This document shows, piece by piece, positions 1 to 64,000 of a stretch of DNA of 64,000 nt; position 1 is the first letter of the stretch, and each line of letters begins with the position of its first letter. The DNA lies in the NCBI GenBank assembly GCA_026129095.1, contig JAHCIT010000002.1, positions 248,001-312,000 on the forward strand, given 5' to 3'. The position numbers and the translations under genes were made by a program. The stretch comes from Deltaproteobacteria bacterium (GTDB taxonomy: Bacteria > JAGRBM01 > JAHCIT01). The notes beneath the pieces are model-generated. The model worked only from the letters and a program-made list of their open reading frames with translations. It had not been told where the DNA came from and did not search any database.

Positions 1-722
1 CATTTCTCGGCCCCCTCCTGGCTGTCGGCCTGATGCTGCTGTGGGCCAATGACTTCCGCTCCGTGTTCTGGGTGGCCGTTGTTCCGGGGCTGCTCGCCGT
101 GGCGCTGCTGGCGGCCGGCGTGCGCGAGCCGGGACGTCCCGCCGGTGGAAAACGCACCAGTCCCATCCGCCGGGAGAACCTGAGGCGCCTCAGCGGCGCG
201 TACTGGTGGGTCACCGGTGTGGGCGGTGTTTTCGCCCTGGCCCGGTTCAGCGAGGCGTTCCTGGTGCTGCGGGCCCAGCAGGGCGGAATACCCGTCGCGC
301 TGGTGCCGCTGGTGCTGGTGGCGATGAACGCCGTCTATGCGGTTTCCGCCTATCCGTTCGGCAGGCTGTCCGACCGGATGAACCGCAAGACGCTCCTGGC
401 ACTGGGTCTTGCCGTCCTGATCGCCGCCGATCTCGTTCTGGCGATGGACAGCCACTGGACCACGGTGCTCGCCGGTGTCGTGCTGTGGGGAGTCCACATG
501 GGCATGACGCAGGGCCTGCTGGCAGCGATGGTGGCCGATACGGCACCGGCCGATCTCCGGGGCACCGCCTTCGGATTCTTCAATCTGGTGAGCGGGGCCG
601 CGATGCTCGTCGCCAGCACCGTGGCCGGCCTGCTGTGGGACCAGATGGGCGCGTCGTTCACCTTCTACGCGGGAGCCGCGTTCAGTGTCATCGCCCTGCT
701 CGGCCTGCTCAGGAAGATCTGA
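1..722 (+). CDS. MFS transporter, C-terminal part (5' truncated by window edge)
   Basis: Reading frame open from base 3 to the TGA at 720-722, giving 239 residues of a hydrophobic protein. It has about six membrane segments separated by short basic loops, including the loop GRLSDRMNRK, which matches the MFS signature between helices (G-x-L-[SA]-D-x-x-[GN]-R-[RK]). This looks like the C-terminal six-helix half of a major facilitator permease, an inner-membrane proton-coupled exporter or importer. Substrate cannot be told. Its last 14 bases overlap the end of the convergent oxygenase gene, and its final codons (LLGLLRKI-stop) are part of a 44-bp repeat found again at 1673-1716. Confidence 0.85.
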   Translation, partial: FLGPLLAVGLMLLWANDFRSVFWVAVVPGLLAVALLAAGVREPGRPAGGKRTSPIRRENLRRLSGAYWWVTGVGGVFALARFSEAFLVLRAQQGGIPVALVPLVLVAMNAVYAVSAYPFGRLSDRMNRKTLLALGLAVLIAADLVLAMDSHWTTVLAGVVLWGVHMGMTQGLLAAMVADTAPADLRGTAFGFFNLVSGAAMLVASTVAGLLWDQMGASFTFYAGAAFSVIALLGLLRKI

Positions 723-738
723 CCGGTGTTGATGGCGG
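695..738. repeat. 44-bp direct repeat, copy 1
   Basis: Bases 695-738 recur at 1673-1716 with two mismatches. This copy contains the last codons and stop of the MFS gene. It also contains the last codons of the opposing oxygenase gene. Confidence 0.85.
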
Positions 739-1545
739 CGGCAGGAACCGCTCGGGCCGCGTCGCGGCGCCCACATACCGCATGACGAACTGCATCCCCC
801 GGCGGTTGGCGAACCGGGGAACGGCGGCAAACCCCCACCGCCCGAGCCGGCAGATCCGCTCGAACCACCGCTGGTCGGAGGCGGGCCACGGGATGCCGAA
901 CCGCTCACGCACCGGCTCCGGCAGCGTGCCGGTAACGACGATCCGGCCCGCGTTCCGCAGGACGGGGTTGCGGAAGCTGCTTCTGACGAGCGGGGGCCGC
1001 CAGTCGCCCGCGAGCGCAAGACCGAGCGTGTGTTTTGCCGATGGCGTCATTTCGAGACGGGTCCGGCAGAACATGTCGAACCGGTCGCAGAAGGAACGGT
1101 AGTCACCGGGCACGCCGTCATAGAACACGCCGTACAGGCGGTACCACTCGACGGTGTCGGCATAGAGCCGTTCCAGGTCCACGCGGGCGAGCCCGCCCAG
1201 GTGGAACAGGCGGATCGATTCAAAAACTTCCCAGGTGAACGTCGCGTGGGCCCACCACCAGGTCTCGGGTTCGAGGGCCCGGTAGTCCTGCCCGTGCCGG
1301 TCCTTGCCGTTGATGGTCCGGTGAAGATCGCGGATCCTTTTCGCCCGCTCCGCGCCACCCTTCTGGAGCACCGTCGCCCATATCTGGGGGATGGACCGGT
1401 AGACCCGTCCGAAGGGATTGGCGAAAAAGTCCGACTGCGCGCCGATGGCGGCGCCCAGCGGCGGATACATGAGCTGGAGTATTCCGGCCGTTCCGCCCGG
1501 AAAGAACGAGCGCCAGTCACCCAGGTAACGGATCAGAAGCTGCAT
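709..1545 (-). CDS. Oxygenase MpaB family protein (DUF2236)
   Basis: 278 residues when started at the ATG at 1545. The all-alpha character, the tryptophan-rich stretch ETWWWAHATFTWEVFES and the later LYGVFYDGVPGDY and FCDRFDMFCRTRLEMTP blocks are typical of the DUF2236 family. That family includes fungal MpaB and latex-clearing protein Lcp, which are b-type haem oxygenases. Here the substrate is unknown. The His in the WAH motif is a reasonable haem-region candidate, but this is inference. An in-frame upstream extension to 1641 exists but lacks family similarity, and a GGAG lies upstream of the chosen ATG. The gene is bracketed by the 44-bp repeat and converges on the MFS gene with a 14-base overlap. 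Confidence 0.75.
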   Translation of the reverse strand: MQLLIRYLGDWRSFFPGGTAGILQLMYPPLGAAIGAQSDFFANPFGRVYRSIPQIWATVLQKGGAERAKRIRDLHRTINGKDRHGQDYRALEPETWWWAHATFTWEVFESIRLFHLGGLARVDLERLYADTVEWYRLYGVFYDGVPGDYRSFCDRFDMFCRTRLEMTPSAKHTLGLALAGDWRPPLVRSSFRNPVLRNAGRIVVTGTLPEPVRERFGIPWPASDQRWFERICRLGRWGFAAVPRFANRRGMQFVMRYVGAATRPERFLPPPSTPVRSS

Positions 1546-1672
1546 GCGGCCCCCGGTCTCCACTCCCGAAACATACCGGTGCCGTCCGGCAGTGGCTACT
1601 CGGACCGGGGAAATTGCGAGTAAAGCCCGCACGCCCTTCAAAGGCCGGAAACCGGGATTACCGGGCGAGCAT

Positions 1673-1716
1673 CCTGCTCGGTCTGCTCAGGAAGATCTGA
1701 CCGGTGTTGCTGGCGG
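1673..1716. repeat. 44-bp direct repeat, copy 2
   Basis: Matches 695-738 at 42 of 44 positions. On the plus strand it still reads as the terminal LLGLLRKI-stop of an MFS-like protein, but the sequence before it is not homologous. It therefore looks like a duplication scar rather than a gene end. Confidence 0.85.
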
Positions 1717-1726
1717 ATGAGCGGTT

Positions 1727-2086
1727 TCAGTCACGCTCGCGGGCGCCCTGGCAACTGACGCAGAAGGGTGCCTCCGGCCGGGCCTTCAGCCGCCGGTAAC
1801 CGATGGGCTCGCCGCAGTCGGCGCACCAGCCATAGGAGCCGTTCCCGAAGCGCAGGAGCGCGGCCTCGACCCGCTGCAGCCGGAGCCCGGTTTCGGCCTG
1901 GCTCGCCTTGGCGAGCATCTGGTTCTGCATGGCGTCCATCCGGGTGAGCCGCCCGATCGACTGCTCCAGGTCCACGGGCTGGACGCTGCCAGCCGACTGC
2001 GCCAGTCCCTCGGCCAGCTGCGTTTTCAGCCGGAGAAGACCGGCTTCCAGTTCCCGACTCTCGGATTCGGACAGTTCGGATGGCAT
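1727..2086 (-). CDS. TraR/DksA-family zinc finger protein
   Basis: 119 residues. The first two thirds are a predicted coiled-coil helical hairpin (LEQSIGRLTRMDAMQNQMLAK region). The C terminus has the four-cysteine zinc finger CADC...CVSC with the diagnostic GEPIGYRRLKARPEAPFC stretch of the DksA/TraR family. Such proteins bind in the secondary channel of RNA polymerase and change promoter selection, often with ppGpp. The length is shorter than E. coli DksA (151) and closer to the YbiI/TraR-like group. No acidic DxxDxA tip motif of classical DksA is obvious, so the activity may differ. ATG at 2086 has AGGCAGG upstream. Confidence 0.85.
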   Translation of the reverse strand: MPSELSESESRELEAGLLRLKTQLAEGLAQSAGSVQPVDLEQSIGRLTRMDAMQNQMLAKASQAETGLRLQRVEAALLRFGNGSYGWCADCGEPIGYRRLKARPEAPFCVSCQGARERD

Positions 2087-2143
2087 CAGGGCCTGCCTAG
2101 CACAATTTTCCGGTTCATGAACGGCCGGGGCGACGGCCCCTGA

Positions 2144-2593
2144 TCAGCGGAGTTTCGCCGCCTCACGCTCCAGGTCGTCCGCCCAGTCGCGGTTGAACCG
2201 GTAGACGAGGGGCTGCATGGCCCGGGTCATTACGGCGAGCAGACCCTCGGCGATCTCCCGGTGGCGGACCCGGGTGCGGGAGGGGCCCAGCGGCTCGAAG
2301 TCGAACCGGTGCTCGACCGACCCCAGGACTGAACCCGGCCGGCCCAGCCCCCACCCCACCACCCGGTCCCTGTCGTGGTGGAAGACGGTCATGCTGAGGG
2401 CGGCGGGGGCGAAATCGGGCTTGAAGCGGATCCGGGTGCCAACCCGCCAGGGACCGGCAGAAAGCTGCCGGGCGGAGGGAATCCGGCGGACCCAGCGGGG
2501 CCAGCCGCCGATATTCTCCAGCAGCGCGAACAGCTTCCCCACTGGCGCATCCAGCTCATGAACGTAGTCTATATAGACGAACCTGGGTTTCAT
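2144..2593 (-). CDS. SRPBCC-family (polyketide cyclase/START-like) protein
   Basis: 149 residues with the layout of a START/Bet v1-like fold. An N-terminal strand carries the motif ELDAPVGKLFALLENIGGWPRWV, split around the conserved W-P-x-W. Beta strands with R-T-R-V-R follow, and a long C-terminal helix ends the protein. Such proteins bind hydrophobic ligands in a cavity, and the ligand here is not predictable. GGGAG sits just before the ATG at 2593. It lies between the DksA-like gene and the histidine kinase on the same strand, without clear functional linkage. Confidence 0.8.
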   Translation of the reverse strand: MKPRFVYIDYVHELDAPVGKLFALLENIGGWPRWVRRIPSARQLSAGPWRVGTRIRFKPDFAPAALSMTVFHHDRDRVVGWGLGRPGSVLGSVEHRFDFEPLGPSRTRVRHREIAEGLLAVMTRAMQPLVYRFNRDWADDLEREAAKLR

Positions 2594-2636
2594 CTGGCTC
2601 CCGATGGAATGGCCTCAAGAGGCCACGTCCCTCAGT

Positions 2637-4832
2637 CTAGTTCATGAGCGGGCGGGAGGCGGACCCGGCCGCTGATCTGGTCTGGCCGGGGGCGGGCCGG
2701 CGCGGGCCGCCCACCGGGAGCAGCACCTGGAATGTCGTCCCCCTGCCCGGCGCGGACTGGACCGAGATGGTCCCTCCGTGACGGTTGACGATACCCAGTA
2801 CGGCGGGAAGTCCGAGGCCGTGGCCGGATTTCTTGGTGGTGAAGAACGGCTCAAAAAGCCGCTGCTGGACCTCGGGCGCGATGCCGTGGCCCGTGTCGCT
2901 CACCGACAGCAGGATGCAGGACCGGTCTTCCATCGCGGCGGGAATCTCGGCTGCGGCGGCGGGCCGCGTGGTGATGCGGACCGTTCCCTCCCGCCCCTCC
3001 AGCGCATCCGACGCGTTGACCACGAGGTTCATGATTACCTGGCCGAGCTGAACCGGATCGGCCTGGACCAGCGGCAACGCGGGATCCAGGTCGAGTGCCA
3101 GTTCCGCCCCGGCGGCGATGCGTCCACTGACGGCGCGGACGGTTTCACCGACGAGGCGGTTGATATCGACCGGCGTGGTCGTCAGCGGACTGCGGCCGGC
3201 GTATGAAAGAAGCTGGCGTACCATGTCCGCCGCCTGTCTTGCCGCCGCACGGATGTTGCCCGTGATCTGGCGGTCCTCGATGGTGAGGGCGTCCGACAGG
3301 CCCAGCAGGTCGGTATTGCCGAGAATCGTCGCGAGGATGTTGTTGAAGTCGTGGGCGACCCCGGCGGCCAGCATGCCCAGGCTCTCCATCCGGCGGACCT
3401 CGGCCAGCTCGCGCTCGGTTTCCCGCTGCTGGTCGTCGGCCTGCTTGCGGCTGGTGATGTCGGTCGAGATGCCGCACAGGGCGTAGGTTTTCCCGTCCAG
3501 CTCCTTCAGCGGAAACAGGACCGTGATGAAAATGCGCTCCTGCCCGGTGGTGTCGCGGAACCGGTCCTCGAACGAGAGGGGGACGCTGCGCTCGATGGCC
3601 ATCCGGTTGTTCTCCGCGAAGGCGGCGGCACTGGCCGGGAACAGCTCGGCGTCGGTCCTGCCGGTCACTTCCGCCTCGGACAGCCCGGTGAGTTCCAGGA
3701 ACCCGTGGTTCACCAGCTGGTAGCGGCCGTGCAGGTCCTTGATGAAGATGATCGAGGCGGTGTTGTTCACGATCGCCAGCAGCCGCTGCTGGCTGTCGCG
3801 GACCTGGCGGATCAGGTCCGCCTGCACCTTGTGGCTGGCCCAGTGCCGGAGGCCGAAAAATCCCGCGAGCCCGAGCGCGAGCGGCAGGGTGACGTAGAGC
3901 GGCTGGCGGGACATCTCCACCCTGAACATCAGGGCGACGATGGACATCCAGGCCAGCGCGAACGCCGGCACGAGGGATTCGGCGGCGAGCGGCTGGCTTG
4001 CAGCCGGAAGCCCCGCTGCGTCCTGTCCGGCACGGGCCGTCACGTGACCCTGCTCGATCGCCGCCCAGCCCAGAATGACGAACGAGAGCAGCCACATGAC
4101 ATCGAGATTCCAGCCGACGGCATATTCGCCGGTCAGGACCACATGGCCATAGATGACGCTGGCGACCGAATTGACCGCGATGGCAACGATCAGCAGCAGG
4201 AGAACCAGCCGGTTTTCCTCCCAGGTGTGCTGCCAGAGCGAGATGAGGCCGAACAGGAGGGCCGAGAGGTGAAGTACCGGGTAGCCGAGGGCCGTGAGCA
4301 GGGCGACCAGCGAACCGTCCCAGGTGCGGATGATCTCCCCGAAGACGAAGGCCACCGTAAGGAGGTCGGCGCAGATCACGACGCCCAGGTCGGCGATACC
4401 GAGCAGGCTGATCTTCCGGGCGGGCGAGCGCGAGCGGTAGAACAGGATGCCGGCGGTGAACAGGACCGGAAACGCGAGGAAACCGGCGTCGGCCAGAGCC
4501 GGAAACGGCTCGTACTCGAACAGGACCAGTTCCGACCAGCTCCAGGCGAGCATGCCGCCGAACCAGGCGAATGCCCCCGCCGACAGGCATCGCCAGGCCG
4601 CACGGTACGATGGCTCGGAAACCCGGCGGGCGGCCCTCAGGCAGAGGATACCACTGGTGAAGGAGGCGAGGGTCCACCAGAAGTCGGACCAGGCATGCAC
4701 CGCCCATTCGTTGCCATCCAGCACGGCGACACCGACCGAAAAGACCACCGCCATGGCCAGGATGAAACCCGTGGCCGCGAAACGCCGGGCATCCGGCGCG
4801 ACACTACTGGTAAAGCCCTCAGTCCCCGGCAC
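2637..4832 (-). CDS. Membrane PAS-domain sensor histidine kinase
   Basis: 731 residues. The N-terminal ~310 residues hold about nine hydrophobic helices (a MASE-like sensory membrane domain). A PAS domain follows at roughly 345-465 (NNTASIIFIKDLHGRYQ... GISTDITSRK). A HisKA dimerisation domain has the phospho-acceptor His494 in GVAHDFNN. A HATPase_c domain follows (N box NLVVNASDAL, G1 DTGHGIAP, G2 HGLGLPAV) and ends at about 705. The GVAHDFNNIL signature is that of the PAS-hybrid kinase class. There is no receiver domain and no adjacent response regulator, so it is an orphan kinase. Start is a GTG at 4832 with GGAGG five bases upstream. A TATACT -10-like hexamer lies upstream (plus 4899-4904), without a good -35. 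Confidence 0.88.
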   Translation of the reverse strand: MPGTEGFTSSVAPDARRFAATGFILAMAVVFSVGVAVLDGNEWAVHAWSDFWWTLASFTSGILCLRAARRVSEPSYRAAWRCLSAGAFAWFGGMLAWSWSELVLFEYEPFPALADAGFLAFPVLFTAGILFYRSRSPARKISLLGIADLGVVICADLLTVAFVFGEIIRTWDGSLVALLTALGYPVLHLSALLFGLISLWQHTWEENRLVLLLLIVAIAVNSVASVIYGHVVLTGEYAVGWNLDVMWLLSFVILGWAAIEQGHVTARAGQDAAGLPAASQPLAAESLVPAFALAWMSIVALMFRVEMSRQPLYVTLPLALGLAGFFGLRHWASHKVQADLIRQVRDSQQRLLAIVNNTASIIFIKDLHGRYQLVNHGFLELTGLSEAEVTGRTDAELFPASAAAFAENNRMAIERSVPLSFEDRFRDTTGQERIFITVLFPLKELDGKTYALCGISTDITSRKQADDQQRETERELAEVRRMESLGMLAAGVAHDFNNILATILGNTDLLGLSDALTIEDRQITGNIRAAARQAADMVRQLLSYAGRSPLTTTPVDINRLVGETVRAVSGRIAAGAELALDLDPALPLVQADPVQLGQVIMNLVVNASDALEGREGTVRITTRPAAAAEIPAAMEDRSCILLSVSDTGHGIAPEVQQRLFEPFFTTKKSGHGLGLPAVLGIVNRHGGTISVQSAPGRGTTFQVLLPVGGPRRPAPGQTRSAAGSASRPLMN

Positions 4833-4946
4833 ATGCCCTCCGGCCTGTCACGGTCCCATACACGTACGCGGCTCGATACTGCCGATACTGGAAGGGGAAG
4901 TATATCCCGTCCGGGTGCAAAAGGGGATGCAGGGAAGGACCGGAAG

Positions 4947-5558
4947 CTATCTTGCCGACAGCATCCGGACGGCGAATTCGGTGAGGTAGTCGATCACCGG
5001 GGCGAGGTCCGGGCGGCGGCCCTCCACATGGGCGCGGGCGAAGCTGATGGTGAGTGCGATCATCGCCTCGGCCGTGAGATCTGCCCTTTCCGGGCTCAGG
5101 GGCCTGCCCGTGACCTGTCCCAGCCCGACGAGATCGGCCACAAGGTCGTCGTGCAGTTCCTGGCGGAGCTGCCGCGCCTGCTCGCCCAGCGGCGAACCGG
5201 CATGGTCGAGTTCCCGCAGGAACAGGTCGAACAGCCGCGGATGACCGGCCAGGACCTCAAGCGGAAGGCGGAACGTCTCGCGGACGGCATCCAGACTGGC
5301 CAGGTTGCCGACCTTCGCACGGGCCTCGCGCAGCAGGCGCCTCAGTTCCGATATGCGCTCGTAGGCGAGCGTCCGCACGAGGTCTTCCTTGTCGCGGAAA
5401 TGGACATAGAAGGTGGGCTGGGCGATGCCCGCCTCGCGGGCGACGGCGCTCGCCGACAGCCCGGCATAGCCGTGCTCGCCGAGCAGCCGCGTGGCCGCCT
5501 CCAGAAGGCGGGTCCGGGTGATGAGCTTGCCTTCGTCCCGTGTGAGTGCCGCCCGCAC
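4947..5558 (-). CDS. TetR/AcrR-family transcriptional regulator (FabR-like)
   Basis: 203 residues. The N-terminal TetR helix-turn-helix is about residues 15-60 (AREAGIAQPTFYVHFRDKEDL). The ligand domain resembles FabR, the repressor of unsaturated fatty acid genes (the LRRLLREAR and FDLFLRELDH stretches). It is divergently oriented from the flavin monooxygenase at 5777 and separated from it by an AT-rich 218-bp region, so it probably represses that gene and itself. Start is GTG at 5558 with a strong CAGGAGG upstream. The effector is probably a lipid or acyl-CoA, but this is inference from family resemblance only. Confidence 0.88.
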   Translation of the reverse strand: MRAALTRDEGKLITRTRLLEAATRLLGEHGYAGLSASAVAREAGIAQPTFYVHFRDKEDLVRTLAYERISELRRLLREARAKVGNLASLDAVRETFRLPLEVLAGHPRLFDLFLRELDHAGSPLGEQARQLRQELHDDLVADLVGLGQVTGRPLSPERADLTAEAMIALTISFARAHVEGRRPDLAPVIDYLTEFAVRMLSAR

Positions 5559-5669
5559 CGCCTGGAAACCTCCTGATTACCGATAGATATATACTAAAAA
5601 TGCAGTTTTATATCCTCGTTAACTAGCTGTAAATACTATATAATATGTAATCTATCAATAAAAAACAGA

Positions 5670-5699
5670 TTGACATGACAGTTTCACCAATACTATTAT
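5670..5699 (+). promoter_or_regulatory. Sigma70-type promoter of the monooxygenase gene
   Basis: TTGACA (5670-5675), an 18-bp spacer and TATTAT (5694-5699), inside a strikingly AT-rich island. An imperfect inverted repeat TCAAT...ATTGA (5655-5673) overlaps the -35 and could be the TetR operator. An ATG inside the -35 (5675) is in frame with the gene but cannot be the start if this promoter is used. This supports the ATG at 5777. Confidence 0.7.
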
Positions 5700-5776
5700 C
5701 GGCGAACTGGACGCCGGTTCGCGTCCTCGCAACATCCGAAATGAGCCCGATGGTTACTGACGAAGGAGAACTGCCC

Positions 5777-7321
5777 ATGTCCGCCACCCGGATCTTTCCC
5801 GACTCCCAGAAGACCCAGAAAACCGGCGACTTCCCGATCGTGATCGTCGGGTCCGGGTTTTCCGGCCTGTGCATGGGGATTCTCCTCAGGAAGGCCGGCA
5901 TCGAGTCGTTCACCATCCTGGAGAAGGCGGACGAGGTGGGCGGCACCTGGCGCGACAACACCTACCCCGGTGCCGCGTGCGACGTTCAGTCCTACCTCTA
6001 CTCCTACTCGTTCGAGCCCCGCACCGACTGGTCGCGGGCATTCTCGCCCCAGCCCGAAATCCTGGACTACCTCAGGCACTGCGCCCGCAAGTACGACCTC
6101 TACCGGCACATCCGGTTCGGGTCGGAGGTCGAAAAGGGCGTGTTCGACGAGCGCACCGGTACGTGGACGGTGCATGTGAGGAATGCCGCCCCGGTGAAGG
6201 CGCGCGCCCTCGTCATGGGCACCGGCGCGCTGCACATCCCGGCCTATCCCAGCTTCAAGGGAATGGACCGGTTCGAGGGGCGCACGTTCCACTCGGCCCG
6301 CTGGGACCATGGCTACGACCTTGCCGGCAAGACCGTGGCCGTCATCGGCACTGGCGCCAGCGCCATCCAGTTCGTTCCGGAGATCCAGCCGAAGGTAAAA
6401 AAGCTCCACCTGTTCCAGCGCACCGCCCCGTGGGTGCTGCCCAAGCCCGACCGGCGCATGAAGGACTGGGAACACACCCTGTTCCGGTCGGTCCCGGCGG
6501 CCCAGTGGCTGCACCGGGCGGGCCTCTACTGGACGCTCGAATCCCGGGTGCTCGGCTTTGCCGTGGACCCGCGCCTGCTGATGATGGCCGAGAAGCTGGG
6601 CATCCGGTACCTGAACAAGGTGGTGAAGGATCCGGAACTGCGCCGCAAGCTCACACCCGACTACCACATGGGGTGCAAGCGGATTCTCATGTCGAACGAC
6701 TACTACCAGTCGCTCTGCCAGCCGAATGCCGAGGTGGTTACCGAGGCCATTGACTGCATCACTCCCCGCGGCATCCGCACAAAGGACGGCACGGAGCGGC
6801 CGGTGGACGCGATCCTGTTCGGAACCGGCTTCAGCGTGACCGAGAGCCTCGCGCCGGTTCCGCTTCAGGGGCTCGGCGGCCAGGATTTCAACGACGCCTG
6901 GAGGAAAAGCCCCGGCGCCTACTACGGCATCACGCGGTCGGGCTTTCCGAATCTCTACATCATGATGGGGCCCAACACCGGCCTCGGACACAACTCCATG
7001 GTGTTCATGATCGAGGCACAGGCCCGTTACGCGGTCCAGTGCATCGGGAAGCTCCGCTCCAGGCGGCTCGCCTGGATGGACGTCAGGCAGGATGTCGAGA
7101 GCGCGCAGTTCTGGTCGATCCAGAAGAAACTCAGGAAATCGGTCTGGGCCTCCGGCTGCAAGAGCTGGTACCAGGCCGAAGACGGCACGAACCCGACGCT
7201 GTGGCCAGGCTTTACGTTCGACTACTGGCTGCAAACCCGCCGGGTGAAGCTCGGGGACTACGTGCTCCGCAAGGAGGAGGACGCCCTCCCCCTCGCCGCG
7301 CCGGTGCCCGCCACCGCATGA
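5777..7321 (+). CDS. Flavin-containing (Baeyer-Villiger type) monooxygenase
   Basis: 514 residues. There are two Rossmann dinucleotide sites: GSGFSG (about residues 25-30, FAD) and GTGASA (about 195, NADPH). Between them lies the BVMO fingerprint F-x-G-x-x-x-H-x-x-x-W-D (FEGRTFHSARWD). The GGTWRDNTYPGAACD segment is also typical. Class B BVMOs use NADPH and O2 to insert oxygen next to a ketone, giving esters or lactones, and are soluble enzymes. AAGGAG at 5763-5768 sets the ATG at 5777. It is divergent from a TetR gene, an arrangement repeated at 62.7-64 kb with a paralogue. Substrate is unknown; ketones, steroids or other lipophilic compounds are possible. Confidence 0.92.
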   Translation: MSATRIFPDSQKTQKTGDFPIVIVGSGFSGLCMGILLRKAGIESFTILEKADEVGGTWRDNTYPGAACDVQSYLYSYSFEPRTDWSRAFSPQPEILDYLRHCARKYDLYRHIRFGSEVEKGVFDERTGTWTVHVRNAAPVKARALVMGTGALHIPAYPSFKGMDRFEGRTFHSARWDHGYDLAGKTVAVIGTGASAIQFVPEIQPKVKKLHLFQRTAPWVLPKPDRRMKDWEHTLFRSVPAAQWLHRAGLYWTLESRVLGFAVDPRLLMMAEKLGIRYLNKVVKDPELRRKLTPDYHMGCKRILMSNDYYQSLCQPNAEVVTEAIDCITPRGIRTKDGTERPVDAILFGTGFSVTESLAPVPLQGLGGQDFNDAWRKSPGAYYGITRSGFPNLYIMMGPNTGLGHNSMVFMIEAQARYAVQCIGKLRSRRLAWMDVRQDVESAQFWSIQKKLRKSVWASGCKSWYQAEDGTNPTLWPGFTFDYWLQTRRVKLGDYVLRKEEDALPLAAPVPATA

Positions 7322-7415
7322 GCCGCGTTCATCTGTAAAAGTTCCGTTCTAACTGCATTCCGGCTGCCACCTGTCATAGGGTTTCAGGGGGCGGTGCGGC
7401 TATCGTGCGGGCACG

Positions 7416-7991
7416 ATGCTGAAACTGCTCGGACGCCTGATCCTGCTGCTGCTCGGCTGGAAGCCCGAAGGGCCGGTCCCCTCGCACGAAAAGTGCGTGA
7501 TGATCGCCGCCCCGCACACGAGCAACTGGGATCTCGTCATCACCCTCGCCCTCACTCATGTGATGGGCCGGCCGATCCGCTGGATGGGAAAGGACGCGAT
7601 CTTCCGGTTCCCGTTCGGCTGGATCATGCGCCAGCTGGGCGGCATTCCGGTGGACCGCAGCGCCCATCACAACCTCGTCCACTACACGGCGGACTACATC
7701 CGCAAGCACAAGGAGCCGCTCATCATCACGGTCCCGGCCGAGGCGACCCGCAGCCGCGCCGACTACTGGAAGTCCGGCTTCTACCACATCGCGATGGAGG
7801 CGGGGGTTCCGGTCTACCTGGGCTATCTGGACTACCGGCGGCGGCGCGGGGGCTACGGACCCGCCATCCGGCTCACCGGAAACCAGCGCGCCGACATGGA
7901 CCTGATCCGCGAGTTCTACCGGGACAAGACGGCGAAATACCCCGAAGAGTTCGGCCCCATCCGGCTCCGAGACGAGGAACTGGCGGCGTAG
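7416..7991 (+). CDS. Small PlsC-family acyltransferase
   Basis: 191 residues, a short member of the 1-acylglycerol-3-phosphate acyltransferase superfamily. Block I is HTSNWD (the catalytic H-x4-D, about residue 34). Block II-like is GGIPVDR. Block III reads PAEATRS in place of the usual PEGTRS, so the acidic residue, Thr and Arg are kept but Gly is Ala. An N-terminal hydrophobic stretch (LLGRLILLLLG) suggests membrane association. It probably transfers an acyl chain to an unidentified acceptor. It sits downstream of the BVMO with 94 bases between them. Confidence 0.83.
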   Translation: MLKLLGRLILLLLGWKPEGPVPSHEKCVMIAAPHTSNWDLVITLALTHVMGRPIRWMGKDAIFRFPFGWIMRQLGGIPVDRSAHHNLVHYTADYIRKHKEPLIITVPAEATRSRADYWKSGFYHIAMEAGVPVYLGYLDYRRRRGGYGPAIRLTGNQRADMDLIREFYRDKTAKYPEEFGPIRLRDEELAA

Positions 7992-8076
7992 CTCTCCCCA
8001 GATCATGCGCTTGCGCGCCCTCTCGCGGCCCCGTTACGCTCCGGTCCACCCAGTCCCAACCGGAGCGGCCCACACG

Positions 8077-8841
8077 ATGAAATACCGGCGCCTTCAGATC
8101 CTGTCCGCCGTCACGATTTTTTCCGTCGCATTCCTTTCCGCCGCGCTTCTGCCGGCCTGCAGCGAAAAGGCCTCTGGAGAGGCGGCGATGGATTCCGGCA
8201 TGCACATGGAAAAGGGGTTCGCCGGACGGGCGATGGCCATGTCGATGCCGGTCCCGGACGAGCCGCCGCCGGACGACGACGCCTCCGGCGCCCCGGAGGT
8301 GAAGAACCGGGTGCTGGTCTACCGGGCGGACATCTCGCTGGAGGTCGCCGATGCGGAGGCGGCCCGCACGCGGATTTCGGAACTGGCACTGGAGATGGGC
8401 GGATATGTCCAGAGCGCGTCGAACCGGTCGGTCACGGTGCGGATACCGGCCCCGGTGCTGGACGATGCCATGACGAAGTTCGGCAACCTGGGAAAGGTGA
8501 CGGAGAAGAACATCACGGCCGATGACGTGACCGGTTCCTACCGCGACCTGGAGATGCGGATCGCCAACCTGGAAAAGGCCCGCGAGCGCTACGTGGAGAT
8601 CCTCAAGAGGGCCACGGCCGTCCAGGATGTGCTCGCCGTCGAGCGCGAACTGGAGCGGGTCACCAGCGAGCTGGAGATGTACCGGGCCCAGTTCCGGCGG
8701 CTGCACGAGCGGGTGTCGCTCTCCACCGTCACGATCCGGCTCATCGAGGAAAAGGAACTGAAACGGCCCGGCCCGCTGGGCTGGGTCTTCAAGGGACTCT
8801 ATCTCGCCGTGGCGTGGCTGTTCGTCTGGCCGCCGGTCTAG
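8077..8841 (+). CDS. DUF4349-family lipoprotein
   Basis: 254 residues from ATG at 8077. A signal peptide ends in the lipobox LLPAC, so the mature protein should begin at a lipidated Cys. The DUF4349 core follows (RADISLEVADAEAA..., MGGYVQSASN..., a long helical region NLEKARERYVEILKRA), then a C-terminal hydrophobic helix (about residues 232-254). The DUF4349 function is not known. Members are membrane-anchored periplasmic proteins with a coiled-coil arm, and the pattern here fits fully. No +2 Asp retention signal is seen (Ser follows Cys). Confidence 0.8.
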   Translation: MKYRRLQILSAVTIFSVAFLSAALLPACSEKASGEAAMDSGMHMEKGFAGRAMAMSMPVPDEPPPDDDASGAPEVKNRVLVYRADISLEVADAEAARTRISELALEMGGYVQSASNRSVTVRIPAPVLDDAMTKFGNLGKVTEKNITADDVTGSYRDLEMRIANLEKARERYVEILKRATAVQDVLAVERELERVTSELEMYRAQFRRLHERVSLSTVTIRLIEEKELKRPGPLGWVFKGLYLAVAWLFVWPPV

Positions 8842-8877
8842 GTGGTCGGCCGGAATCGCCGGGGATTCAGGGAAACT

Positions 8878-9153
8878 TCAGGCCGACTTGGACTTCGTCT
8901 TGTGCCCGCTCACGGCCTTGGTGAGGCGGCTGATGCGGCGTGAGGCGTTGTTGCGGTGGAGGACGCCCTTGCTCTGGGCGCGGTCCAGGTAGGAGGCCGC
9001 TTGCTTGTAGATCTCGTCCAGCTTGGGGTCGTTCTTCTGCATCGCCTCGCGGACGTTGCGGACCAGCGTCCTCCAGGTGGAGGTTACGCGGCGGTTGCGC
9101 TCATGACGGGTCGCTTCCTGACGGGCACGCTTGGCGGCAGAGGGCTTGGGCAC
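8878..9153 (-). CDS. rpsT: 30S ribosomal protein S20
   Basis: 91 residues, starting at the GTG at 9153 with an AGGAG about ten bases upstream. The sequence begins MPKPSAAKRARQE and is rich in Lys and Arg. It contains the conserved RNRR and KGVLHRNNASRRISRL blocks of S20, which binds 16S rRNA helices during early 30S assembly. Length is as expected (87-91). It is monocistronic, as usual for rpsT. The non-ATG start is a common feature of rpsT genes and limits their expression. Confidence 0.93.
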   Translation of the reverse strand: MPKPSAAKRARQEATRHERNRRVTSTWRTLVRNVREAMQKNDPKLDEIYKQAASYLDRAQSKGVLHRNNASRRISRLTKAVSGHKTKSKSA

Positions 9154-9254
9154 GGGGGTCTTCTCCTGCTTGGTTTCCGGTGCGCCCGGAACGGTTCCGG
9201 GGCCACATAAAGGCCGCCATTTCCCACCACCGGGGGCGGCCACAAGGGCCCGGC

Positions 9255-9281
9255 TTTATACGGTTGGCGGCGGCAGGTCAA
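9255..9281 (-). promoter_or_regulatory. Probable rpsT promoter
   Basis: On the minus strand TTGACC (9281-9276), a 15-bp spacer and TATAAA (9260-9255), about 100 bases before the rpsT start. The spacer is shorter than ideal. The rest of the 364-bp gap 9154-9517 holds the SCP2-gene promoter and operator described next. Confidence 0.5.
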
Positions 9282-9364
9282 GGGCGGCCTCCGGGCCGGG
9301 AACGGGGCCTGAACCCGGTTCACGAACAGCCCGGAAACTCCCGCCGGAATGTCCACAAATTTCC

Positions 9365-9393
9365 TTGACGCGATGCACCTGCTTGGGTAGCTT
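9365..9393 (+). promoter_or_regulatory. Possible promoter of the SCP2 gene
   Basis: TTGACG (9365-9370), 17-bp spacer, TAGCTT (9388-9393). The -10 is weak. It is immediately followed by a palindrome at 9403-9422 placed where a repressor would block initiation. Confidence 0.35.
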
Positions 9394-9402
9394 GCGGGCG
9401 GT

Positions 9403-9422
9403 GATTGATTGTTCAGTCAATC
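9403..9422. promoter_or_regulatory. Palindromic operator candidate
   Basis: GATTGA-N8-TCAATC, a perfect 6-bp dyad just downstream of the candidate SCP2 promoter. Its size and position suit a TetR-type repressor site, but no regulator gene is adjacent. Confidence 0.4.
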
Positions 9423-9517
9423 CGTAATTCATCCCGCGGGAAGGCTATCGCCGGGCATGGGGCCCACTGAAGTCTATCGCGCACAGACCAAATACCAATA
9501 TTCCGGGAGTGGAAGCC

Positions 9518-9862
9518 ATGTCCGAGAAGTTCACTGACTGCAAACCGATTTTCGAGCGGATCCAGAAGGGTCTTGCCGCCAATGCCGATGCCGCCAAGGC
9601 CAATGTGGGCGGCGTGTTCAAGTTCGTCGTGACCGGCGACAAGGGCGGCACCTGGCTGGTCAACTGCAAGGACAACGTGGGCGTGACGGCCGCCGACGGC
9701 GATGCCGACTGCACCATCACGGTGGACGACGAAACCTTCCTTGCGATCAACAACCGCGAGATGGACGGCCAGATGGCGTTCATGAGCGGCAAGCTGATGG
9801 TCTCGGGCGACATGTCCTTCGCGTTCAAGCTGGGACAGGTGCTCGGCGGCGGACAGCAGTAA
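9518..9862 (+). CDS. SCP2 sterol-carrier-domain protein
   Basis: 114 residues, essentially one SCP2 domain: an N-terminal amphipathic helix, the strands FKFVVTGDKGGTWLVNC, then CTITVDDETFLAINNREM, and MSGKLMVSGDMSFAFKLGQVL. Stand-alone bacterial SCP2 proteins bind fatty acyl chains, acyl-CoA or sterols in a hydrophobic tunnel. ATG at 9518 has GGGAGTGG in front; a GTG at 9509 would overlap that site. It lies upstream of the CoA-transferase, SDR and acyl-CoA dehydrogenase genes, which supports an acyl-CoA or steroid degradation role. Confidence 0.88.
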   Translation: MSEKFTDCKPIFERIQKGLAANADAAKANVGGVFKFVVTGDKGGTWLVNCKDNVGVTAADGDADCTITVDDETFLAINNREMDGQMAFMSGKLMVSGDMSFAFKLGQVLGGGQQ

Positions 9863-9914
9863 GTTCCGCTCCGGGCCGTGCCCGGACGGCTGCACGGCAA
9901 CCGTGCTCACCGCA

Positions 9915-9956
9915 GGCCGGGGTCTGGCGTCAGTCGCCGGCTCCGGCCTCGTTTTT
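9915..9956 (+). terminator. Probable intrinsic terminator after the SCP2 gene
   Basis: An outer stem GGCCGG/CCGGCC (9915-9920 with 9943-9948) encloses a small inner stem GGCG/CGCC and is followed by a run of five T at 9952-9956. It lies 50 bases after the SCP2 stop. Confidence 0.5.
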
Positions 9957-10006
9957 GAGCCCCCTCATTCACCCTTATCCAGTCCAAGAGGAGTCGAGAC
10001 ACGAAC

Positions 10007-11191
10007 ATGGGCGCACCGCTTGAAGGCATCAAGGTACTTGACCTGTCCCGGCTGCTGCCGGGCCCGTTCTGCACGCAGCTGCTCGCCGACCTGGGCGCGC
10101 GCGTCGTCAAGGTGGAGGACACCCAGGGGGGCGATTACGCCCGCGCCGGGGCCCCGGCCATCGACGGCCAGAGCGCGTTCTACGCCGCCATCAACCGGAA
10201 CAAGCAGTCGATCAAGCTGAACCTGAAGAAGCCCGAGGGCGTCGCCGCCTTCAAGAAGCTGCTGCCGAACTTCGACGTGGTGGTGGACACCTTCCGCCCC
10301 GGCGTCGTGGAAAAGCTCGGCGTGGGCTACGAGACCTGCCGGGCGATCCACCCGAAGGTCGTCTACTGCGCCATCACCGGCTACGGGCAGGACGGCCCCT
10401 ATGCCCAGCGGGCCGGACACGACAACAACTACCTCGCGCTGGCCGGCGTGGGCGGCATCACGGGCGAGCCCGGACGCCGCCCGGTCCTGTGCGGATTCCA
10501 GCTTGCAGACCTGGGCGGAGGCGCGCTGTTCGGCCTTTCGTCGATTCTGGCCGGGCTTCTCCAGGCCCAGCGGACAGGAACCGGAACCTACTGCGACGTC
10601 TCAATGCACGACGGCGCGTTCGCCTTCCTCGCCCCCCACATGGCGGGCTACCTCCAGCAGAAGGATAATGTCCCCGGCCCCAGCACGATGCTCCTGTCGG
10701 GAGCCGTGGTCTGCTACAACATCTACCAGACGAAGGACGGCCGCTACATGTCAGTGGGCTCGCTGGAGCCGAAGTTCTGGCAGGCGTTCTGCCAGGTGAC
10801 GAAGCGGCCGGACATCCAGCCCTTCGCCTTCACGAAAGCCGCCGACGGCGAGAAGGGCTACGAGACTGTCAGGGAACTGTTCCGCTCGAAGACCCAGGCC
10901 GAGTGGGCCGAGCTCCTGAAGGACGCCGACTGCTGCGTCGAGCCAATCTGGGATTTCGCCCAGACGGAAAACGACCCGCAGCTTGCCGCCCGGAAGATGT
11001 GGATCAGCATCAGGAACCGCAAGGGCGAGAGCGTGAAGCTGCCCAGCCACCCGTTCCGGTTCAGCACCGTGGAGAAGAAGTCCGAGGACGCGCCCCCTCC
11101 CCAGTACGGCGAACACACCCAGGCCGTGCTGAAGGAGTTCGGCTTCACCGACGCGGACGTTGCCCAGCTGAAGACCGGCGGCGTAATCTGA
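10007..11191 (+). CDS. CaiB/BaiF (family III) CoA-transferase, AMACR-like
   Basis: 394 residues with the interlocked-ring family hallmarks: VLDLSRLLPGPFCTQLLADLG at the N terminus (split by family convention), VVDTFRPGVVEKLG, and the RAGHDNNYLALAG motif. The His-Asp pair after Gly and the later LADLGGGALFG segment match the catalytic His/Asp positions of alpha-methylacyl-CoA racemase better than formyl-CoA transferase. Probable role: epimerising or CoA-loading branched acyl groups before beta-oxidation. Whether it is a racemase or a transferase is not decidable from sequence alone. It leads the run with the SDR (30-bp gap) and rluA-like gene (4-bp gap). Confidence 0.9.
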   Translation: MGAPLEGIKVLDLSRLLPGPFCTQLLADLGARVVKVEDTQGGDYARAGAPAIDGQSAFYAAINRNKQSIKLNLKKPEGVAAFKKLLPNFDVVVDTFRPGVVEKLGVGYETCRAIHPKVVYCAITGYGQDGPYAQRAGHDNNYLALAGVGGITGEPGRRPVLCGFQLADLGGGALFGLSSILAGLLQAQRTGTGTYCDVSMHDGAFAFLAPHMAGYLQQKDNVPGPSTMLLSGAVVCYNIYQTKDGRYMSVGSLEPKFWQAFCQVTKRPDIQPFAFTKAADGEKGYETVRELFRSKTQAEWAELLKDADCCVEPIWDFAQTENDPQLAARKMWISIRNRKGESVKLPSHPFRFSTVEKKSEDAPPPQYGEHTQAVLKEFGFTDADVAQLKTGGVI

Positions 11192-11221
11192 CGCCGTTCC
11201 TGCAAGGGAGAGAGCACAGCC

Positions 11222-12106
11222 ATGCACCGGAGCAGAATCTACCGAGACGACCTTCTGGAGGGTAAAAAGGCCATCGTGACCGGCGGCGGCACCGGCATCG
11301 GTGCAGCGATCACCGCCGAGCTCGCCGCCCTGGGATGCGAGGTGTTCATCTGCTCGCGCAAGCAGGAGAACGTGGAACCGGCCGCACGCGAGATCCGGGA
11401 GGCCGTGGGCAAGCACCCCGTCCACTGGGGGCTGTGCGACATCCGCAAGCATGAGGAAGTGGACCGGGTGGTGGACGAGGCCCTCCAGAAGATGGGCCGG
11501 ATCGATTTCCTCGTGAACAACGCCGGGGGACAGTTCCCCTCGCCGGCGGCGGCCTACACCGACAACGGCTGGAACGCCGTCATCGGCAACAACCTCACCG
11601 GCCCCTGGTATTTCACCCAGTCCACGGCGAAGAAGGCCCTGTTCCGCCAGAACGGCGGAAAGGTCATCTTCATTACCGCCGACTGCCACCGCGGAATGCC
11701 GGGACTCGCCCACACGAGCGCCGCCCGCGCCGGGGCGCAGAACCTCGCCATGACGCTGGCGATCGAGTGGGCCTCGTTCAACATCAAGGTGAACTGCGTC
11801 GCCCCCGGAACGGTCTTCTCGACCGGCATGCGCGTCTACCCGAAGGACGTGGTGTTCACCACGGCGCGGCACATTCCGCTGAAACGGCTCGGCAGCGTGG
11901 AGGAGATCGCGCAGGCGGTCACCTATCTCCTGTCGCCCGCCGGCGACTGGATCACCGGGGAGACGCTCAAGATCGACGGCGGGGCACACCTGTGGGGCGA
12001 CCGCTGGCCCATCCCCGACCCGAAGGATTTCGAAAAGACCCACGGGTGGCCGCCGCCCGCGCCGTTCGGCGGCTACGAAGGCCACGACGAGGACAAGAAG
12101 AAGTAG
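11222..12106 (+). CDS. SDR oxidoreductase of the enoyl-CoA reductase (PECR/DECR) type
   Basis: 294 residues. The NADP-binding motif TGGGTGIG is at about residues 20-27, and NNAGGQFPSP follows the usual NNAG. The normal catalytic YxxxK is absent: the equivalent segment is HTSAARAGAQNLAMTLAIEW. That is the arrangement of peroxisomal trans-2-enoyl-CoA reductase and 2,4-dienoyl-CoA reductases, where Tyr is replaced. It probably reduces or forms an enoyl-CoA double bond with NADP(H) as part of fatty-acid or steroid side-chain metabolism. AAGGGAGAG precedes the ATG at 11222. Confidence 0.85.
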   Translation: MHRSRIYRDDLLEGKKAIVTGGGTGIGAAITAELAALGCEVFICSRKQENVEPAAREIREAVGKHPVHWGLCDIRKHEEVDRVVDEALQKMGRIDFLVNNAGGQFPSPAAAYTDNGWNAVIGNNLTGPWYFTQSTAKKALFRQNGGKVIFITADCHRGMPGLAHTSAARAGAQNLAMTLAIEWASFNIKVNCVAPGTVFSTGMRVYPKDVVFTTARHIPLKRLGSVEEIAQAVTYLLSPAGDWITGETLKIDGGAHLWGDRWPIPDPKDFEKTHGWPPPAPFGGYEGHDEDKKK

Positions 12107-12110
12107 CGCC

Positions 12111-12797
12111 ATGCCCGTCCGCTCCCCGGACATCCTGTTCCGAAGCGACGAGATCATCCTCGCGGACAAGCCGGCGGGAATCCTGACGACGGGCGAGAAG
12201 GGCGACCGCGACACGCTCGAAGCCCGGATCCAGGCCGGGTTCGGGCCGGGCGTGAAGGCCCTGCACCGGCTGGACCGGGAGACGAGCGGCGTCGTGGCGC
12301 TGGCGGCAGGCGAGGCGGCGCGCCGCCGGCTGGAGCCGCTGTTCCGCCGCCACGAAACCGAGCGGGTCTATCTCGCGCTGGTGCTCGGCACGTTCAGGGA
12401 AAATGAAGGCAGCCTCCGGAACTACCTCCGCACCGATCCAAGAACCCATACCGAGCAGGTGACCTACAACCCCCGGTTCGGCGTGGAGGCGCGGCTCGGC
12501 TACCGGGTGCTCCAGAGCGCCGGGGGAGCGAGCTTGCTCGAAATCCGGCCCGAAACCGGGCGGACGAACCAGATACGGGTACAGCTCGCCCACGACGGGC
12601 ATCCCGTCATCGGGGACCGCAAGTACGGCAGGGGAAAGATCTATCCGGCGATGGCCAGGCGGACGATGCTGCACGCCCGCTCGCTCGCGCTCCTGCCGCC
12701 CGGCGAAAAGAAGAAGGTCCGCGCCACGAGCCCGCTCCCCGACGACTTCCGCGAGGCGCTCGCCGAACTGGCCATGAGCGCGAAGGGGCTGGGGTAG
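12111..12797 (+). CDS. RluA-family pseudouridine synthase
   Basis: 228 residues. The catalytic Asp is in HRLDRETSG (about residues 46-54), and the C-terminal motif ETGRTNQIRVQL is present. No S4 RNA-binding domain precedes the catalytic domain, as in RluA and TruC-type enzymes. It converts a uridine in rRNA or tRNA to pseudouridine; the exact site is not predictable. It follows the SDR stop by only four bases, so it is co-transcribed with lipid genes although no functional link is known. Confidence 0.9.
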   Translation: MPVRSPDILFRSDEIILADKPAGILTTGEKGDRDTLEARIQAGFGPGVKALHRLDRETSGVVALAAGEAARRRLEPLFRRHETERVYLALVLGTFRENEGSLRNYLRTDPRTHTEQVTYNPRFGVEARLGYRVLQSAGGASLLEIRPETGRTNQIRVQLAHDGHPVIGDRKYGRGKIYPAMARRTMLHARSLALLPPGEKKKVRATSPLPDDFREALAELAMSAKGLG

Positions 12798-12835
12798 CGG
12801 GAATCAAAACTGACGCAGGTCATGCCGGGACGGAC

Positions 12836-12858
12836 GGCCCCCGGGGGCCTTTGGTTCT
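12836..12858 (+). terminator. Possible intrinsic terminator after the RluA gene
   Basis: GGCCC-CCGG-GGGCC (12836-12849) followed by a T-rich stretch TTTGGTTCTT. The stem is short and the T tract is interrupted. Confidence 0.4.
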
Positions 12859-12884
12859 TCATTCGCACCGGAGCGCGATTTCTG

Positions 12885-12913
12885 TTGACAGCCCAGACTG
12901 ACACGCGTATCAG
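12885..12913 (+). promoter_or_regulatory. Promoter of the acyl-CoA dehydrogenase gene
   Basis: TTGACA (12885-12890), 17-bp spacer, TATCAG (12908-12913). The whole element is covered by the large palindrome 12889-12922. Confidence 0.55.
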
Positions 12914-12922
12914 TCTGGGCTG
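12889..12922. promoter_or_regulatory. 34-bp perfect palindromic operator over the promoter
   Basis: CAGCCCAGACTGA-N8-TCAGTCTGGGCTG. Both 13-base arms match exactly, and the centre is CACGCGTA. It spans from the end of the -35 to beyond the -10 and so should be a strong repressor site, most likely for a TetR-family protein. No regulator gene lies next to it. Confidence 0.75.
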
Positions 12923-12998
12923 ATCTCCGGCCGCCACGCCGGTTCCGCATCCACCGGAACCGGGCGGCTGGACCCCGAAATCCCCGAAGGAAACCGGC

Positions 12999-14240
12999 AT
13001 GTTCGAGCTATCAGAACCCAACAAGATGGTCATGCAGATGGTCCGCCAGTGGTGCCAGAAGAACCTCTTTCCGGCGCTGCCGAAGCTCGAAACGGGGGAG
13101 ATGCTCCCCTACGACCTGATCCGGGGCATGTCGAGGCAGTTCGGCCTCGACATGATGGCGAAAACCTCGCTGCAGAAGCGGGTGAAGAAGCTGCGCGAGA
13201 TCGAGAGCGGCGCCGCAACGGCGCCGGAGGGCGGCAACCTCGCCGAGATGATGGGCGACGGCGGCGGCGACCCGATGATGATGGCGGTGGTCCTGAAGGA
13301 ACTGTCGCGGTGCTCGCCGGGATTCACGATGACCTGGGGCGCGTCCATCGGCCTTGCCGGCGGCGCCATTATCTCCAAGGGCACGGCCGGCCAGATCGAG
13401 AAATACGGCATCCCGCTGGCGACGATCGAGAAGATCGGCGCGTGGGGCCTCACCGAACCCGGCGCGGGTTCCGACGCCTTCGGCTCGATGAAGACGACGG
13501 CGCGGCCCGACGGCGACTGCTACGTCCTGAACGGGCAGAAGACCTTCATCACCAACGGCCCCCATGCGGACATCTATGTCATCTATGCGAAGCTGGACCG
13601 CGGCCGTCCGGGCGAGGAGATGCCGGTCAACACGTTCATCGTCGAGCGCGGCACGCCGGGGTTCACCCAGGGCAAGCCGTTCAAGAAGATGGGAATGAGG
13701 GACAGCCCGACGGGCGAGCTGTTCTTCGACAACGTACGGGTGCCGAAGGCGAACCTGCTCGGCGGCAAGGAGAAATCGGCCGAGGGGCGGGCCGACACCA
13801 AGGAGTCCCTTGGCAACGAGCGGTCGGGGATTCCCGCCATCGCCTGGGGCATCATGGAGGAGTGCTACGAGCGGTCACTGAAATACGTGCGGGAGCGTCA
13901 CCAGTTCGGCCGCCCGGTGGGCGAGTTCCAGGCGGTTCAGCTCGATATCGCCGACATGTACGTGAAGATGAAGAATGTCGAGAATATCGTTTACCGGACG
14001 GCGTGGATACAGAAGCAGGGCATACGCGACGCGGCCTTCATCAACGCGACCAAGGCCTACTGCTCGCAGGCCTGCCTCGACGTGACCCTGCGTGCGATCC
14101 AGCTCCACGGCGGCTACGGCTACATGGAGGAGTACCACATCGAGAAGCTCGCCCGCGACGCCAAGCTCCTCGAAATCGGGGCCGGGACGACCCACATCAA
14201 CTACATGGCGGCTGCGCGGACATTGCTCGAAGTGCAGTGA
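12999..14240 (+). CDS. Acyl-CoA dehydrogenase
   Basis: 413 residues, full length for the family. The FAD/substrate signature GAWGLTEPGAGSDAFGS is at about residues 147-163. A second block (HQFGRPVGEFQAVQLDIADM) and the C-terminal HGGYGYMEEYHIEKLARDAK lead to the catalytic-loop region, where the E of YMEEY is a candidate base. The enzyme introduces the alpha-beta double bond in acyl-CoA, passing electrons to ETF. It stands alone behind a palindromic operator, converging on the small gene at 14249. Chain preference is unknown. Confidence 0.93.
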   Translation: MFELSEPNKMVMQMVRQWCQKNLFPALPKLETGEMLPYDLIRGMSRQFGLDMMAKTSLQKRVKKLREIESGAATAPEGGNLAEMMGDGGGDPMMMAVVLKELSRCSPGFTMTWGASIGLAGGAIISKGTAGQIEKYGIPLATIEKIGAWGLTEPGAGSDAFGSMKTTARPDGDCYVLNGQKTFITNGPHADIYVIYAKLDRGRPGEEMPVNTFIVERGTPGFTQGKPFKKMGMRDSPTGELFFDNVRVPKANLLGGKEKSAEGRADTKESLGNERSGIPAIAWGIMEECYERSLKYVRERHQFGRPVGEFQAVQLDIADMYVKMKNVENIVYRTAWIQKQGIRDAAFINATKAYCSQACLDVTLRAIQLHGGYGYMEEYHIEKLARDAKLLEIGAGTTHINYMAAARTLLEVQ

Positions 14241-14248
14241 GGTTCCCC

Positions 14249-14704
14249 TCACCCGGTCTTGTCGGCGTCGCCGAACAGGCGGGCGCGGCGGCGTTCGATG
14301 TGGTCGAGGATGGAGCGGGCCAGTTCGCCAAGCGGGTTGGTTTCCAGGGCGCGGAGGGCGGCCTGCCGGGCTTCTTCCAGCTGGTTGCGGAAGAAGTAGA
14401 TCTGCGCCTCGATCTCGTGGGCAATAACCTGCCGTCCGTCACTGCTGAGGGCGCGGCGGGTGGCATCCAGCGCCTCGTCATACCGGTTCGCCATGTAGAG
14501 AAGCTGCGCCCGCACCGCCTCGGCCGAGGCGTCGGCCATCTCGCCCGCGTAGCCGCTCAGGCGGGAGAGCACGTCCCCGAAGGCGGACAGATCCTCCTCG
14601 ATGAGCGCCCGGCGGCCCTCTTCGAGCAGGCGGGTGAAATCCGGTACAGCCACAGCGATGCCCTCTGCCGTTTCTGACAAAAACCCTGATGAAGACCCCT
14701 TCAT
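14249..14704 (-). CDS. Small TPR-like hypothetical protein
   Basis: About 151 residues if started at ATG 14704. It is built of helix pairs with TPR-like spacing of alanine, leucine and tyrosine (EAVRAQLLYMANRYDEALDA, then HEIEAQIYFFRNQLEEARQA, then ETNPLGELARSI). No signal peptide is seen, so it is probably cytosolic. The start is uncertain: no good ribosome site precedes 14704, and a GTG about 23 codons further in would remove the atypical N terminus. It is divergent from the large TPR lipoprotein gene at 14782, to which it may be related. Confidence 0.6.
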   Translation of the reverse strand: MKGSSSGFLSETAEGIAVAVPDFTRLLEEGRRALIEEDLSAFGDVLSRLSGYAGEMADASAEAVRAQLLYMANRYDEALDATRRALSSDGRQVIAHEIEAQIYFFRNQLEEARQAALRALETNPLGELARSILDHIERRRARLFGDADKTG

Positions 14705-14781
14705 TGTGACCGGAACCGGCCGCCGTGGCAAAAGGGGCCGCCACCACACTTGGACCCGCGCCTGTGCTACGGTCCCCGGCA

Positions 14782-16536
14782 ATGCCGCGCCGACTGCCGC
14801 TCCTTACTGCCCTCCTGGCCCTTACCGCCGCCTGCGCCCGCCTGGGCCCGGCGCCAGAGTCCGGCCAGGTCATGGCCGGGGCCGATGCCCGCCGGGAGGC
14901 CGATGGCCGCGCTTTTGCGCGGTTTTTCGACGGGGAGATGCTGCTCCGCATGGGGGATATCGCCGGGGCCGAGGCCGCCTTCCTCGAAGCCGCGCAGTTC
15001 GACCCCGCCTCGTCCGAAATCCAGCTCCGGCTGTGCCAGATCTACCAGCACCGGGGACAGCTTGAGCTTGCCGAGGAGACAGCCAGCCGCGCCGTGGAAC
15101 TGGATGTCCGGAGCGTCGAGGCGCGCCTCAAGTACGCCCAGCTCCTGACGGCCCGGCGGGCGTTCCCTGACGCCCTGATCCAGCTCGGAGCGGCGCTCGA
15201 AGTCGAGCCGGGGAACACCGCCGTGCTGCTCCAGAAGGGGGCCGTCGAGATGAGCATCGGGCGGCTCGAAGCGGCCCGCAAGACCTACGAGCGGATCACC
15301 GCCGCCGAGCCGATGAACGCCGTGGCCCTCTACTCGCTGGCGCAGATCTACGCCGCCCAGGGGAACATCCCCGCCGCCGAGGCGTTCTATCTCCAGACGA
15401 CCGAAGCCGCTCCGCGGTTCAAGCGGGCCTACGTGGACCTGTTCCTGCTCTATGACCAGTACGGACAGAAGCAGAAGGCCCTCGCCCTGCTGCGGAAACT
15501 GGTCGAGGAGGTGGACCCGGACAACGAGGAACTCCGGCGGCTCTACAGCTCGGCGCTCATCAACGAGGGCAAGCTGGACGAGGCGGTGCGGGTGCTGGAG
15601 AAGGAGCGGGAGATCCAGCCCGGCAACCTCGATGTGCTGGCCCGGCTCGGTTACGCGCAGTTCGAGCAGCGCAACTTCGAGGCGGCCATCGAGCAGTTCC
15701 GGCTGGTGCTGGCCCGCGACCCGGACAATCACGCAGTCCGCTACTATCTCGGCCTGTCGCTGGACGCCATGGGCGCGGGCGAAGCGGCCATCGCCGAGCT
15801 GTCGAACATCCCGGTCGGCGCCTCCGTGTACCCCGACTCCCTCCTCTACCGGGCCTACGTGCTGGAAAAGCTGGGCCGGAACTCCGAGGCGGTCGATTCG
15901 ATCCGGGAGGCCATCGCCGTCAGGCCCGAGGAGCCCCGCTACCCCGAATACCTCGCGTCGCTGCTGCTCCGGGCCGGACGGCGGGCCGAGGGAATCGACA
16001 CCGCCCGCAAGGCACTGGAACAGTTCCCACAGTCGGTAAGGCTCCTCGTCGTGCTCGCCTACCTGCTGGAAAAGGAGGATTTCGACGAGTCGATCCGGGT
16101 CATGCAACGGGTCCTGGACATCGAGCCCAAGAACGCCGAGGCACTGAACTTCATCGGCTACAGCTGGGCCGACCGCGGGATGCATCTCGACCGGGCCGAG
16201 GCGATGATCCGGCAGGCACTGGAACTGATGCCCGAGGACGGCAACATCACCGATTCGCTGGGGTGGGTGCTCTACAAGCGGGGCAAGTTCGCCGAGGCGC
16301 TCGAAGTCCTCAAGAAGGCCGCCGACATGTCCCCCGGCGTGGCGGAAATCCGCGACCATGTGGGTGACGCCTACCTGGCCACCGGAAACCGGGAGAAGGC
16401 CCTCAGTTCGTGGCGGCAGGCGCTGGACCTCAATCCCGACCCCGACATGCGCGAGCGGATCCAGCAGAAGATCCGGGAACATTCGGCAGTTTCGCCGGAA
16501 CCTCCGAAAAAACCCTCCCCCGGAAAGAAGAAGTAG
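14782..16536 (+). CDS. Large TPR-repeat lipoprotein
   Basis: 584 residues from ATG at 14782. The signal peptide has lipobox LTAAC, with lipidation at Cys. From about residue 50 to 560 the protein is continuous TPR repeats (around 14 by eye; examples start MLLRMGDIAGAEAAF, VYLAQIYAAQGNIPAAEAFY-type and GNREKALSSWRQALDLNPD). It ends with a basic tail of prolines and lysines. It is probably an outer-membrane-anchored scaffold in the periplasm. The next gene starts seven bases later, so the two are likely co-expressed. An upstream in-frame start at 14725 would overlap the divergent gene and would not give a signal peptide. Confidence 0.85.
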   Translation: MPRRLPLLTALLALTAACARLGPAPESGQVMAGADARREADGRAFARFFDGEMLLRMGDIAGAEAAFLEAAQFDPASSEIQLRLCQIYQHRGQLELAEETASRAVELDVRSVEARLKYAQLLTARRAFPDALIQLGAALEVEPGNTAVLLQKGAVEMSIGRLEAARKTYERITAAEPMNAVALYSLAQIYAAQGNIPAAEAFYLQTTEAAPRFKRAYVDLFLLYDQYGQKQKALALLRKLVEEVDPDNEELRRLYSSALINEGKLDEAVRVLEKEREIQPGNLDVLARLGYAQFEQRNFEAAIEQFRLVLARDPDNHAVRYYLGLSLDAMGAGEAAIAELSNIPVGASVYPDSLLYRAYVLEKLGRNSEAVDSIREAIAVRPEEPRYPEYLASLLLRAGRRAEGIDTARKALEQFPQSVRLLVVLAYLLEKEDFDESIRVMQRVLDIEPKNAEALNFIGYSWADRGMHLDRAEAMIRQALELMPEDGNITDSLGWVLYKRGKFAEALEVLKKAADMSPGVAEIRDHVGDAYLATGNREKALSSWRQALDLNPDPDMRERIQQKIREHSAVSPEPPKKPSPGKKK

Positions 16537-16542
16537 CCGCGC

Positions 16543-17397
16543 ATGGATTTCTCACGGAGACTTGCGATGGCCTGCGCGATCATCTGCGTGGCGGCGGTTT
16601 TTTCCGGTGCCTGTGTCTGGAAGGTGGCGCCCGAGCGGCCGCTCGTCTGGACCCCGATGGACGGCACGGACGCCGCCGCCACGGCCGTCGAGGCGCGCCG
16701 CGCGCTCGTCCGGGGCCTCTATGCCAGCGCACGGGCGAAGCTGGTGACGCCGGAGCGAGACACGGTTTTCTCCGAGGAGCTGGCCATCCGCGCGCCCTGC
16801 GCCTTCCGGATCACGGTGCTGGGGCTCTTCGACCGGCCGCAGGCCTACCTCGCCAGCAACTGCGAGGAGATCGCCATGCACGACGTGGGCAGCCGCCGGT
16901 TCTTCACCGGGACGATCGAGCAGGGAATGATGCTCGACCAGTTTCCGGTCCCCCTGAAGGCCGAGGAGATCGTCGCCTCCCTGCTCGGCATTCCCTACGG
17001 CTTCGCCGAGGCCGCCGCCGGCGGCGAGGCGACAGGCCCCATCGAGGATCCGCAGAAGCGGGGCTGGCGCGTGGAACACCGGGGCGCCGGGGCGGCCGAG
17101 ACCGACATCTACTGGTTCGACTCCGAGACGCACCACCCGGTCCGCTGGGCGCGGTCGGGCCCAAGAGGCGAGTTCGTGGCCGTGGAGTGGGACCAGTGGG
17201 GGCCGGCCTCCGGCAGCTGGGCCATCGAGCTGCCCCGGATCGTCCGCATCGCCCTGATCCAGCGGGGGCTCATGCTGGAACTTGCCTTCCGCGACGTGGA
17301 GATGAACCCCGGCGACCTGGATGAAAGCCTTTTCACCCTGAAGCCGCCCAGGGGAATCACGCCGGAACCGCTTGGCCAGCCCGGTCTGGCGCAATAG
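16543..17397 (+). CDS. Lipoprotein of LolA/LolB-like size, function unknown
   Basis: 284 residues. Signal peptide (ACAIICVAAVFSGAC) with lipobox FSGAC. The body has alternating beta strands, a FRITVLGLFDRPQAYLASN segment and a C-terminal FTLKPPRGITPEP end. This resembles the beta-barrel half-shell fold of LolA/LolB and related lipoproteins, but no residue motif proves it. It follows the TPR lipoprotein gene by six bases and precedes the peptide transporter genes, so it is likely part of the same envelope operon. Confidence 0.65.
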   Translation: MDFSRRLAMACAIICVAAVFSGACVWKVAPERPLVWTPMDGTDAAATAVEARRALVRGLYASARAKLVTPERDTVFSEELAIRAPCAFRITVLGLFDRPQAYLASNCEEIAMHDVGSRRFFTGTIEQGMMLDQFPVPLKAEEIVASLLGIPYGFAEAAAGGEATGPIEDPQKRGWRVEHRGAGAAETDIYWFDSETHHPVRWARSGPRGEFVAVEWDQWGPASGSWAIELPRIVRIALIQRGLMLELAFRDVEMNPGDLDESLFTLKPPRGITPEPLGQPGLAQ

Positions 17398-17445
17398 GCT
17401 TCCATCCACACCCGCCCCGCTGGCGAATACCGAGGTAACTCTCCC

Positions 17446-19179
17446 TTGAAAACCCATCCGATCGTGCTGGCGCTTTGCCTGTCTTTCGCCCTCGCCCTCT
17501 CCACGGCCGCCACCGGCTGCAAGACGACCCGGGGAACCCGGCCCGCGGAAGAAGCAGGGGCGGCAGCCGGGGCGCAGCCTTCGCTTCCGGCGGTCGCCAC
17601 CGAAGTCTCCGCCGAAGGAGAACCGGTGAGCGGCGACTGGCTGGTGAGAAACCTCGGAAGCAACCCGCCCACGCTGAACCCCATCCTGTCGAACGACACG
17701 TCATCGGGCGCGGTGCTCGCCTTCCTGTTCGAGTCGCTGGTGGAGCGCGACCTGAAGACCCTGGACTACAAGCCGCTGCTCGCCGAGAGCTGGACCGTGG
17801 GCGAGGACCAGAGGACGTTCACCTTCAGGATCCGGCAGGGGGTGAAGTTCCACGACGGCACCCCCATGACGATCGAGGACGTGGTTTTTTCCTACGAGCG
17901 GATGCTGGATCCCGAAGTGGATGCCGCCGAGAAGCGGTCCTACTTCTCGCAGCTCGAACACATCCGGCAAACGGGCCCCGACACCATCGAGTGCAAGTAC
18001 AAGGAAGTGTATTTCCTTGCGCTCGCCATCTGCGGCTCGGTGGAGATCATCCCCAGGCACTACTACGGCGGAGCAAAGGGCAAGGCGTTCAACACCCAGC
18101 CCGCCAACGAAAAGCCGGTCGGCACCGGCCCCCTCCGGTTCGTCGAGTGGAAGCGCGGCGAAACGCTGACGCTGGCACGGTTCGACGGCTACTGGGGGCC
18201 GAAGGACCAGCAGCTCAACGTGGAGCGGATGCTGTTCCGGTTCATCGTCGATCCCGAGGCTGAGTTCATCAACTTCACCAAGGGCGACCAGGACACACTC
18301 GCCGTCCGGCCGGAAAAATGGTTCCGCGAGGCGGCCGAGCCCGGTTTCGCGTCGAAGTTCCACCGTCTGGAGTTCGACTTCCCGGCCTATTTCTACATCG
18401 GCTGGAACATGCGAAAGCCGCAGTTCGCCGACGCGAATACCCGCGTCGCCCTGCATCACCTGATCGACCGCGACCTGATCGCCCGGCAGATCTACCGGGG
18501 GCTCGCCCGGCCGATCAACAGCATCGAGTTCGACAAGTCGCCCTACTGGAACCCCCATCTTGCGACACGGACCTACGACCCGCAGAAGGCGGCCGCCCTG
18601 CTCGCCCAGGCGGGCTGGACCGACAGCGACGGCGACGGAATCCTGGACCGGGACGGGCAGCGGCTGGAGTTCACGCTGCTGATCGTGCAGGGGAACCCCG
18701 AGGGCGAGCAGCTCGCCACCAACTTCCAGGACACGCTGAAGCGCGCCGGAATCAGGCTGAACATCGCCATGCTGGACTGGGCGAACCTGCTGAAGAAACT
18801 GGACAAGCGCGACTTCGACGCCGCCATGCTGGGCTGGGCCCTGTCGGTCGATCCTGACCCCTACCAGCTCTGGCACTCGTCCCAGGCCGGTATCGAGGGG
18901 AGCAGCAACTATCCCGGTTTTCGCAACCCCCGCGTGGACGAGCTGATCGAGATGAACCGGAGGGAACTGGACCGCGACCGGCGGATCCCCATCCTTCAGG
19001 AGATCCAGAAGATCATCTACGACGAGGCTCCGTATCTCTTCCTGTTCAGCCGGAGATCAACGCTGGCCGTCTCGAACCGGTTCCGGAACATCCGGTTCTA
19101 CACCCCCCGGCCCTGCATCGACTACCGGGAGTGGTTCGTCCCCCGGCAGCTCCAGAAATACACTCCCGTGTCGCCGTGA
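17446..19179 (+). CDS. ABC transporter substrate-binding lipoprotein, oligopeptide/dipeptide family
   Basis: 577 residues of the SBP_bac_5 (DppA/OppA) family. The start is TTG at 17446, set by GAGGTAAC ten bases before it. A lipobox AATGC (about residue 25) is followed by a linker and then the family signatures TLNPILSNDT, SWTVGEDQRTFTFRIRQGVKFHDGTP and DPDPYQLWHSSQ. It would capture peptides or related solutes in the periplasm for the permeases that follow. The aromatic WNMRKPQFADANTRVALHHLIDRD region (split) is standard for the family. Confidence 0.9.
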   Translation: MKTHPIVLALCLSFALALSTAATGCKTTRGTRPAEEAGAAAGAQPSLPAVATEVSAEGEPVSGDWLVRNLGSNPPTLNPILSNDTSSGAVLAFLFESLVERDLKTLDYKPLLAESWTVGEDQRTFTFRIRQGVKFHDGTPMTIEDVVFSYERMLDPEVDAAEKRSYFSQLEHIRQTGPDTIECKYKEVYFLALAICGSVEIIPRHYYGGAKGKAFNTQPANEKPVGTGPLRFVEWKRGETLTLARFDGYWGPKDQQLNVERMLFRFIVDPEAEFINFTKGDQDTLAVRPEKWFREAAEPGFASKFHRLEFDFPAYFYIGWNMRKPQFADANTRVALHHLIDRDLIARQIYRGLARPINSIEFDKSPYWNPHLATRTYDPQKAAALLAQAGWTDSDGDGILDRDGQRLEFTLLIVQGNPEGEQLATNFQDTLKRAGIRLNIAMLDWANLLKKLDKRDFDAAMLGWALSVDPDPYQLWHSSQAGIEGSSNYPGFRNPRVDELIEMNRRELDRDRRIPILQEIQKIIYDEAPYLFLFSRRSTLAVSNRFRNIRFYTPRPCIDYREWFVPRQLQKYTPVSP

Positions 19180-19196
19180 GTTAGGGTCCGGACCCG

Positions 19197-20204
19197 GTGC
19201 GCACGTATCTCATCCGTCGGTTCCTGCTGATGATCCCGACCCTGTTCGGGATCACGCTCATCACCTTCTTCATCATGAAGGCGGCGCCGGGAGACACGGC
19301 GACGCTCCGGGCGGCCTCGGCCGTGCAGGGCGAAACCGATCCGGCCGTGCGGGAACAGATCCTGCGCGAGGTCCGGGCGCTGTACGGGGACGACCAGCCG
19401 CTCCTCGTCCAGTACGGCACCTGGCTGAAGCGGATCATCACGTTCGATTTCGGCGAGAGCCGCCTCTACCGGCGGCCCGTCATGGACACGATACTCGACG
19501 CCCTGCCGGTCACACTCGCCCTGAACGTGATCTCGGTGTTCATCATCTACCTTATCACGGTCCCCTGGGGGGTGTATTCATCCACCATCGTCGGAAAGAA
19601 GCTGGACGTGGCCGTTTCCACCGTCCTGTTCCTTCTCTACTCGATCCCCTCGTTCTGGGGAGCGATGATGCTGGTGCTGTTCTTCGCCAGCGGCATCTAT
19701 TTCGACTGGTTCCCGGTCACGGGGATCCGGTCGGTGGGCGCGGAGAGCTGGCCCTGGTGGCGGCAACTGGCCGACTACGCCCGCCACTTCACGCTGCCCG
19801 TCTTCTGCTATGTCTATGGGAGCCTCGCGTTCCTCTCCCGGTTCGTCCGCTCGACGATGCTCGAAAACCTGTCGGCCGACCACGTCCGCACGGCCCGCGC
19901 CAAGGGGCTGTCCGAGACGGCCGTGCTGCTCCATCACGCCTTCAGGACCGGCCTCATCCCCATCGTCACCCTGCTCGGCTACCTGCTTCCGGGGCTGATC
20001 GGCGGCTCGGTCATCATCGAGAGCATCTTCAGCATACCGGGGCTGGGGCGCCTGGGGTTCGATGCGATCCTCAACTACGACTACCCGCTCATCATGGCCA
20101 TCACGACCATTTCGGCCCTGCTGACGCTGGCCGGGATGCTGCTCTCCGATTTCCTCTACTCCGTGGTCGATCCCCGGATCCGGTTCGACGGGGAGCGGAC
20201 ATGA
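19197..20204 (+). CDS. ABC transporter permease, DppB/OppB type
   Basis: 335 residues with six membrane helices and a large first periplasmic loop. The N terminus [18 protein letters not shown] is typical of DppB. The EAA loop ([20 protein letters not shown], about residue 230) contacts the ATPase. GTG start at 19197, 17 bases after the binding-protein stop, with no strong ribosome site visible. The stop overlaps the next ATG (ATGA). Confidence 0.92.
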
Positions 20205-21187
20205 AAGAGCTGCTGAAGGGGCTTTACGCCGATGCCCTGATCGGGGCCGCCACGACGATGGTCCTCGCCGTGGGGCTGCTCGCCATCTTCGCGCCGGTGA
20301 TCGCCAACGACCGCCCGGTGGCCATGCGGCTCGACGGGGAACTGCTGTTTCCCGCCATCCGCGAGGACGGCCGGACCCGGACGCTTTCCCGCGACGAGCT
20401 CATCACCCGGATGACCGCAGACGACTGGGCCATCTGGCCCATCCACGACCAGTCGCCCTACACGAACAACCTCGCCCGGCGGCTGGAGCCGCCCTCGGCG
20501 GAGCATCCGTTCGGGACCGACCAGAACGGCCGCGACGTGCTGGCCCGGATCATCCACGGCGGGCGGGTGTCGCTCGCCGTGGGCTTCGTCTCGATGGGGA
20601 TCGCGCTCGTCATCGGCATCCTGATCGGCGCGCTGGCGGGCTGGTTCGGCGGGAAGACCGACATGGCGATCTCCCGGTTCATCGAGATCGTGATCTGCTT
20701 TCCCACGTTCTTCCTGATCCTCACGGTCATGGCCTTCTGGCCGCCGTCGATCTGGAACATCATGATCGTCATCGGCATCACCGGCTGGACCGGCATCGCC
20801 CGCCTCGTCCGGGGGGAGGTCCTCCGCATCAGGAACGAGGAGTTCGTCCTGGCGGCGCAGGTGACCGGGGCCCGCCAGATGACCGTCCTGTTCCGCCATG
20901 TGCTGCCCCACGCGCTCGCGCCGGTGATCGTCTCGGCGGCGTTCAGCGTGGCCGGCGCCATGCTGACCGAAAGCTCGCTCAGTTTCCTCGGTTTCGGGGT
21001 CCAGCCCCCCACCTCCAGCTGGGGCCAGATCCTGGGCCAGTCGAAGCCCTATGTCCGGACCGCCTGGTGGCTCGTCGTGTTTCCGGGGGTGGTCCTGTTC
21101 CTGTCGATCACGGCCTACAACATCCTGGGGGACCGGCTCCGCGAGCGGTCCGACCCCCGGAGCGTCCGCCGGTCCCGCTCCCGGTGA
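20201..21187 (+). CDS. ABC transporter permease, DppC/OppC type
   Basis: 328 residues. Start ATG at 20201 overlaps the previous stop by four bases, indicating translational coupling. The N-terminal cytoplasmic segment and first helix are followed by the DppC-type [21 protein letters not shown] motif (split across residues 106-126), then five more helices. The EAA loop is [20 protein letters not shown]. The C terminus is rich in Arg. Partner of the DppB-like permease. Confidence 0.92.
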
Positions 21188-21205
21188 CAGGGTCCAGCCC
21201 CCGGT

Positions 21206-21234
21206 TTGGCACCTTGCTTCCAGGCGGATATGGT
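21206..21234 (+). promoter_or_regulatory. Promoter candidate for the MshEN gene
   Basis: TTGGCA (21206-21211), 17-bp spacer, TATGGT (21229-21234). It lies in the 99-bp gap after the DppC stop and would allow separate expression of the MshEN gene and dppD. Confidence 0.4.
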
Positions 21235-21248
21235 ATCCTGATACAGCG

Positions 21249-21274
21249 GTATCCGGACCGGTGAAGCCGGATAC
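21249..21274 (+). promoter_or_regulatory. Leader hairpin before the MshEN gene
   Basis: GTATCCGG-N10-CCGGATAC forms an 8-bp perfect stem. It ends two bases before the AGGAG of the following gene. A second small dyad GTATC-CT-GATAC sits just upstream. The placement suggests control of translation initiation. Confidence 0.5.
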
Positions 21275-21286
21275 GCAGGAGATTGC

Positions 21287-22003
21287 ATGGCTCCTCCCAA
21301 AAAGCGGCTCGGAGAAATCCTGATCGAGGCGAACGCCATCGACGAGATGCAGCTCAAGACCGCCCTCTCGGAACAGAAACGGTGGGGGGACCGGCTGGGC
21401 AACGTGCTGATCGCCCTCGGTTTCGTTGACGAGGGCACGATGGCGAAAGCCCTCTCCAGCCACCTCAAGATTCCGAGCGTGAACCTCACGAAGCAGGAAA
21501 TCCCGGCGGAGATCATCGCCATGCTGGATGCCGAGCGTGCCCGGAAGTTCGGCGTCATTCCGGTCATGTTCAAGAAGGAAGGCACCCGCAAGACGCTGTA
21601 CCTGGCCATGAGCGACCCGACGAACCTGCCCGCCCTCGACGAGATCGGGTTCGCCTCCGGCTGCCAGATCAAGCCGGTCGTCGCCGTCGATTCCCAGATC
21701 CAGGCCATGCTGGCCAAGCATTACGGCGGGGCGGATACCTTTGAGCGGAGCTACGGGGTGTCTACCGGGTTTCGCGGCGGCACCGACGCGGACGCCGGCT
21801 ACCGCCTGCAGCAGGAGATGATGGACCGGTCTCAGAACCTGGAGCCCGCCCCCGCCCGGCGGGAACCGCCCCCGGCTCCTTCCCCGGCGGGCGATGGCGG
21901 GCGGCCCAGGCCTTCCAAGGAGATGCTGGCCCTGATCCGGATCCTGTCGCGCAAGGGAATCATCACCAAGGAAGAGTTCATCGAGGAGTTCCGGAACCTC
22001 TGA
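21287..22003 (+). CDS. Stand-alone MshEN (c-di-GMP-binding type) protein with short C-terminal helical motif
   Basis: 238 residues. The first 145 form the GspE/PilB N-terminal (MshEN) domain. Two RLG motifs, RLGEILI at 7-13 and RLGNVLI at 36-42, are 29 residues apart, as in proven c-di-GMP-binding MshEN domains. A variable proline-rich linker follows. The last 25 residues ([17 protein letters not shown]) resemble a SHOCT-type helix pair. There is no ATPase domain, so it is not a pilus motor but a possible c-di-GMP-responsive adaptor. CAGGAG precedes the ATG, and an upstream hairpin may regulate it. It interrupts the peptide transporter operon. A pilin gene lies 1.1 kb further on, on the other strand. 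Confidence 0.85.
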
Positions 22004-22034
22004 AGCACCGGGTCCGGTCCCAGACGCCGCCTCC

Positions 22035-23024
<990 letters not shown>

Positions 23025-23038
23025 TCTCCCCAAAAACA

Positions 23039-23067
23039 GGACCGCTCCCCTTTGGGGGGAGCGGTCC
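23039..23067 (-). terminator. Intrinsic terminator between dppD-like and pilin genes
   Basis: GGACCGCTCCCC/GGGGAGCGGTCC is a perfect 12-bp stem with a 5-base loop. On the minus strand it is followed by TGTTTTTGG, so it mainly terminates pilin transcription. On the plus strand it lacks a T tract but may still act. Confidence 0.85.
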
Positions 23068-23098
23068 GGCATCAAGCCAAGCGAGACTGGCTGTCAGA

Positions 23099-23695
23099 TC
23101 AGCTGCAGTCCGCCGTCGTCGTGTCGTTGCACGAGGCAGCGCCAGCGGAATCCAGCGGGGCCGCGCCGTCAGCCAGGTCGTCCAGGCACATGGCCGGTTC
23201 GCGGCCGCCGGTGTTCGACACGTTGAAACGGTCGGATGCCGTGCCGTCCAGGTTCGGGTCACCGCACATGGCGGCATTGTATGCCGTGCCACGGGCAGGC
23301 GTCCCGCCGTCATCGGTGATGAGCAGGTTGATGTGCGGCTCGTAGGTCACCGCCGACAGCGCGCAGCCGCCACCACCCGGGTTGCACACGTTCGAAACGG
23401 TCGGGTTGACTGCATTCGTGTACAGCTTGATCGGGGAGGCGATACCGAAACCGGCGTTGTAGAGGTCCGTGTAGCCGGCAACGGAGGCCGCGGCAGTCGC
23501 CGCGTTGAAGTTCATGCCTTCCATCGTCGCCGCCTGGGCGCCAACGACGGCCTGCAGAATCACCTTGGCTTCAGAACGGCGCGAGTTCGCCATGAACTTG
23601 AGGAACCGCGGCACCGCGACTGCGGCCAGAATACCGATGATCGCCACGACGACCATCAGCTCAATGAGCGTAAAACCTTTGTTTTTCTTCTTCAT
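23099..23695 (-). CDS. pilA: Type IV pilin (PilA-like major or minor pilin)
   Basis: 198 residues. A class III (prepilin) leader of seven residues, MKKKNKG, is cleaved before F8 in GFTLIE by PilD. The mature protein begins FTLIELMVVVAIIGIL with the conserved Glu5 and a hydrophobic alpha1 helix. The C-terminal half is glycine- and asparagine-rich, with paired cysteines (CNPGGGGC, C-GD...C, C...C) that probably form disulfide loops, ending NDTTTADCS. Start ATG at 23695 has AAGGAAG upstream. A further 32 in-frame codons to 23791 overlap the sigma54 promoter and are excluded. It is expressed from the sigma54 promoter at 23783-23797 and ends at a strong terminator. Confidence 0.93.
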   Translation of the reverse strand: MKKKNKGFTLIELMVVVAIIGILAAVAVPRFLKFMANSRRSEAKVILQAVVGAQAATMEGMNFNAATAAASVAGYTDLYNAGFGIASPIKLYTNAVNPTVSNVCNPGGGGCALSAVTYEPHINLLITDDGGTPARGTAYNAAMCGDPNLDGTASDRFNVSNTGGREPAMCLDDLADGAAPLDSAGAASCNDTTTADCS

Positions 23696-23782
23696 GATGA
23701 GTTTCTTCCTTTTCCTTTTCTTCTTGCGTGACTTTGCCTGATGGCAGGCCAGCCAGCTTGTCTTGTTGCGCTGACAGTATGA

Positions 23783-23797
23783 GCAAGCCACATGCCA
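23783..23797 (-). promoter_or_regulatory. Sigma54 (-24/-12) promoter of pilA
   Basis: Minus strand TGGCATG-N4-TTGC matches the RpoN consensus TGGCACG-N4-TTGC at all but one base, with GG and GC ten bases apart. Predicted start of transcription is near 23772, giving a leader of about 77 bases before the pilA ATG. Pilin genes in many bacteria are RpoN- and PilR-dependent. Confidence 0.85.
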
Positions 23798-23906
23798 TTT
23801 ACCAATCGCGGCAGATGCTTATTCTTTCAATAATTACAGCCATTTATATGAGTCCCATACCGGTACGGTTTTTGTTGGCCCATTTACGGCAACATGCACC
23901 TGCCAA

Positions 23907-23947
23907 AGTGACGTTTTTCGTCACTCAAAGTGCCGCTGAGCGTCACT
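23907..23947. promoter_or_regulatory. Paired enhancer sites for the pilA activator
   Basis: Two dyads with the same core: AGTGACG-N5-CGTCACT (23907-23925, perfect) and AGTGCCG-N5-CGTCACT (23929-23947, one mismatch). Their centres are 22 bp apart, about two helical turns. Site 1 is centred 120 bp upstream of the -24 element of the pilA promoter, and AT-rich DNA lies between. This is the expected geometry for an NtrC-type activator. Confidence 0.75.
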
Positions 23948-23994
23948 CCGGATATTGTCCACAACCCGGTTATGCGGCGCGTCAAAGGCGGGTT

Positions 23995-25380
23995 TCAGGC
24001 CTTCAGCCCATACTCCTTCACCTTCCGGTAGAGCGTCGCCTTGCCGATACCCAGGAGCGTCGCCGCCTCGGCGACGTTGCGGCCGCAAAGCTCCAGAGCC
24101 TTCTCGCAGGCCTGGCGTTCAAGCTGCTCCAGCGTCGGAAACCGCTCCCGCGTCCAGCCGGTTCCCGCCGCGCTGGCCGCCACCGCCGGAGCGGGGACGA
24201 CGCCGCCGGGCGCTGCCATCTGGCCGAACGGGGGCACGTCGGCGGCGGTGATGTATTCGCCCCGCGCCATGAGCGCCGACCGGTAGACGTGGTTTTCCAG
24301 TTCGCGCACGTTCCCCGGATAGTCGTGGCTCTGGAGCAGCTCGATCGCATCCGGCGAGATGCCCCGGATGAGACGGCCTTCCTCGCGGTTGAACTTGGCG
24401 AGGAAATGCCCGGCCAGCGGAACGATATCCTCCCGGCGCTCGCGCAGCGGGGGCACCCGGATCGGAAAGACGTTGAGCCGGTAAAAGAGATCCTCGCGGA
24501 ACGTCCCCTCGCGCACCATGTCGTCCAGCCGCCGGTGGGTGGCGGCCACCACGCGGACATCGGCCTTCACCGTCTCCGCTCCGCCCACGCGCTCGAAGGT
24601 CCGCTCCTGCAGGACCCGCAGGAGCTTGGCCTGGAGGTTCAGGTCCATCTCGCCGATTTCGTCCAGAAACAGCGTACCCCCGGCAGCCGCCTCCACCTTG
24701 CCGATGCGGCGGGCGATGGCGCCGGTGAAGGCGCCCTTTTCATGCCCGAACAGCTCGCTCTCGATCAGGTTTTCAGGGATCGCCGCGCAGTTGACCGCAA
24801 TGAACGGCCCCTTCGACCGCGCCGAGTTGAAATGGATCGCCTTCGCCAGCAGTTCCTTGCCCGTGCCGCTTTCGCCGGAGACCATCACCGTCACACTGGA
24901 TGACACGACACGCTCCAGCGCCTGGAATACCTCGTTCATCGCACGCGAGCGGCCGACGATGTTACGGAACGAGAACCGCTCGCCGGCGGCCGTCTCCAGC
25001 TGGTCCACGCGGGTTTCCAGGCGGCGGTGCGCGACGGCATTGCGGACCGCGGTCGCCAGCCGCTGGAGGTCGGTGGGCTTGAGGATGTAGTCGCGGGCCC
25101 CGTGGCGGAGCGCCTGCACCGCCGAATCGAGCGTCGATTGCGCCGTCACCATGATGACCGGAAGCTGCGGGTTGCGGCCGCGCAGCGACTGGAGGAGTTC
25201 CAGGCCGTCCATCTCGGGCATCTGCACGTCCGACACGACGCACTCGATCTCCGGCGAGTAGCGGGCGAGCCCCTCCACGCCGTTCGTCGCCTGCACGACA
25301 TCGTGCCCGTCGGCGCGAAGGTGCTCGGTCACGAGCCTGAGGAAATTGGGGTCGTCATCAACGACCAGCACGCGGGCCAA
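23995..25380 (-). CDS. Sigma54-dependent response regulator (PilR/NtrC-type)
   Basis: 461 residues. Receiver domain 1-120 has acidic DDD at 8-10, phospho-acceptor Asp51 and Lys101. The AAA+ domain has Walker A GESGTGKE (169-176), the sigma54-contact loop GAFTGA (216-221) intact, and Walker B GGTLFLDEIGEM. The Fis-type helix-turn-helix lies at about 425-461 (NVAEAATLLGIGKATLYRKV). It should activate RpoN promoters by ATP-driven remodelling. Its stop is 48 bp from the paired sites before pilA, on the same strand. This strongly suggests that it is the pilin activator, although its kinase is not adjacent. No PilS-like gene is seen here. Confidence 0.92.
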   Translation of the reverse strand: MARVLVVDDDPNFLRLVTEHLRADGHDVVQATNGVEGLARYSPEIECVVSDVQMPEMDGLELLQSLRGRNPQLPVIMVTAQSTLDSAVQALRHGARDYILKPTDLQRLATAVRNAVAHRRLETRVDQLETAAGERFSFRNIVGRSRAMNEVFQALERVVSSSVTVMVSGESGTGKELLAKAIHFNSARSKGPFIAVNCAAIPENLIESELFGHEKGAFTGAIARRIGKVEAAAGGTLFLDEIGEMDLNLQAKLLRVLQERTFERVGGAETVKADVRVVAATHRRLDDMVREGTFREDLFYRLNVFPIRVPPLRERREDIVPLAGHFLAKFNREEGRLIRGISPDAIELLQSHDYPGNVRELENHVYRSALMARGEYITAADVPPFGQMAAPGGVVPAPAVAASAAGTGWTRERFPTLEQLERQACEKALELCGRNVAEAATLLGIGKATLYRKVKEYGLKA

Positions 25381-25441
25381 ACGGGAAACTCCCAGCGGGA
25401 AACCTTCAGCGGTTTCACCGGGGCGGCCCTCACCACCTCAA

Positions 25442-25481
25442 ATTGAGAAGGGACTGTATCACATTGAGAAACATTCTCAAT
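25442..25481. promoter_or_regulatory. Cluster of ATTGAGAA half-sites
   Basis: ATTGAGAA occurs at 25442-25449 and 25463-25470 (21 bp apart) and inverted, TTCTCAAT, at 25474-25481. The last two form a perfect dyad with a 3-bp centre. A second dyad ACTGTATC/GATACAGT (25453-25460, 25498-25505) is interlaced. The cluster lies about 100-130 bp before the sigma54 promoter at 25578 and 60-100 bp before the regulator start on the other strand, so it could serve either. Confidence 0.6.
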
Positions 25482-25577
25482 ATGAAACTCATGAACGGAT
25501 ACAGTACGAAGTGCCTAAGGCCATAGAAAATGGCGTAATTTCAGCATGTTATCTGGAATACCCAGCCGTCATCCCGT

Positions 25578-25592
25578 TGGCACAACAACTGC
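25578..25592 (+). promoter_or_regulatory. Second sigma54 promoter, reading away from the regulator
   Basis: TGGCACA-N4-CTGC on the plus strand, one mismatch from the RpoN consensus, with exact GG-N10-GC spacing. Predicted transcription start is near 25603. The only thing downstream before the opposing gene is a 70-base segment ending in a strong hairpin. Confidence 0.65.
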
Positions 25593-25602
25593 TTTTCAGG
25601 AG

Positions 25603-25674
25603 GCTCAGAGCACTTCTCCTCCTCAAACATGGCCCCGGGCGTCTACTCCCCAGACGCCCGGGGCTCCTCTTTCC
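25603..25674 (+). ncRNA. Candidate sigma54-dependent small RNA with an anti-Shine-Dalgarno stretch
   Basis: Between the promoter at 25578-25592 and the end of the opposing gene at 25679 there is no plausible protein. The predicted transcript of about 70 bases has a single-stranded region TTCTCCTCCTC (25614-25624), complementary to ribosome binding sites, followed by a 13-bp hairpin (arms 25632-25644 and 25652-25664) with loop ACTCCCC and a TCCTCTTTCC tail. A 19-codon ATG frame at 25629 overlaps the hairpin and has no ribosome site at proper distance. RNAs with CUCCUCC loops are known in alphaproteobacteria (cuckoo-type RNAs). Homology is not claimed. Confidence 0.45.
25632..25674 (+). terminator. 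Strong hairpin terminator
   Basis: 13-bp perfect GC-rich stem (25632-25644 with 25652-25664), 7-base loop, then TCCTCTTTCC. It ends five bases before the stop of the opposing hydrolase gene and may also end transcription from that side, although the minus-strand tail is not T-rich. Confidence 0.7.
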
Positions 25675-25678
25675 GGTG

Positions 25679-26617
25679 CTATTTCTGAAGGTAGTGGGCG
25701 ATGCCCTTCGCGTTGATCTCGTGATCCAGTTCGAGACTGTCATTCTCCGGTGCACCGGCCGGCACGCCGCGGGCCGACAGTTCCCGGCCGACCTCGCGGC
25801 GGAGCCCGTCGCGGACCGGCTCCCAGCCGGGGCCCGCCGCTTTCGCAATCTCCACGAACCGGCCGATCCAGTCCCGGCTCCCGGCCAGTTCCTCCACCGT
25901 CCCCAGCGAGAAGTGGGTGAAATAAAGGCGCGGGAGCCCGAGCGATCCGATCCGCTCCATCGTGCGGACCAGTTCCGGCGGATCGAACTCCGAGGGCGAC
26001 GTGGTGGGCAGTGCCGGAACAAAACCGTAGTTGCGGAACCACGGATACCGGACTCCGGCGTTGTCGCCGGTAAAAACGCCCCGGGAAGCGGGATCGGTCA
26101 CGACAAAGTGGTGACGGGCGTGTCCGGCCATGTGAAGGCACCCAAACCGCCGCCCGGTGGAGAGCTCCACGTGGCCGCCATCCGGAATCTCCACGACCCG
26201 CTCCGCCGGGACCGGTACAATGGGCGCGAACTGCCGGTCGAAGCTATCGCCGTAGACCGCCCGCGCACCGGCCATGAGCCGCGAGGGATCAACGAGATGC
26301 CGCCCCCCGCGGGGATGCACCGCCAGCTTTGCGTTCGGGAGCCGTTCCAGCAGCCATCCGGTCCCGCCCGCATGGTCCAGGTGGATATGGGTGACGATGA
26401 CCCACTCGACCGCGGCGGCCGGTATCGCCAGCGTCTCCAGCGACTTCAGGATGCGCCAGGCAAGCGGCGCGGCGCCCGTTTCGATGACGGCGGCGGCCCG
26501 CGCATCGCCCACGATGTAGGCGCAGGTCCGCTCCGCCCTTCCGCCTTCGAGCAGGTCCACACAGTGAACGCCGGAGCCCAGATCCGCCGGCGGGACGAAC
26601 TCCCCGGTTCCGTTCAT
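25679..26617 (-). CDS. Metallo-beta-lactamase-fold hydrolase
   Basis: 312 residues. The metal site THIHLDHAG (H-x-H-x-D-H, about residues 77-85) is followed by the downstream His in HMAGHARHH and the Asp in FTGDNAG, all as in two-metal MBL hydrolases. The fold is used by glyoxalase II, lactonases and other thioester or ester hydrolases. The substrate is unknown. The start ATG at 26617 overlaps the stop of the upstream SDR gene (ATGA), so a GTG two codons earlier is less likely. The linkage to an SDR suggests the two act in one catabolic step pair. Confidence 0.88.
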   Translation of the reverse strand: MNGTGEFVPPADLGSGVHCVDLLEGGRAERTCAYIVGDARAAAVIETGAAPLAWRILKSLETLAIPAAAVEWVIVTHIHLDHAGGTGWLLERLPNAKLAVHPRGGRHLVDPSRLMAGARAVYGDSFDRQFAPIVPVPAERVVEIPDGGHVELSTGRRFGCLHMAGHARHHFVVTDPASRGVFTGDNAGVRYPWFRNYGFVPALPTTSPSEFDPPELVRTMERIGSLGLPRLYFTHFSLGTVEELAGSRDWIGRFVEIAKAAGPGWEPVRDGLRREVGRELSARGVPAGAPENDSLELDHEINAKGIAHYLQK

Positions 26618-27327
26618 GGCCACATCTCCACCGTCGTCCCCGCCAGCGACGCCCCGGCATCGGAGCAGGCGAAGACGGCCACGCGGGCGACCTCGGCCGG
26701 GTCAAGGGCCGTCTCCGCGTCCGGCAGCGTCTCCCGCAGCATGTCGGTGCGGACCGAGCCAAGCTGGATGGCGACCACCCGGACGCCGTGCGGCTTGCCT
26801 TCGACATGGGCCACGTCGGTCAGGCCCTGGAGGCCGTATTTGGAGGCCGAATAGGCCGCGAAACCGGGGAACTTCGGGAGCCCCAGCTTGGCCGACACGC
26901 TCGACACGTTGATGATGACGCCGCCTTTCTGCGCCGTCATCAGCTTCATCGCTTCCGAGCAGATCTCAAAGGGTGCGAGCAGGTTCACCTCCAGCACTCT
27001 CAGAAACTGATCGCGGGTCAGCTCGCCCAGCGACCGGACGATGTTGATACCGGCATTATTGACTACAATGTCAATTCGCCCGAAGCGGGCGGCCGCCTGC
27101 CGGACGAGCCCCGCGCCCGTTCCGGGCGTTTCGAGCAGGCCCGGAAGCGCGATCACTTCGGCGCCGGCGGCCTTCAGCTCCGCCGCGACCGGGGCGGCCG
27201 ATCCGGCGGAGCGGGAATGGACGGCGAGACGGGCCCCCTGCCGGGCCAGCTCCAGCGCCACGGCGCGGCCGATGCCGCGCGAGGCGCCGGTCACCAGGGC
27301 CACTTTTCCCTCCAGCGATCCCTGCAT
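26614..27327 (-). CDS. Short-chain dehydrogenase/reductase
   Basis: 237 residues, classical SDR. Cofactor motif TGASRGIG (about 14-21), NNAGIN, Ser in NVSSVSAK and catalytic YSASK are all intact. It resembles 3-oxoacyl-ACP reductases (FabG-like), but so do many hydroxy-dehydrogenases. It probably uses NADP, judging from the Arg and Ser after beta2 (HSRSAG). It overlaps the MBL gene by four bases and follows folE on the same strand by five, giving an operon queD-folE-SDR-MBL. Confidence 0.88.
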   Translation of the reverse strand: MQGSLEGKVALVTGASRGIGRAVALELARQGARLAVHSRSAGSAAPVAAELKAAGAEVIALPGLLETPGTGAGLVRQAAARFGRIDIVVNNAGINIVRSLGELTRDQFLRVLEVNLLAPFEICSEAMKLMTAQKGGVIINVSSVSAKLGLPKFPGFAAYSASKYGLQGLTDVAHVEGKPHGVRVVAIQLGSVRTDMLRETLPDAETALDPAEVARVAVFACSDAGASLAGTTVEMWP

Positions 27328-27332
27328 GCCGC

Positions 27333-27935
27333 CTAAAGCCCCGCCGATCTCAGGAATTCGTCACGCTGGCGGCGGCTCCGGCGGAATGTGCCGCTGAACG
27401 CCGTCGTCACGACGCGGGCCCCATGCTTCTTGGGGCCCCGCGAGCACATGCAGAGCTGCTCGGCCTCGATCCGGACGGCGACGCCCCTGGGCCGGAGCAC
27501 CCGGTCAACCGACTTCAGGATCTGGTCGGTCATCCGCTCCTGGGTCTGGAACCGGTGGGCGAAGCAGTCCACCACCCGCCCGATGGCCGAAAACCCGGTC
27601 ACTGTCTTTCCCGGCACGTAGGCGATGGCGGCGCGGCCGACGAACGGGAGGAGGTGGTGGCAGCAGATGGAGGTGAAGGCGATGTCGCGGACGATGATCA
27701 TCTGGCCGCTGAACGCCTCGATCGGCTCGGTCTTGAGGAGCGCCGCCGGATCCTGCCCGTATCCGTCCAGAACCTCGGACGGCCAGTCGCGGGCGACGAT
27801 CCGGGGGAGCGAGCGGACATAAGGGTCGTCCACGCCAAGGCCCGTGAGGAAATCCCGCATGGATTTCGCGACGAGCGTGGAACGGCCCCGGCTGTCCGCC
27901 CGTTTCCGCTGCGTCTTTTTCCGCTGGGCTGCCAA
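27333..27935 (-). CDS. folE: GTP cyclohydrolase I
   Basis: 200 residues. Conserved zinc and active-site blocks SICCHHLLPFVGRAAIAYVP (split), IGRVVDCFAHRFQTQERMT and the C-terminal EAEQLCMCSRGPKKHGA match FolE, with zinc ligands Cys in ICCHH and CMC. It converts GTP to 7,8-dihydroneopterin triphosphate, first step for folate, and in combination with QueD also for queuosine. The likely start is a TTG at 27935, four bases after the queD stop; the next ATG is 25 codons further in and would remove a basic N-terminal tail. GAGCGGGCGG precedes the TTG. Confidence 0.92.
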   Translation of the reverse strand: MAAQRKKTQRKRADSRGRSTLVAKSMRDFLTGLGVDDPYVRSLPRIVARDWPSEVLDGYGQDPAALLKTEPIEAFSGQMIIVRDIAFTSICCHHLLPFVGRAAIAYVPGKTVTGFSAIGRVVDCFAHRFQTQERMTDQILKSVDRVLRPRGVAVRIEAEQLCMCSRGPKKHGARVVTTAFSGTFRRSRRQRDEFLRSAGL

Positions 27936-27939
27936 CTGC

Positions 27940-28305
27940 TCAGGCCGCCCGCTCGTCTTCGCCGCCCCGGTAGGTCACGTACGAATCGTGCGTCTCGTAG
28001 AGTTTCACCTCGAACAGGCCGGGAAGGTCCGGCCTGATCTGGTTCCAGATCCACATGGCGATGTTCTCGCAGGAGGGGAGCGGGATGTGGTTGTTCAGGA
28101 AGTTGTGGTCGAGTTTCACCAGCACGCGGCCGCGGACGATGCCATCCAGGTCGTCGAAATCGAGGACCATCCCGGTTTCGGGATTAACCCTGCCCTTTAC
28201 GGTCACGTAGAGGAGGTAGCTGTGGCCATGCAGGTTCTGGCAGAGCCCGTCGTGATTGGGGATCTGGTGGGACGAATGGAAGCGGAATTCCCGTGTGAGC
28301 AGCAT
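27940..28305 (-). CDS. queD: 6-carboxytetrahydropterin synthase (QueD family)
   Basis: 121 residues from ATG at 28305. Zinc and catalytic residues are visible: His13 (FHSSH), catalytic Cys22 and zinc ligands His26 and His28 (LCQNLHGHSY), and ETHDSYVTY near the C terminus. QueD converts dihydroneopterin triphosphate to carboxytetrahydropterin, the second step to preQ0 and queuosine; PTPS homologues make pyruvoyl-tetrahydropterin. Here the Cys-x3-HGH pattern supports QueD. It directly precedes folE, so the two steps share an operon. QueE and QueC are not in the window. Confidence 0.88.
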   Translation of the reverse strand: MLLTREFRFHSSHQIPNHDGLCQNLHGHSYLLYVTVKGRVNPETGMVLDFDDLDGIVRGRVLVKLDHNFLNNHIPLPSCENIAMWIWNQIRPDLPGLFEVKLYETHDSYVTYRGGEDERAA

Positions 28306-28397
28306 GCAGAACCTCGCCTCCGGGGAACCTATCCGTCCCCGGCCCCGGCGAGCAACCCCGGTGTCACGCGGGCAGGGAGTAAAGGAGTATTCCGGCC

Positions 28398-28742
28398 TTA
28401 CGCCTCGGCGAAAGCCGTTACGGGGGCCGATTCCGGCAGGTTTTCCGGCTTGTGGGCGAGCCGTGCGCCGCACTGTTCGGCGACGCTGCAAACGGCCGAG
28501 GCGGCCGTCATGGCGTCCGATTCGATCACCGCATCCTTCCAGTCCAGGACCACGTGGTCGAGATCGCCAAGGGCCTGCCGGGCGCCCATGAGCTGGAGAA
28601 TCAGCGCCTGGGCGGCGGCATCGTCAACCAGCCCGTCGAGCTGCCACTGTTCCAGGCCGAACGCGGGCGGATGCCGGCGAAGCCGGGCCTGGTCCCCCAG
28701 GGGGACCACCCGCGTGGCGGTTCTGAAGCTGACAGCGCCCAT
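28398..28742 (-). CDS. Hypothetical protein, 114 residues
   Basis: ATG at 28742 with AGGGAG eleven bases before it. The product is a small alpha-beta protein with a run of charged helices (DDAAAQALILQLMGARQALGDL, split) and LDWKDAVIES. It has one Cys in SAVCSVAEQCG and another nearby. I do not recognise a family. Its codon usage and the ribosome site support it over the opposite-strand frame in the same place. It lies between queD and the outer membrane protein gene and is on the same strand as both. Confidence 0.55.
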   Translation of the reverse strand: MGAVSFRTATRVVPLGDQARLRRHPPAFGLEQWQLDGLVDDAAAQALILQLMGARQALGDLDHVVLDWKDAVIESDAMTAASAVCSVAEQCGARLAHKPENLPESAPVTAFAEA

Positions 28743-28777
28743 CTATGCCTGACTCCCTGAAAACCGGTTTCAAACGG

Positions 28778-28807
28778 CCGGAGGCCCCCCGCTCGGAGGG
28801 CCTCCGG
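28778..28807. repeat. Inverted repeat, 10-bp stem
   Basis: CCGGAGGCCC-N10-GGGCCTCCGG in the gap between the hypothetical gene and the outer membrane protein gene. No T tract on either side, so its terminator function is doubtful. Confidence 0.4.
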
Positions 28808-28854
28808 AGTTACCAGTGAACATGGCCATGACTGGACGATCGACAAGGGGGCTG

Positions 28855-28887
28855 AAAAGAAAAGGCGCGACCCCAAGGGGCCGCGCC
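28855..28887 (-). terminator. Intrinsic terminator of the outer membrane protein gene
   Basis: On the minus strand a GC-rich stem (plus 28864-28887, one A-C mismatch, 2-base loop) is followed by TTTTCTTTT (plus 28863-28855). It lies 48 bases after the stop at 28935. Confidence 0.75.
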
Positions 28888-28934
28888 TTACCCGGTTCCC
28901 GGTGCCCTTCCTTCCGGGGAAAGGCCCGTGAATA

Positions 28935-29540
28935 TCAGCGGTCGAGCGAGATACCGAGTCCCACCGTCAGGCGGTGGTAGTCGCCCTTCACCTCGCCAAA
29001 ACCGCGCATGTAGGTGTAGGTCGGTGCCAGATAGACGTTCACCAGCGCGTACATCTTGACGCCCACGCCCACGTTGAACACGCCGCCGTTGCCGCTCGTG
29101 GAGCCGGTGCCGATGTTCGACCTGTTGAACATCAGGCCGCCGCCAAGGAACCCGAACGGGACGATTTCCTTCGGAATCGCCATGACGCCGCGCCAGTTGG
29201 GGAACTCCGCCTGGCCATTCAGCGTGAAGAGATAGTCGTTGGCGCTGCCACCGAAGGCGCTGAACCGCTGCCAGGCGAACTCCGGCCGCACGCCGAAGGC
29301 GACGAACGGCGCAGGCTCGATCTCGTATTGCGCGTCGCGGTTGGAGGTGCGGAACAGGATGACTCCCGACCCGCCCAGCGTGAAGCCACCCTTGCCGTCG
29401 GCGTTCACGTAACCGGTCGAAATGTCACCCGTCCGCTCCCACAGCTTGATCCGGTATCCGCCGTCATCCTGGGCGCGGGCGGGAGCCGCCGCCAGCACCA
29501 GGCCACACAGCGCCGCCATGACCGCGAGCTTCAGTTTCAT
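28935..29540 (-). CDS. Outer membrane beta-barrel protein
   Basis: 201 residues from ATG at 29540. The signal peptide MKLKLAVMAALCGLVLAAAP ends near ARAQ. The mature protein is rich in Gly and Tyr with alternating hydrophobic residues (GFTLGGSGVILFR, then FGFLGGGLMFN, VGVGVKMYALVNVYLAPTY) and ends in the typical LTVGLGISLDR strand. It is probably an 8-stranded barrel of unknown function. An in-frame ATG at 29564 would add eight residues. It follows the giant lipoprotein gene by 86 bases on the same strand and could be its surface partner, but this is only positional inference. Confidence 0.75.
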   Translation of the reverse strand: MKLKLAVMAALCGLVLAAAPARAQDDGGYRIKLWERTGDISTGYVNADGKGGFTLGGSGVILFRTSNRDAQYEIEPAPFVAFGVRPEFAWQRFSAFGGSANDYLFTLNGQAEFPNWRGVMAIPKEIVPFGFLGGGLMFNRSNIGTGSTSGNGGVFNVGVGVKMYALVNVYLAPTYTYMRGFGEVKGDYHRLTVGLGISLDR

Positions 29541-29626
29541 TGTCCTGTTCCCCTTCTTGCCCATAGTTCCCGTTTCCATCGAGTGCCGGTTCATGCTGAT
29601 GCCGTTCATCACTGGGTACCGCCCTC

Positions 29627-32600
29627 TCATGGCACCGTTCCGCCCACACCGGTGCGGTTCACGTAGATGTCGGAGTTGATCTCATCGTCGTCAGTGAAGC
29701 CCGGATCGGTGTTGAAGAGCGGATTCTCGTTGTAGCACTCGAAAGCGGCGTAAAGACCGTCATCGGAAATCGCCGCGCTCCAGCAGGAGGCGAAGTTGGC
29801 AGCATCCTCGTTCGGCTCGTTGCCGTTGTCGGAGTTGGTCGACACCGCCACCGTCGTGTTTGCCGTGATGTTCCGCACGAACACGTTCCAGCCGGTGCTG
29901 ACGGTCTGCGTGGGATCGGCCAGGTTCGTTGCCGAGGAGGTAAACACCACGACCGTCCCGTCGTGGGAAAGGTCGAAGGCACGCGAATACATGTCGCTGT
30001 CGCTGTCGCCTTCGACACCGGCGCGCTGACCAACCAGGACGAGCGAGGTCGCCGCGGCCACGGTGCGTGCATAGTAGTGGCTGCGCCCTGCGGTCGTCGC
30101 CGGGGACGGCACCACGCTGACCGTTTGCTTCTCGTATCCGAATACCAGCCGGAGGCCATTGCCGCTGATCCGCACCTGCGACGTGTAGCTATCGAGCTGA
30201 AGACCCGTACGGCTCACGCTGACGCGAGTCGTGGTGCCCGCGGACCGGTTCCGGACGAAAGCGTCCGTCTGGTTGTTGGTGTCTCCGGACACCAGATCGT
30301 CCTTGTCAGATACCCAGGCGACGATGTTCCCGTTGTCGGAGACCGACGCGCCGTAGCAGTTGTCGCCTTCATCCGAAACCTGTCCGTTCGACCGGCGGCT
30401 CACCAGCGACGTGGTTCCCAGGACCATGTCGTACAGGAAGATGTCGGAAGCGCCGTTGATATCGGTCACCGACGGATCCAGGTCGTCGGCGTACGATTCA
30501 TACACAATGAACCGGCCGCTGCCGCTGATGTAAGGCGCATAGGAATCGCCATTCGCCTCCGCGCTCGCATCAATCGCCGTGATGCAGGTGGTCTCCGCCA
30601 GCAGCAGGTCGCGCACATAGATGTGTGTGTAGTTGCCGTCGTCGCAGCCCAGATCGAGGTCGGTCGCATCCGACTGGAATACCACATAGCGCCCGTCGGC
30701 CGAGATCCGCGGGTTGTAGCTGTCACTGTCGGGCTCATCCGAATCGACGCTGATGCTGACCAGTTGCGGCACCATGCCGTCGTCGCTCTCATCGAAGATG
30801 CCGTCGTTGTCCACATCGCGGTCCACGAAGTAGATCTGCGAGAAGCTCATGGACGTCGGCACGTCGGACTGCAGGTCATCGGAAGTCGAGCTGAACACGA
30901 CGAACCGCCCGTTGCCGCTGAGAGCGGGATTCCGGCTGTCGCCGTTATTTGGCTCATCCGGCAGGACGCCCTGCTTGGAGATCCGGTTGGCGGGAAGTTC
31001 CGCCGGCACAGTGGCGAGCGATTCCACCGTTTCGGCAACCGGCGTCACGCCGCCCAGCGAGGTCGTCGCGGTGAGGGTGAACGTGTCGGCGTCGTCGTAC
31101 CTGAGATCGTCCCAGATGGCGTAGCCGCCGGCGATGCTCTTCGTCAGCGACGGGTTGCTGGCCGAGCTGAGGGTGCCCGCGCCGCCGGTTTCGGCGAGCG
31201 TGACCGTGCCGGAGGCGTTCGTCACCAGGTTCTGGTGCGCGTCACGGACCTCGACGGCGACGAACTGCATCGTCGCGTTTTGGGAGGTCAGGACGAACGG
31301 CGACTTCAGGAACGCGAGCGAGGCGGCCGGGCCGGCCTCCACGTCGAATGCCGCGCTGGTGTTGGTATAGGCGGAGCTGCCGTCCTCGGCGAACAGGATG
31401 TAGCCGGTGCCGGTCTTGTCCAGGCTGATGCCCGTGAAGGTGGCCAGGCCCGCCACCACCGTCCGCGTGGTGATGCCCGACAGGGTGGAACCGCCGGGGT
31501 TGTTGTCGATCGTGACCGTGATGGTCGTCGCGTTGTCGGTCGTGATGCGGTTGCTGTAGAGGTCAATCAACTCGACCGTCACGGCCGGCGTGATGGCCAG
31601 GCCCGCCTGCGCGTTCGACGGCTCCTGGACGAACCGGATGCCATCGAGCGCCGCCGGAGCGATATTGAAGCCGCCGGATGTAGCGCCGGTGAGTCCCGCC
31701 GACGAGGCGGTCAGCGTGTAGCCCGTACCGGTCTTGTCGAGCGAAACGGCGCCGAACTCGGCGTTGCCCGCCACGCCGCTCGTGACGGTCGCGGGGTTGG
31801 TTCCGGTCGTCAGCACCGAGCCGCCGGGGTTGTTGCCGATGGCCAGCGTGACTGACGTGGCGTTGTCGTTGGTCCTGATGTTGCCCAACGCGTCGCGAAC
31901 GGAGACTTCCGGGGCCACGTCGTCACCGGCAATGGCCGACGACGGCTGGACCGTGAAGGCGAGGCTCGACGCCGCGCCGGGACCGACCGTGATGCTGCTG
32001 GTGTCGGCGAAGTCGCCCGTGTTGGTGTTCGTCCCGCGCAGCACGTAGTCGGCGCCGCTGGTCGTGCTCAGCCGCACGCTGAAGCTGGCCGTTCCGGCGC
32101 CGCTGGTCGTCGAGTTCAGCAGCGCGCCCAGAAGCGCCGTCGAGGGCGCCGCCTGGACGAACTGGCCGCCCACGGGGCCGGAGTCGATGGCGAGCGAGAT
32201 GGGCGTGCCGGCCGCGAGGACCGGATTGCTGAACTGGTCACGCACCGTGACCGTGACCGTCTGCGACTGGTCGGTGGTCGGCGCGAGGCTCACCGGATCG
32301 GTGATGGTCACCTGGTCCGGAGCGCCCGCGCTGATGTTGAAGCTGCCGCTCTCGTCCATCGTGAGACCCGCGGCGGTCGCCCGCACCCGGTAGTTGTTGC
32401 CGGGCACGGACACCTGTAGCTGGTCGGCCGTGTCGGTGAGCAGCAGGACGCCATTCACGGTGGTCACGCCGCTGCCGGTAAGGCCGTCATAGGTGCCGCA
32501 GCCGATGAAGCAGGCCGCACCCGTCACGTCAGTAAGCGGCGGGACGAAACGGTACAGGCCGATCGTGATCTCGGTGGTGGAGCCCGCGCCGCCGTTGCCC

Positions 32601-35600
32601 GTTACCAGGTTGTCGAACAGGTCCAGCACCCGGACCTCGATCACCTGCTGGTCGTCCACCGTGGCCGAGGAGGGCTCGATGCTGACGAGCAGCCGGTCCG
32701 CGTCGCCGTGGCGGAGCTCGAACGGGTCGCTGAGCACACCGGTGAGCGACGGGGCGGTGGCGAACAGCCGGTAGCCCGCCGCCGGACGGTTGATGACGAC
32801 GCCGTTCACGCCGGGTGTCCAGGTGGCCACGCCCGCGGCGGTCGCCACCGGGAGGCTGCCCGGGGCCTGAAGCGTGCCGGAGCCGGGGTTGACGCCGATG
32901 GAGAGCGTCACGGAGGTCGCGGCGCCTGTCGCCACGTTGTCGGATGAATCGAGCACGGCGACTTCCACCATGAGGCCGTTGGCATCGATGTTCGTCGGGC
33001 CGGCGGCCGGCTGCACCTGGAAGGCGAGCTTCGACGGCGCGCCGTGGGCGATGTCAAAGGCGCCGCTGATCGCGTTCAGCGCCGGACCGTTGGTGGTCGC
33101 GTCCAGCGTGTAGCCCGTGTCGGCCCGGATCACCCGGACGTTCGGCCAGGTGGCGACGCCGGCGACCGGAGCCACGGTTCCAGCGCCGGTGAGGACCGCG
33201 GGGCCGTGTCCGTTGTCATTGTCGAACGAGAGCGTCACCTGCGTGATGGAGGCCTGGGTCGTGGCGATGTTGCCGTGAACGTCGAGGATATGCACCACGA
33301 CGGTCTGGGTCTCGTCGGCGGTCTTGTTCACCGGTCCCGTCACGAACGCGAGCGAATCGGGATCGCCGGGGGTGATCGTGAAGGAGCTGGTGTCCACCGC
33401 CGGGTTCGGCAGGACGCCCCGCGTGGCGCGAAGCGTGTAGGTGCCGGTCTTCGTGAACTGGGTCGTGAAGGTGGCGATGCCGCTCACGGTCGGCTCGGTG
33501 AGCGGGCAGACGGCGGGGGTGCAGGCAGCGCCGACGGGTCCGGTCAGGATGTCGAGCTGGATATTGCTTCCGTTGTCGCCAGTGAGCGTGTTGCCGAACA
33601 GGTCCTGCAGGGCGATCTCGACCGTCTGGTCGAGGTGCGCCTGGCGCGGGGAGATGGGCTGGGTCACGACGGCCAGCCGGTTCGCCGCCCCGGCGGCAAG
33701 GTCGAAGTCCGGCGTCACACCGCCAAGGAGCGGCAGCGCGCCGGCCGATGCGGTGAGCGAGTAGCCCACGCCCGCCCGGTTGATGTGCAGGTTCGAATAG
33801 GTGGCCACGCCAGCCACGGCAGCCTGCGCCGGTGTTACCGGCGTGCCCGCGGGGTTCACGAAGGAACCGGCGCCCGGATTGGCGAAGAAGGCCAGCGTCA
33901 CCACCTGGGTGGAGCCCGCGCCGGTCGTCACCACGTTGTCGAACTGGTCCTCGATCTGGACGGAGACGGCCAGCGGGTCGCTGACGAGGCCGCTCGCCGG
34001 TGTCGTGGCGAACCGGATGTGATGGGCCGCGCCGTGCGTCAGGTTGAATGACGAGCTGAGCACCGAGCCCAGTGCGCCGATCACGCCGCCCGTCGCCGTC
34101 GCCCGAAGGGCGTAACCGTTACCCGGAAGGGTGAGCCGCGTGGAGATCGTCACGTTGCCCAGCGGGATGATGGTATTGAACGGGCAGGCCGTCGGATCGC
34201 AGGCCCCCGCGGGACTTCCGGGCTCGATCGAGAGCTCGATCTCCTCGGTCCCGAGGAACCCCTTGATGGTCGGGTTTCCATAGATATCGGCGATGGCGAC
34301 GGTGAGCGACTGGAGGCTGTCCACCGTACCGCCGAGCGTCTGGCCCGTGATGGCCAGCGAATCGGGGTCGGAGCCGGTGACGGTCACGCCCGCCTGGGTC
34401 GTCGGCACCAGGTTGCCGGAAGTAGCGACGAGCTGCACCGTTTCGGCCGTCTCATAGTAGAGATCGCAGAAGGTCGCCACGCCGCCCACGGCCGCGACTG
34501 TCGTCGTGCCGAACAGGGTGTCCGTCGCGCCGGTCGCAAGGCCCACCGTGATGTTCCGGGCCGTCTCGATCAGGTTGCCATGGGTGTCCTGGACCTCGAC
34601 CTCGACACATGGCGCCCACTGGACGCCCGCCTCGACCGTTCCGGGCGGGGTCTGCGAGTAGGAGAGCCGTTCGGGGATGTCCGCACGCACCCGGATGGGG
34701 TGGCCGGAGATGATCGCCAGCGGCGGGTTCGAGGTGACGTTGATCGTGTAGTTGCCGGCCACCAGCGCGTAGATGCGGTCAGAAGTGTCCGGGCTGAAGG
34801 TGGCGACGCCGAGCACCGACGTCATGGTGAGGTCCGCCGGGTCGTCCACCAGGATCGCGCCGCCCACGGGAGTGCTCGCCTCGACCACGGTGATATCCCG
34901 GTCGGCCGAGCCGTCATCAATCGTGTTTTCAAACACGTCCGTGATGCGGACCGTGAAGGGATCCCAGGTGACGCCGGCCGTCTGGTTGGCGGCGGGCGGT
35001 GTTCCGAAAACGAGCTTGTTCGGCAGGCCGACGCTGATCGTGAACGGATCGCTGTTCACCGACTGGATGCCGACCGTCGCCGGAGTGGCCCTTAGCTGGT
35101 AGCCCACGCCCGGCCGGTTGATCTGGACGTTATTGAAGGTGGCGATGCCGGTGGCGGGGTTGGTCGCCGCCGTTCCGCAGCCGCCCACGCAGGTTCCGCC
35201 GGCGGGGTTGATCCCGATGGAGAGCGTGATGTTCTCGATCGTGCCGGTGATCGGGTTGTTGAACTGGTCGCGGAGCTGGATCTCGACGGTCTGGGTCTCG
35301 TCGGTCCGGACGTTGCCGGGCTGGGTGGTGAACACGATGCTGTTCAGTCCGCCCGCGCCCACGTTGAAGCTGGCGCTGGTGACGCTGCGGAACGGGGCCA
35401 GCCCCGATGTCGCGGTCATCTGGTAGCCGATGCTGACGTACTTGAGGATGACCGGATTGAAGATCGCCTGGCCGCCGACCATCGAGACGAACGCGCTGCC
35501 GCCGCCGCCCGGCGTGCAGCCGCTGTCGCAGGCGTCGGGCTGGCCCGACGGGTTGAGCGAAAGAACCAGCTCGATCTGCGCCGCCGAGTACGGCCCCGTC

Positions 35601-38600
35601 GTCACCAGGTTGTCGAACTGGTCGCGGGACTGGACGATGACCGTCTGCGAGGCACCGGCCGCGATGCTGACCGGCGGCTGGGTGAGGAACAGGTGGTCCT
35701 CGGCTCCGTGCGTCTTGGTGAAGGTGTCGCTGAGCGTGTTCAGCGGGCCCTGGATCACCTGGAACCGGTATCCGCCGCCGGCCCGGTCGATCTGGATGTT
35801 GCTGAAGGTGGCGAAACCGCCCACCACGCTGGCCGGGGCCGGAACACCGGGAATGAAGCTGCCGCCGGCCGGATTGGCGCCGAAGCCGATGGAAACGGTC
35901 GGCTGCACCGGATCGTCAACCGTGTTGCCGTACTGGTCGAGCACCTGGACGATCACGGTGCTGAAATCATCCACCGTTGACGTCACCGGCATCGGTGTCG
36001 AAAAGACGAGCTGGCTGGCGGTGGCGTTGTCGATCGCCACCACATGACCGGCCGACGAAATGAGTCCGGGTGCCGTGGCCGTGACCGTGATGGTTTCCTG
36101 CGTCGTGTAGGTGAGCGACGGGAACACGGCTACGCCACCCGCCACCGTGATGACGTTCCCGATGAAGCCCCCATGGGCGGGCGTGGGGTTGCTGCCCGTG
36201 ACAGTGACGACCGTCTGGTTGTTGGTGGTCGTCAGGTTGTCGAACTGGTCGAGCACCACGGCCGTCACGTTGCCGCCGCCGTTGCCGAGCCATACCTGCC
36301 CGGCGATCTGGTTGGGTTCCGGGTGTGTCGCGCTGGCGGCCGCATTCTGGAAGCGGACCTGCGAGGGCGCGCCGTGCGTGAGCGTGAAGGCGGTCGTGAA
36401 CGCCGCGGGGAAGGCCGATGTCGCCTGCATCGTGTAGCCGACACCGGTCCGGTCGATCTGGAAGGTGAACTCCGACACGCCGGCGACCGCCGTCACCACC
36501 GTGCAGCCGGTGCCCGGCGGGTTCGGGGGCAGAGGCGACTGGCAGGTTCCCGGCACCGGGGCGCCGGCGTTGTTGCCGATCGCCAGCGTGATGTTGGTGC
36601 TGAAGTCGGACGTGACGATGTTGTTGTAGGCGTCGCGCACGGCGGCCTTCACCGTCTGCACGGTGCTGACCGGCGCGTTCACCGGCTGCTGGATGAACGC
36701 GACATGGTTGGCCGCGGCCGCGCTGACAGCGATGCTGACCGGCACTGCCGGGGCGAGCGCGCCGGAGGTGGCCGTGAGAAGAAGCGTCCCGGCCTTGGTG
36801 TAGGAGATGCCCGAGAAGGTCGCCACGCCGAGGACGGCGTTCACCGTCGTCGAGCCGCCGAGCACCGGATCGCCCGTGGCGGGATTGTACTGCTCGATGG
36901 TGACGGCACGCGAGGTCGGGATCACGTTGCCGAAGGCGTCCTGCACCTCGACCTCGACCGACACGCCGCCGCCCACGTCCCAGACGTCACCGGCGCCGAC
37001 CGACGGCGGATAGACGGTGATGGCCAGCCGGTCCATGATGTCCGGACGGACGTCGATATCAGTGGTCGCGGGGGCCGAGGCCGCCGAGGCGGTGAGATCG
37101 GACGAAAGCTGCAGGCCGTTGCAGTTGCCGGCCGTGCAGATGGCCCTCATCGTCAGGATTTCGGCGGTATTATAGAAGATATCGGTGAAGGTCGCGGTGC
37201 CGTTGTCGATGGGGCTCACCACCTGGACCTGCTGCCCGTTGCCGCAGATGCCGCCCGCCGCATCGGGGGGCGGACAGTTGCCGCCGTTGCCCGATGGCGA
37301 ATTGACGAGATCCAGGGTAACCGTGCCGGTGGCCGTGGCGCCCGTAACGGGATTGCCGAACTCGTCGACGATCCGGACAGTGAACAGGTCCCATTCGAGA
37401 CCGGCCTGCTGCTGGGCCTTCGGGGCGGTGCCGTACTTGAGATGGTGCGGCGCGCCGACGGTGATGTTGAACGCCGAGCTCGCCGCGGAGGCGATACCCG
37501 GCTGCGCGGTCGTGGCCCGGACGGTGTATCCGGTACCCGGCATGCTCACGCGGAAGGCTTCGTTGGTACCGGACGAGAACGTCACGATGCCGGCGGCAGC
37601 CGGAACCGCGACGCAGTTGTGGCAGAACGCTCCGGTGGGGTTGTTCTCCAGGGCGAGCGTCACACTGGCCGTGGCGGCCGCGCCGGTCGTCACCACGTTG
37701 CTGTAGGCGTCAATGATCGCCAGCACCGGCTGCTGCCAGGTGTCGGTCGTGCCACCAGCGGGCTGGGCCGCGCCGGGAACGACGGCGGGCGAGAAGGTCA
37801 TGGCGGCCGCGGCTCCGTGGCTGATCGTGATGGGCGCCGAAACGGCGGAGGCCGCGCCCGACAGCAGGGCCGCCGAAGAGATGATGGTGTAGCCGTTTCC
37901 GATCCGGTTCACCTGGAGGCCGGATACACCGGCGAAGTTCGCCACGCCGGCCGATGCGGGCTGGGGCGCATAGCCCACCAGCGAGCCCGGCACCGGGGTG
38001 CCGGCGTTCACGCCGATGGCGAGGTTCACGAGAACGGTCGAATCGGTCCCGGTGGTCACGCGGTTGGCGAACTGGTCGCGGATCTCCACCTGCACGGTCT
38101 GGCGGTCATCGGCCGTCGCGTTGGCGGGTGCCGTCAGGTAGGCGATCTGGGTCGCCGCGCCGTGGGTGATGTTGAAACTGCTGCTGGGGGCCGACGTCAG
38201 CACGCCGTTGCTGGCGCTGAGCTGGACGCCGGTGCAAACCTTGTCGATCTGGACCGGGAAGGTGGAAACGCCGAGCGTGGGCACGACCGGGGCGCCGCCG
38301 CTCACGAGCGACGCGCCGCAGGGGGCTCCGCCGAAGAAACTGAGGGTGATGGGGGCGGCCGACGTGGTGGCCGTGTTCCCCAGGGCGTCACGCACGGTCA
38401 CGCCCACGAGCTGCTGGGTGTCGGCGTTCACGGTCACCGGCTGCGTCGTGAAGACGAGCGAGAACGGCGTCCCGTGGTTCACCGTCACGTTGGCGAGCGG
38501 AGTCGGCGTAATTGCCCCGCCGGCAACGCCCTGCACGGTGATCGGCGCGGCGTCCGACACGTTGTAGGTGATGGCCGGGAACTGGGCGATGCCGCCCGCC

Positions 38601-39877
38601 GCCGTCACGGTGTTGCTCACGAAGGCCGGGTCGCCGGGGAAGCCCTGCCGCTCGATGGTGACCGAAGTGGTGTTGTTCGAGGTGGTAAGGTTCCCGAAGG
38701 CGTCCAGGATGAACACCGCCACCGAGGGACCAGCCGCGGGCGTCCAGGGCTGACCGGCCGTCTGCGCCGCCTGGGGCGTGCGGTTCACGCCGCCAACGGA
38801 GGCGCCGTCAAACACGAGGCTCTCGGGCGCACCGTGGGCGATGTTGTAGGCGTTGCTGTTCACCGTCGTCGTGGCGAAGGTCGCGGCCGGAAGGTCCACC
38901 GAGGCCTGGAGGATGTAGCCGTTGCCGGGCCGGTTCATCTGCACGTTGGCGAACGTGGCCACGCCGCCGGCCGCGCCTACCGCCGCGCAGCCGCTGACGC
39001 AGGAACCGACCGGACTGGAGTCGCCGGTCGAGAACAGGTTGAGGTTCACGTTGCGCGTCGAGTCTGTGCCGGTGTTGACAAGGTTGCCGAACCGGTCCTG
39101 GATCTGGACGACGACCGTCTGGAGCGAATCGACGGTCCCGTTCTGCGGCTGCTGGGTAACCGCCAGCGCCAGATCGCTGCTGATGTCGGGCAGCACGGTC
39201 ACCGGGATGGAGAAGGTCGTCACGAGGTCGGCCGATTCGGCCTTGATCACGATGTCCTCGGCGATGTTGTAGACAATCGCCCGGAAGGTCGCGACACCAA
39301 GGATGGCGTCCACGGCAGTCTCGCCGATCAGCGCGCCGCTGCCGGTGAAGATTGAGATCACCACCTCCTGCGAATCGTTGATCCGGTTGCCGTAGGCGTC
39401 CTGGATCTCGACGGTGAAGTCGGGCCATTCGGCGCCGGCCGTCACCGGGGTCAGCGGCTCCACGCCGAAGCCGAGCTTCGCCGGAACGTTCGGGATGACG
39501 TCAATCGCCACGTCCAGCAGCGGGCGCACGCCCGGGCCGGTGAAATCCACGATGACCGGCTCGGCCGTCTGGTACACCACGTTGTTGAACAGGGCCGCGC
39601 CGCCGACGGTGTTGACCGTCGTCGTGCCGCGGAGCGCATCGGTGCCCGACTTCAGCGAAATGGTGATCGGCACGCCGTTGGCCGTGACCGGTTCACCGCG
39701 CACGTCCACGATTTTCACGGTGAACGGCACCATCGGTACGCCAGCCGTCTGCTCCCTCAAGGGCGCGGGGCTGAACACCAGCACATGTTCGGGGTTCCCC
39801 GAACATCCGGTAGTCGCCACGAGGGCGGTAAAAAGCATTATTCCGGTAACAGACTTGAATATGGACGCCAGTCGCAT
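29627..39877 (-). CDS. Giant surface lipoprotein: 26 Ig-like repeats plus C-terminal TolB-like propeller
   Basis: 3416 residues from ATG at 39877, which is preceded by AGGGGAGTG. The signal peptide has lipobox ATTGC. From about residue 30 to 2960 there are 26 tandem repeats of some 113 residues. Each has a D-x-[FYAL]-x-N-x-[VIL]-T turn, a V-T-L-[SA] strand, then G-V-A-T-F and a G-x-G-Y-x-L-x-A strand, as in bacterial Ig-like or invasin-type adhesin modules. Ten or so repeats carry close cysteine pairs. Residues 2964-3416 form a PD40/TolB-like beta-propeller (repeated NPxLSGNGRFVVFSS and PRISADGRYVVFQS blades). It is likely exported and surface-anchored for adhesion or ligand binding, but this is inferred from architecture. 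Confidence 0.85.
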   Translation of the reverse strand: MRLASIFKSVTGIMLFTALVATTGCSGNPEHVLVFSPAPLREQTAGVPMVPFTVKIVDVRGEPVTANGVPITISLKSGTDALRGTTTVNTVGGAALFNNVVYQTAEPVIVDFTGPGVRPLLDVAIDVIPNVPAKLGFGVEPLTPVTAGAEWPDFTVEIQDAYGNRINDSQEVVISIFTGSGALIGETAVDAILGVATFRAIVYNIAEDIVIKAESADLVTTFSIPVTVLPDISSDLALAVTQQPQNGTVDSLQTVVVQIQDRFGNLVNTGTDSTRNVNLNLFSTGDSSPVGSCVSGCAAVGAAGGVATFANVQMNRPGNGYILQASVDLPAATFATTTVNSNAYNIAHGAPESLVFDGASVGGVNRTPQAAQTAGQPWTPAAGPSVAVFILDAFGNLTTSNNTTSVTIERQGFPGDPAFVSNTVTAAGGIAQFPAITYNVSDAAPITVQGVAGGAITPTPLANVTVNHGTPFSLVFTTQPVTVNADTQQLVGVTVRDALGNTATTSAAPITLSFFGGAPCGASLVSGGAPVVPTLGVSTFPVQIDKVCTGVQLSASNGVLTSAPSSSFNITHGAATQIAYLTAPANATADDRQTVQVEIRDQFANRVTTGTDSTVLVNLAIGVNAGTPVPGSLVGYAPQPASAGVANFAGVSGLQVNRIGNGYTIISSAALLSGAASAVSAPITISHGAAAAMTFSPAVVPGAAQPAGGTTDTWQQPVLAIIDAYSNVVTTGAAATASVTLALENNPTGAFCHNCVAVPAAAGIVTFSSGTNEAFRVSMPGTGYTVRATTAQPGIASAASSAFNITVGAPHHLKYGTAPKAQQQAGLEWDLFTVRIVDEFGNPVTGATATGTVTLDLVNSPSGNGGNCPPPDAAGGICGNGQQVQVVSPIDNGTATFTDIFYNTAEILTMRAICTAGNCNGLQLSSDLTASAASAPATTDIDVRPDIMDRLAITVYPPSVGAGDVWDVGGGVSVEVEVQDAFGNVIPTSRAVTIEQYNPATGDPVLGGSTTVNAVLGVATFSGISYTKAGTLLLTATSGALAPAVPVSIAVSAAAANHVAFIQQPVNAPVSTVQTVKAAVRDAYNNIVTSDFSTNITLAIGNNAGAPVPGTCQSPLPPNPPGTGCTVVTAVAGVSEFTFQIDRTGVGYTMQATSAFPAAFTTAFTLTHGAPSQVRFQNAAASATHPEPNQIAGQVWLGNGGGNVTAVVLDQFDNLTTTNNQTVVTVTGSNPTPAHGGFIGNVITVAGGVAVFPSLTYTTQETITVTATAPGLISSAGHVVAIDNATASQLVFSTPMPVTSTVDDFSTVIVQVLDQYGNTVDDPVQPTVSIGFGANPAGGSFIPGVPAPASVVGGFATFSNIQIDRAGGGYRFQVIQGPLNTLSDTFTKTHGAEDHLFLTQPPVSIAAGASQTVIVQSRDQFDNLVTTGPYSAAQIELVLSLNPSGQPDACDSGCTPGGGGSAFVSMVGGQAIFNPVILKYVSIGYQMTATSGLAPFRSVTSASFNVGAGGLNSIVFTTQPGNVRTDETQTVEIQLRDQFNNPITGTIENITLSIGINPAGGTCVGGCGTAATNPATGIATFNNVQINRPGVGYQLRATPATVGIQSVNSDPFTISVGLPNKLVFGTPPAANQTAGVTWDPFTVRITDVFENTIDDGSADRDITVVEASTPVGGAILVDDPADLTMTSVLGVATFSPDTSDRIYALVAGNYTINVTSNPPLAIISGHPIRVRADIPERLSYSQTPPGTVEAGVQWAPCVEVEVQDTHGNLIETARNITVGLATGATDTLFGTTTVAAVGGVATFCDLYYETAETVQLVATSGNLVPTTQAGVTVTGSDPDSLAITGQTLGGTVDSLQSLTVAIADIYGNPTIKGFLGTEEIELSIEPGSPAGACDPTACPFNTIIPLGNVTISTRLTLPGNGYALRATATGGVIGALGSVLSSSFNLTHGAAHHIRFATTPASGLVSDPLAVSVQIEDQFDNVVTTGAGSTQVVTLAFFANPGAGSFVNPAGTPVTPAQAAVAGVATYSNLHINRAGVGYSLTASAGALPLLGGVTPDFDLAAGAANRLAVVTQPISPRQAHLDQTVEIALQDLFGNTLTGDNGSNIQLDILTGPVGAACTPAVCPLTEPTVSGIATFTTQFTKTGTYTLRATRGVLPNPAVDTSSFTITPGDPDSLAFVTGPVNKTADETQTVVVHILDVHGNIATTQASITQVTLSFDNDNGHGPAVLTGAGTVAPVAGVATWPNVRVIRADTGYTLDATTNGPALNAISGAFDIAHGAPSKLAFQVQPAAGPTNIDANGLMVEVAVLDSSDNVATGAATSVTLSIGVNPGSGTLQAPGSLPVATAAGVATWTPGVNGVVINRPAAGYRLFATAPSLTGVLSDPFELRHGDADRLLVSIEPSSATVDDQQVIEVRVLDLFDNLVTGNGGAGSTTEITIGLYRFVPPLTDVTGAACFIGCGTYDGLTGSGVTTVNGVLLLTDTADQLQVSVPGNNYRVRATAAGLTMDESGSFNISAGAPDQVTITDPVSLAPTTDQSQTVTVTVRDQFSNPVLAAGTPISLAIDSGPVGGQFVQAAPSTALLGALLNSTTSGAGTASFSVRLSTTSGADYVLRGTNTNTGDFADTSSITVGPGAASSLAFTVQPSSAIAGDDVAPEVSVRDALGNIRTNDNATSVTLAIGNNPGGSVLTTGTNPATVTSGVAGNAEFGAVSLDKTGTGYTLTASSAGLTGATSGGFNIAPAALDGIRFVQEPSNAQAGLAITPAVTVELIDLYSNRITTDNATTITVTIDNNPGGSTLSGITTRTVVAGLATFTGISLDKTGTGYILFAEDGSSAYTNTSAAFDVEAGPAASLAFLKSPFVLTSQNATMQFVAVEVRDAHQNLVTNASGTVTLAETGGAGTLSSASNPSLTKSIAGGYAIWDDLRYDDADTFTLTATTSLGGVTPVAETVESLATVPAELPANRISKQGVLPDEPNNGDSRNPALSGNGRFVVFSSTSDDLQSDVPTSMSFSQIYFVDRDVDNDGIFDESDDGMVPQLVSISVDSDEPDSDSYNPRISADGRYVVFQSDATDLDLGCDDGNYTHIYVRDLLLAETTCITAIDASAEANGDSYAPYISGSGRFIVYESYADDLDPSVTDINGASDIFLYDMVLGTTSLVSRRSNGQVSDEGDNCYGASVSDNGNIVAWVSDKDDLVSGDTNNQTDAFVRNRSAGTTTRVSVSRTGLQLDSYTSQVRISGNGLRLVFGYEKQTVSVVPSPATTAGRSHYYARTVAAATSLVLVGQRAGVEGDSDSDMYSRAFDLSHDGTVVVFTSSATNLADPTQTVSTGWNVFVRNITANTTVAVSTNSDNGNEPNEDAANFASCWSAAISDDGLYAAFECYNENPLFNTDPGFTDDDEINSDIYVNRTGVGGTVP

Positions 39878-39948
39878 CCCCACACTCCCCTGATTGTTCA
39901 AATTGGCAAAGAACCAATAGACCCTTAACGAAGGATTACGAGGCGCTA

Positions 39949-39977
39949 ATCCTATAGAAGCCAAAAGCTGCACGCAA
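39949..39977 (-). promoter_or_regulatory. Promoter candidate of the giant lipoprotein gene
   Basis: Minus strand TTGCGT (39977-39972), 17-bp spacer, TAGGAT (39954-39949), giving a leader of about 65 bases. The surrounding 298-bp gap (39878-40175) shows no gene and is more AT-rich than its neighbours. Confidence 0.45.
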
Positions 39978-40175
39978 TACCGGTCACGCACTTTTGTATG
40001 AAAAGCGACGTAAAGAACGCTGGCAGCACCATGCGACTGCCTGACTGCCGCCGACAACCATGGGCGGTGTTGCCACCAGGTGTCACGGATGGCAACGCCG
40101 GACGCATAATTCACATGTAATTTCAGCTAGTTATAAGCTGAAAGCACCGGCTTTTCCGGCTATCAGGACTGTATC

Positions 40176-41051
40176 TTATTGGCACAGGGCCGGATGAACC
40201 CGGCCATAGGCGCGGCCATTAAAACTGAGATCGTCAGGGGTTTTCGCGCTATAGCTGAACTCGGCCAGGCTTCCATCGGAGCGGACCACCCTGACCGTGC
40301 CGCTTTGCCTCGTTCCCGACGCCTCCCAGCGGCCCGCTCCACCCCCCGACGACGCCGTGCCCCAGCCGGAACCGTGGTAGCCCGATTCGCGCTGCTCGCG
40401 GAACTGCCCGCCGGGACAGAAGGCAAGCGTATGCTCGCTTCCGCCCCCGCCGCCGCTCACCCCGGAAACCCCGGAGTAGCTCCACCACTGGCCGCTCACG
40501 GCGGCCTGCGCCTGGTTCCGGTCAACGGCGAAGAACTTCACCGAGCGGGCCATCTGGTCCACCCGGCTCCGGAGCCCGGCGAACTGTTCCGGCGTCGTGA
40601 CGCCGCCCACCATCACCGTCGCGCCCGCGCCCGCAACGGCCACAAGCCGCGCCTGAAGCGGTGTGCCGTCCTGCGCGGCCCCCGATGCATCGGCGTAGTG
40701 GGCTTCCCCGGCGGCGAGCTTCGCGCTGGCTGGGCCCGCGAGCGGTCCGAACCGGCCGCCCGTGTTCGAAAGCGCGCCGGACATTTCGCGCCCTGCGTCA
40801 GCCGCCGACCGGGCGCGGCTCATCCAGACGAACAGGAGTCCCGGCTCCGTGTCGCTGCCAAGGAGAAGCCCGTCATCGGTTTCGCGGTAGTTCCAGCCCG
40901 ACGGGATCGTGATCTCCGCCCCTTCGGATTCGGCACGGTAGGGCTTTCCTTTGGCGGCAGGCCCCGCCGGATCGAACGCCGCCGGACCGGCTGCCTGCAC
41001 GGGCAGGACGGCAAGAAGAAATACTGCGGGCAACGCGGGTGCAAATCTCAT
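40176..41051 (-). CDS. Secreted hypothetical protein
   Basis: 291 residues. Signal peptide (APALPAVFLLAVLPVQAAG) cleaved near QAA-GP. The N-terminal domain has an alternating beta pattern (EITIPSGWNYRETDDGLLLG, LLFVWMSRARS). A glycine-rich middle (SGVSGGGGGSE) follows, then a C-terminal beta domain (LAFCPGGQFREQRESGYHGSGWGT, split; RWEASGTRQSGTVRVV) with two Cys (CPGG, ALCQ at the end). The pattern of a beta-sheet with the GRW..G..G..V repeat resembles lipocalin-like secreted proteins. I do not recognise a named family. Confidence 0.65.
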   Translation of the reverse strand: MRFAPALPAVFLLAVLPVQAAGPAAFDPAGPAAKGKPYRAESEGAEITIPSGWNYRETDDGLLLGSDTEPGLLFVWMSRARSAADAGREMSGALSNTGGRFGPLAGPASAKLAAGEAHYADASGAAQDGTPLQARLVAVAGAGATVMVGGVTTPEQFAGLRSRVDQMARSVKFFAVDRNQAQAAVSGQWWSYSGVSGVSGGGGGSEHTLAFCPGGQFREQRESGYHGSGWGTASSGGGAGRWEASGTRQSGTVRVVRSDGSLAEFSYSAKTPDDLSFNGRAYGRVHPALCQ

Positions 41052-41148
41052 ATGATCCGGCGGCTTTCTTTATTTCTCGAGGATTTCACTGCCGAGCCTG
41101 AATGGACGGGGCTGGCGGTGGCAAGAGGTCGCAAGGCGAGCCGAAACC

Positions 41149-42393
41149 ATGAACCCGCCCGAAACATCCGGCGCCAGGCAAGGCACTCCCCGCATCCGCA
41201 TCGTGGATTCGGTCGCCGGCATCGAGGCGGCCCGCTGGGACCGGTGCGTGGACGAGGCCAATCCGTTTCTGGAGCACGGGTTCCTTCTGGCTCTTGAGGA
41301 GTCGCGCTCGGTGGGCCCCGGCACGGGGTGGCTGCCCCGGCACCTCACGTTGTGGGACGGAGACGAGCTGATGGGCGCCGTACCCTGCTACCTGCGCGAC
41401 GACTCCTGGGGCGAGTTCATCTTCGATTTCCAGTGGGCCGGTGCGTACGAGCGGTGGGGCCTGCCCTACTATCCCAAGCTCACGGCGGCCGCGCCGTTCA
41501 CCCCCGCCACCGGCGGGCGGCTGCTGGTAAATCCCGGCTACCGGTTCGAGGAGGCCTCCGGAATGCTGCTGGACGGCCTTGTCCAGCTGACGGCGGAAAC
41601 CGGAGCGTCGTCGGCGCACATCCTGTTCCTCACGGCCCGCGAGCAGCAGGCCGCCGCCGCCCACGGATTTCTTTCCCGCCTCAGCTACCAGTTCCACTGG
41701 GAGAACCCCGGCTACCGGACCTTCGATGACTACCTCGGTGAGCTCCGCTCCCAGAAACGCAAGCACATCCGCCGGGAGCGCAAGGAGGTGGCGGCAGCGG
41801 GTCTTGCGATCGAGACCGTCACCGGTGACGGCATCGGCGAGGAACACCGGGACGCGCTCTGGCGGTTTTACCGCTCGACGCACCTCATGCGGGGATCGCC
41901 GGGCTACCTGACGCGGGGATTTTTCGAGCGGATTTTCGATACCTTCCGGCACCGGATGGCCGTGGTTACGGCCCGCGAGCGCGGCGAGATCGTCGCCGGG
42001 ACGCTGAATTTCCAGAAAGGCGGAAAGCTGTACGGCCGCTACTGGGGTTCCAGCCGCCACATCCCGTTTCTCCACTTCGAGCTCTGTTTCTACCGCCTGA
42101 TCGATTTCGCCATCGAAAACGGCATCCGGCTGTTCGAGGCAGGGGCGCAGGGCGAGCACAAGTTCCTGAGGGGATTTCCGGCCCGCCCCACCTGCAGCAG
42201 CCACTGGATCGCAGACGCCGGAGCGCGGGCGGCCATTGGGGAATTCCTTGGCAGGGAGCGGGTTGCGGTCGAGCGGACGATCACCGGCTATAATGCGGTG
42301 TCGCCCCTCAAGCGGGTGCGCGGGACGGCGGATGGCCCGGACGGTACCCCGCCGCCCCCGGACCGGGAAACCGGATACGCCGGAGAAGAATGA
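41149..42393 (+). CDS. COG3146-family GNAT acyltransferase (peptidogalycan-biosynthesis annotated family)
   Basis: 414 residues with the signature blocks of COG3146: [16 protein letters not shown] near residue 36, [20 protein letters not shown] in the middle, [14 protein letters not shown] and the C-terminal [20 protein letters not shown]. These are distant members of the GNAT and FemABX-like superfamily, possibly transferring an aminoacyl or acyl group, with no settled substrate. The gene lies ten bases before clpS, so clpS and clpA may depend on its promoter. Confidence 0.85.
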
Positions 42394-42403
42394 CCAGGAA
42401 GCC

Positions 42404-42742
42404 ATGAGCAGCAGCATCCGGCGGGAAACCCGCCACGACACGGCAGTGATTACCGAGGAGAAGGTCCGCACCCGGCGGCCCAACCGGTATGCGGTCGTCC
42501 TGCTGAATGACGACTATACTCCCATGGAGTTCGTCGTGTGGCTGTTGCAGACAGTGTTCCACAAGCCGCACGGCGAGGCGACGCGCCTCATGCTCGACGT
42601 CCACAACAAGGGGCGCGGCGTGTGCGGCGTGTATACCCTGGACGTGGCGCAGACCAAGGTGGACCGCGTGCACGCCATCGCCCGCCAGCACGAGCACCCG
42701 CTCCAGGCGGTTATCGAGGCCGAGGAAGGAGACGAGACATGA
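42404..42742 (+). CDS. clpS: ATP-dependent Clp protease adaptor ClpS
   Basis: 112 residues from ATG at 42404. The core [20 protein letters not shown] and [20 protein letters not shown] are the N-degron binding elements: NDD and the M-E/F pocket, plus the invariant His-Asn-x-Gly. It hands proteins with destabilising N-terminal residues to ClpA. The TGA overlaps the clpA ATG (ATGA). The N-terminal 25 residues before RYAVVLL form the flexible extension that triggers delivery. Confidence 0.93.
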
Positions 42743-44970
42743 AGGTCTCCGAGGAACTGCAGCAGACGCTCCGGCGCGCCTTCGAGACCGCCGAGCGGCA
42801 GCGGCACGAATACGTGACGCTGGAGCATCTCCTGCTCGCGCTGACCGAAGACCCCAGGGCGCGGGACATCCTCATCCACTGTGGCGGCGACATCGACCTG
42901 ATCCGCGCGGAGATTCTCTCGTTCCTGGACAACGAAATGACCGTGATACCGGAAGGAACCGACGGCGAGCCGGAATACACCCTTGGCTTCCGGTCGGTGA
43001 TCCAGCGGGCGGCGGGGCATGTGGAGTCGGCCGGCAAGCCCCTGCTGGACGGCGGGAACGTGCTCGCCGCCCTCCTGCGCGAGCGCGAATCGCACGCGGT
43101 CTTCGTGCTGGAAAAGCACGGCATCACGCGGCTCTCCGTCATACAGTATCTCTCCCACGGGATCGCCCGGTCGAACCTGCCGGTGCCACGCCCGGCCGGG
43201 GCTCCCGGCGCCGGAGAGGACGAGGAGACGCTCGGCGACCCCCTCACCCGGTTCTGCACGAACCTGAACGAGCGGGCCCGCGCCGGAAAGATAGACCCGA
43301 TGGTGGGACGCGGCGCGGAGATCGAGCGTCTCGTGCACATCCTTTCCCGCCGCCGGAAGAACAACCCGGTTCTTGTGGGAGACGCCGGGGTCGGCAAGAC
43401 GGCGATCGTCGAGGGGCTTGCGCTCCGCATCGTGAAGGGCGAAGTGCCCGAGGGGCTGAAGAACTGCACGATCCACGCGCTCGACATGGCGGGACTCCTG
43501 GCGGGGACCAAGTTCCGGGGCGAGTTCGAGGAACGCCTCAAGGCCGTCGTCGAGGCACTCAAGGGCGATCCCGGCAGCGTGCTGTTCGTGGACGAAATCC
43601 ACACGATCATCGGCGCCGGGGCCGCCTCCGGCGGCACGCTGGACGCCTCGAACCTGCTCAAGCCCGCACTCGCCAACGGCGAGATCAAGTGCATCGGCAC
43701 CACCACCTACAAGGAGTTCCGGCAGATCTTCGAGCGCGACCATGCCCTCGCCCGCCGGTTCCAGCGCATTGACGTGCGCGAGCCCACGGAAGCGGAGGCG
43801 GTCGAGATCCTCGAAGGGCTGAAGAAGCACTACGAGGATTTCCACAAGGTCCAGTACGGACCGGACGCCCTGCGCTCGGCGGTCGAGCTGTCGGCAAAGC
43901 ACATCCCGGACCGCCGCCTGCCCGACAAGGCAATCGACGTGATCGACGAGAGCGGCGCGGAAGTGAAGCTGAAGCGCGCCGGAGGGGATTCAGGCGTCTC
44001 GGTGGAGGACGTCGAGAACACGGTTTCGCGCATCGCCGGAGTCCCCACCCGGACGGTGAAGGTGGACGAGCGCGAGCGGCTGCGCGACCTGCGCAACCAG
44101 CTCAAGATGCGGATTTTCGGCCAGGACGCGGCCATCGACCAGGTGGTGAACGCCATCCAGCTCGCCCGCGCCGGTCTCGGCGAGCCCGAAAGGCCGGTCG
44201 GGTCGTTCCTGTTCGCCGGTCCCACCGGCGTCGGCAAGACGGAACTGGCCCGGCAGCTTGCCCAGATCCTCGGCGTCCAGTTCATCCGGTTCGACATGAG
44301 CGAATACATGGAAAAGCACACCGTCTCGCGGCTCATCGGATCGCCGCCGGGCTACGTGGGGTTCGACCAGGGCGGACAGCTCACCGACGCCATCCACCGC
44401 TCGCCGCACGCGGTCCTGCTGCTGGACGAGATCGAGAAGGCCCACGAGGACATCTACAACATCCTCCTCCAGGTGATGGACCACGCGACCCTCACCGACA
44501 ACAACGGCCGCAAGACCGATTTCCGTCAGGTGATCCTCATACTCACGACCAACCTGGGCGCACGCGAGCGGGCCGCCGGGGCCATCGGCTTCGGCGACGA
44601 GGGACGGAAAGACCCCGGCGCGAAGGCGATTGACCGGGCCTTCTCGCCGGAGTTCAGGAACCGGCTCACCTCAATCGTCCAGTTCGCCGGGCTGCGGGGC
44701 GCCGAGGTCGAGGCGATCGTCCGCAAGATGATCGACGAACTGGAGCAGCGGCTCGCGCCCAAGGGCGTGCATCTCGTCCTGGAGGACACAGCCCTGAAAT
44801 ACCTGGCCGAGAAAGGGTACGATCCTGTCTACGGGGCGCGGCACGTTCGGAGGCTCATCGAGACGGAAATCTCCCATCCGCTGTCCAGCGAGATCCTGTT
44901 CGGGAAGCTGGCCTCCGGCGGCGAGGTGCGGCTCCGCGCCGCCAACGGCAGAATCGAATTCGGTTTCTAG
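42739..44970 (+). CDS. clpA: ATP-dependent Clp protease ATP-binding subunit ClpA
   Basis: 743 residues. N domain (1-145) with [12 protein letters not shown]. First AAA+ with Walker [11 protein letters not shown] and [10 protein letters not shown]. Second AAA+ with [11 protein letters not shown] and [13 protein letters not shown]. The IGF loop (GAIGFGDEG), which docks to ClpP, is present, so it can work with the peptidase. No ClpB-type coiled-coil insert is seen, consistent with ClpA. Start ATG overlaps clpS by four bases. It ends four bases from the convergent ackA. Confidence 0.94.
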
Positions 44971-44973
44971 GAG

Positions 44974-46182
44974 TCACCCCGCCAGCGCCCAGGCCTGCCG
45001 GGCGATGCTGAGGGATTCGTCGGTGGGGATCACCAGCGTCCGCACGCGGGCATTGTCGGTGGAAATGTCGTGTGGCTGGGAGGGACCGGCCACGCGGCGG
45101 TTGCGGCCGCTCTGGATGCCGATCCCCAAAAATTCGAGACCGGCGCAGCAGAGCGAGCGAATCTCGGGCTGGTTTTCGCCCACGCCTCCCGAAAACACCA
45201 CCGCATCGAGGCCGCCCATCGCCGCCGCATAGGCGCCGATCGTCTTCCGGATGCGGCCCGTGTAGATATCGATGGCGATTTCCGCCGGTTCGTGGCCCTT
45301 GCGCCGCTCCTCCATCACGTCACGCATGTCGCCGCTGGTGCCGCTCACGCCCCGGAGGCCCGAACTGGTATTGAGGAACCGGATGGTTTCGTCCAGCGAC
45401 CATCCGCGGACCTCGGCGATCCGGGCCACGGCGGCCGGGTCGATATCCCCCGACCGCGTCTGCATGGGCAGGCCCTCCAGCGGCGAATAGCCCATCGTCG
45501 TGTCGATGCTCCGGCCGCCCTTTACTGCCGTGAGCGAGCAGCCGGCGCCCAGATGGCAGGTGACGATCCTCAGACGCGCCAGCGGCCGGCCTAGAAGGCG
45601 GGCCGCCTCGGCGGCCAGATATGAATGGGAGATGCCATGAAAGCCGTAGCGCCGGATCCCGTGCCGGAGGCCCAGCTCCAGCGGAATGGCGTAGTAACGG
45701 GCTGCCGGCGGGAGCTTCGCGTGGAAGGCGGTGTCGAAGCAGGCCACCTGCACGGCGTCTGGCCAGGCGGAACGGGCGGCCCGGAGCGCGTCCAGCGAGG
45801 CCGGCTGGTGAAGCGGCGCCAGCGGGGCGAGGCTGGCGATGTCGCGTTCCACCTCGGCCGTCACCTTGACCGGATCAACGTAGAGGTTCGACCCGTGCAC
45901 GATCCGGTGCCCAACGATGGCGATACCGGTGACGGGAATGCCCCCGTGATCCCTCAGCCGTTCGGCGAGATTGAGAACCGCCGCCCGGTGATCACGAAGG
46001 CGCACGCGCCGGACCTCACGGTTTTCATCTACAACCCGGAGCTGGAGTTCCGACCGGTCGGAACCGAGCCGGTCCACCGAGCCGGAGACGATCCGGTCAC
46101 CGCCCGGAAAGCCGAACAGGTCGAACTTGAGCGACGAGGAACCGGCGTTCAGCGACAGGACCAGTGTGGGGGCGGCAGGCAT
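44974..46182 (-). CDS. ackA: Acetate kinase
   Basis: 402 residues. N terminus VLSLNAGSSSLKF and the second signature GIRRYGFHGISHSYLA match the acetate kinase family (NAGSSSLK, RYGFHG). Further blocks are GAGCSLTAVKGGRSIDTTMG (split), DVMEERRKG-type helix and FSGGVGEN near the C terminus. It interconverts acetyl phosphate and ADP with acetate and ATP. It lies 24 bases after the stop of the phosphate acyltransferase gene, giving a pta-ackA operon. Butyrate kinase is less likely from the motifs. Confidence 0.93.
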   Translation of the reverse strand: MPAAPTLVLSLNAGSSSLKFDLFGFPGGDRIVSGSVDRLGSDRSELQLRVVDENREVRRVRLRDHRAAVLNLAERLRDHGGIPVTGIAIVGHRIVHGSNLYVDPVKVTAEVERDIASLAPLAPLHQPASLDALRAARSAWPDAVQVACFDTAFHAKLPPAARYYAIPLELGLRHGIRRYGFHGISHSYLAAEAARLLGRPLARLRIVTCHLGAGCSLTAVKGGRSIDTTMGYSPLEGLPMQTRSGDIDPAAVARIAEVRGWSLDETIRFLNTSSGLRGVSGTSGDMRDVMEERRKGHEPAEIAIDIYTGRIRKTIGAYAAAMGGLDAVVFSGGVGENQPEIRSLCCAGLEFLGIGIQSGRNRRVAGPSQPHDISTDNARVRTLVIPTDESLSIARQAWALAG

Positions 46183-46206
46183 GCGGCTGGAACGGCTCCC
46201 GGCGGA

Positions 46207-47148
46207 TCAGTGGTGCGCGCCGATCTTCACGAGCCCCATCTCTATCTGGGACGTGTAAGCGGCGGCAACCAGCGAATAGTACTTGGCATCGTCGGTATCG
46301 GCCCGGGAAGTCAGCACGATGGGTGCCTTCGCGCCGACGACGATTCCGGCCATGCGTCCGCCGGCGATGTAGGCGAAGCTCTTGGCGAGCATGTTCCCCG
46401 CCTCGATATCGGGCACGAGCAGGATATCGGCCCTGCCGGCCACCTCGTTGCGTATTCCCTTGATGCCCGCGGCCCGCTCGGAGACTGCGTTATCGAGCGC
46501 GAAGGGGCCATCCACCACGCCGTCACGGAACTGCCCGCGCAGGCTCATGAGCGACAGCAGCGCCGCGTCCTGCGTGGCGGGCATCTTGGGATCGACCAGC
46601 TCGACCGCCGCCAGCACCGCCACGCGGGGCTTTTCGATGCCAAACTCGCGGGCGAGCGAGATGGCGTTGCGGGCGATCATCGCCTTCTTCTCGAAGTTGG
46701 GGGCGATGTTCACCGCCGCATCGGTGACGAAGAGGAGTCTCCCCAGATGGGTGGCCTCCAGGATGAACACATGCGACAGCACCCTGGAATCCCTCAGCCC
46801 CAGGGCGCGGTCCAGCACGGCATGAAGGAAATCGTCGGTATGGATGAGGCCCTTCATCAGCACCTGGTTCTCGCCGCTGGCCACCGACTGGACGGCCGCC
46901 CGCGCCGCCTTCACCGGATCGGGCTCGTGCCGGATCTCGAAAGCGGCCTTCCCGGCGTTTGTCTCCCCCAGGGTCCGCTCGGCCAGCGCCCGGTCGCCGT
47001 AGATCACGCCATAGGCAACCGAATCCCCGGCAGCCCGGCTGAGGGCCCGGACCGTGTCCTCATCGTGGCCGCAGACGGCCGCCACCCTGACGGGCGGCGT
47101 GCGCCGCATCTGTACGGCCATGTCCTCGAACGTGGTGATGGGCTTCAT
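46207..47148 (-). CDS. Phosphate acetyl/butyryltransferase
   Basis: 313 residues from ATG at 47148 (the frame continues 39 codons upstream but only into the divergent aroB region). Family motifs: ARAAVQSVASGENQVLMKGL, VTDAAVNIAPNFEKK, and the C-terminal DILLVPDIEAGNMLAKSF of the PTA_PTB family. It converts acyl-CoA and phosphate to acyl phosphate and CoA. Short enzymes of this size include phosphotransbutyrylase and Pta. With ackA next in line, acetyl-CoA to acetate is the likely flow. Substrate breadth is undetermined. Confidence 0.9.
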   Translation of the reverse strand: MKPITTFEDMAVQMRRTPPVRVAAVCGHDEDTVRALSRAAGDSVAYGVIYGDRALAERTLGETNAGKAAFEIRHEPDPVKAARAAVQSVASGENQVLMKGLIHTDDFLHAVLDRALGLRDSRVLSHVFILEATHLGRLLFVTDAAVNIAPNFEKKAMIARNAISLAREFGIEKPRVAVLAAVELVDPKMPATQDAALLSLMSLRGQFRDGVVDGPFALDNAVSERAAGIKGIRNEVAGRADILLVPDIEAGNMLAKSFAYIAGGRMAGIVVGAKAPIVLTSRADTDDAKYYSLVAAAYTSQIEMGLVKIGAHH

Positions 47149-47257
47149 GACCGGGAACCTAGCCGGACCGGCGGCGTTCGGAAAATGACAAATGCCATGC
47201 CGGAGCGGCCGCTCTCTTGCCTCGCCGGTACCCTTGCGGCCACAGTCGCTGGCGGCG

Positions 47258-48370
47258 ATGGACACCCTGCACGTCAGACTCCGGCGGAATGAAGACCTTT
47301 CCTACGACATCCGGACCGGAAGCGGCGCCCTCCGGGCGCTGCCGGATACGGTGAAACGGCTGGGACGTTTCAACCTCATCTCCGTCATCAGCGACCGCAA
47401 CGTGGACCGGCTGTACGGCGCGAAGGTGGCCCGCCTGCTGGCCGGACTGGCGCCCCGGGTGATCCGCCAGACGATTCCGCCCGGAGAGAAGTCCAAGACC
47501 CGCCGGATGAAGGAAAAGCTGGAGGATGGACTGCTCGCCCGCCGGGCCGGACGCGACACGCTGGTCGTCGCGGTGGGCGGCGGAGTCATGGGCGACCTGG
47601 CCGGTTTCACGGCGGCGACGCTGAACCGCGGGGTGCCGTTCATCCAGGTCCCAACGACCCTGCTCGCCATGATCGATTCGTCCATCGGTGGAAAGCTGGC
47701 CGTGGACACGCCGCACGGAAAGAATCTCATTGGCGTCTTCCAGCAGCCGGCGGCGGTCATCGCCGACACGGACCTGCTGGCGACGCTACCCCGGCGCGAA
47801 CTGGTGGCGGGACTCGCCGAGGCGTTCAAGCACGCGGTGATCGCCGACCGGGACCTGTACGGCCTGCTGATGCGGAACGCCCCGCGCTACCTGAAGCCGG
47901 ACCTCGGGCTTTACGGGAATCTCGTCAGGCGGGCCTGCCGGGTAAAGGCCCTCGTCGTCGAACGCGACGAGCGCGAGTCGAACCTGCGGCAGGTGCTGAA
48001 CTTCGGCCACACCGTCGCCCACGCCATCGAAACCCTGCGGGGTTACCGGACCCTCCACGGCGAGGCGGTCTGGACGGGGATGGCCGTGGAAGCGTCGATG
48101 GCGGCGGCCGAGGGGCACCTTCCCGCCACCGAGCGGGACCGGATCATCGCCGGCGTGGACGTCTTTTTCCCTCCATGGCGCAATCTTCTCAAGGGAATAA
48201 GCCCGCGCGAACTCGCCCGGGCGGCCCGTTCGGACAAGAAAAACCGGGGCGGGCAGACGCGCTACGCCGTTCCTGCCAGAATAGGGAAAATGTACCGGAC
48301 CGGTACGGGGAGTTATGCGGTCCCGATCGGCGATGACGCACTGGGCCGTGCGATCAGGCCCCTCATTTGA
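47258..48370 (+). CDS. aroB: 3-dehydroquinate synthase
   Basis: 370 residues from ATG at 47258. Conserved DHQ-synthase blocks are VAVGGGVMGDLAGFTA, VPTTLLAMIDSSIGGKLAVD, GLAEAFKHAVIAD and the metal site LNFGHTVAHAIE with HGEAV. It cyclises DAHP to 3-dehydroquinate in the shikimate pathway, with NAD and zinc. It is divergent from the phosphate acyltransferase with a 109-bp gap. An alternative upstream start at 47192 overlaps nothing but lacks similarity. Confidence 0.93.
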   Translation: MDTLHVRLRRNEDLSYDIRTGSGALRALPDTVKRLGRFNLISVISDRNVDRLYGAKVARLLAGLAPRVIRQTIPPGEKSKTRRMKEKLEDGLLARRAGRDTLVVAVGGGVMGDLAGFTAATLNRGVPFIQVPTTLLAMIDSSIGGKLAVDTPHGKNLIGVFQQPAAVIADTDLLATLPRRELVAGLAEAFKHAVIADRDLYGLLMRNAPRYLKPDLGLYGNLVRRACRVKALVVERDERESNLRQVLNFGHTVAHAIETLRGYRTLHGEAVWTGMAVEASMAAAEGHLPATERDRIIAGVDVFFPPWRNLLKGISPRELARAARSDKKNRGGQTRYAVPARIGKMYRTGTGSYAVPIGDDALGRAIRPLI

Positions 48371-48396
48371 CGCAAAATGCCTTTATTCCTCGATAT

Positions 48397-48424
48397 TTGC
48401 ATCGTTATGCCGTGCGGATATAAT
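48397..48424 (+). promoter_or_regulatory. Strong sigma70 promoter before the Hsp70-like gene
   Basis: TTGCAT (48397-48402), 16-bp spacer, TATAAT (48419-48424), a perfect -10. Predicted leader of about 108 bases before the ATG at 48539. Confidence 0.7.
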
Positions 48425-48538
48425 CCCGGTCCGACCCGCATCACGATCTTGGAGAGGACAACGAAAAAGCTGGCCCGTGAGCTGGGGTACGTCCCCGGCG
48501 CCTCAACGGCAGGGCTGGCTTTTCAATCGGACACCTAG

Positions 48539-50068
48539 ATGGGCCGTATTATCGGAATCGACCTGGGAACGACCTATTCCTGCGCCGCCATTTATCTGGG
48601 CGGAAAGCTGCAGGTAATCCCGTGCAAGGGGTCGAACACCGTTCCCTCGATGGTGGCCATCGACGAGAAGGGCCGCGAGCTGGTGGGCCACGACGCCAAG
48701 CGGCAGGCCGTCATCAATCCGGTCAACACGATCCACGGGTCGAAGCGGCTCATCGGGCGCAACTTCAACGCCAAGACGACCGAGGTCATCCGCCGCCACT
48801 ACCGTTACGAGATGAACGAGGACAACCATGGCAATGTGCTGATCCACATGGCGGGCAAGGACTACACGCTGACCGATGTGGCGGCGCTGGTCCTGGACCG
48901 GATGCGGGACTACGCGCAGGAGTTCCTCCAGGAGAAGGTGGAAAGGGCGGTCGTGACCGTTCCCGCCTATTTCAACGACCGCCAGCGCCAGTCGGTCAAG
49001 GAAGCCGGCAAGAAGATCGACCTGGATGTCGTGCGGATCATCAACGAGCCGACGGCGGCGGCGCTGGCCTACGGATTCAACAAGGGACTGAACGAGAAGG
49101 TGCTCATGTACGACATGGGCGGCGGCACGTTCGACGTGTCGGTGCTCTCGATCCGCGACAAGGTGTTCGAGGTGCTCGCCACGGGCGGCAACACGTTCCT
49201 TGGCGGCGTGGACTTCGACGACCGGATCATCTCGTTCGTCGCCAAGAAGTTCAAGGACCAGCACAACGTGGACCTCACCGCGGACGCCATTGCCATACAG
49301 CGGATCCGCGACGCCGCCGAGAAGGCGCGCATTGACCTCTCCACGGTGGAGGAGGTCGCGTTCAGCATCCCCTATATCGCCGTCGATGCGGCGGGCCAGC
49401 CGCTCACCATTGACATGAAGCTGAACCGGGCGATCCTGAACGGACTCACCAAGGATCTGGTGGACAAGTCGTTCCGGATCGTCGATCAGGTGCTGGCAGA
49501 TGCCAAGCTGACTCCGAAGGATGTGGACCACGTGCTGCTCGTGGGCGGCGTCACCCGCATGCCGCTCGTCACCGAGCGGGTGAAATCCTACTTCGGCAAG
49601 CCGCCCGCCAAGTCGGTGAACCCCGACGAGGCCGTGGCCCTGGGCGCGGCGATCATGGCCTATTCGCTGGAGGAGAACTCCGACCTCCAGATCACGCTGC
49701 TGGACGTGGTGCCCATCTCCATCGGCATCGCCCTCCCCAACTTCAAGTTCCTCAAGATATTCGAGCGCAACACGCCGATCCCCAACTACAAGTCCAAGGT
49801 GTTCACCACCTACAAGGACAACCAGACGCAGATCCAGGTCCAGATCCGGCAGGGCGAGGCCGAGAATGCGCTCAACAACGAAATCCTCGGCAACTTCGTC
49901 TTCACCGGCATCCGCCCCGCGCCCAAGGGTGTTCCCAAGGTCGAGGCGATCTTCCACCTGGACCCCGAGGGTATCCTTACCGTAACGGCCCGCGACAAGG
50001 ACACCGGTACCCAGCACGAGACGATCATCAACCTGAAGGGCGACAACGCCCCGTCGGCCGAACAGTGA
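48539..50068 (+). CDS. Lidless Hsp70 (DnaK-like) protein
   Basis: 509 residues, against about 640 for DnaK. The complete actin-like ATPase domain (IDLGTTYSCAAIYLGG, INEPTAAALAYG, DMGGGTFDVSVL, the LVGGVTRMP signature) is followed by a beta-sandwich substrate-binding domain up to about 500 (NTPIPNYKSKVF, FHLDPEGILTVTARDKDTG). The helical lid and the EEVD-type end are missing. The frame ends naturally with no sign of a frameshift. Lidless Hsp70 homologues exist in myxobacteria and others with specialised roles. No DnaJ or GrpE gene is near, so a general chaperone role is doubtful. A weak ribosome site precedes the ATG. Confidence 0.9.
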   Translation: MGRIIGIDLGTTYSCAAIYLGGKLQVIPCKGSNTVPSMVAIDEKGRELVGHDAKRQAVINPVNTIHGSKRLIGRNFNAKTTEVIRRHYRYEMNEDNHGNVLIHMAGKDYTLTDVAALVLDRMRDYAQEFLQEKVERAVVTVPAYFNDRQRQSVKEAGKKIDLDVVRIINEPTAAALAYGFNKGLNEKVLMYDMGGGTFDVSVLSIRDKVFEVLATGGNTFLGGVDFDDRIISFVAKKFKDQHNVDLTADAIAIQRIRDAAEKARIDLSTVEEVAFSIPYIAVDAAGQPLTIDMKLNRAILNGLTKDLVDKSFRIVDQVLADAKLTPKDVDHVLLVGGVTRMPLVTERVKSYFGKPPAKSVNPDEAVALGAAIMAYSLEENSDLQITLLDVVPISIGIALPNFKFLKIFERNTPIPNYKSKVFTTYKDNQTQIQVQIRQGEAENALNNEILGNFVFTGIRPAPKGVPKVEAIFHLDPEGILTVTARDKDTGTQHETIINLKGDNAPSAEQ

Positions 50069-50132
50069 CAATCCGGTAACATCGCCGGCGGCGGCGTGGT
50101 TTGCCGCACGGCTGGTGCCCCATACTGCCCCC

Positions 50133-50588
50133 ATGTCCGGAGCGAATCCGAAACCGGCGGTCCTTTTTCTCTGTACGGGCAACTCGGCAAGAAGCCTGCT
50201 CGCCGAGGCGCTGCTCCGCCGGCTGGGCGGCGGCCGGTTCGACGTGTACAGCGCCGGCACCGGGCCCAAGGGCGTCAATCCGTTCACACTCCGGGTGCTG
50301 GAGGAGGCGGGCGTCTCCGCCGAAGGGCTCTGGTCCAAGACAGTGGATGATGTGCTGGCCCAGGTGCAGCCGGACTATCTCATTGCCGTCTGCTCGGAGG
50401 CCGACCGGAACTGCCCCGCCGTTCCGCTACGCCGGGGCGAGCGGCTTTCGTGGCCATTCGACGATCCGGCAGCGGAAACAGGACCGGATGAACGGAAACT
50501 GGCCAGGTTCCGCGAGGTCCGCGACCAGATCGCCCGCCGCATCCGGGCCTGGCTCGGGGAGGAACCATGGAAGCAGCCGCCCCGCTGA
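50133..50588 (+). CDS. arsC: Thioredoxin-coupled arsenate reductase (low-molecular-weight PTPase fold)
   Basis: 151 residues from ATG at 50133. The phosphate loop C14-TGNSA-R20 holds the nucleophile. Cys87 and Cys94 (AVCSEADRNCPAVP) match the second and third redox cysteines of S. aureus-type ArsC, and Asp110 in WPFDDP is the general acid. It reduces arsenate to arsenite using a disulfide relay re-reduced by thioredoxin. A start six codons earlier (50115) is possible. It overlaps the aquaporin gene by 22 bases, giving arsenate reduction followed by arsenite exit. Confidence 0.9.
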   Translation: MSGANPKPAVLFLCTGNSARSLLAEALLRRLGGGRFDVYSAGTGPKGVNPFTLRVLEEAGVSAEGLWSKTVDDVLAQVQPDYLIAVCSEADRNCPAVPLRRGERLSWPFDDPAAETGPDERKLARFREVRDQIARRIRAWLGEEPWKQPPR

Positions 50589-51262
50589 GATCGAAACTGG
50601 CAGCCGAGGCCGCCGGTACGGCCTTCCTCGTCGCCACGGTGGTGGGCTCCGGAATCATGGCTGAACGCCTGGCGGCCGGGAACGAGGCTCTCGCCCTGCT
50701 GTGCAATGCACTGGCGACCGGGGCGGTACTGGTGGCGATCATCCTGGCACTGTCTGGCGTCTCCGGCGCCCACTTCAACCCGGCCGTGACGCTGTTCGAA
50801 CTGGCCGGACGCCGGACCGGCCCGCGTGAAGCGGCCCTGTATATCCCGGTCCAGATCGCCGGAGGGTGCGCGGGCGCTATCGTGGCGAACCTGATGTTCG
50901 CACTCCCGGCGGTGATGGTTTCGCAGAAAATCCGGAGCGGAATGCCGCTGCTCTTCAGCGAACTCGTCGCCACGCTGGGCCTGCTCATCATCATCCGCGG
51001 GACATCAAGGCACCATGCGGGAATGGTGCCGGTAGCGGTGGGGCTTTACATCACGGCGGCCTACTGGTTCACCGCCTCGACCTCGTTCGCCAATCCGGCC
51101 GTTACCATCGCACGGACCCTGAGCGACACGTTCGCCGGCATACGTCCGCTGGACGCGCCTGGATTCGTGGCCGCAGAGCTGGCCGGAGCAGCCGCAGCGC
51201 TCGGACTGTGCGGGATCATCTGGCCCGAAGGGCCGTCTCAGGGAACGAGCCGCACTTCATAG
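50567..51262 (+). CDS. Aquaglyceroporin-family channel, AqpS-like arsenite exit candidate
   Basis: 231 residues, six helices plus two half-helices with the paired NPA motifs at N71 (HFNPAV) and N176 (FANPAV). The Arg usually following the second NPA in the selectivity filter is Val, which widens the pore and is a feature I recall for AqpS of Sinorhizobium, used for arsenite efflux. GGGGAGGA sits just before the ATG. It overlaps arsC, which supports coupling. Glycerol or other solutes cannot be excluded. Its 3' end overlaps the convergent lipoprotein gene by 25 bases. Confidence 0.85.
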   Translation: MEAAAPLRSKLAAEAAGTAFLVATVVGSGIMAERLAAGNEALALLCNALATGAVLVAIILALSGVSGAHFNPAVTLFELAGRRTGPREAALYIPVQIAGGCAGAIVANLMFALPAVMVSQKIRSGMPLLFSELVATLGLLIIIRGTSRHHAGMVPVAVGLYITAAYWFTASTSFANPAVTIARTLSDTFAGIRPLDAPGFVAAELAGAAAALGLCGIIWPEGPSQGTSRTS

Positions 51263-51933
51263 AAGTTCCGGCCGAGAGTCCTGCGGGGACGCTTCTTCCC
51301 GCTCCCGTCGCCGGCGCCGCTTCCGTCCCCGTCCCCGCCGCCCTCGCCTTCGCCCTCATCGGCGCCTTCGGCAGGGGCCTCGCTGACGGTGGAAACACCG
51401 CCGCCGTCAGGCTGGTGATCCAGGAGCCGGAGCACGCCGCGCCGGTTGGCAACGACCCGGAACCGTTCCGGGCTGGATGTCACGGCCGCCCAGTCAATCC
51501 GGACCGGATCGCCCGTGCAGGGAACGAACTCGATTGCCTTCGGCACCGCGCCATCGGCGGCAAGAACGCCGAGCGGAAGCCAGGGACCACGGGCCTTGCC
51601 GCCGCCCTCGGGCGCCACGACGCCCGGAAGCTGCATCAGTTCCCTGTTGGGGCGGGTCCAGACGACCGTATCGCCACGGAGCAGCCGGAGCTGGTCCGAC
51701 GTGCGGGCCGCGCAGCGCGAGGGCTGGGCCTCGCGGGCCGCCGCACGCTCCTTCATCTTCTCGCGGACCTGCTCCATCGACGGCCGGCTCTTGTCCGGGG
51801 TCACCTGCTGCTGCCTGGTCTTGCCGCTGTCGCCGGTCTGGTTGCAGCCGTCACAGGCAGGGAGCCCGGCCATCGCCAGCACCATCGTAAATAAAGCGGT
51901 TTTCATCCTGGAGAAATGGCGCGAAGTTTTCAT
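51238..51933 (-). CDS. Lipoprotein of the arsenic locus, function unknown
   Basis: 231 residues from ATG at 51933 (an alternative ATG at 51906 would remove nine residues). Signal peptide with lipobox GLPAC (Asp follows Cys at +2, an inner-membrane retention signal in E. coli), then CDGCNQTG. A basic coiled-coil segment (SMEQVREKMKERAAAREA), a globular middle with CAARTS and FVPCTGDP, and an acidic Gly/Glu/Asp-rich low-complexity stretch (EGADEGEGEGGGDGDGSG) before a basic C terminus. No anti-sigma motif is seen, but its position after the sigma factor gene makes a regulatory or metal-binding role possible. Confidence 0.7.
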   Translation of the reverse strand: MKTSRHFSRMKTALFTMVLAMAGLPACDGCNQTGDSGKTRQQQVTPDKSRPSMEQVREKMKERAAAREAQPSRCAARTSDQLRLLRGDTVVWTRPNRELMQLPGVVAPEGGGKARGPWLPLGVLAADGAVPKAIEFVPCTGDPVRIDWAAVTSSPERFRVVANRRGVLRLLDHQPDGGGVSTVSEAPAEGADEGEGEGGGDGDGSGAGDGSGKKRPRRTLGRNFYEVRLVP

Positions 51934-51988
51934 GGGGAGTTTCTCTAAAACCAGTTCCCCCGGTTGGCAAGCAAATACGTGGGTAATC

Positions 51989-52564
51989 TTATTCCCCGCA
52001 GCCCGGCGCACAGGGGCCCCGGCGGCGGCGGAAATCGGTCACGTTGCCGCGGCGGTCCAGTTCGAGCTCGCAGCAGGAAAGCACCCCCTCGCGGATCAGG
52101 GCCCGGCCCCGCCGGACGCGGGACTTGACCGCCGGCAGGGTGAGTCCGAGCCGCACGGCGACCTCCTTCAGCTTGAGGCCCTCGATGTCGGCGAGCCGCA
52201 CCGGCTCGCTGTATTTGGCGGGCAGCAGGCGGATGAACACCGGCAGCCATCCGGCCACCTGCTCGTTGAGATTCCCGTTCCCGGGCGCGCTGTCCGTACC
52301 GTCCGCCAGATCTTCCGGCAGCGGTTCATGGGGTTTTTCCCGGCGGTAGAAGCTGGCGATCTGGCTGCGGGCGACCCGGTAAAGCCAGACGTCGAGCCGG
52401 CTGGGATTTTTCAGGCCCGGCAGCGAGCGGTACGCCTTCAGGAGCGTCTCCTGGAGGATGTCGGCGGCGGCGGCAGGGTCGCGGACGCGCCGGAGGATGA
52501 ACCGGTGAAGCTCACCCTCCAGCGCCGCCCAGCGCGCATCCGTGAACGCCTCGGCCTGGGTCAA
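51989..52564 (-). CDS. ECF sigma factor (SigZ-like) with a cysteine tail
   Basis: 191 residues. Region 2 spans about 15-80 (ILQETLLKAYRSL, then RVARSQIASFYRRE) and region 4 about 105-160 (LPAKYSEPVRLADIEGLKLKEVAV, then LTLPAVKSRVRRGR). The C-terminal 30 residues carry Cys164-Cys165 and Cys185-x3-Cys189, with RGNVTDFRR between. ECF factors with Cys-rich tails, such as CorE of Myxococcus, are directly switched by metal. Start is TTG at 52564, overlapping the arsI stop (TTGA), with GGAGGCGG seven bases before. It should direct RNA polymerase to genes of arsenic defence, but this is inferred from arsI and arsC neighbours. Confidence 0.85.
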   Translation of the reverse strand: MTQAEAFTDARWAALEGELHRFILRRVRDPAAAADILQETLLKAYRSLPGLKNPSRLDVWLYRVARSQIASFYRREKPHEPLPEDLADGTDSAPGNGNLNEQVAGWLPVFIRLLPAKYSEPVRLADIEGLKLKEVAVRLGLTLPAVKSRVRRGRALIREGVLSCCELELDRRGNVTDFRRRRGPCAPGCGE

Positions 52565-53046
52565 CGGGCCGCCTCCGCCGCGGGGCAGCAGGCCGTCGCC
52601 TTCGCCGAATGGACCGGCGCGTCGGCCTCGGTCACGACGAACACTTCCCAGGGGTTCCCGTCCGGATCCACCACCCACGCCTTGTCCTGCACGGCGTAGC
52701 AGCAGGTGGTTTTCTCCTCCGTGCGGACCTGGAGGCCCGCCATCTGGTAACGGGCGGCGGCGGCCACGACATCGGCCGGTTCCTTCACCTGGATGCCGAA
52801 GTGGGACACAGCCGTGGGGATATCGCCCGTACGCTCGTTGAGCGTGAAGTTCACCGACGGCTCGGCGGGCTCGAACTTGGCGTATCCCGGCCGGACCTTG
52901 ACCGGTTCCACTCCGAAAAGGGTCCGGTAGAAGGCAACGGATTTCTCCAGGTTCCTGACCCAGATGCCCACATGCATGCGGCGGTTGCCGGCAAAACTGG
53001 CGGGGCTCCGGGGACGGGCGGTGGTTTCGGTAGCTGGAATCGTCAT
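52561..53046 (-). CDS. arsI: ArsI/CadI-family metalloenzyme (C-As lyase type)
   Basis: 161 residues, a vicinal-oxygen-chelate (glyoxalase/dioxygenase) fold. Metal ligands visible at His25 (MHVGIWV), His82 (SHFGIQV) and Glu134 (NPWEVFV) match ArsI. The vicinal Cys115-Cys116 (TTCCYAVQ) is the trivalent organoarsenical binding pair. A second pair Cys153-Cys154 lies near the C terminus. ArsI cleaves the carbon-arsenic bond of methylarsenite with Fe(II) and O2. The family also includes cadmium-induced CadI. AGGAG precedes the ATG at 53046. It is the first gene of the minus-strand operon with the sigma factor and lipoprotein. Confidence 0.9.
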   Translation of the reverse strand: MTIPATETTARPRSPASFAGNRRMHVGIWVRNLEKSVAFYRTLFGVEPVKVRPGYAKFEPAEPSVNFTLNERTGDIPTAVSHFGIQVKEPADVVAAAARYQMAGLQVRTEEKTTCCYAVQDKAWVVDPDGNPWEVFVVTEADAPVHSAKATACCPAAEAAR

Positions 53047-53122
53047 GGCTGATAAGTCTCCTGCAAGTATGGCTGTGGTTTCCGGGGCATGTCAGCCCCT
53101 CTCTCCCTGACAGACGCACCGT

Positions 53123-53152
53123 CCGGAAAAAGGATGCAGGAAATCTTTCCGG
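53123..53152. repeat. Inverted repeat in the arsI-ssb intergenic region
   Basis: CCGGAAA-N16-TTTCCGG between the divergent arsI and ssb genes, ending next to a -35-like TTGACG for ssb. It may be an operator or part of the arsI promoter region. Confidence 0.4.
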
Positions 53153-53181
53153 TTGACGGGCATGGGCACCGGGGCATACCG
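53153..53181 (+). promoter_or_regulatory. Possible ssb promoter
   Basis: TTGACG (53153-53158), 18-bp spacer with TACCGT (53177-53182) or 17-bp spacer with ATACCG. The -10 is poor. Confidence 0.3.
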
Positions 53182-53217
53182 TCCCGGCCTGCCAGCAGGA
53201 TTTCCAGGAGGTGGCGC

Positions 53218-53739
53218 ATGGCGAACTCCCTTAACAAGGTGATGCTGATCGGACGTCTGGGCAAGGACCCCGAGCAGCGGTTTACGGGGGGCGGCACGGA
53301 AGTGTGCCAGTTCACGCTCGCCACCAACGAATTCGACGGCCGCGACGAGCAGGGCCAGACAAAGGAACGGACCGAGTGGCACGATATCGTCGCCTACGGA
53401 AAGCTGGCCGAAATCTGCAACAAGTACCTGGCCAAGGGACGCCAGGCGTTCATCGAGGGCAAGCTCCAGACCCGCAAGTGGGAGGACAAGCAGTCGGGCG
53501 AGCCGCGCCGCCGCACTGAAATCGTCGCCCGCGAAGTGGTGCTGCTGGGTTCCCGTGACGAACGCGGGAGCTCGGGCGAGGACCGGGGTTCCCAGCGGAA
53601 CCAGGGCGGCGGCCAGGCCCGGCCCCCGCGGCAGGCGGCCCAGTCAAAGGGTGGCGGCGGCCGGAGCGGCGGCGAGTTCGACCAGGATCCCGGCTACACA
53701 GACGACCAGCCGCCGCCCGAAGACGACGTGCCGTTCTGA
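53218..53739 (+). CDS. ssb: Single-stranded DNA-binding protein
   Basis: 173 residues from ATG at 53218, with AGGAGGT seven bases before it. The N-terminal OB fold (NKVMLIGRLGKDPEQRFT, then CQFTLATNEFDG, TEWHDIVAYGKLAEICNKYL, split) spans about 1-110. A Gly/Gln/Arg-rich linker follows, ending in the acidic tip EDDVPF that recruits repair and replication proteins. The final DDVPF is close to the standard DDIPF. It is a tetrameric ssDNA binder. An upstream start at 53089 is in frame but lacks similarity. Confidence 0.94.
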   Translation: MANSLNKVMLIGRLGKDPEQRFTGGGTEVCQFTLATNEFDGRDEQGQTKERTEWHDIVAYGKLAEICNKYLAKGRQAFIEGKLQTRKWEDKQSGEPRRRTEIVAREVVLLGSRDERGSSGEDRGSQRNQGGGQARPPRQAAQSKGGGGRSGGEFDQDPGYTDDQPPPEDDVPF

Positions 53740-53746
53740 GGCGCGC

Positions 53747-54442
53747 CTAGCGGCCGATCCGGAAACCGAAACCCAGCGAGACATAGAAACGGCTGGCGTC
53801 GAAATCCAGGGGGTTTCCGGCCGTGGCCGGCGGCGTGAGCGTCAGCTCGCTCCGGTTCATCTTCCAGCCCGATTCGACCCGGATCAGCCAGCCCTTGCCG
53901 AAATAGGTGTCGAAACCGAGCGCGGCCTTGAGCGCCAGCGTGTGGCTGAGGCTTCCCGACGCGGGAAAAGCGGACGCCTCGTTGAGGAAGTTCAGGTTGA
54001 CGCCCGTTCCGGCCCGCACATACGGCGATATCCAGAGATCACGCTCATGGTAACGGAACTCGGCTATCGGCATCAGCGTCACCGTGTGCACCGAGCCCAT
54101 CTTCGACGCGGGCGCGATGATGGACTGGTTCAGGCCGTAATACTCCCACTCGACCTCGCCGCCCACCCGGAACCACCAGTCCAGCCGGTAAAGTCCGTTG
54201 ATGCCGGCCGAAAGGCCGCTCCGGGGCGAAATGCCGGCACTGGACGATCCCATCGGGAAAGTACCGCCCAGCCGGTAGCCGAGCGCGAACTGCGGATCGT
54301 CGTAGCCAGCCCGTGCGGCGGACGGCGCGGCCAGAAGCAAAACAACGGCGGCGGAGAGAATCCAGAAGACCGGTCTCAAAAAAGGCATGGGGAAAATCTG
54401 GCTGGAACGGAAGGAAGGGGCAAATGGAAAGCTACGCCGCAT
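53747..54442 (-). CDS. Outer membrane beta-barrel protein
   Basis: 231 residues if started at ATG 54442, which has AAGGAT seven bases upstream and overlaps the sixA stop by 11 bases. An inner ATG at 54388 gives a more usual signal peptide (MPFLRPVFWILSAAVVLLLA) but lacks a ribosome site. Mature protein after ARA-G has alternating strands (GYRLGGTFPMG, GEVEWEYYG, FRYHERDLWISPYVRAGTGV) and ends in the barrel strand RFYVSLGFGFRIGR. Function unknown. It resembles small OmpA/OmpW-like barrels in size and ending. Confidence 0.72.
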   Translation of the reverse strand: MRRSFPFAPSFRSSQIFPMPFLRPVFWILSAAVVLLLAAPSAARAGYDDPQFALGYRLGGTFPMGSSSAGISPRSGLSAGINGLYRLDWWFRVGGEVEWEYYGLNQSIIAPASKMGSVHTVTLMPIAEFRYHERDLWISPYVRAGTGVNLNFLNEASAFPASGSLSHTLALKAALGFDTYFGKGWLIRVESGWKMNRSELTLTPPATAGNPLDFDASRFYVSLGFGFRIGR

Positions 54443-54953
54443 CGAGATCCTTCAGGCTGTCCACCCGCTCGCCCGAGGGCATCAGCGCCCACTTGAACCT
54501 GCCGGTAACGCCGGGAGCGACACCGCCGGAAAAAACGATTCGCATCACCTGACCCTTGCGGAACGGCATCGCGCCGCGGCCCAGGAGCTCGCCTGCGAGC
54601 TGGCCCATGCGCGGCTCATGGCCGACAAACGCCACCGACGAGCCGGGCATCTCCCCAGCCGTGCGGAGCAGGTGATCGAGTGCCCTTCCGCCGGGGCCGA
54701 GCGCCGTCGCGGCGACGACCTCGCCCCGGTATTTCGTTTCGCCGGCCAGAATCTCGGCTGTCTGAACGGCCCGCACCAGCGGGCTCGTCACGATCAGGTC
54801 GAAAGAGATACCCAGGCCCTTCAGCTCGCTGGCGACCTTCGAGAAAACCTTGCGCCCCTTGGCCGTGAGGTACCGGCAGTCGTCGGAAAGCCCCGCCTCG
54901 CCGTCCACCGCGGCCGCATGACGTACCAGATAGATGTCTGTGCCGGAACCCAT
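54432..54953 (-). CDS. sixA: Phosphohistidine phosphatase SixA-like
   Basis: 173 residues from ATG at 54953 with AGGAG just before it (the frame runs a further 35 codons but not with similarity). Histidine phosphatase signature LVRHAAA at about residue 8 (nucleophile His10). Arg in SPLVRAVQTAEIL and His in FVGHEPRMGQLA complete the catalytic set. SixA removes phosphate from histidine-containing phosphotransfer domains. There is no partner HPt gene here. It precedes the outer membrane protein gene with an 11-base overlap if the longer start is used. Confidence 0.88.
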   Translation of the reverse strand: MGSGTDIYLVRHAAAVDGEAGLSDDCRYLTAKGRKVFSKVASELKGLGISFDLIVTSPLVRAVQTAEILAGETKYRGEVVAATALGPGGRALDHLLRTAGEMPGSSVAFVGHEPRMGQLAGELLGRGAMPFRKGQVMRIVFSGGVAPGVTGRFKWALMPSGERVDSLKDLDAA

Positions 54954-55137
54954 ACTGCTCCTGTAACCGAACCGGTCCCACGCGCCTTCCCCCTTGCGGA
55001 CTCTAGCCCATTCCGGACGGGGTTTCAGCCCGTCAACCCCGTGAAACATTCGTGACACGGCTCATGGAGCCGCCGGAAAGCGGCAGCGGGCAGTCCCGGT
55101 TTGGGGCACGGCCAGCCGCCGTGGTAGGCTTTCCGCC

Positions 55138-55977
55138 ATGAAGCTCGGCGCACACGAATCCATCAGCGGGGGGATCGAGAATGCCTTCCAGCGGGGCCGC
55201 GACGACGGTTGCGAGTCCCTGCAGATTTTCACCAAGAGCGAGCGCCAGTGGTCGGCCAAGCCGCTGGCCCCGGAGGCGCTGGATGCATTCCGGACGGCAA
55301 GCAAGGGTTCCGGCATTCCGCTCTCGAACGTGCTCGTTCACGACTCCTACCTCATCAACCTCGCCTCGCCCGACCCGGTGAAACTCGAAAAGGCCAAGGC
55401 CGCCTTTGTCGAGGAGATCCGCCGGTGCGAGCAACTCGGGGTGCGGTACCTCGTCACCCACCCCGGTTCCCATGTGGGATCGGGCGAGGACCAGGCCATC
55501 GAGACGCTGGTATCGAGCTACAACGACTGCATCCACCGTTCGTCCGGTTCGCCCGTTATGATCCTGCTGGAAACGACCGCTGGGCAGGGCACCTGCATGG
55601 GCTACCGGTTCGAGCAGATCGCCGGCATCCTGAATGGGATCAAGGACCGCTCGCGCATGGGCGTCTGCGTGGACACCTGCCATATCTTCGCCGCCGGGTA
55701 CGACATCCGGACGCCGGAGGGGTATGAGCAGGTGATGCAGGAGCTGGACCGGGTCATCGGCGTCAAGGAAGTCCGGGCGTTCCACATCAATGATTCCAAG
55801 AAGGAGCTGGGCTCCCGCGTGGACCGGCACGAAGAGATCGCCGAGGGGTTCATCGGCGAGACGGCCTTCCGGTGCCTGATGAACGATCCGCGATGGAAGG
55901 ATACCATCGGCGTGATCGAGACGCCCGGCGAGGATTTCGCCAAGAACCTCAAGCGGCTCCGGAGCTACCAGGCCTGA
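55138..55977 (+). CDS. nfo: Endonuclease IV (AP endonuclease)
   Basis: 279 residues. Start ATG 55138. The family features are MKLGAHESISGG, IFTKSERQW, VLVHDSYLINLASPD, LVTHPGSHVGSGED, LLETTAGQG, GVCVDTCHIFAAGYD and FHINDSKKELGSRVDRHEEI, carrying the His/Glu/Asp ligands for three zinc ions. Cleaves the 5' side of abasic sites in DNA repair. Its TGA is overlapped by the start of the glycosyltransferase gene. Confidence 0.94.
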   Translation: MKLGAHESISGGIENAFQRGRDDGCESLQIFTKSERQWSAKPLAPEALDAFRTASKGSGIPLSNVLVHDSYLINLASPDPVKLEKAKAAFVEEIRRCEQLGVRYLVTHPGSHVGSGEDQAIETLVSSYNDCIHRSSGSPVMILLETTAGQGTCMGYRFEQIAGILNGIKDRSRMGVCVDTCHIFAAGYDIRTPEGYEQVMQELDRVIGVKEVRAFHINDSKKELGSRVDRHEEIAEGFIGETAFRCLMNDPRWKDTIGVIETPGEDFAKNLKRLRSYQA

Positions 55978-57056
55978 GAGTCCTCTTTTTCAACGACTTC
56001 GACGTTTACGCTGGCGCCGAAAGCGCCGTGGGCGCGCTGCGCGCCGCACTGGAAGCCAGGGGCCACCAGACCCGGCTCGTCACGAAGCTGGAGTCGGGAG
56101 AGCGTGGAGTGCACGGCCCGGACGACCGGGTGCGGCGCTGCCGGAAGATCATCCAGGAGTTCCGGCCCGATGCCTGCCATTTCCACAACACGCTGGCGAT
56201 GGGCTGGTCGCCGCTGGTCGCGGCGAAAAAGGAGAGTGTGCGGAATCTTGTCTGGACGATGCACGACTACCGGGCCGTCTGTCCCAACACCCTGCTCCTC
56301 CGTCCCGATCTCAATATCTGCGACGACCTTCACTGGTGCGGCAGTTGCGTGGCCCTGCCGAAGCTGCCGCACTACGACCTGGACCGCATACGGAAGAAAC
56401 TCCAGGGCGTGAAAATCGCCGCCATCAGCGATGCGCAGCGCAGGCTGGTGGAGCCGCACCTGCCGGTCACGGCGACGATACACTGGGACGCCGATGCGGG
56501 ACTGCTGGCGGCGCCGGAGGCGCCCGACGGCAAGCCCCTCACGGTGCTGTTCGCCGGGCGAAAGGACGTGGAAAAGGGATTCGACTTCTGCCTGCAGGCG
56601 GTCAAGCGGCTTTCCGGCCGGCATCCTGGCATCCGGCTGCACCTGGCGGGCCGCTCCCGGTTCGGCGACGAACGGCAGCGGATCGACGCGCTGGGGCTTG
56701 GAAAGCAGGTCATTGACCACGGCGCGCTCCCCCACGACCGCTATCTGGAGATGCTCCGGAACGTGCAGGTGGTCGTCTGCGCGAGCGTGTGGGCCGAGCC
56801 GTTCAACCTGTCGCTGCTGGAGGCGATGGCCTGCGGCAAGCCGGTCATCGCCACCCGCTCGGGCGCGCACGGGGAACTGGCCGGTGACGGCGGCGCAGTG
56901 CTCGCCGATCCGCGCAGTTCGGCCTCGCTGATGAACGCGATGGAAACACTGTTTGCCGATGCGGACCTGCGCCGCGACCTGGCCCGGCGGGCACGCGAGC
57001 AGGCGACCCGGTTCACCGGCTGCACGGAGAAATATCTCCGGCTCTACCGGGAATGA
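55974..57056 (+). CDS. Glycosyltransferase family 4, probable CTG start
   Basis: 360 residues. The GT-B N-terminal domain begins directly LRVLFFNDFDVYAGAES, so the natural start is the CTG at 55974, which overlaps the nfo stop (CTGA) and has GGAG eight bases upstream. No ATG, GTG or TTG lies between the family start and a frame extension inside nfo. The C-terminal domain has EPFNLSLLEAMACGKPVIAT, the E-x7-E sugar-nucleotide motif, and the KDVEKGFDFCLQA block. It probably transfers a sugar in lipopolysaccharide or glycan assembly. Earlier ATGs in the frame overlap nfo by 80-100 bases. Confidence 0.85.
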   Translation: MRVLFFNDFDVYAGAESAVGALRAALEARGHQTRLVTKLESGERGVHGPDDRVRRCRKIIQEFRPDACHFHNTLAMGWSPLVAAKKESVRNLVWTMHDYRAVCPNTLLLRPDLNICDDLHWCGSCVALPKLPHYDLDRIRKKLQGVKIAAISDAQRRLVEPHLPVTATIHWDADAGLLAAPEAPDGKPLTVLFAGRKDVEKGFDFCLQAVKRLSGRHPGIRLHLAGRSRFGDERQRIDALGLGKQVIDHGALPHDRYLEMLRNVQVVVCASVWAEPFNLSLLEAMACGKPVIATRSGAHGELAGDGGAVLADPRSSASLMNAMETLFADADLRRDLARRAREQATRFTGCTEKYLRLYRE

Positions 57057-57063
57057 TCCCCCG

Positions 57064-58824
57064 TTACTTCACCACGATGCTTCCGGGCATCTCGACCACC
57101 CTGGCTCGCAGGTATTCCCCAAGGGTCTTGGCCTGCGGGTCGCTGCGGGTGGATGAGGCCACGCCGTCACCCAGGATTCCCCGGATGTAGAAGTTGAGCG
57201 CATTCAGGTTCGGGAACTCGTACCGCTCCACCTCGAACGGCCTGGCATCCGGCAGTATCTCCTTGAGCCGTTCGGTCGTGAGGAACTCCCGCAGGAATGC
57301 GTAGCCTTCGGGGGTTTTCGACCAGATGCCGACGTTGGCGTTGCCGCCCTTGTCGCCCGACCGGGTGGCAAAGGCCCGGCCAAGCGGCTTTTTGACCGTA
57401 TCTCCCTTCGGAACGGGCGGGATCCTCACCTCCGGCACCTTCACGGCGGGCGGCGTCTGCGGCGCCTGGACGGCCTCGACGTTCAGCTCCTCGCCGCCCA
57501 CGTACACCTTCTGGCGGATCTTGTCGCTGGAGACGAGGGCCGGCCAGTAGATGACCGACGGAATCTCGTCGCCCGGCGGCGAGGTCATCGTGAAGCCGGG
57601 AATGCTGCACAGGGCCAGTTCCACCACGCGGGACGAAAACGCTTTCCCCACCTTCTTGGGGTTCGGGTCGATGACGTTGATCTTGAGGTAGGCAAACGCC
57701 TGCTCGTTGCTGGCCGGGTTCTCGTGATCGGTGCGGATCAGGTTCACCTCGACCCTCTGGAACTGTTCGCGCCCGCCAACGGCGTCGAAGAACATCTCCT
57801 CGACGATCTTCGCCTTCTTCTCGATGTCCAGTCCGGTGAGCAGGACGGTCATCTGGTTGCGGAACGGACCCAGGTTGTTGATGCAGACCTTGGTGGTCGG
57901 GGTCGGCGGCTCGCCCTTCGCGCCCTCAACACGCACACGGTCGGGGCCCTCCTGCGACACCTTGAGGGTGTCGAAGCGGGCGATGACGTCGGGATTGTAG
58001 TACCGGTGGCCCTGGATCTCGTACAGAAGCTGGGCCGTCACGGTTCCCACGGAAACGAGGCCGCCCGTACCGGGGTGCTTGGAGATGACGAACGATCCGT
58101 CCGCGTGCATCTCGCACAGGGGGAAGCCGAGATTCCTGTAGGTGGGCACCTCGTCCACGAACGAGTAGTTGCCTCCCGTCGCCTGTCCTCCGCACTCGAT
58201 GATGTGGCCGGCGGCGACCGCCCCGGCGAGCCGGTCCCAGTCGTCACGCTTCCAGTTGAACCGCCAGGCCGCGGGGCCCACCACCACGGCCGCGTCGGTC
58301 ACGCGGCCCGTGACCACGATGTCGGCACCGCGCCCGAGAGCCTCGCTGATGCCCCATCCGCCCAGATAGGCATTCGCCGTCACCGTGTTCGCCCGGGCGT
58401 CCTTGAGCGGAGTCCCCTTGTCCATGTGGGCGAATGCCTCGCCCTCCTTCTGGAGCTCGGCAAGGCGCCGGGTGAGGTCATCGCCCTCGATGAAGGCGAT
58501 CTTCGGCTTGAGGCCCAGCTTTTCGGCGATTTTTTCCAGTTCCTCGGCCATCCCCCGGGGGTTCAGCCCGCCGGCGTTGGTGACGACGCGGATCTTCTTC
58601 TGGAGACATTCCCCCATCACCTCTTCCATCTGCTTGAGGAACGTGCCGGCGTAGCCCGCCTTGGGGTTCTTCATCTTGTTCCGGAACAGGATCGCCATCG
58701 TGAGCTCGGCGAGATAGTCGCCGGTGAGCACGTCGATCGGCCCCCCCTGGACCATTTCGCGGGCGGCCGAAATCCGGTCCCCGTAGAATCCGCTGCAGTT
58801 GGCGATGATCAGTTTCTCGGTCAT
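57064..58824 (-). CDS. AtuA-type acyclic terpene utilisation protein (DUF1446)
   Basis: 586 residues from ATG at 58824 with AGGAAGG eleven bases upstream. The large N-terminal DUF1446 domain (about 5-460) begins IIANCSGFYGDRISAA and includes VVTNAGGLNPRGMAE and FIEGDDLTRRL. A C-terminal AtuA-like ferredoxin-fold domain (about 490-586) has AFATRSGDKGGNANVGIWSK. AtuA is required for citronellol/geranyl-type terpene degradation in Pseudomonas, but the family is broader and its reaction is not established. The upstream palindrome CTGAATGA-N4-TCATTCAG is a good TetR-type operator. No atuC/atuF carboxylase genes are in the window, so the role may differ. Confidence 0.9.
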   Translation of the reverse strand: MTEKLIIANCSGFYGDRISAAREMVQGGPIDVLTGDYLAELTMAILFRNKMKNPKAGYAGTFLKQMEEVMGECLQKKIRVVTNAGGLNPRGMAEELEKIAEKLGLKPKIAFIEGDDLTRRLAELQKEGEAFAHMDKGTPLKDARANTVTANAYLGGWGISEALGRGADIVVTGRVTDAAVVVGPAAWRFNWKRDDWDRLAGAVAAGHIIECGGQATGGNYSFVDEVPTYRNLGFPLCEMHADGSFVISKHPGTGGLVSVGTVTAQLLYEIQGHRYYNPDVIARFDTLKVSQEGPDRVRVEGAKGEPPTPTTKVCINNLGPFRNQMTVLLTGLDIEKKAKIVEEMFFDAVGGREQFQRVEVNLIRTDHENPASNEQAFAYLKINVIDPNPKKVGKAFSSRVVELALCSIPGFTMTSPPGDEIPSVIYWPALVSSDKIRQKVYVGGEELNVEAVQAPQTPPAVKVPEVRIPPVPKGDTVKKPLGRAFATRSGDKGGNANVGIWSKTPEGYAFLREFLTTERLKEILPDARPFEVERYEFPNLNALNFYIRGILGDGVASSTRSDPQAKTLGEYLRARVVEMPGSIVVK

Positions 58825-58889
58825 GTGGCTGCCTTCCTCCGGCTCCCCGGCCGGTTCCCCGCCTGTCATCCAGTCATCCGGTCTGGAAA

Positions 58890-58909
58890 CTGAATGAGCG
58901 TTCATTCAG
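58890..58909. promoter_or_regulatory. Perfect palindromic operator before the AtuA-like gene
   Basis: CTGAATGA-N4-TCATTCAG, a 20-bp dyad with exact 8-base arms and GCGT centre, 65 bases before the start codon. Its sequence is that of the common TetR-family type (AATGA-N4-TCATT). A possible promoter (TTGCAC, then TACAAC with a 15-bp gap, minus strand) lies just upstream. Confidence 0.7.
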
Positions 58910-59020
58910 GTTGTACCGGAAGCGGGCCCGGTGCAAGCCTCCCTATAGCGGCCCCGCCGCCCGTTTGCACCAGCGGGCGGGCATCCTCTATCTAAATCGC
59001 CGGGAGATTTCCTGCCGACA

Positions 59021-60274
59021 ATGAGCCGCTCCGCAGCCCTTCTTGCCTTTCTGCTCGCCACCATCGTGGCCCAGCCGGTCATGGCCAGCGAAGGGGAAAC
59101 GGCGGCGGATATCTATGCCCGTGCGGTGCGGCGGCTGGAGCGGCACAAGGCCGGCTGGTACCGCAACCCGGCGGACATTTTCACCAGCGACACAACCACG
59201 CGGGAGCTTTTCGAGAGCATCCGGAACCAGTACCCGCACTCGCCCGAAGCGGCGCTCGTTCCGCTCCGGCTTGGCGACACCTGGTACTACGCCGAGGACA
59301 ACTGCGAGGAGGCGCTCTCCTATTACGAAGAGTACCTCACCTCACTCGGTTCCGGGTCTCTCCACGACCGGGAAGAAGACCATGCCCGGAAGATGCGGGA
59401 CTATTGCGCCCAAAAGGTTCCTACGGCCGAGAAACTCTATGAAGACGGGATGCGGCGGCTCGAAATCCACCGCCAGAGCGTCGTCTGGAATCCGGCCAGA
59501 TGGCGGTGGAGCGAGAACCCCATCGCCCGCGCCATCACCAACATCCGGTACGACACGGAAGAAACCCGGCGGCTGTTCCAGGAGATACGCCGGAAATACC
59601 CGGTATCGTCGCAGGCCCCGCTCGCCACACTCCGTATTGCCGATGTCTATTTCGAGGAAGGCGCCTACGTGGAAGCGCAGGTCTACTATGACGAATTCAT
59701 CCGCAGCCACCCGGCCTTCCGGGAGGAGGCGGCCTATGCACAGATGAGGCGCGCCCAGTGCTTCGCGCAGCAGATGCTCGACCACGACCGTGATCCGTCG
59801 GCGGCGCTGAATGCCCGCGAGGCGTTTGCCACCGTCCAGCGGGATTACTCCGCCACGCCCGAGGGCAGCGAGGCCGCGCCCGCGCTCCAGGAGGTCACGC
59901 GCCATATCGGCGAGCAGGAAGCATTCGTGGCCGACTTCTACTACCGGCGGAGCCAGTACCAGGCGGCCATGGGCCGGTACCGGGGACTGATCGAGCAGTT
60001 CCCCGGCCACCCGCTCACAGGCTGGGCCCTCTACCGGCTCGGCCGGAGCGCCGAACACATCGGCGATTTCGAGGGCGCCCGCCGCTACTACGAGCAGGTG
60101 CTCGCCCTTCCCGACGACCAGTTCCGCCGCCCCAGGGACGTGAAGTGGGTCGATGCCTGGATCCTGTTCCTTGCCTATCCGAACGCCGACGCGACGCCCG
60201 ATGGCGTCAGGCGCCGGGCCCGCCTGCGGATCGCCGTGCTGGACCTGCTGCCGGGAACTCCGAAGGCCAACTAG
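59021..60274 (+). CDS. Periplasmic BamD-like TPR protein with duplicated repeat region
   Basis: 417 residues. A signal peptide (LLAFLLATIVAQPVMAS) without a lipobox cleaves near MAS-EG. Pairs of TPR helices follow (PEAALVPLRLGDTWYYAEDNCEEALSYYEEYL, split, then QAPLATLRIADVYFEEGAYVEAQVYYDEFI, then PLTGWALYRLGRSAEHIGDFEGARRYYEQVL). Each resembles the BamD/YfiO type of tandem TPR. BamD itself is a lipoprotein of about 245 residues, so this is a longer relative. A role in outer-membrane protein or envelope assembly is suggested. It precedes mtgA by 15 bases. Confidence 0.8.
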   Translation: MSRSAALLAFLLATIVAQPVMASEGETAADIYARAVRRLERHKAGWYRNPADIFTSDTTTRELFESIRNQYPHSPEAALVPLRLGDTWYYAEDNCEEALSYYEEYLTSLGSGSLHDREEDHARKMRDYCAQKVPTAEKLYEDGMRRLEIHRQSVVWNPARWRWSENPIARAITNIRYDTEETRRLFQEIRRKYPVSSQAPLATLRIADVYFEEGAYVEAQVYYDEFIRSHPAFREEAAYAQMRRAQCFAQQMLDHDRDPSAALNAREAFATVQRDYSATPEGSEAAPALQEVTRHIGEQEAFVADFYYRRSQYQAAMGRYRGLIEQFPGHPLTGWALYRLGRSAEHIGDFEGARRYYEQVLALPDDQFRRPRDVKWVDAWILFLAYPNADATPDGVRRRARLRIAVLDLLPGTPKAN

Positions 60275-60289
60275 CGCGGCCGCCCTCCC

Positions 60290-61000
60290 TTGAAACGCCT
60301 CTCAGCCCGCCAGAAAAAACTGCTCGTCCGCATACTGGGCGCTCTGGTTCTCGTCGTGGCATCGTACGAACTGTGGATCATCGGCCGGGTCATCTGGTGG
60401 CGGACGAACAATCCCCGCTCGTCGGCGTTCATGGATGCCCACCGGATCCGCCTCCAGGAGCAGAAACCGGGCGCGGAGCTCAGCCACAAGTGGGTTCCCT
60501 ACGGACAGATCTCCATTCACCTAAAACAGGCGGTGATCGCCAGCGAGGACGCGAAGTTCCTCCGGCACGACGGGTTCGACTGGGAGGGTATACAGGCGGC
60601 CTGGGAGCAAAACCTCAGGAAGCGCCGGATCGTCGCGGGTGGCTCCACCATCTCGCAGCAGCTCGCCAAGAACCTTTTTCTGTCGGGAAGGCGCACGCCG
60701 TGGCGCAAGCTGGACGAGGCACATATCACCGTCTGGATGGAGCTGTTCCTCTCCAAGCGGCGCATCCTCGAGATCTATCTCAACGTCATCGAGTGGGGCG
60801 ACGGGGTGTTCGGGGCCGAGGCGGCCTCGCGCCATTACTACCGGGTATCCGCGGCGAAACTGACGGCGAGGCAGGCAGCCTGGCTCGCCGCCATCGTGCC
60901 CAACCCCCGCTACCACGACAGGAACCGCAAGGACCGGAAGGCGGAGCGGAAGACGAACATCATCCTCGCCCGCATGGCCTATACGGACGCGCCCGAATAG
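60290..61000 (+). CDS. mtgA: Monofunctional peptidoglycan glycosyltransferase
   Basis: 236 residues, one GT51 domain behind a single N-terminal membrane helix (LLVRILGALVLVVASYELWII, split). Catalytic Glu in ASEDAKFLRHDGFDW and second motif GGSTISQQLAKNLFLS are intact. It polymerises lipid II glycan strands without transpeptidation. Start is a TTG at 60290, no strong ribosome site. The gene follows the BamD-like gene and converges on the frameshifted monooxygenase with four bases between. Confidence 0.9.
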   Translation: MKRLSARQKKLLVRILGALVLVVASYELWIIGRVIWWRTNNPRSSAFMDAHRIRLQEQKPGAELSHKWVPYGQISIHLKQAVIASEDAKFLRHDGFDWEGIQAAWEQNLRKRRIVAGGSTISQQLAKNLFLSGRRTPWRKLDEAHITVWMELFLSKRRILEIYLNVIEWGDGVFGAEAASRHYYRVSAAKLTARQAAWLAAIVPNPRYHDRNRKDRKAERKTNIILARMAYTDAPE

Positions 61001-61003
61001 GGC

Positions 61004-62568
61004 CTACAGCACGAGGTTCGATGCCTCGGTCATCGCCGCGCCGATCCCGGCCGTGAGGCGGTCGCGGAGGCCGGGCCGGATGCGGTGTCCGCCCTCGCCC
61101 TCCAGCACATACTCGGCCTCGTTGAAATGGCTCACCCGCAGGCGGTATTCCCAGTTGTAGCCGGGGTACAGGGTCGTGTTCCGGCCGTTCGGGGCGAGGT
61201 ACCAGCTGGCGCAGCCTGAGGTCCAGACGGTGTGTTTCATGCGCCGGTCCAGGTTCCTGTTGAACCGGCTCTGCACCGGCTCCTTCACCTCGACCGACCT
61301 GAGGTTGTGGCGGTGGAGGGACTCGACGGCCTGGACGATGTAGTCAACCTGCTTTTCCGTATAGGCGAGCACCGACGTGTGGCCGGGACCGGTGTTCGGC
61401 CCCATGAGAAAAAAGAGGTTCGGAAAGCCGGTGCAGGCAACGCCCTTGTATGCCTCCGAACCGTCGCGCCAGGCCTCGCCAAGCGAGTGACCGCTTCTGC
61501 CCACGACCGGAAACGGGGCCCCCGCCGACGGCACCCTGAACCCCGTCGCGCAGACGATCGCATCGAACTCCCGCTCGCGGCCGTCCCGGCTGACGATCCC
61601 TTTCGGCGTGATCCGCGTGATGCCGTCCGTAACCAGTTCCACGTTCGGGCGCTGGAGCGCCGGGTACCAGTCATTCGAGATCAGCATCCGCTTGCAGCCG
61701 ATCCGGTAGTCCGGCGTCACCTTCCGGCGGAGTCCGGGATCCTTCACGCTCCGCCGGATGTGCTGGAGCGCAATCTGCTCGACCAGCGACTTGATCCGGT
61801 CATTTTCCAGGATGAGGAACGGGGCGAATCCCTCCAGCATCCAGTAAATCATCTGGCGCCGGGCCCAGAGTGCGGGCGGGAAGTTCCGGTACAGAGCCTT
61901 TCGCCGTTCGGTGATCTTCTGGTTCATGCGCGGGACGATCCATGGGGGCGTGCGCTGGTAAACGGCAAGCGATGCCACATCGGGCGCGATGGCCGGAACC
62001 ACCTGGATGGCGCTTCGCCGCTCCCGATCACTCCGACGCGCCGGCCCTTCAGCGGATAGTCCGGATCCCACCGCGACGTATGCAGCAGCTTGCCACGGAA
62101 CGAATTCAGGCCCTCAATATCGGGATACGACGGATCGGAAAGCCCGCCGGCGGCGGAAACCAGCACGCGGGCGCGGAACTCCCCGCCCCCGTCGGTGCGA
62201 AGCGTCCACATGCCGCTCCCCTCATCATAAGTCGCGCCCGTCACGGGTGTGTTGAACCGCACATGGGGCCGGATGCCGTATTTCTCCGCGCAGCGGAGAA
62301 TGTAGGCCTGGATTTCCCGCGAGCCCGAGTAGGCCTCCGACCAGCCGGGGTTGGGCTCGAACGAGTAGCAGTACAGGTGCGAGGGCACGTCACAGGCGCA
62401 GCCGGGATAGGTGTTGTCCCGCCAGGTTCCGCCCACCTCGTCCGCCCGCTCGAAGATGGTGAAGTTCGTAAACCCCGCCTTCTTGAGACTGATCCCCATG
62501 TTCAGCCCGGAAAAGCCGGAACCGACAATGGCCACAGGTATCCCGCTCCGGCCTGGTGTCTTGCCCAT
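61004..62568 (-). pseudogene. BVMO-type flavin monooxygenase, frameshifted
   Basis: Start ATG at 62568 with an excellent AGGAGGGG. The N-terminal frame gives GSGFSG, GGTWRDNTYPG and the BVMO fingerprint FRGKLLHTSRWD. At the second Rossmann motif it changes frame near 62015-62017: GVIGSG is followed by out-of-frame codons, whereas the other frame continues S-A-I-Q-V-V-P-A-I, exactly what GSGASAIQ of the paralogue at 5777 needs. One missing base in an Ala codon explains it. The remaining frame is intact to 61004, with no other damage. It is either a very recent pseudogene or a sequencing error. Confidence 0.8.
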
Positions 62569-62737
62569 GATACCCCTCCTAAAAATGCCCCGGAGCCGCC
62601 TCGGCCCCCAGCACGCTATTGTTGACCGAAACTGCCGCCAAGGGAAAACAGCCGGTTTCAAGCGGGGGCGGACAAATGTCCGGCACACTTATTAGTTCAA
62701 ATTATTCTTTTAATATCAGTATGTTATTCAATTTATA

Positions 62738-62743
62738 TTGACA
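62738..62743 (+). promoter_or_regulatory. -35 element near the second TetR gene
   Basis: TTGACA in an AT-rich region, 20 bases before the TetR start. No good -10 follows at the right distance (ATATGT with a 17-bp gap), so the promoter assignment is weak. Confidence 0.3.
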
Positions 62744-62762
62744 GCCTGACATTGGGAATGAT

Positions 62763-63392
62763 ATGTCATTCCGAATGACGACGGATCCCGTCACCGACAC
62801 GAAACTGGACCAGCGCCGCCGGGAGATCATCCAGGCGGCCTACAAGGTGTTTGCTGAAAAGGGATACCGCGACGCAGGCATTGCCGATATCGCCGCCGAA
62901 CTGAAGCTCGGGCACGGGACCTTCTACCGCTACTTCAAGAACAAGCGCGACATCTTCCTGTCGGTCGTGATGCAGGTGGCCGAGCGGCTGGCGGCGGCCA
63001 TCGCCTCCGAGCCGCCGGACGCCTCGCGCACGCTGGCCGAATACCGGGCGCAGGTCCGCCGGTGGGGCCACAAGCTGCTCGAAGTGATCCAGAAGGATCC
63101 CCGGATTGCCCGCATCCTCCTCCACGAGGCGATGGCGGTGGACCAGGAGATGACCGAGGCGGTGAACCGGTCGTGGGACATCAGCGCGCAGATCACCGAG
63201 TCCTATCTCGTCAACGGCAAGAAGCGCGGTTATCTCCGCGCCGACCTCGACACGCGCATCACCAGCATGGCCCTGAACGCGATCATCTTCGAGGCGATGC
63301 GTCGCGGAGTGGGCCAGACAGGCAGCTCCGAACTGGTCGAGACGTGGATTGACGCCATCGAGAAGCTGATGTTCGACGGGATCAGGGCCTGA
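62763..63392 (+). CDS. TetR/AcrR-family transcriptional regulator
   Basis: 209 residues (205 if the second ATG at 62775 is used). Helix-turn-helix at about 25-65 (IADIAAELKLGHGTFYRYFKNKRDIF), followed by a typical TetR ligand domain with a helix at RILLHEAMAVDQEMTEAVNR. A perfect 15-bp dyad GTCATTC-C-GAATGAC (62765-62779) covers both start codons, so autoregulation by blocking transcription or translation start is plausible. It is 35 bp upstream of the co-oriented BVMO and divergent from the frameshifted one. Confidence 0.87.
   Translation: MSFRMTTDPVTDTKLDQRRREIIQAAYKVFAEKGYRDAGIADIAAELKLGHGTFYRYFKNKRDIFLSVVMQVAERLAAAIASEPPDASRTLAEYRAQVRRWGHKLLEVIQKDPRIARILLHEAMAVDQEMTEAVNRSWDISAQITESYLVNGKKRGYLRADLDTRITSMALNAIIFEAMRRGVGQTGSSELVETWIDAIEKLMFDGIRA
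62765..62779. promoter_or_regulatory. Operator dyad overlapping the TetR start codons
   Basis: GTCATTC-C-GAATGAC, perfect 7-base arms. A related copy TTGGGAATGA (62753-62762) lies just before it against TTCCGAATGA (62769-62778) inside it. Confidence 0.55.
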
Positions 63393-63427
63393 AGCCGGAA
63401 CCAGCAGCATCAGGGAGAGGCAGCACC

Positions 63428-64000
63428 ATGAATATCTCGCCGGAGAGAGCCCACGAAAAACATCCGTCCAGGATTCCGCCCGCCGTGACCGATCACGAGG
63501 CCATCATCGTGGGCGCCGGCTTCGGCGGCATGGGCGCCGCCATCCAGCTGAACCGGATGGGGATCGACGACATCCTGATCCTGGACCGTGAAAACGGGGC
63601 CGGCGGGACGTGGCACGTGAATACCTATCCCGGCCTCGCCGTGGACATCGCCTCGACGACCTACTGCTATTCGTTCGAACCCAACCCGCACTGGTCGCGG
63701 GTCTATGCCCGCGGCGGCGAGCTGAAAAGCTATGCCAACCATGTCGCGGACAAATACAACCTGCGCCGGTTCATGCGCTTCGGCTCCAGCGTGGAGAAGG
63801 CTGTCTATAGCGAGAACGGCCGCTACTGGACCGTCCACACCGAAGGCCGGCCGCCGGTCACGGCCCGCATCCTCATTCTGGCCACCGGCTTCCTCGCGCA
63901 ACCCAAGATGCCCGACATTCCCGGCCTCGATTCGTTCGAGGGCAAGGTCATTCACACGGCCAGGTGGGACCACGGCTATGACCTTGCCGGCAAGCGGGCA
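63428..64000 (+). CDS. Flavin-containing (BVMO-type) monooxygenase, 3' end beyond the window
   Basis: 191 residues present. ATG at 63428 with AGGGAGAGG upstream. FAD-binding GAGFGG (about 29-34), GGTWHVNTYPGLAVDI and the BVMO fingerprint FEGKVIHTARWDHGYD are seen before the window ends. A paralogue of the gene at 5777 and of the frameshifted gene at 61004, but clearly diverged. It is likely co-transcribed with the TetR gene, 35 bp upstream. Substrate unknown. Confidence 0.9.
   Translation, partial: MNISPERAHEKHPSRIPPAVTDHEAIIVGAGFGGMGAAIQLNRMGIDDILILDRENGAGGTWHVNTYPGLAVDIASTTYCYSFEPNPHWSRVYARGGELKSYANHVADKYNLRRFMRFGSSVEKAVYSENGRYWTVHTEGRPPVTARILILATGFLAQPKMPDIPGLDSFEGKVIHTARWDHGYDLAGKRA

Follow-up and report, generated by a model that had tools for sequence, protein, structure and literature searches.

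Genes flanking the candidate RNA

The window analyzed here is a 64,000-nucleotide stretch from a deltaproteobacterial genome (G000). The segment of interest lies between a gene for a PilR-like response regulator and a convergent gene for a metallo-hydrolase. The features of this locus, with gene products assigned by Pfam, are as follows.

23099-23695, minus strand: pilA, type IV pilin, with synteny kept at locus L106 of the related genome G001
23782-23797, minus strand: RpoN promoter of pilA, TGGCATGTGGCTTGCT, with the counterpart TGGCACAGCGCTTGCT at L106 6634-6650 (minus strand)
23995-25380, minus strand: pilR, coding for a PilR-like RpoN-activating response regulator (Response_reg, Sigma54_activat and HTH_8 domains), divergent from the predicted RNA
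25463-25481, no strand assigned: near-perfect 19-bp palindrome, ATTGAGAA-aca-TTCTCAAT, a candidate enhancer or operator lying some 100 bp before the RpoN element of the RNA
25679-26623, minus strand: convergent metallo-hydrolase gene, with its stop codon at 25679-25681

Clear RpoN promoters precede pilA in both genomes. The gene adjoining the predicted RNA encodes an RpoN-activating response regulator, which is the neighbor expected for an sRNA linked to its activator. In both genomes pilR immediately precedes pilA, and no gene for a PilS-like kinase was seen adjoining. The window also carries a short protein gene (21287-22003, plus strand) whose product looks by eye like a PilB/GspE-type N-terminal domain that lacks the ATPase portion. 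Near the pilin locus there is an ORF of 3495 amino acids (29627-40114, minus strand) with many 'VRDAxGN...' repeats of bacterial Ig-like appearance and a C-terminal part that resembles a WD/TolB-type propeller.

The distance of the palindrome from the RpoN element fits an activator site, and its 14-base core (TTGAGAA-N3-TTCTCAA) has no second exact copy in the genome. The palindrome is absent near the pilA promoters and is not clearly kept in G001, which has just loosely similar TGAG/CTCA repeats. It also overlaps a sigma70-like promoter facing pilR (25453-25480, minus strand).

A predicted RpoN-dependent transcript

The plus strand of the segment carries the following features.

25577-25593, plus strand: RpoN (-24/-12) element TTGGCACAACAACTGCT, found by pattern match
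25604-25673, plus strand: predicted small RNA of about 70 nt, based on folding and accessibility
25614-25624, plus strand: anti-Shine-Dalgarno (anti-SD) stretch TTCTCCTCCTC, mostly unpaired by predicted accessibility
25632-25664, plus strand: perfect 13-bp GC hairpin, terminator-like, with the 7-nt loop ACTCCCC (25645-25651)
25665-25673, plus strand: weak U-rich tail, TCCTCTTTC

RpoN promoters require a spacing of 10 bp between the GG and GC dinucleotides, and this is the spacing in the element identified here. Seven of its nine scorable non-core positions agree with YTGGCACG-N4-TTGCW. A site of equal quality on the plus strand of this leader has a probability of P = 0.004 by shuffling, and of P ~0.005 when calculated from background density (19 sites scoring at least 7 on the two strands of 464 kb). 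Across the genome, matches with no more than one mismatch are not enriched (73 occurrences versus 144 for a reversed control), and therefore an RpoN match alone is no proof of a promoter.

Placing the start site 12 nt past the C of the -12 element suggests that transcription begins near 25604. The resulting transcript is predicted to consist of the hairpin and a mostly open leader, with a folding energy of -35.1 kcal/mol for positions 25604-25680 (z = -5.1). The hairpin (GCCCCGGGCGTCT / ACTCCCC / AGACGCCCGGGGC) begins 38 bases past the RpoN element. Only about seven perfect stems of at least 13 bp with a loop of at most 9 nt occur in 464 kb of this genome, and the sequence TCTCCTCCTC occurs twice. 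The predicted unpaired probability is 1.0 for the CCCC of the loop and 0.6-0.9 for the anti-SD stretch. The segment thus has the C-rich motifs typical of sRNAs with C-rich loops or anti-SD sequences, located in a short terminated noncoding stretch that follows a correctly spaced -24/-12 element.

The sequence after the hairpin, TCCTCTTTCC, is a weak U-tract. T occupies five of ten positions in the plus-strand tail versus four of ten in the minus-strand tail, and the hairpin by itself could serve the minus-strand gene because it is located 14 nt past the hydrolase stop codon. One explanation, then, is that the hairpin is merely a 3' or bidirectional terminator for the hydrolase operon and that the RpoN-like site and CTCCTCC arose by chance, as the unenriched promoter pattern would allow. 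The hairpin could also serve both strands. Taken by itself, the window segment makes a weak case for an sRNA, given unenriched promoter matches and a poor terminator tail.

The segment might instead encode a small protein, as there is an ATG frame of 19 codons (MAPGVYSPDARGSSFRCYF, 25629-25688). This frame has no SD sequence at a proper distance before it, is buried in the hairpin, extends past the terminator and has no corresponding frame in G001. We consider a coding function extremely improbable.

In these respects the original prediction was accurate. It described a near-consensus plus-strand RpoN promoter, a 13-bp GC-rich hairpin 40 bases downstream (38 by our count), an anti-SD sequence with a C-rich loop, the absence of a convincing ORF and an opposing gene that ends right behind the segment, and each of these features was recovered.

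A similar arrangement in a related genome

G001, which provides the decisive evidence for the sRNA reading, is the sole other genome of the phylum that we compared, and it belongs to the same order and a different family. Its best PilR match is 57% identical to the window protein and is likewise encoded upstream of pilA. Divergent from this pilR gene, and oriented as they are in the window, are the following features.

L106 8416-8432, plus strand: RpoN-like site GCGGCACGGGATGTGCT, the counterpart of the window element
L106 8466, plus strand: anti-SD stretch CTCCTCCTTCC, which contains CTCCTCC
L106 8522-8552, plus strand: terminator with a 12-bp stem, the loop CTACCCC and a T-tract, TTTGGCCCGGTG-CTACCCC-CACCGGGCCAAA-TTTTTTTGT

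The RpoN-like site is of moderate quality, with agreement at six of nine positions, and the cassette holds a further stem-loop with a C-rich loop in addition to the terminator. Shuffling of this leader, done after the features had been seen, gives P = 0.015 for the RpoN site and P = 0.06-0.09 for CTCCTCC. The terminator folds with z = -7.3, and the predicted RNA is about 115 nt long. The terminator is of textbook form with an unambiguous plus-strand T-tract, and its position just some 260 bp inside the divergent region implies a short transcript.

The two stems share no recognizable sequence, although both are long and perfect and carry a 7-nt loop ending in CCCC. They have been turned over so completely that a base-by-base alignment is impossible.

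No homolog of the metallo-hydrolase was found in G001 at E <= 1e-20, yet the cassette there matches that of the window in position and orientation and has its clear plus-strand T-tract. Because the hydrolase gene was not found, the conserved unit appears to be pilA-pilR-RNA without the convergent gene, and we judge it unlikely that the hairpin is only a terminator for the hydrolase operon.

Another possibility is that the element is no free sRNA but belongs to a plus-strand gene farther downstream, as its transcribed leader or as an attenuator. In G001 a plus-strand ORF with the appearance of a beta-barrel protein starts at or after L106 8596, just behind the terminator. In the window, however, the gene that follows runs on the other strand and there is nothing to attenuate, which makes this explanation very unlikely.

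The agreement in position, orientation, promoter, anti-SD stretch, hairpin and C-rich loop would be hard to explain by chance, with the reservation that it comes from one relative and was scored post hoc. Loss of both the RpoN elements and the hairpin in relatives had been named as grounds for abandoning the original prediction, and in the one relative available both are present.

Searches for comparable cassettes

The background consisted of 400 kb from the window's genome and 110 kb from G001; scans of the former covered 464 kb in total. A cassette was defined as an RpoN-like site (at least 6 of 9 positions) that has a strong hairpin and T-rich tail 25-170 nt downstream. Among 160 RpoN-like sites in the 464 kb and in the activator loci of both genomes, three distinct cassettes were found. 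Two are the pilR cassettes, the sole ones with an anti-SD stretch, and the third is a weak exception. The 110 kb of G001 yielded no cassettes from 36 RpoN-like sites, and no comparable long-stem cassette was seen at roughly 50 loci, drawn from many phyla, where other RpoN activators are encoded. A CCCC loop was present in 2 of 90 and in 1 of 27 hairpins resembling terminators, counts that include both pilR cassettes.

A DNA similarity search with the intergenic segment against 60 genomes returned only the self-match. The PilR search of genome contigs gave no close relative among the matches listed. A PilR profile run against 290 genomes found no protein closer than that of G001, and the retrieved loci included no pilA-linked ortholog accompanied by a similar cassette. 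In one genome, locus L117 carries two identical long hairpins (TCCCCCTCTCCGG-GAA-CCGGAGAGGGGGA, at 18880-18908 and 18989-19017) about 110 bp apart, which are possibly a dispersed repeat element.

Relationship to known RNAs

No Rfam family matched in the window at the gathering cut-off. A relaxed scan of the segment peaked at 19.8 bits, where the cut-offs are 50 or higher, and Pxr was not listed. The sub-threshold matches were to ErsA (Pseudomon-1), sX13, alpha-r14 and CcsR1 for the window and to FsrA for G001. These matches probably reflect common C-rich terminator loops, and control terminators likewise yield weak matches at the relaxed threshold. Membership in alpha-r14, CcsR1, sX13, Pseudomon-1/ErsA or Pxr was rejected, all scores being below the gathering cut-off.

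RpoN is present in both genomes, each of which is about 96% complete and has more than a dozen genes of the RpoN-activator type. Neither Hfq (PF17209) nor CsrA (PF02599) was matched in G000 or G001, and the positive controls performed as expected. The RNA was consequently not assigned to the Hfq-dependent trans-encoded sRNAs, nor to the CsrA-sequestering RNAs of the CsrB type. By the tests made, it would work like an sRNA with a C-rich loop under RpoN control, outside the Rfam families tested.

Qrr1 is an RpoN-dependent sRNA, and Qrr RNAs use Hfq. As we read it, the layout at the pilR locus is like those of luxO-qrr1 and nla19-pxr, and the putative seeds are like those of sX13 and RepG. In Vibrio, Qrr1 is encoded beside luxO, so that, as here, the sRNA gene adjoins that of an RpoN-activating response regulator with a palindrome between them (a candidate site in our case); a palindromic LuxO site has been described in the intergenic region shared by qrr1 and VC1021 (PMC10328515). 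Qrr1 differs in its use of Hfq, which was undetected here, and the present regulator is PilR-like and the seed C-rich.

The Pxr RNA of Myxococcus is a stem-loop sRNA of about 108 nt that adjoins the RpoN-dependent response regulator gene nla19 and apparently has an RpoN promoter (PMC5568312). Pxr is located downstream of nla19, whereas the window RNA is divergent from pilR, and the Rfam model for Pxr has no match here.

The sX13 RNA of Xanthomonas has CCCC loops, is independent of Hfq and acts on G-rich (GGGG) motifs near start codons (PMC3771888). It lowers many type IV pilus mRNAs, which rise upon its loss (PMC3771888). Its C-rich loops and lack of a need for Hfq are shared with the predicted window RNA. 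However, sX13 has three stem-loops, its model scores 19.6 against 50 bits, and the text consulted mentions no pilR linkage or RpoN promoter (PMC3771888).

NfeR1 (alpha-r14) of Sinorhizobium carries CCUCCUCCC anti-SD motifs, is Hfq-independent and has a feedback tie to an NtrC-type regulator (PMC10746234). It differs in not being driven by RpoN and in having three anti-SD hairpins, and its model scores 17.9 against 58.8 bits.

In Helicobacter pylori, RepG uses a C/U-rich terminator loop to target a G-repeat in the tlpB leader, and its gene adjoins that of an orphan response regulator (PMC8295292). RepG and the window RNA thus share a C-rich terminator loop and an adjoining response regulator; the target of RepG is the tlpB G-repeat, and the text consulted mentions no RpoN promoter. 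CJnc230 (FlmE) of Campylobacter belongs to the RpoN motility regulon and has a single-stranded anti-SD sequence between stem-loops (PMC11187230). It differs in being mainly processed from flgE mRNA, in addition to an RpoD promoter, without an RpoN promoter of its own. CbrB is the known activator of a further RpoN-dependent sRNA, CrcZ (PMC8657755).

Possible mechanism and targets

For a purely comparative case, the interpretation of the segment as an sRNA gene is well supported. It is quite probable that the RNA depends on RpoN, and nearly as probable that it is a small trans-acting regulator that is activated by RpoN and PilR and represses translation through C-rich anti-SD sequences. Adjacency somewhat favors PilR as the activator.

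In the proposed mechanism, an enhancer-binding protein would activate RpoN polymerase at the -24/-12 element; the likeliest candidate is the PilR-like protein encoded beside the RNA. The transcript, as suggested by its predicted structure and conserved architecture, would stop at the long GC hairpin, which would also display the C-rich 7-nt loop. We infer that the exposed UCUCCUCCUC and the CCCC loop might then base-pair to leaders that are G-rich or contain an SD sequence, preventing translation with no need for Hfq. In this way the PilR/RpoN regulon, which activates pilA, would also be able to repress at the post-transcriptional level.

Only 3-6% of the approximate leaders in the two genomes contain GGAGG, and an anti-SD RNA could therefore be selective. 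In a crude calculation, in which duplex energies were compared over 276 and 70 approximately placed translation starts, the leaders of pilA and pilR were average partners, and these genes are not favored as targets. No convincing enhancer motif common to the promoters of the RNA and pilA was found. Thus, of the original prediction, an RpoN-activated regulatory RNA divergent from the pilin activator gene is supported by the like architecture in G001 and by RpoN in both genomes, but the suggested link from pilus control to translation was not borne out by these comparisons. A pilus link is plausible but unproven, and the presence of pilus genes among the targets is possible but doubtful.

A broader proposal, which we regard as tentative and on balance somewhat unlikely, is that these RNAs represent an undescribed family of Hfq-independent sRNAs under PilR/RpoN control, from a phylum that has been little sampled. 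PilR would activate both the pilin gene and a divergently transcribed C-rich anti-SD RNA that represses translation from G-rich leaders, possibly of pilus assembly genes, in an incoherent feed-forward arrangement.

Significance

RpoN-driven sRNAs that adjoin the genes for their activators are already known from a few model groups, and no pilR-linked sRNA was found in the literature searched. A case absent from Rfam, associated with a PilR-like pilus regulator in a lineage with no detectable Hfq or CsrA, would extend this pattern of activator-linked RpoN sRNAs. The locus would likewise offer, if our interpretation holds, a compact system in which regulation by C-rich loops without Hfq could be tested.
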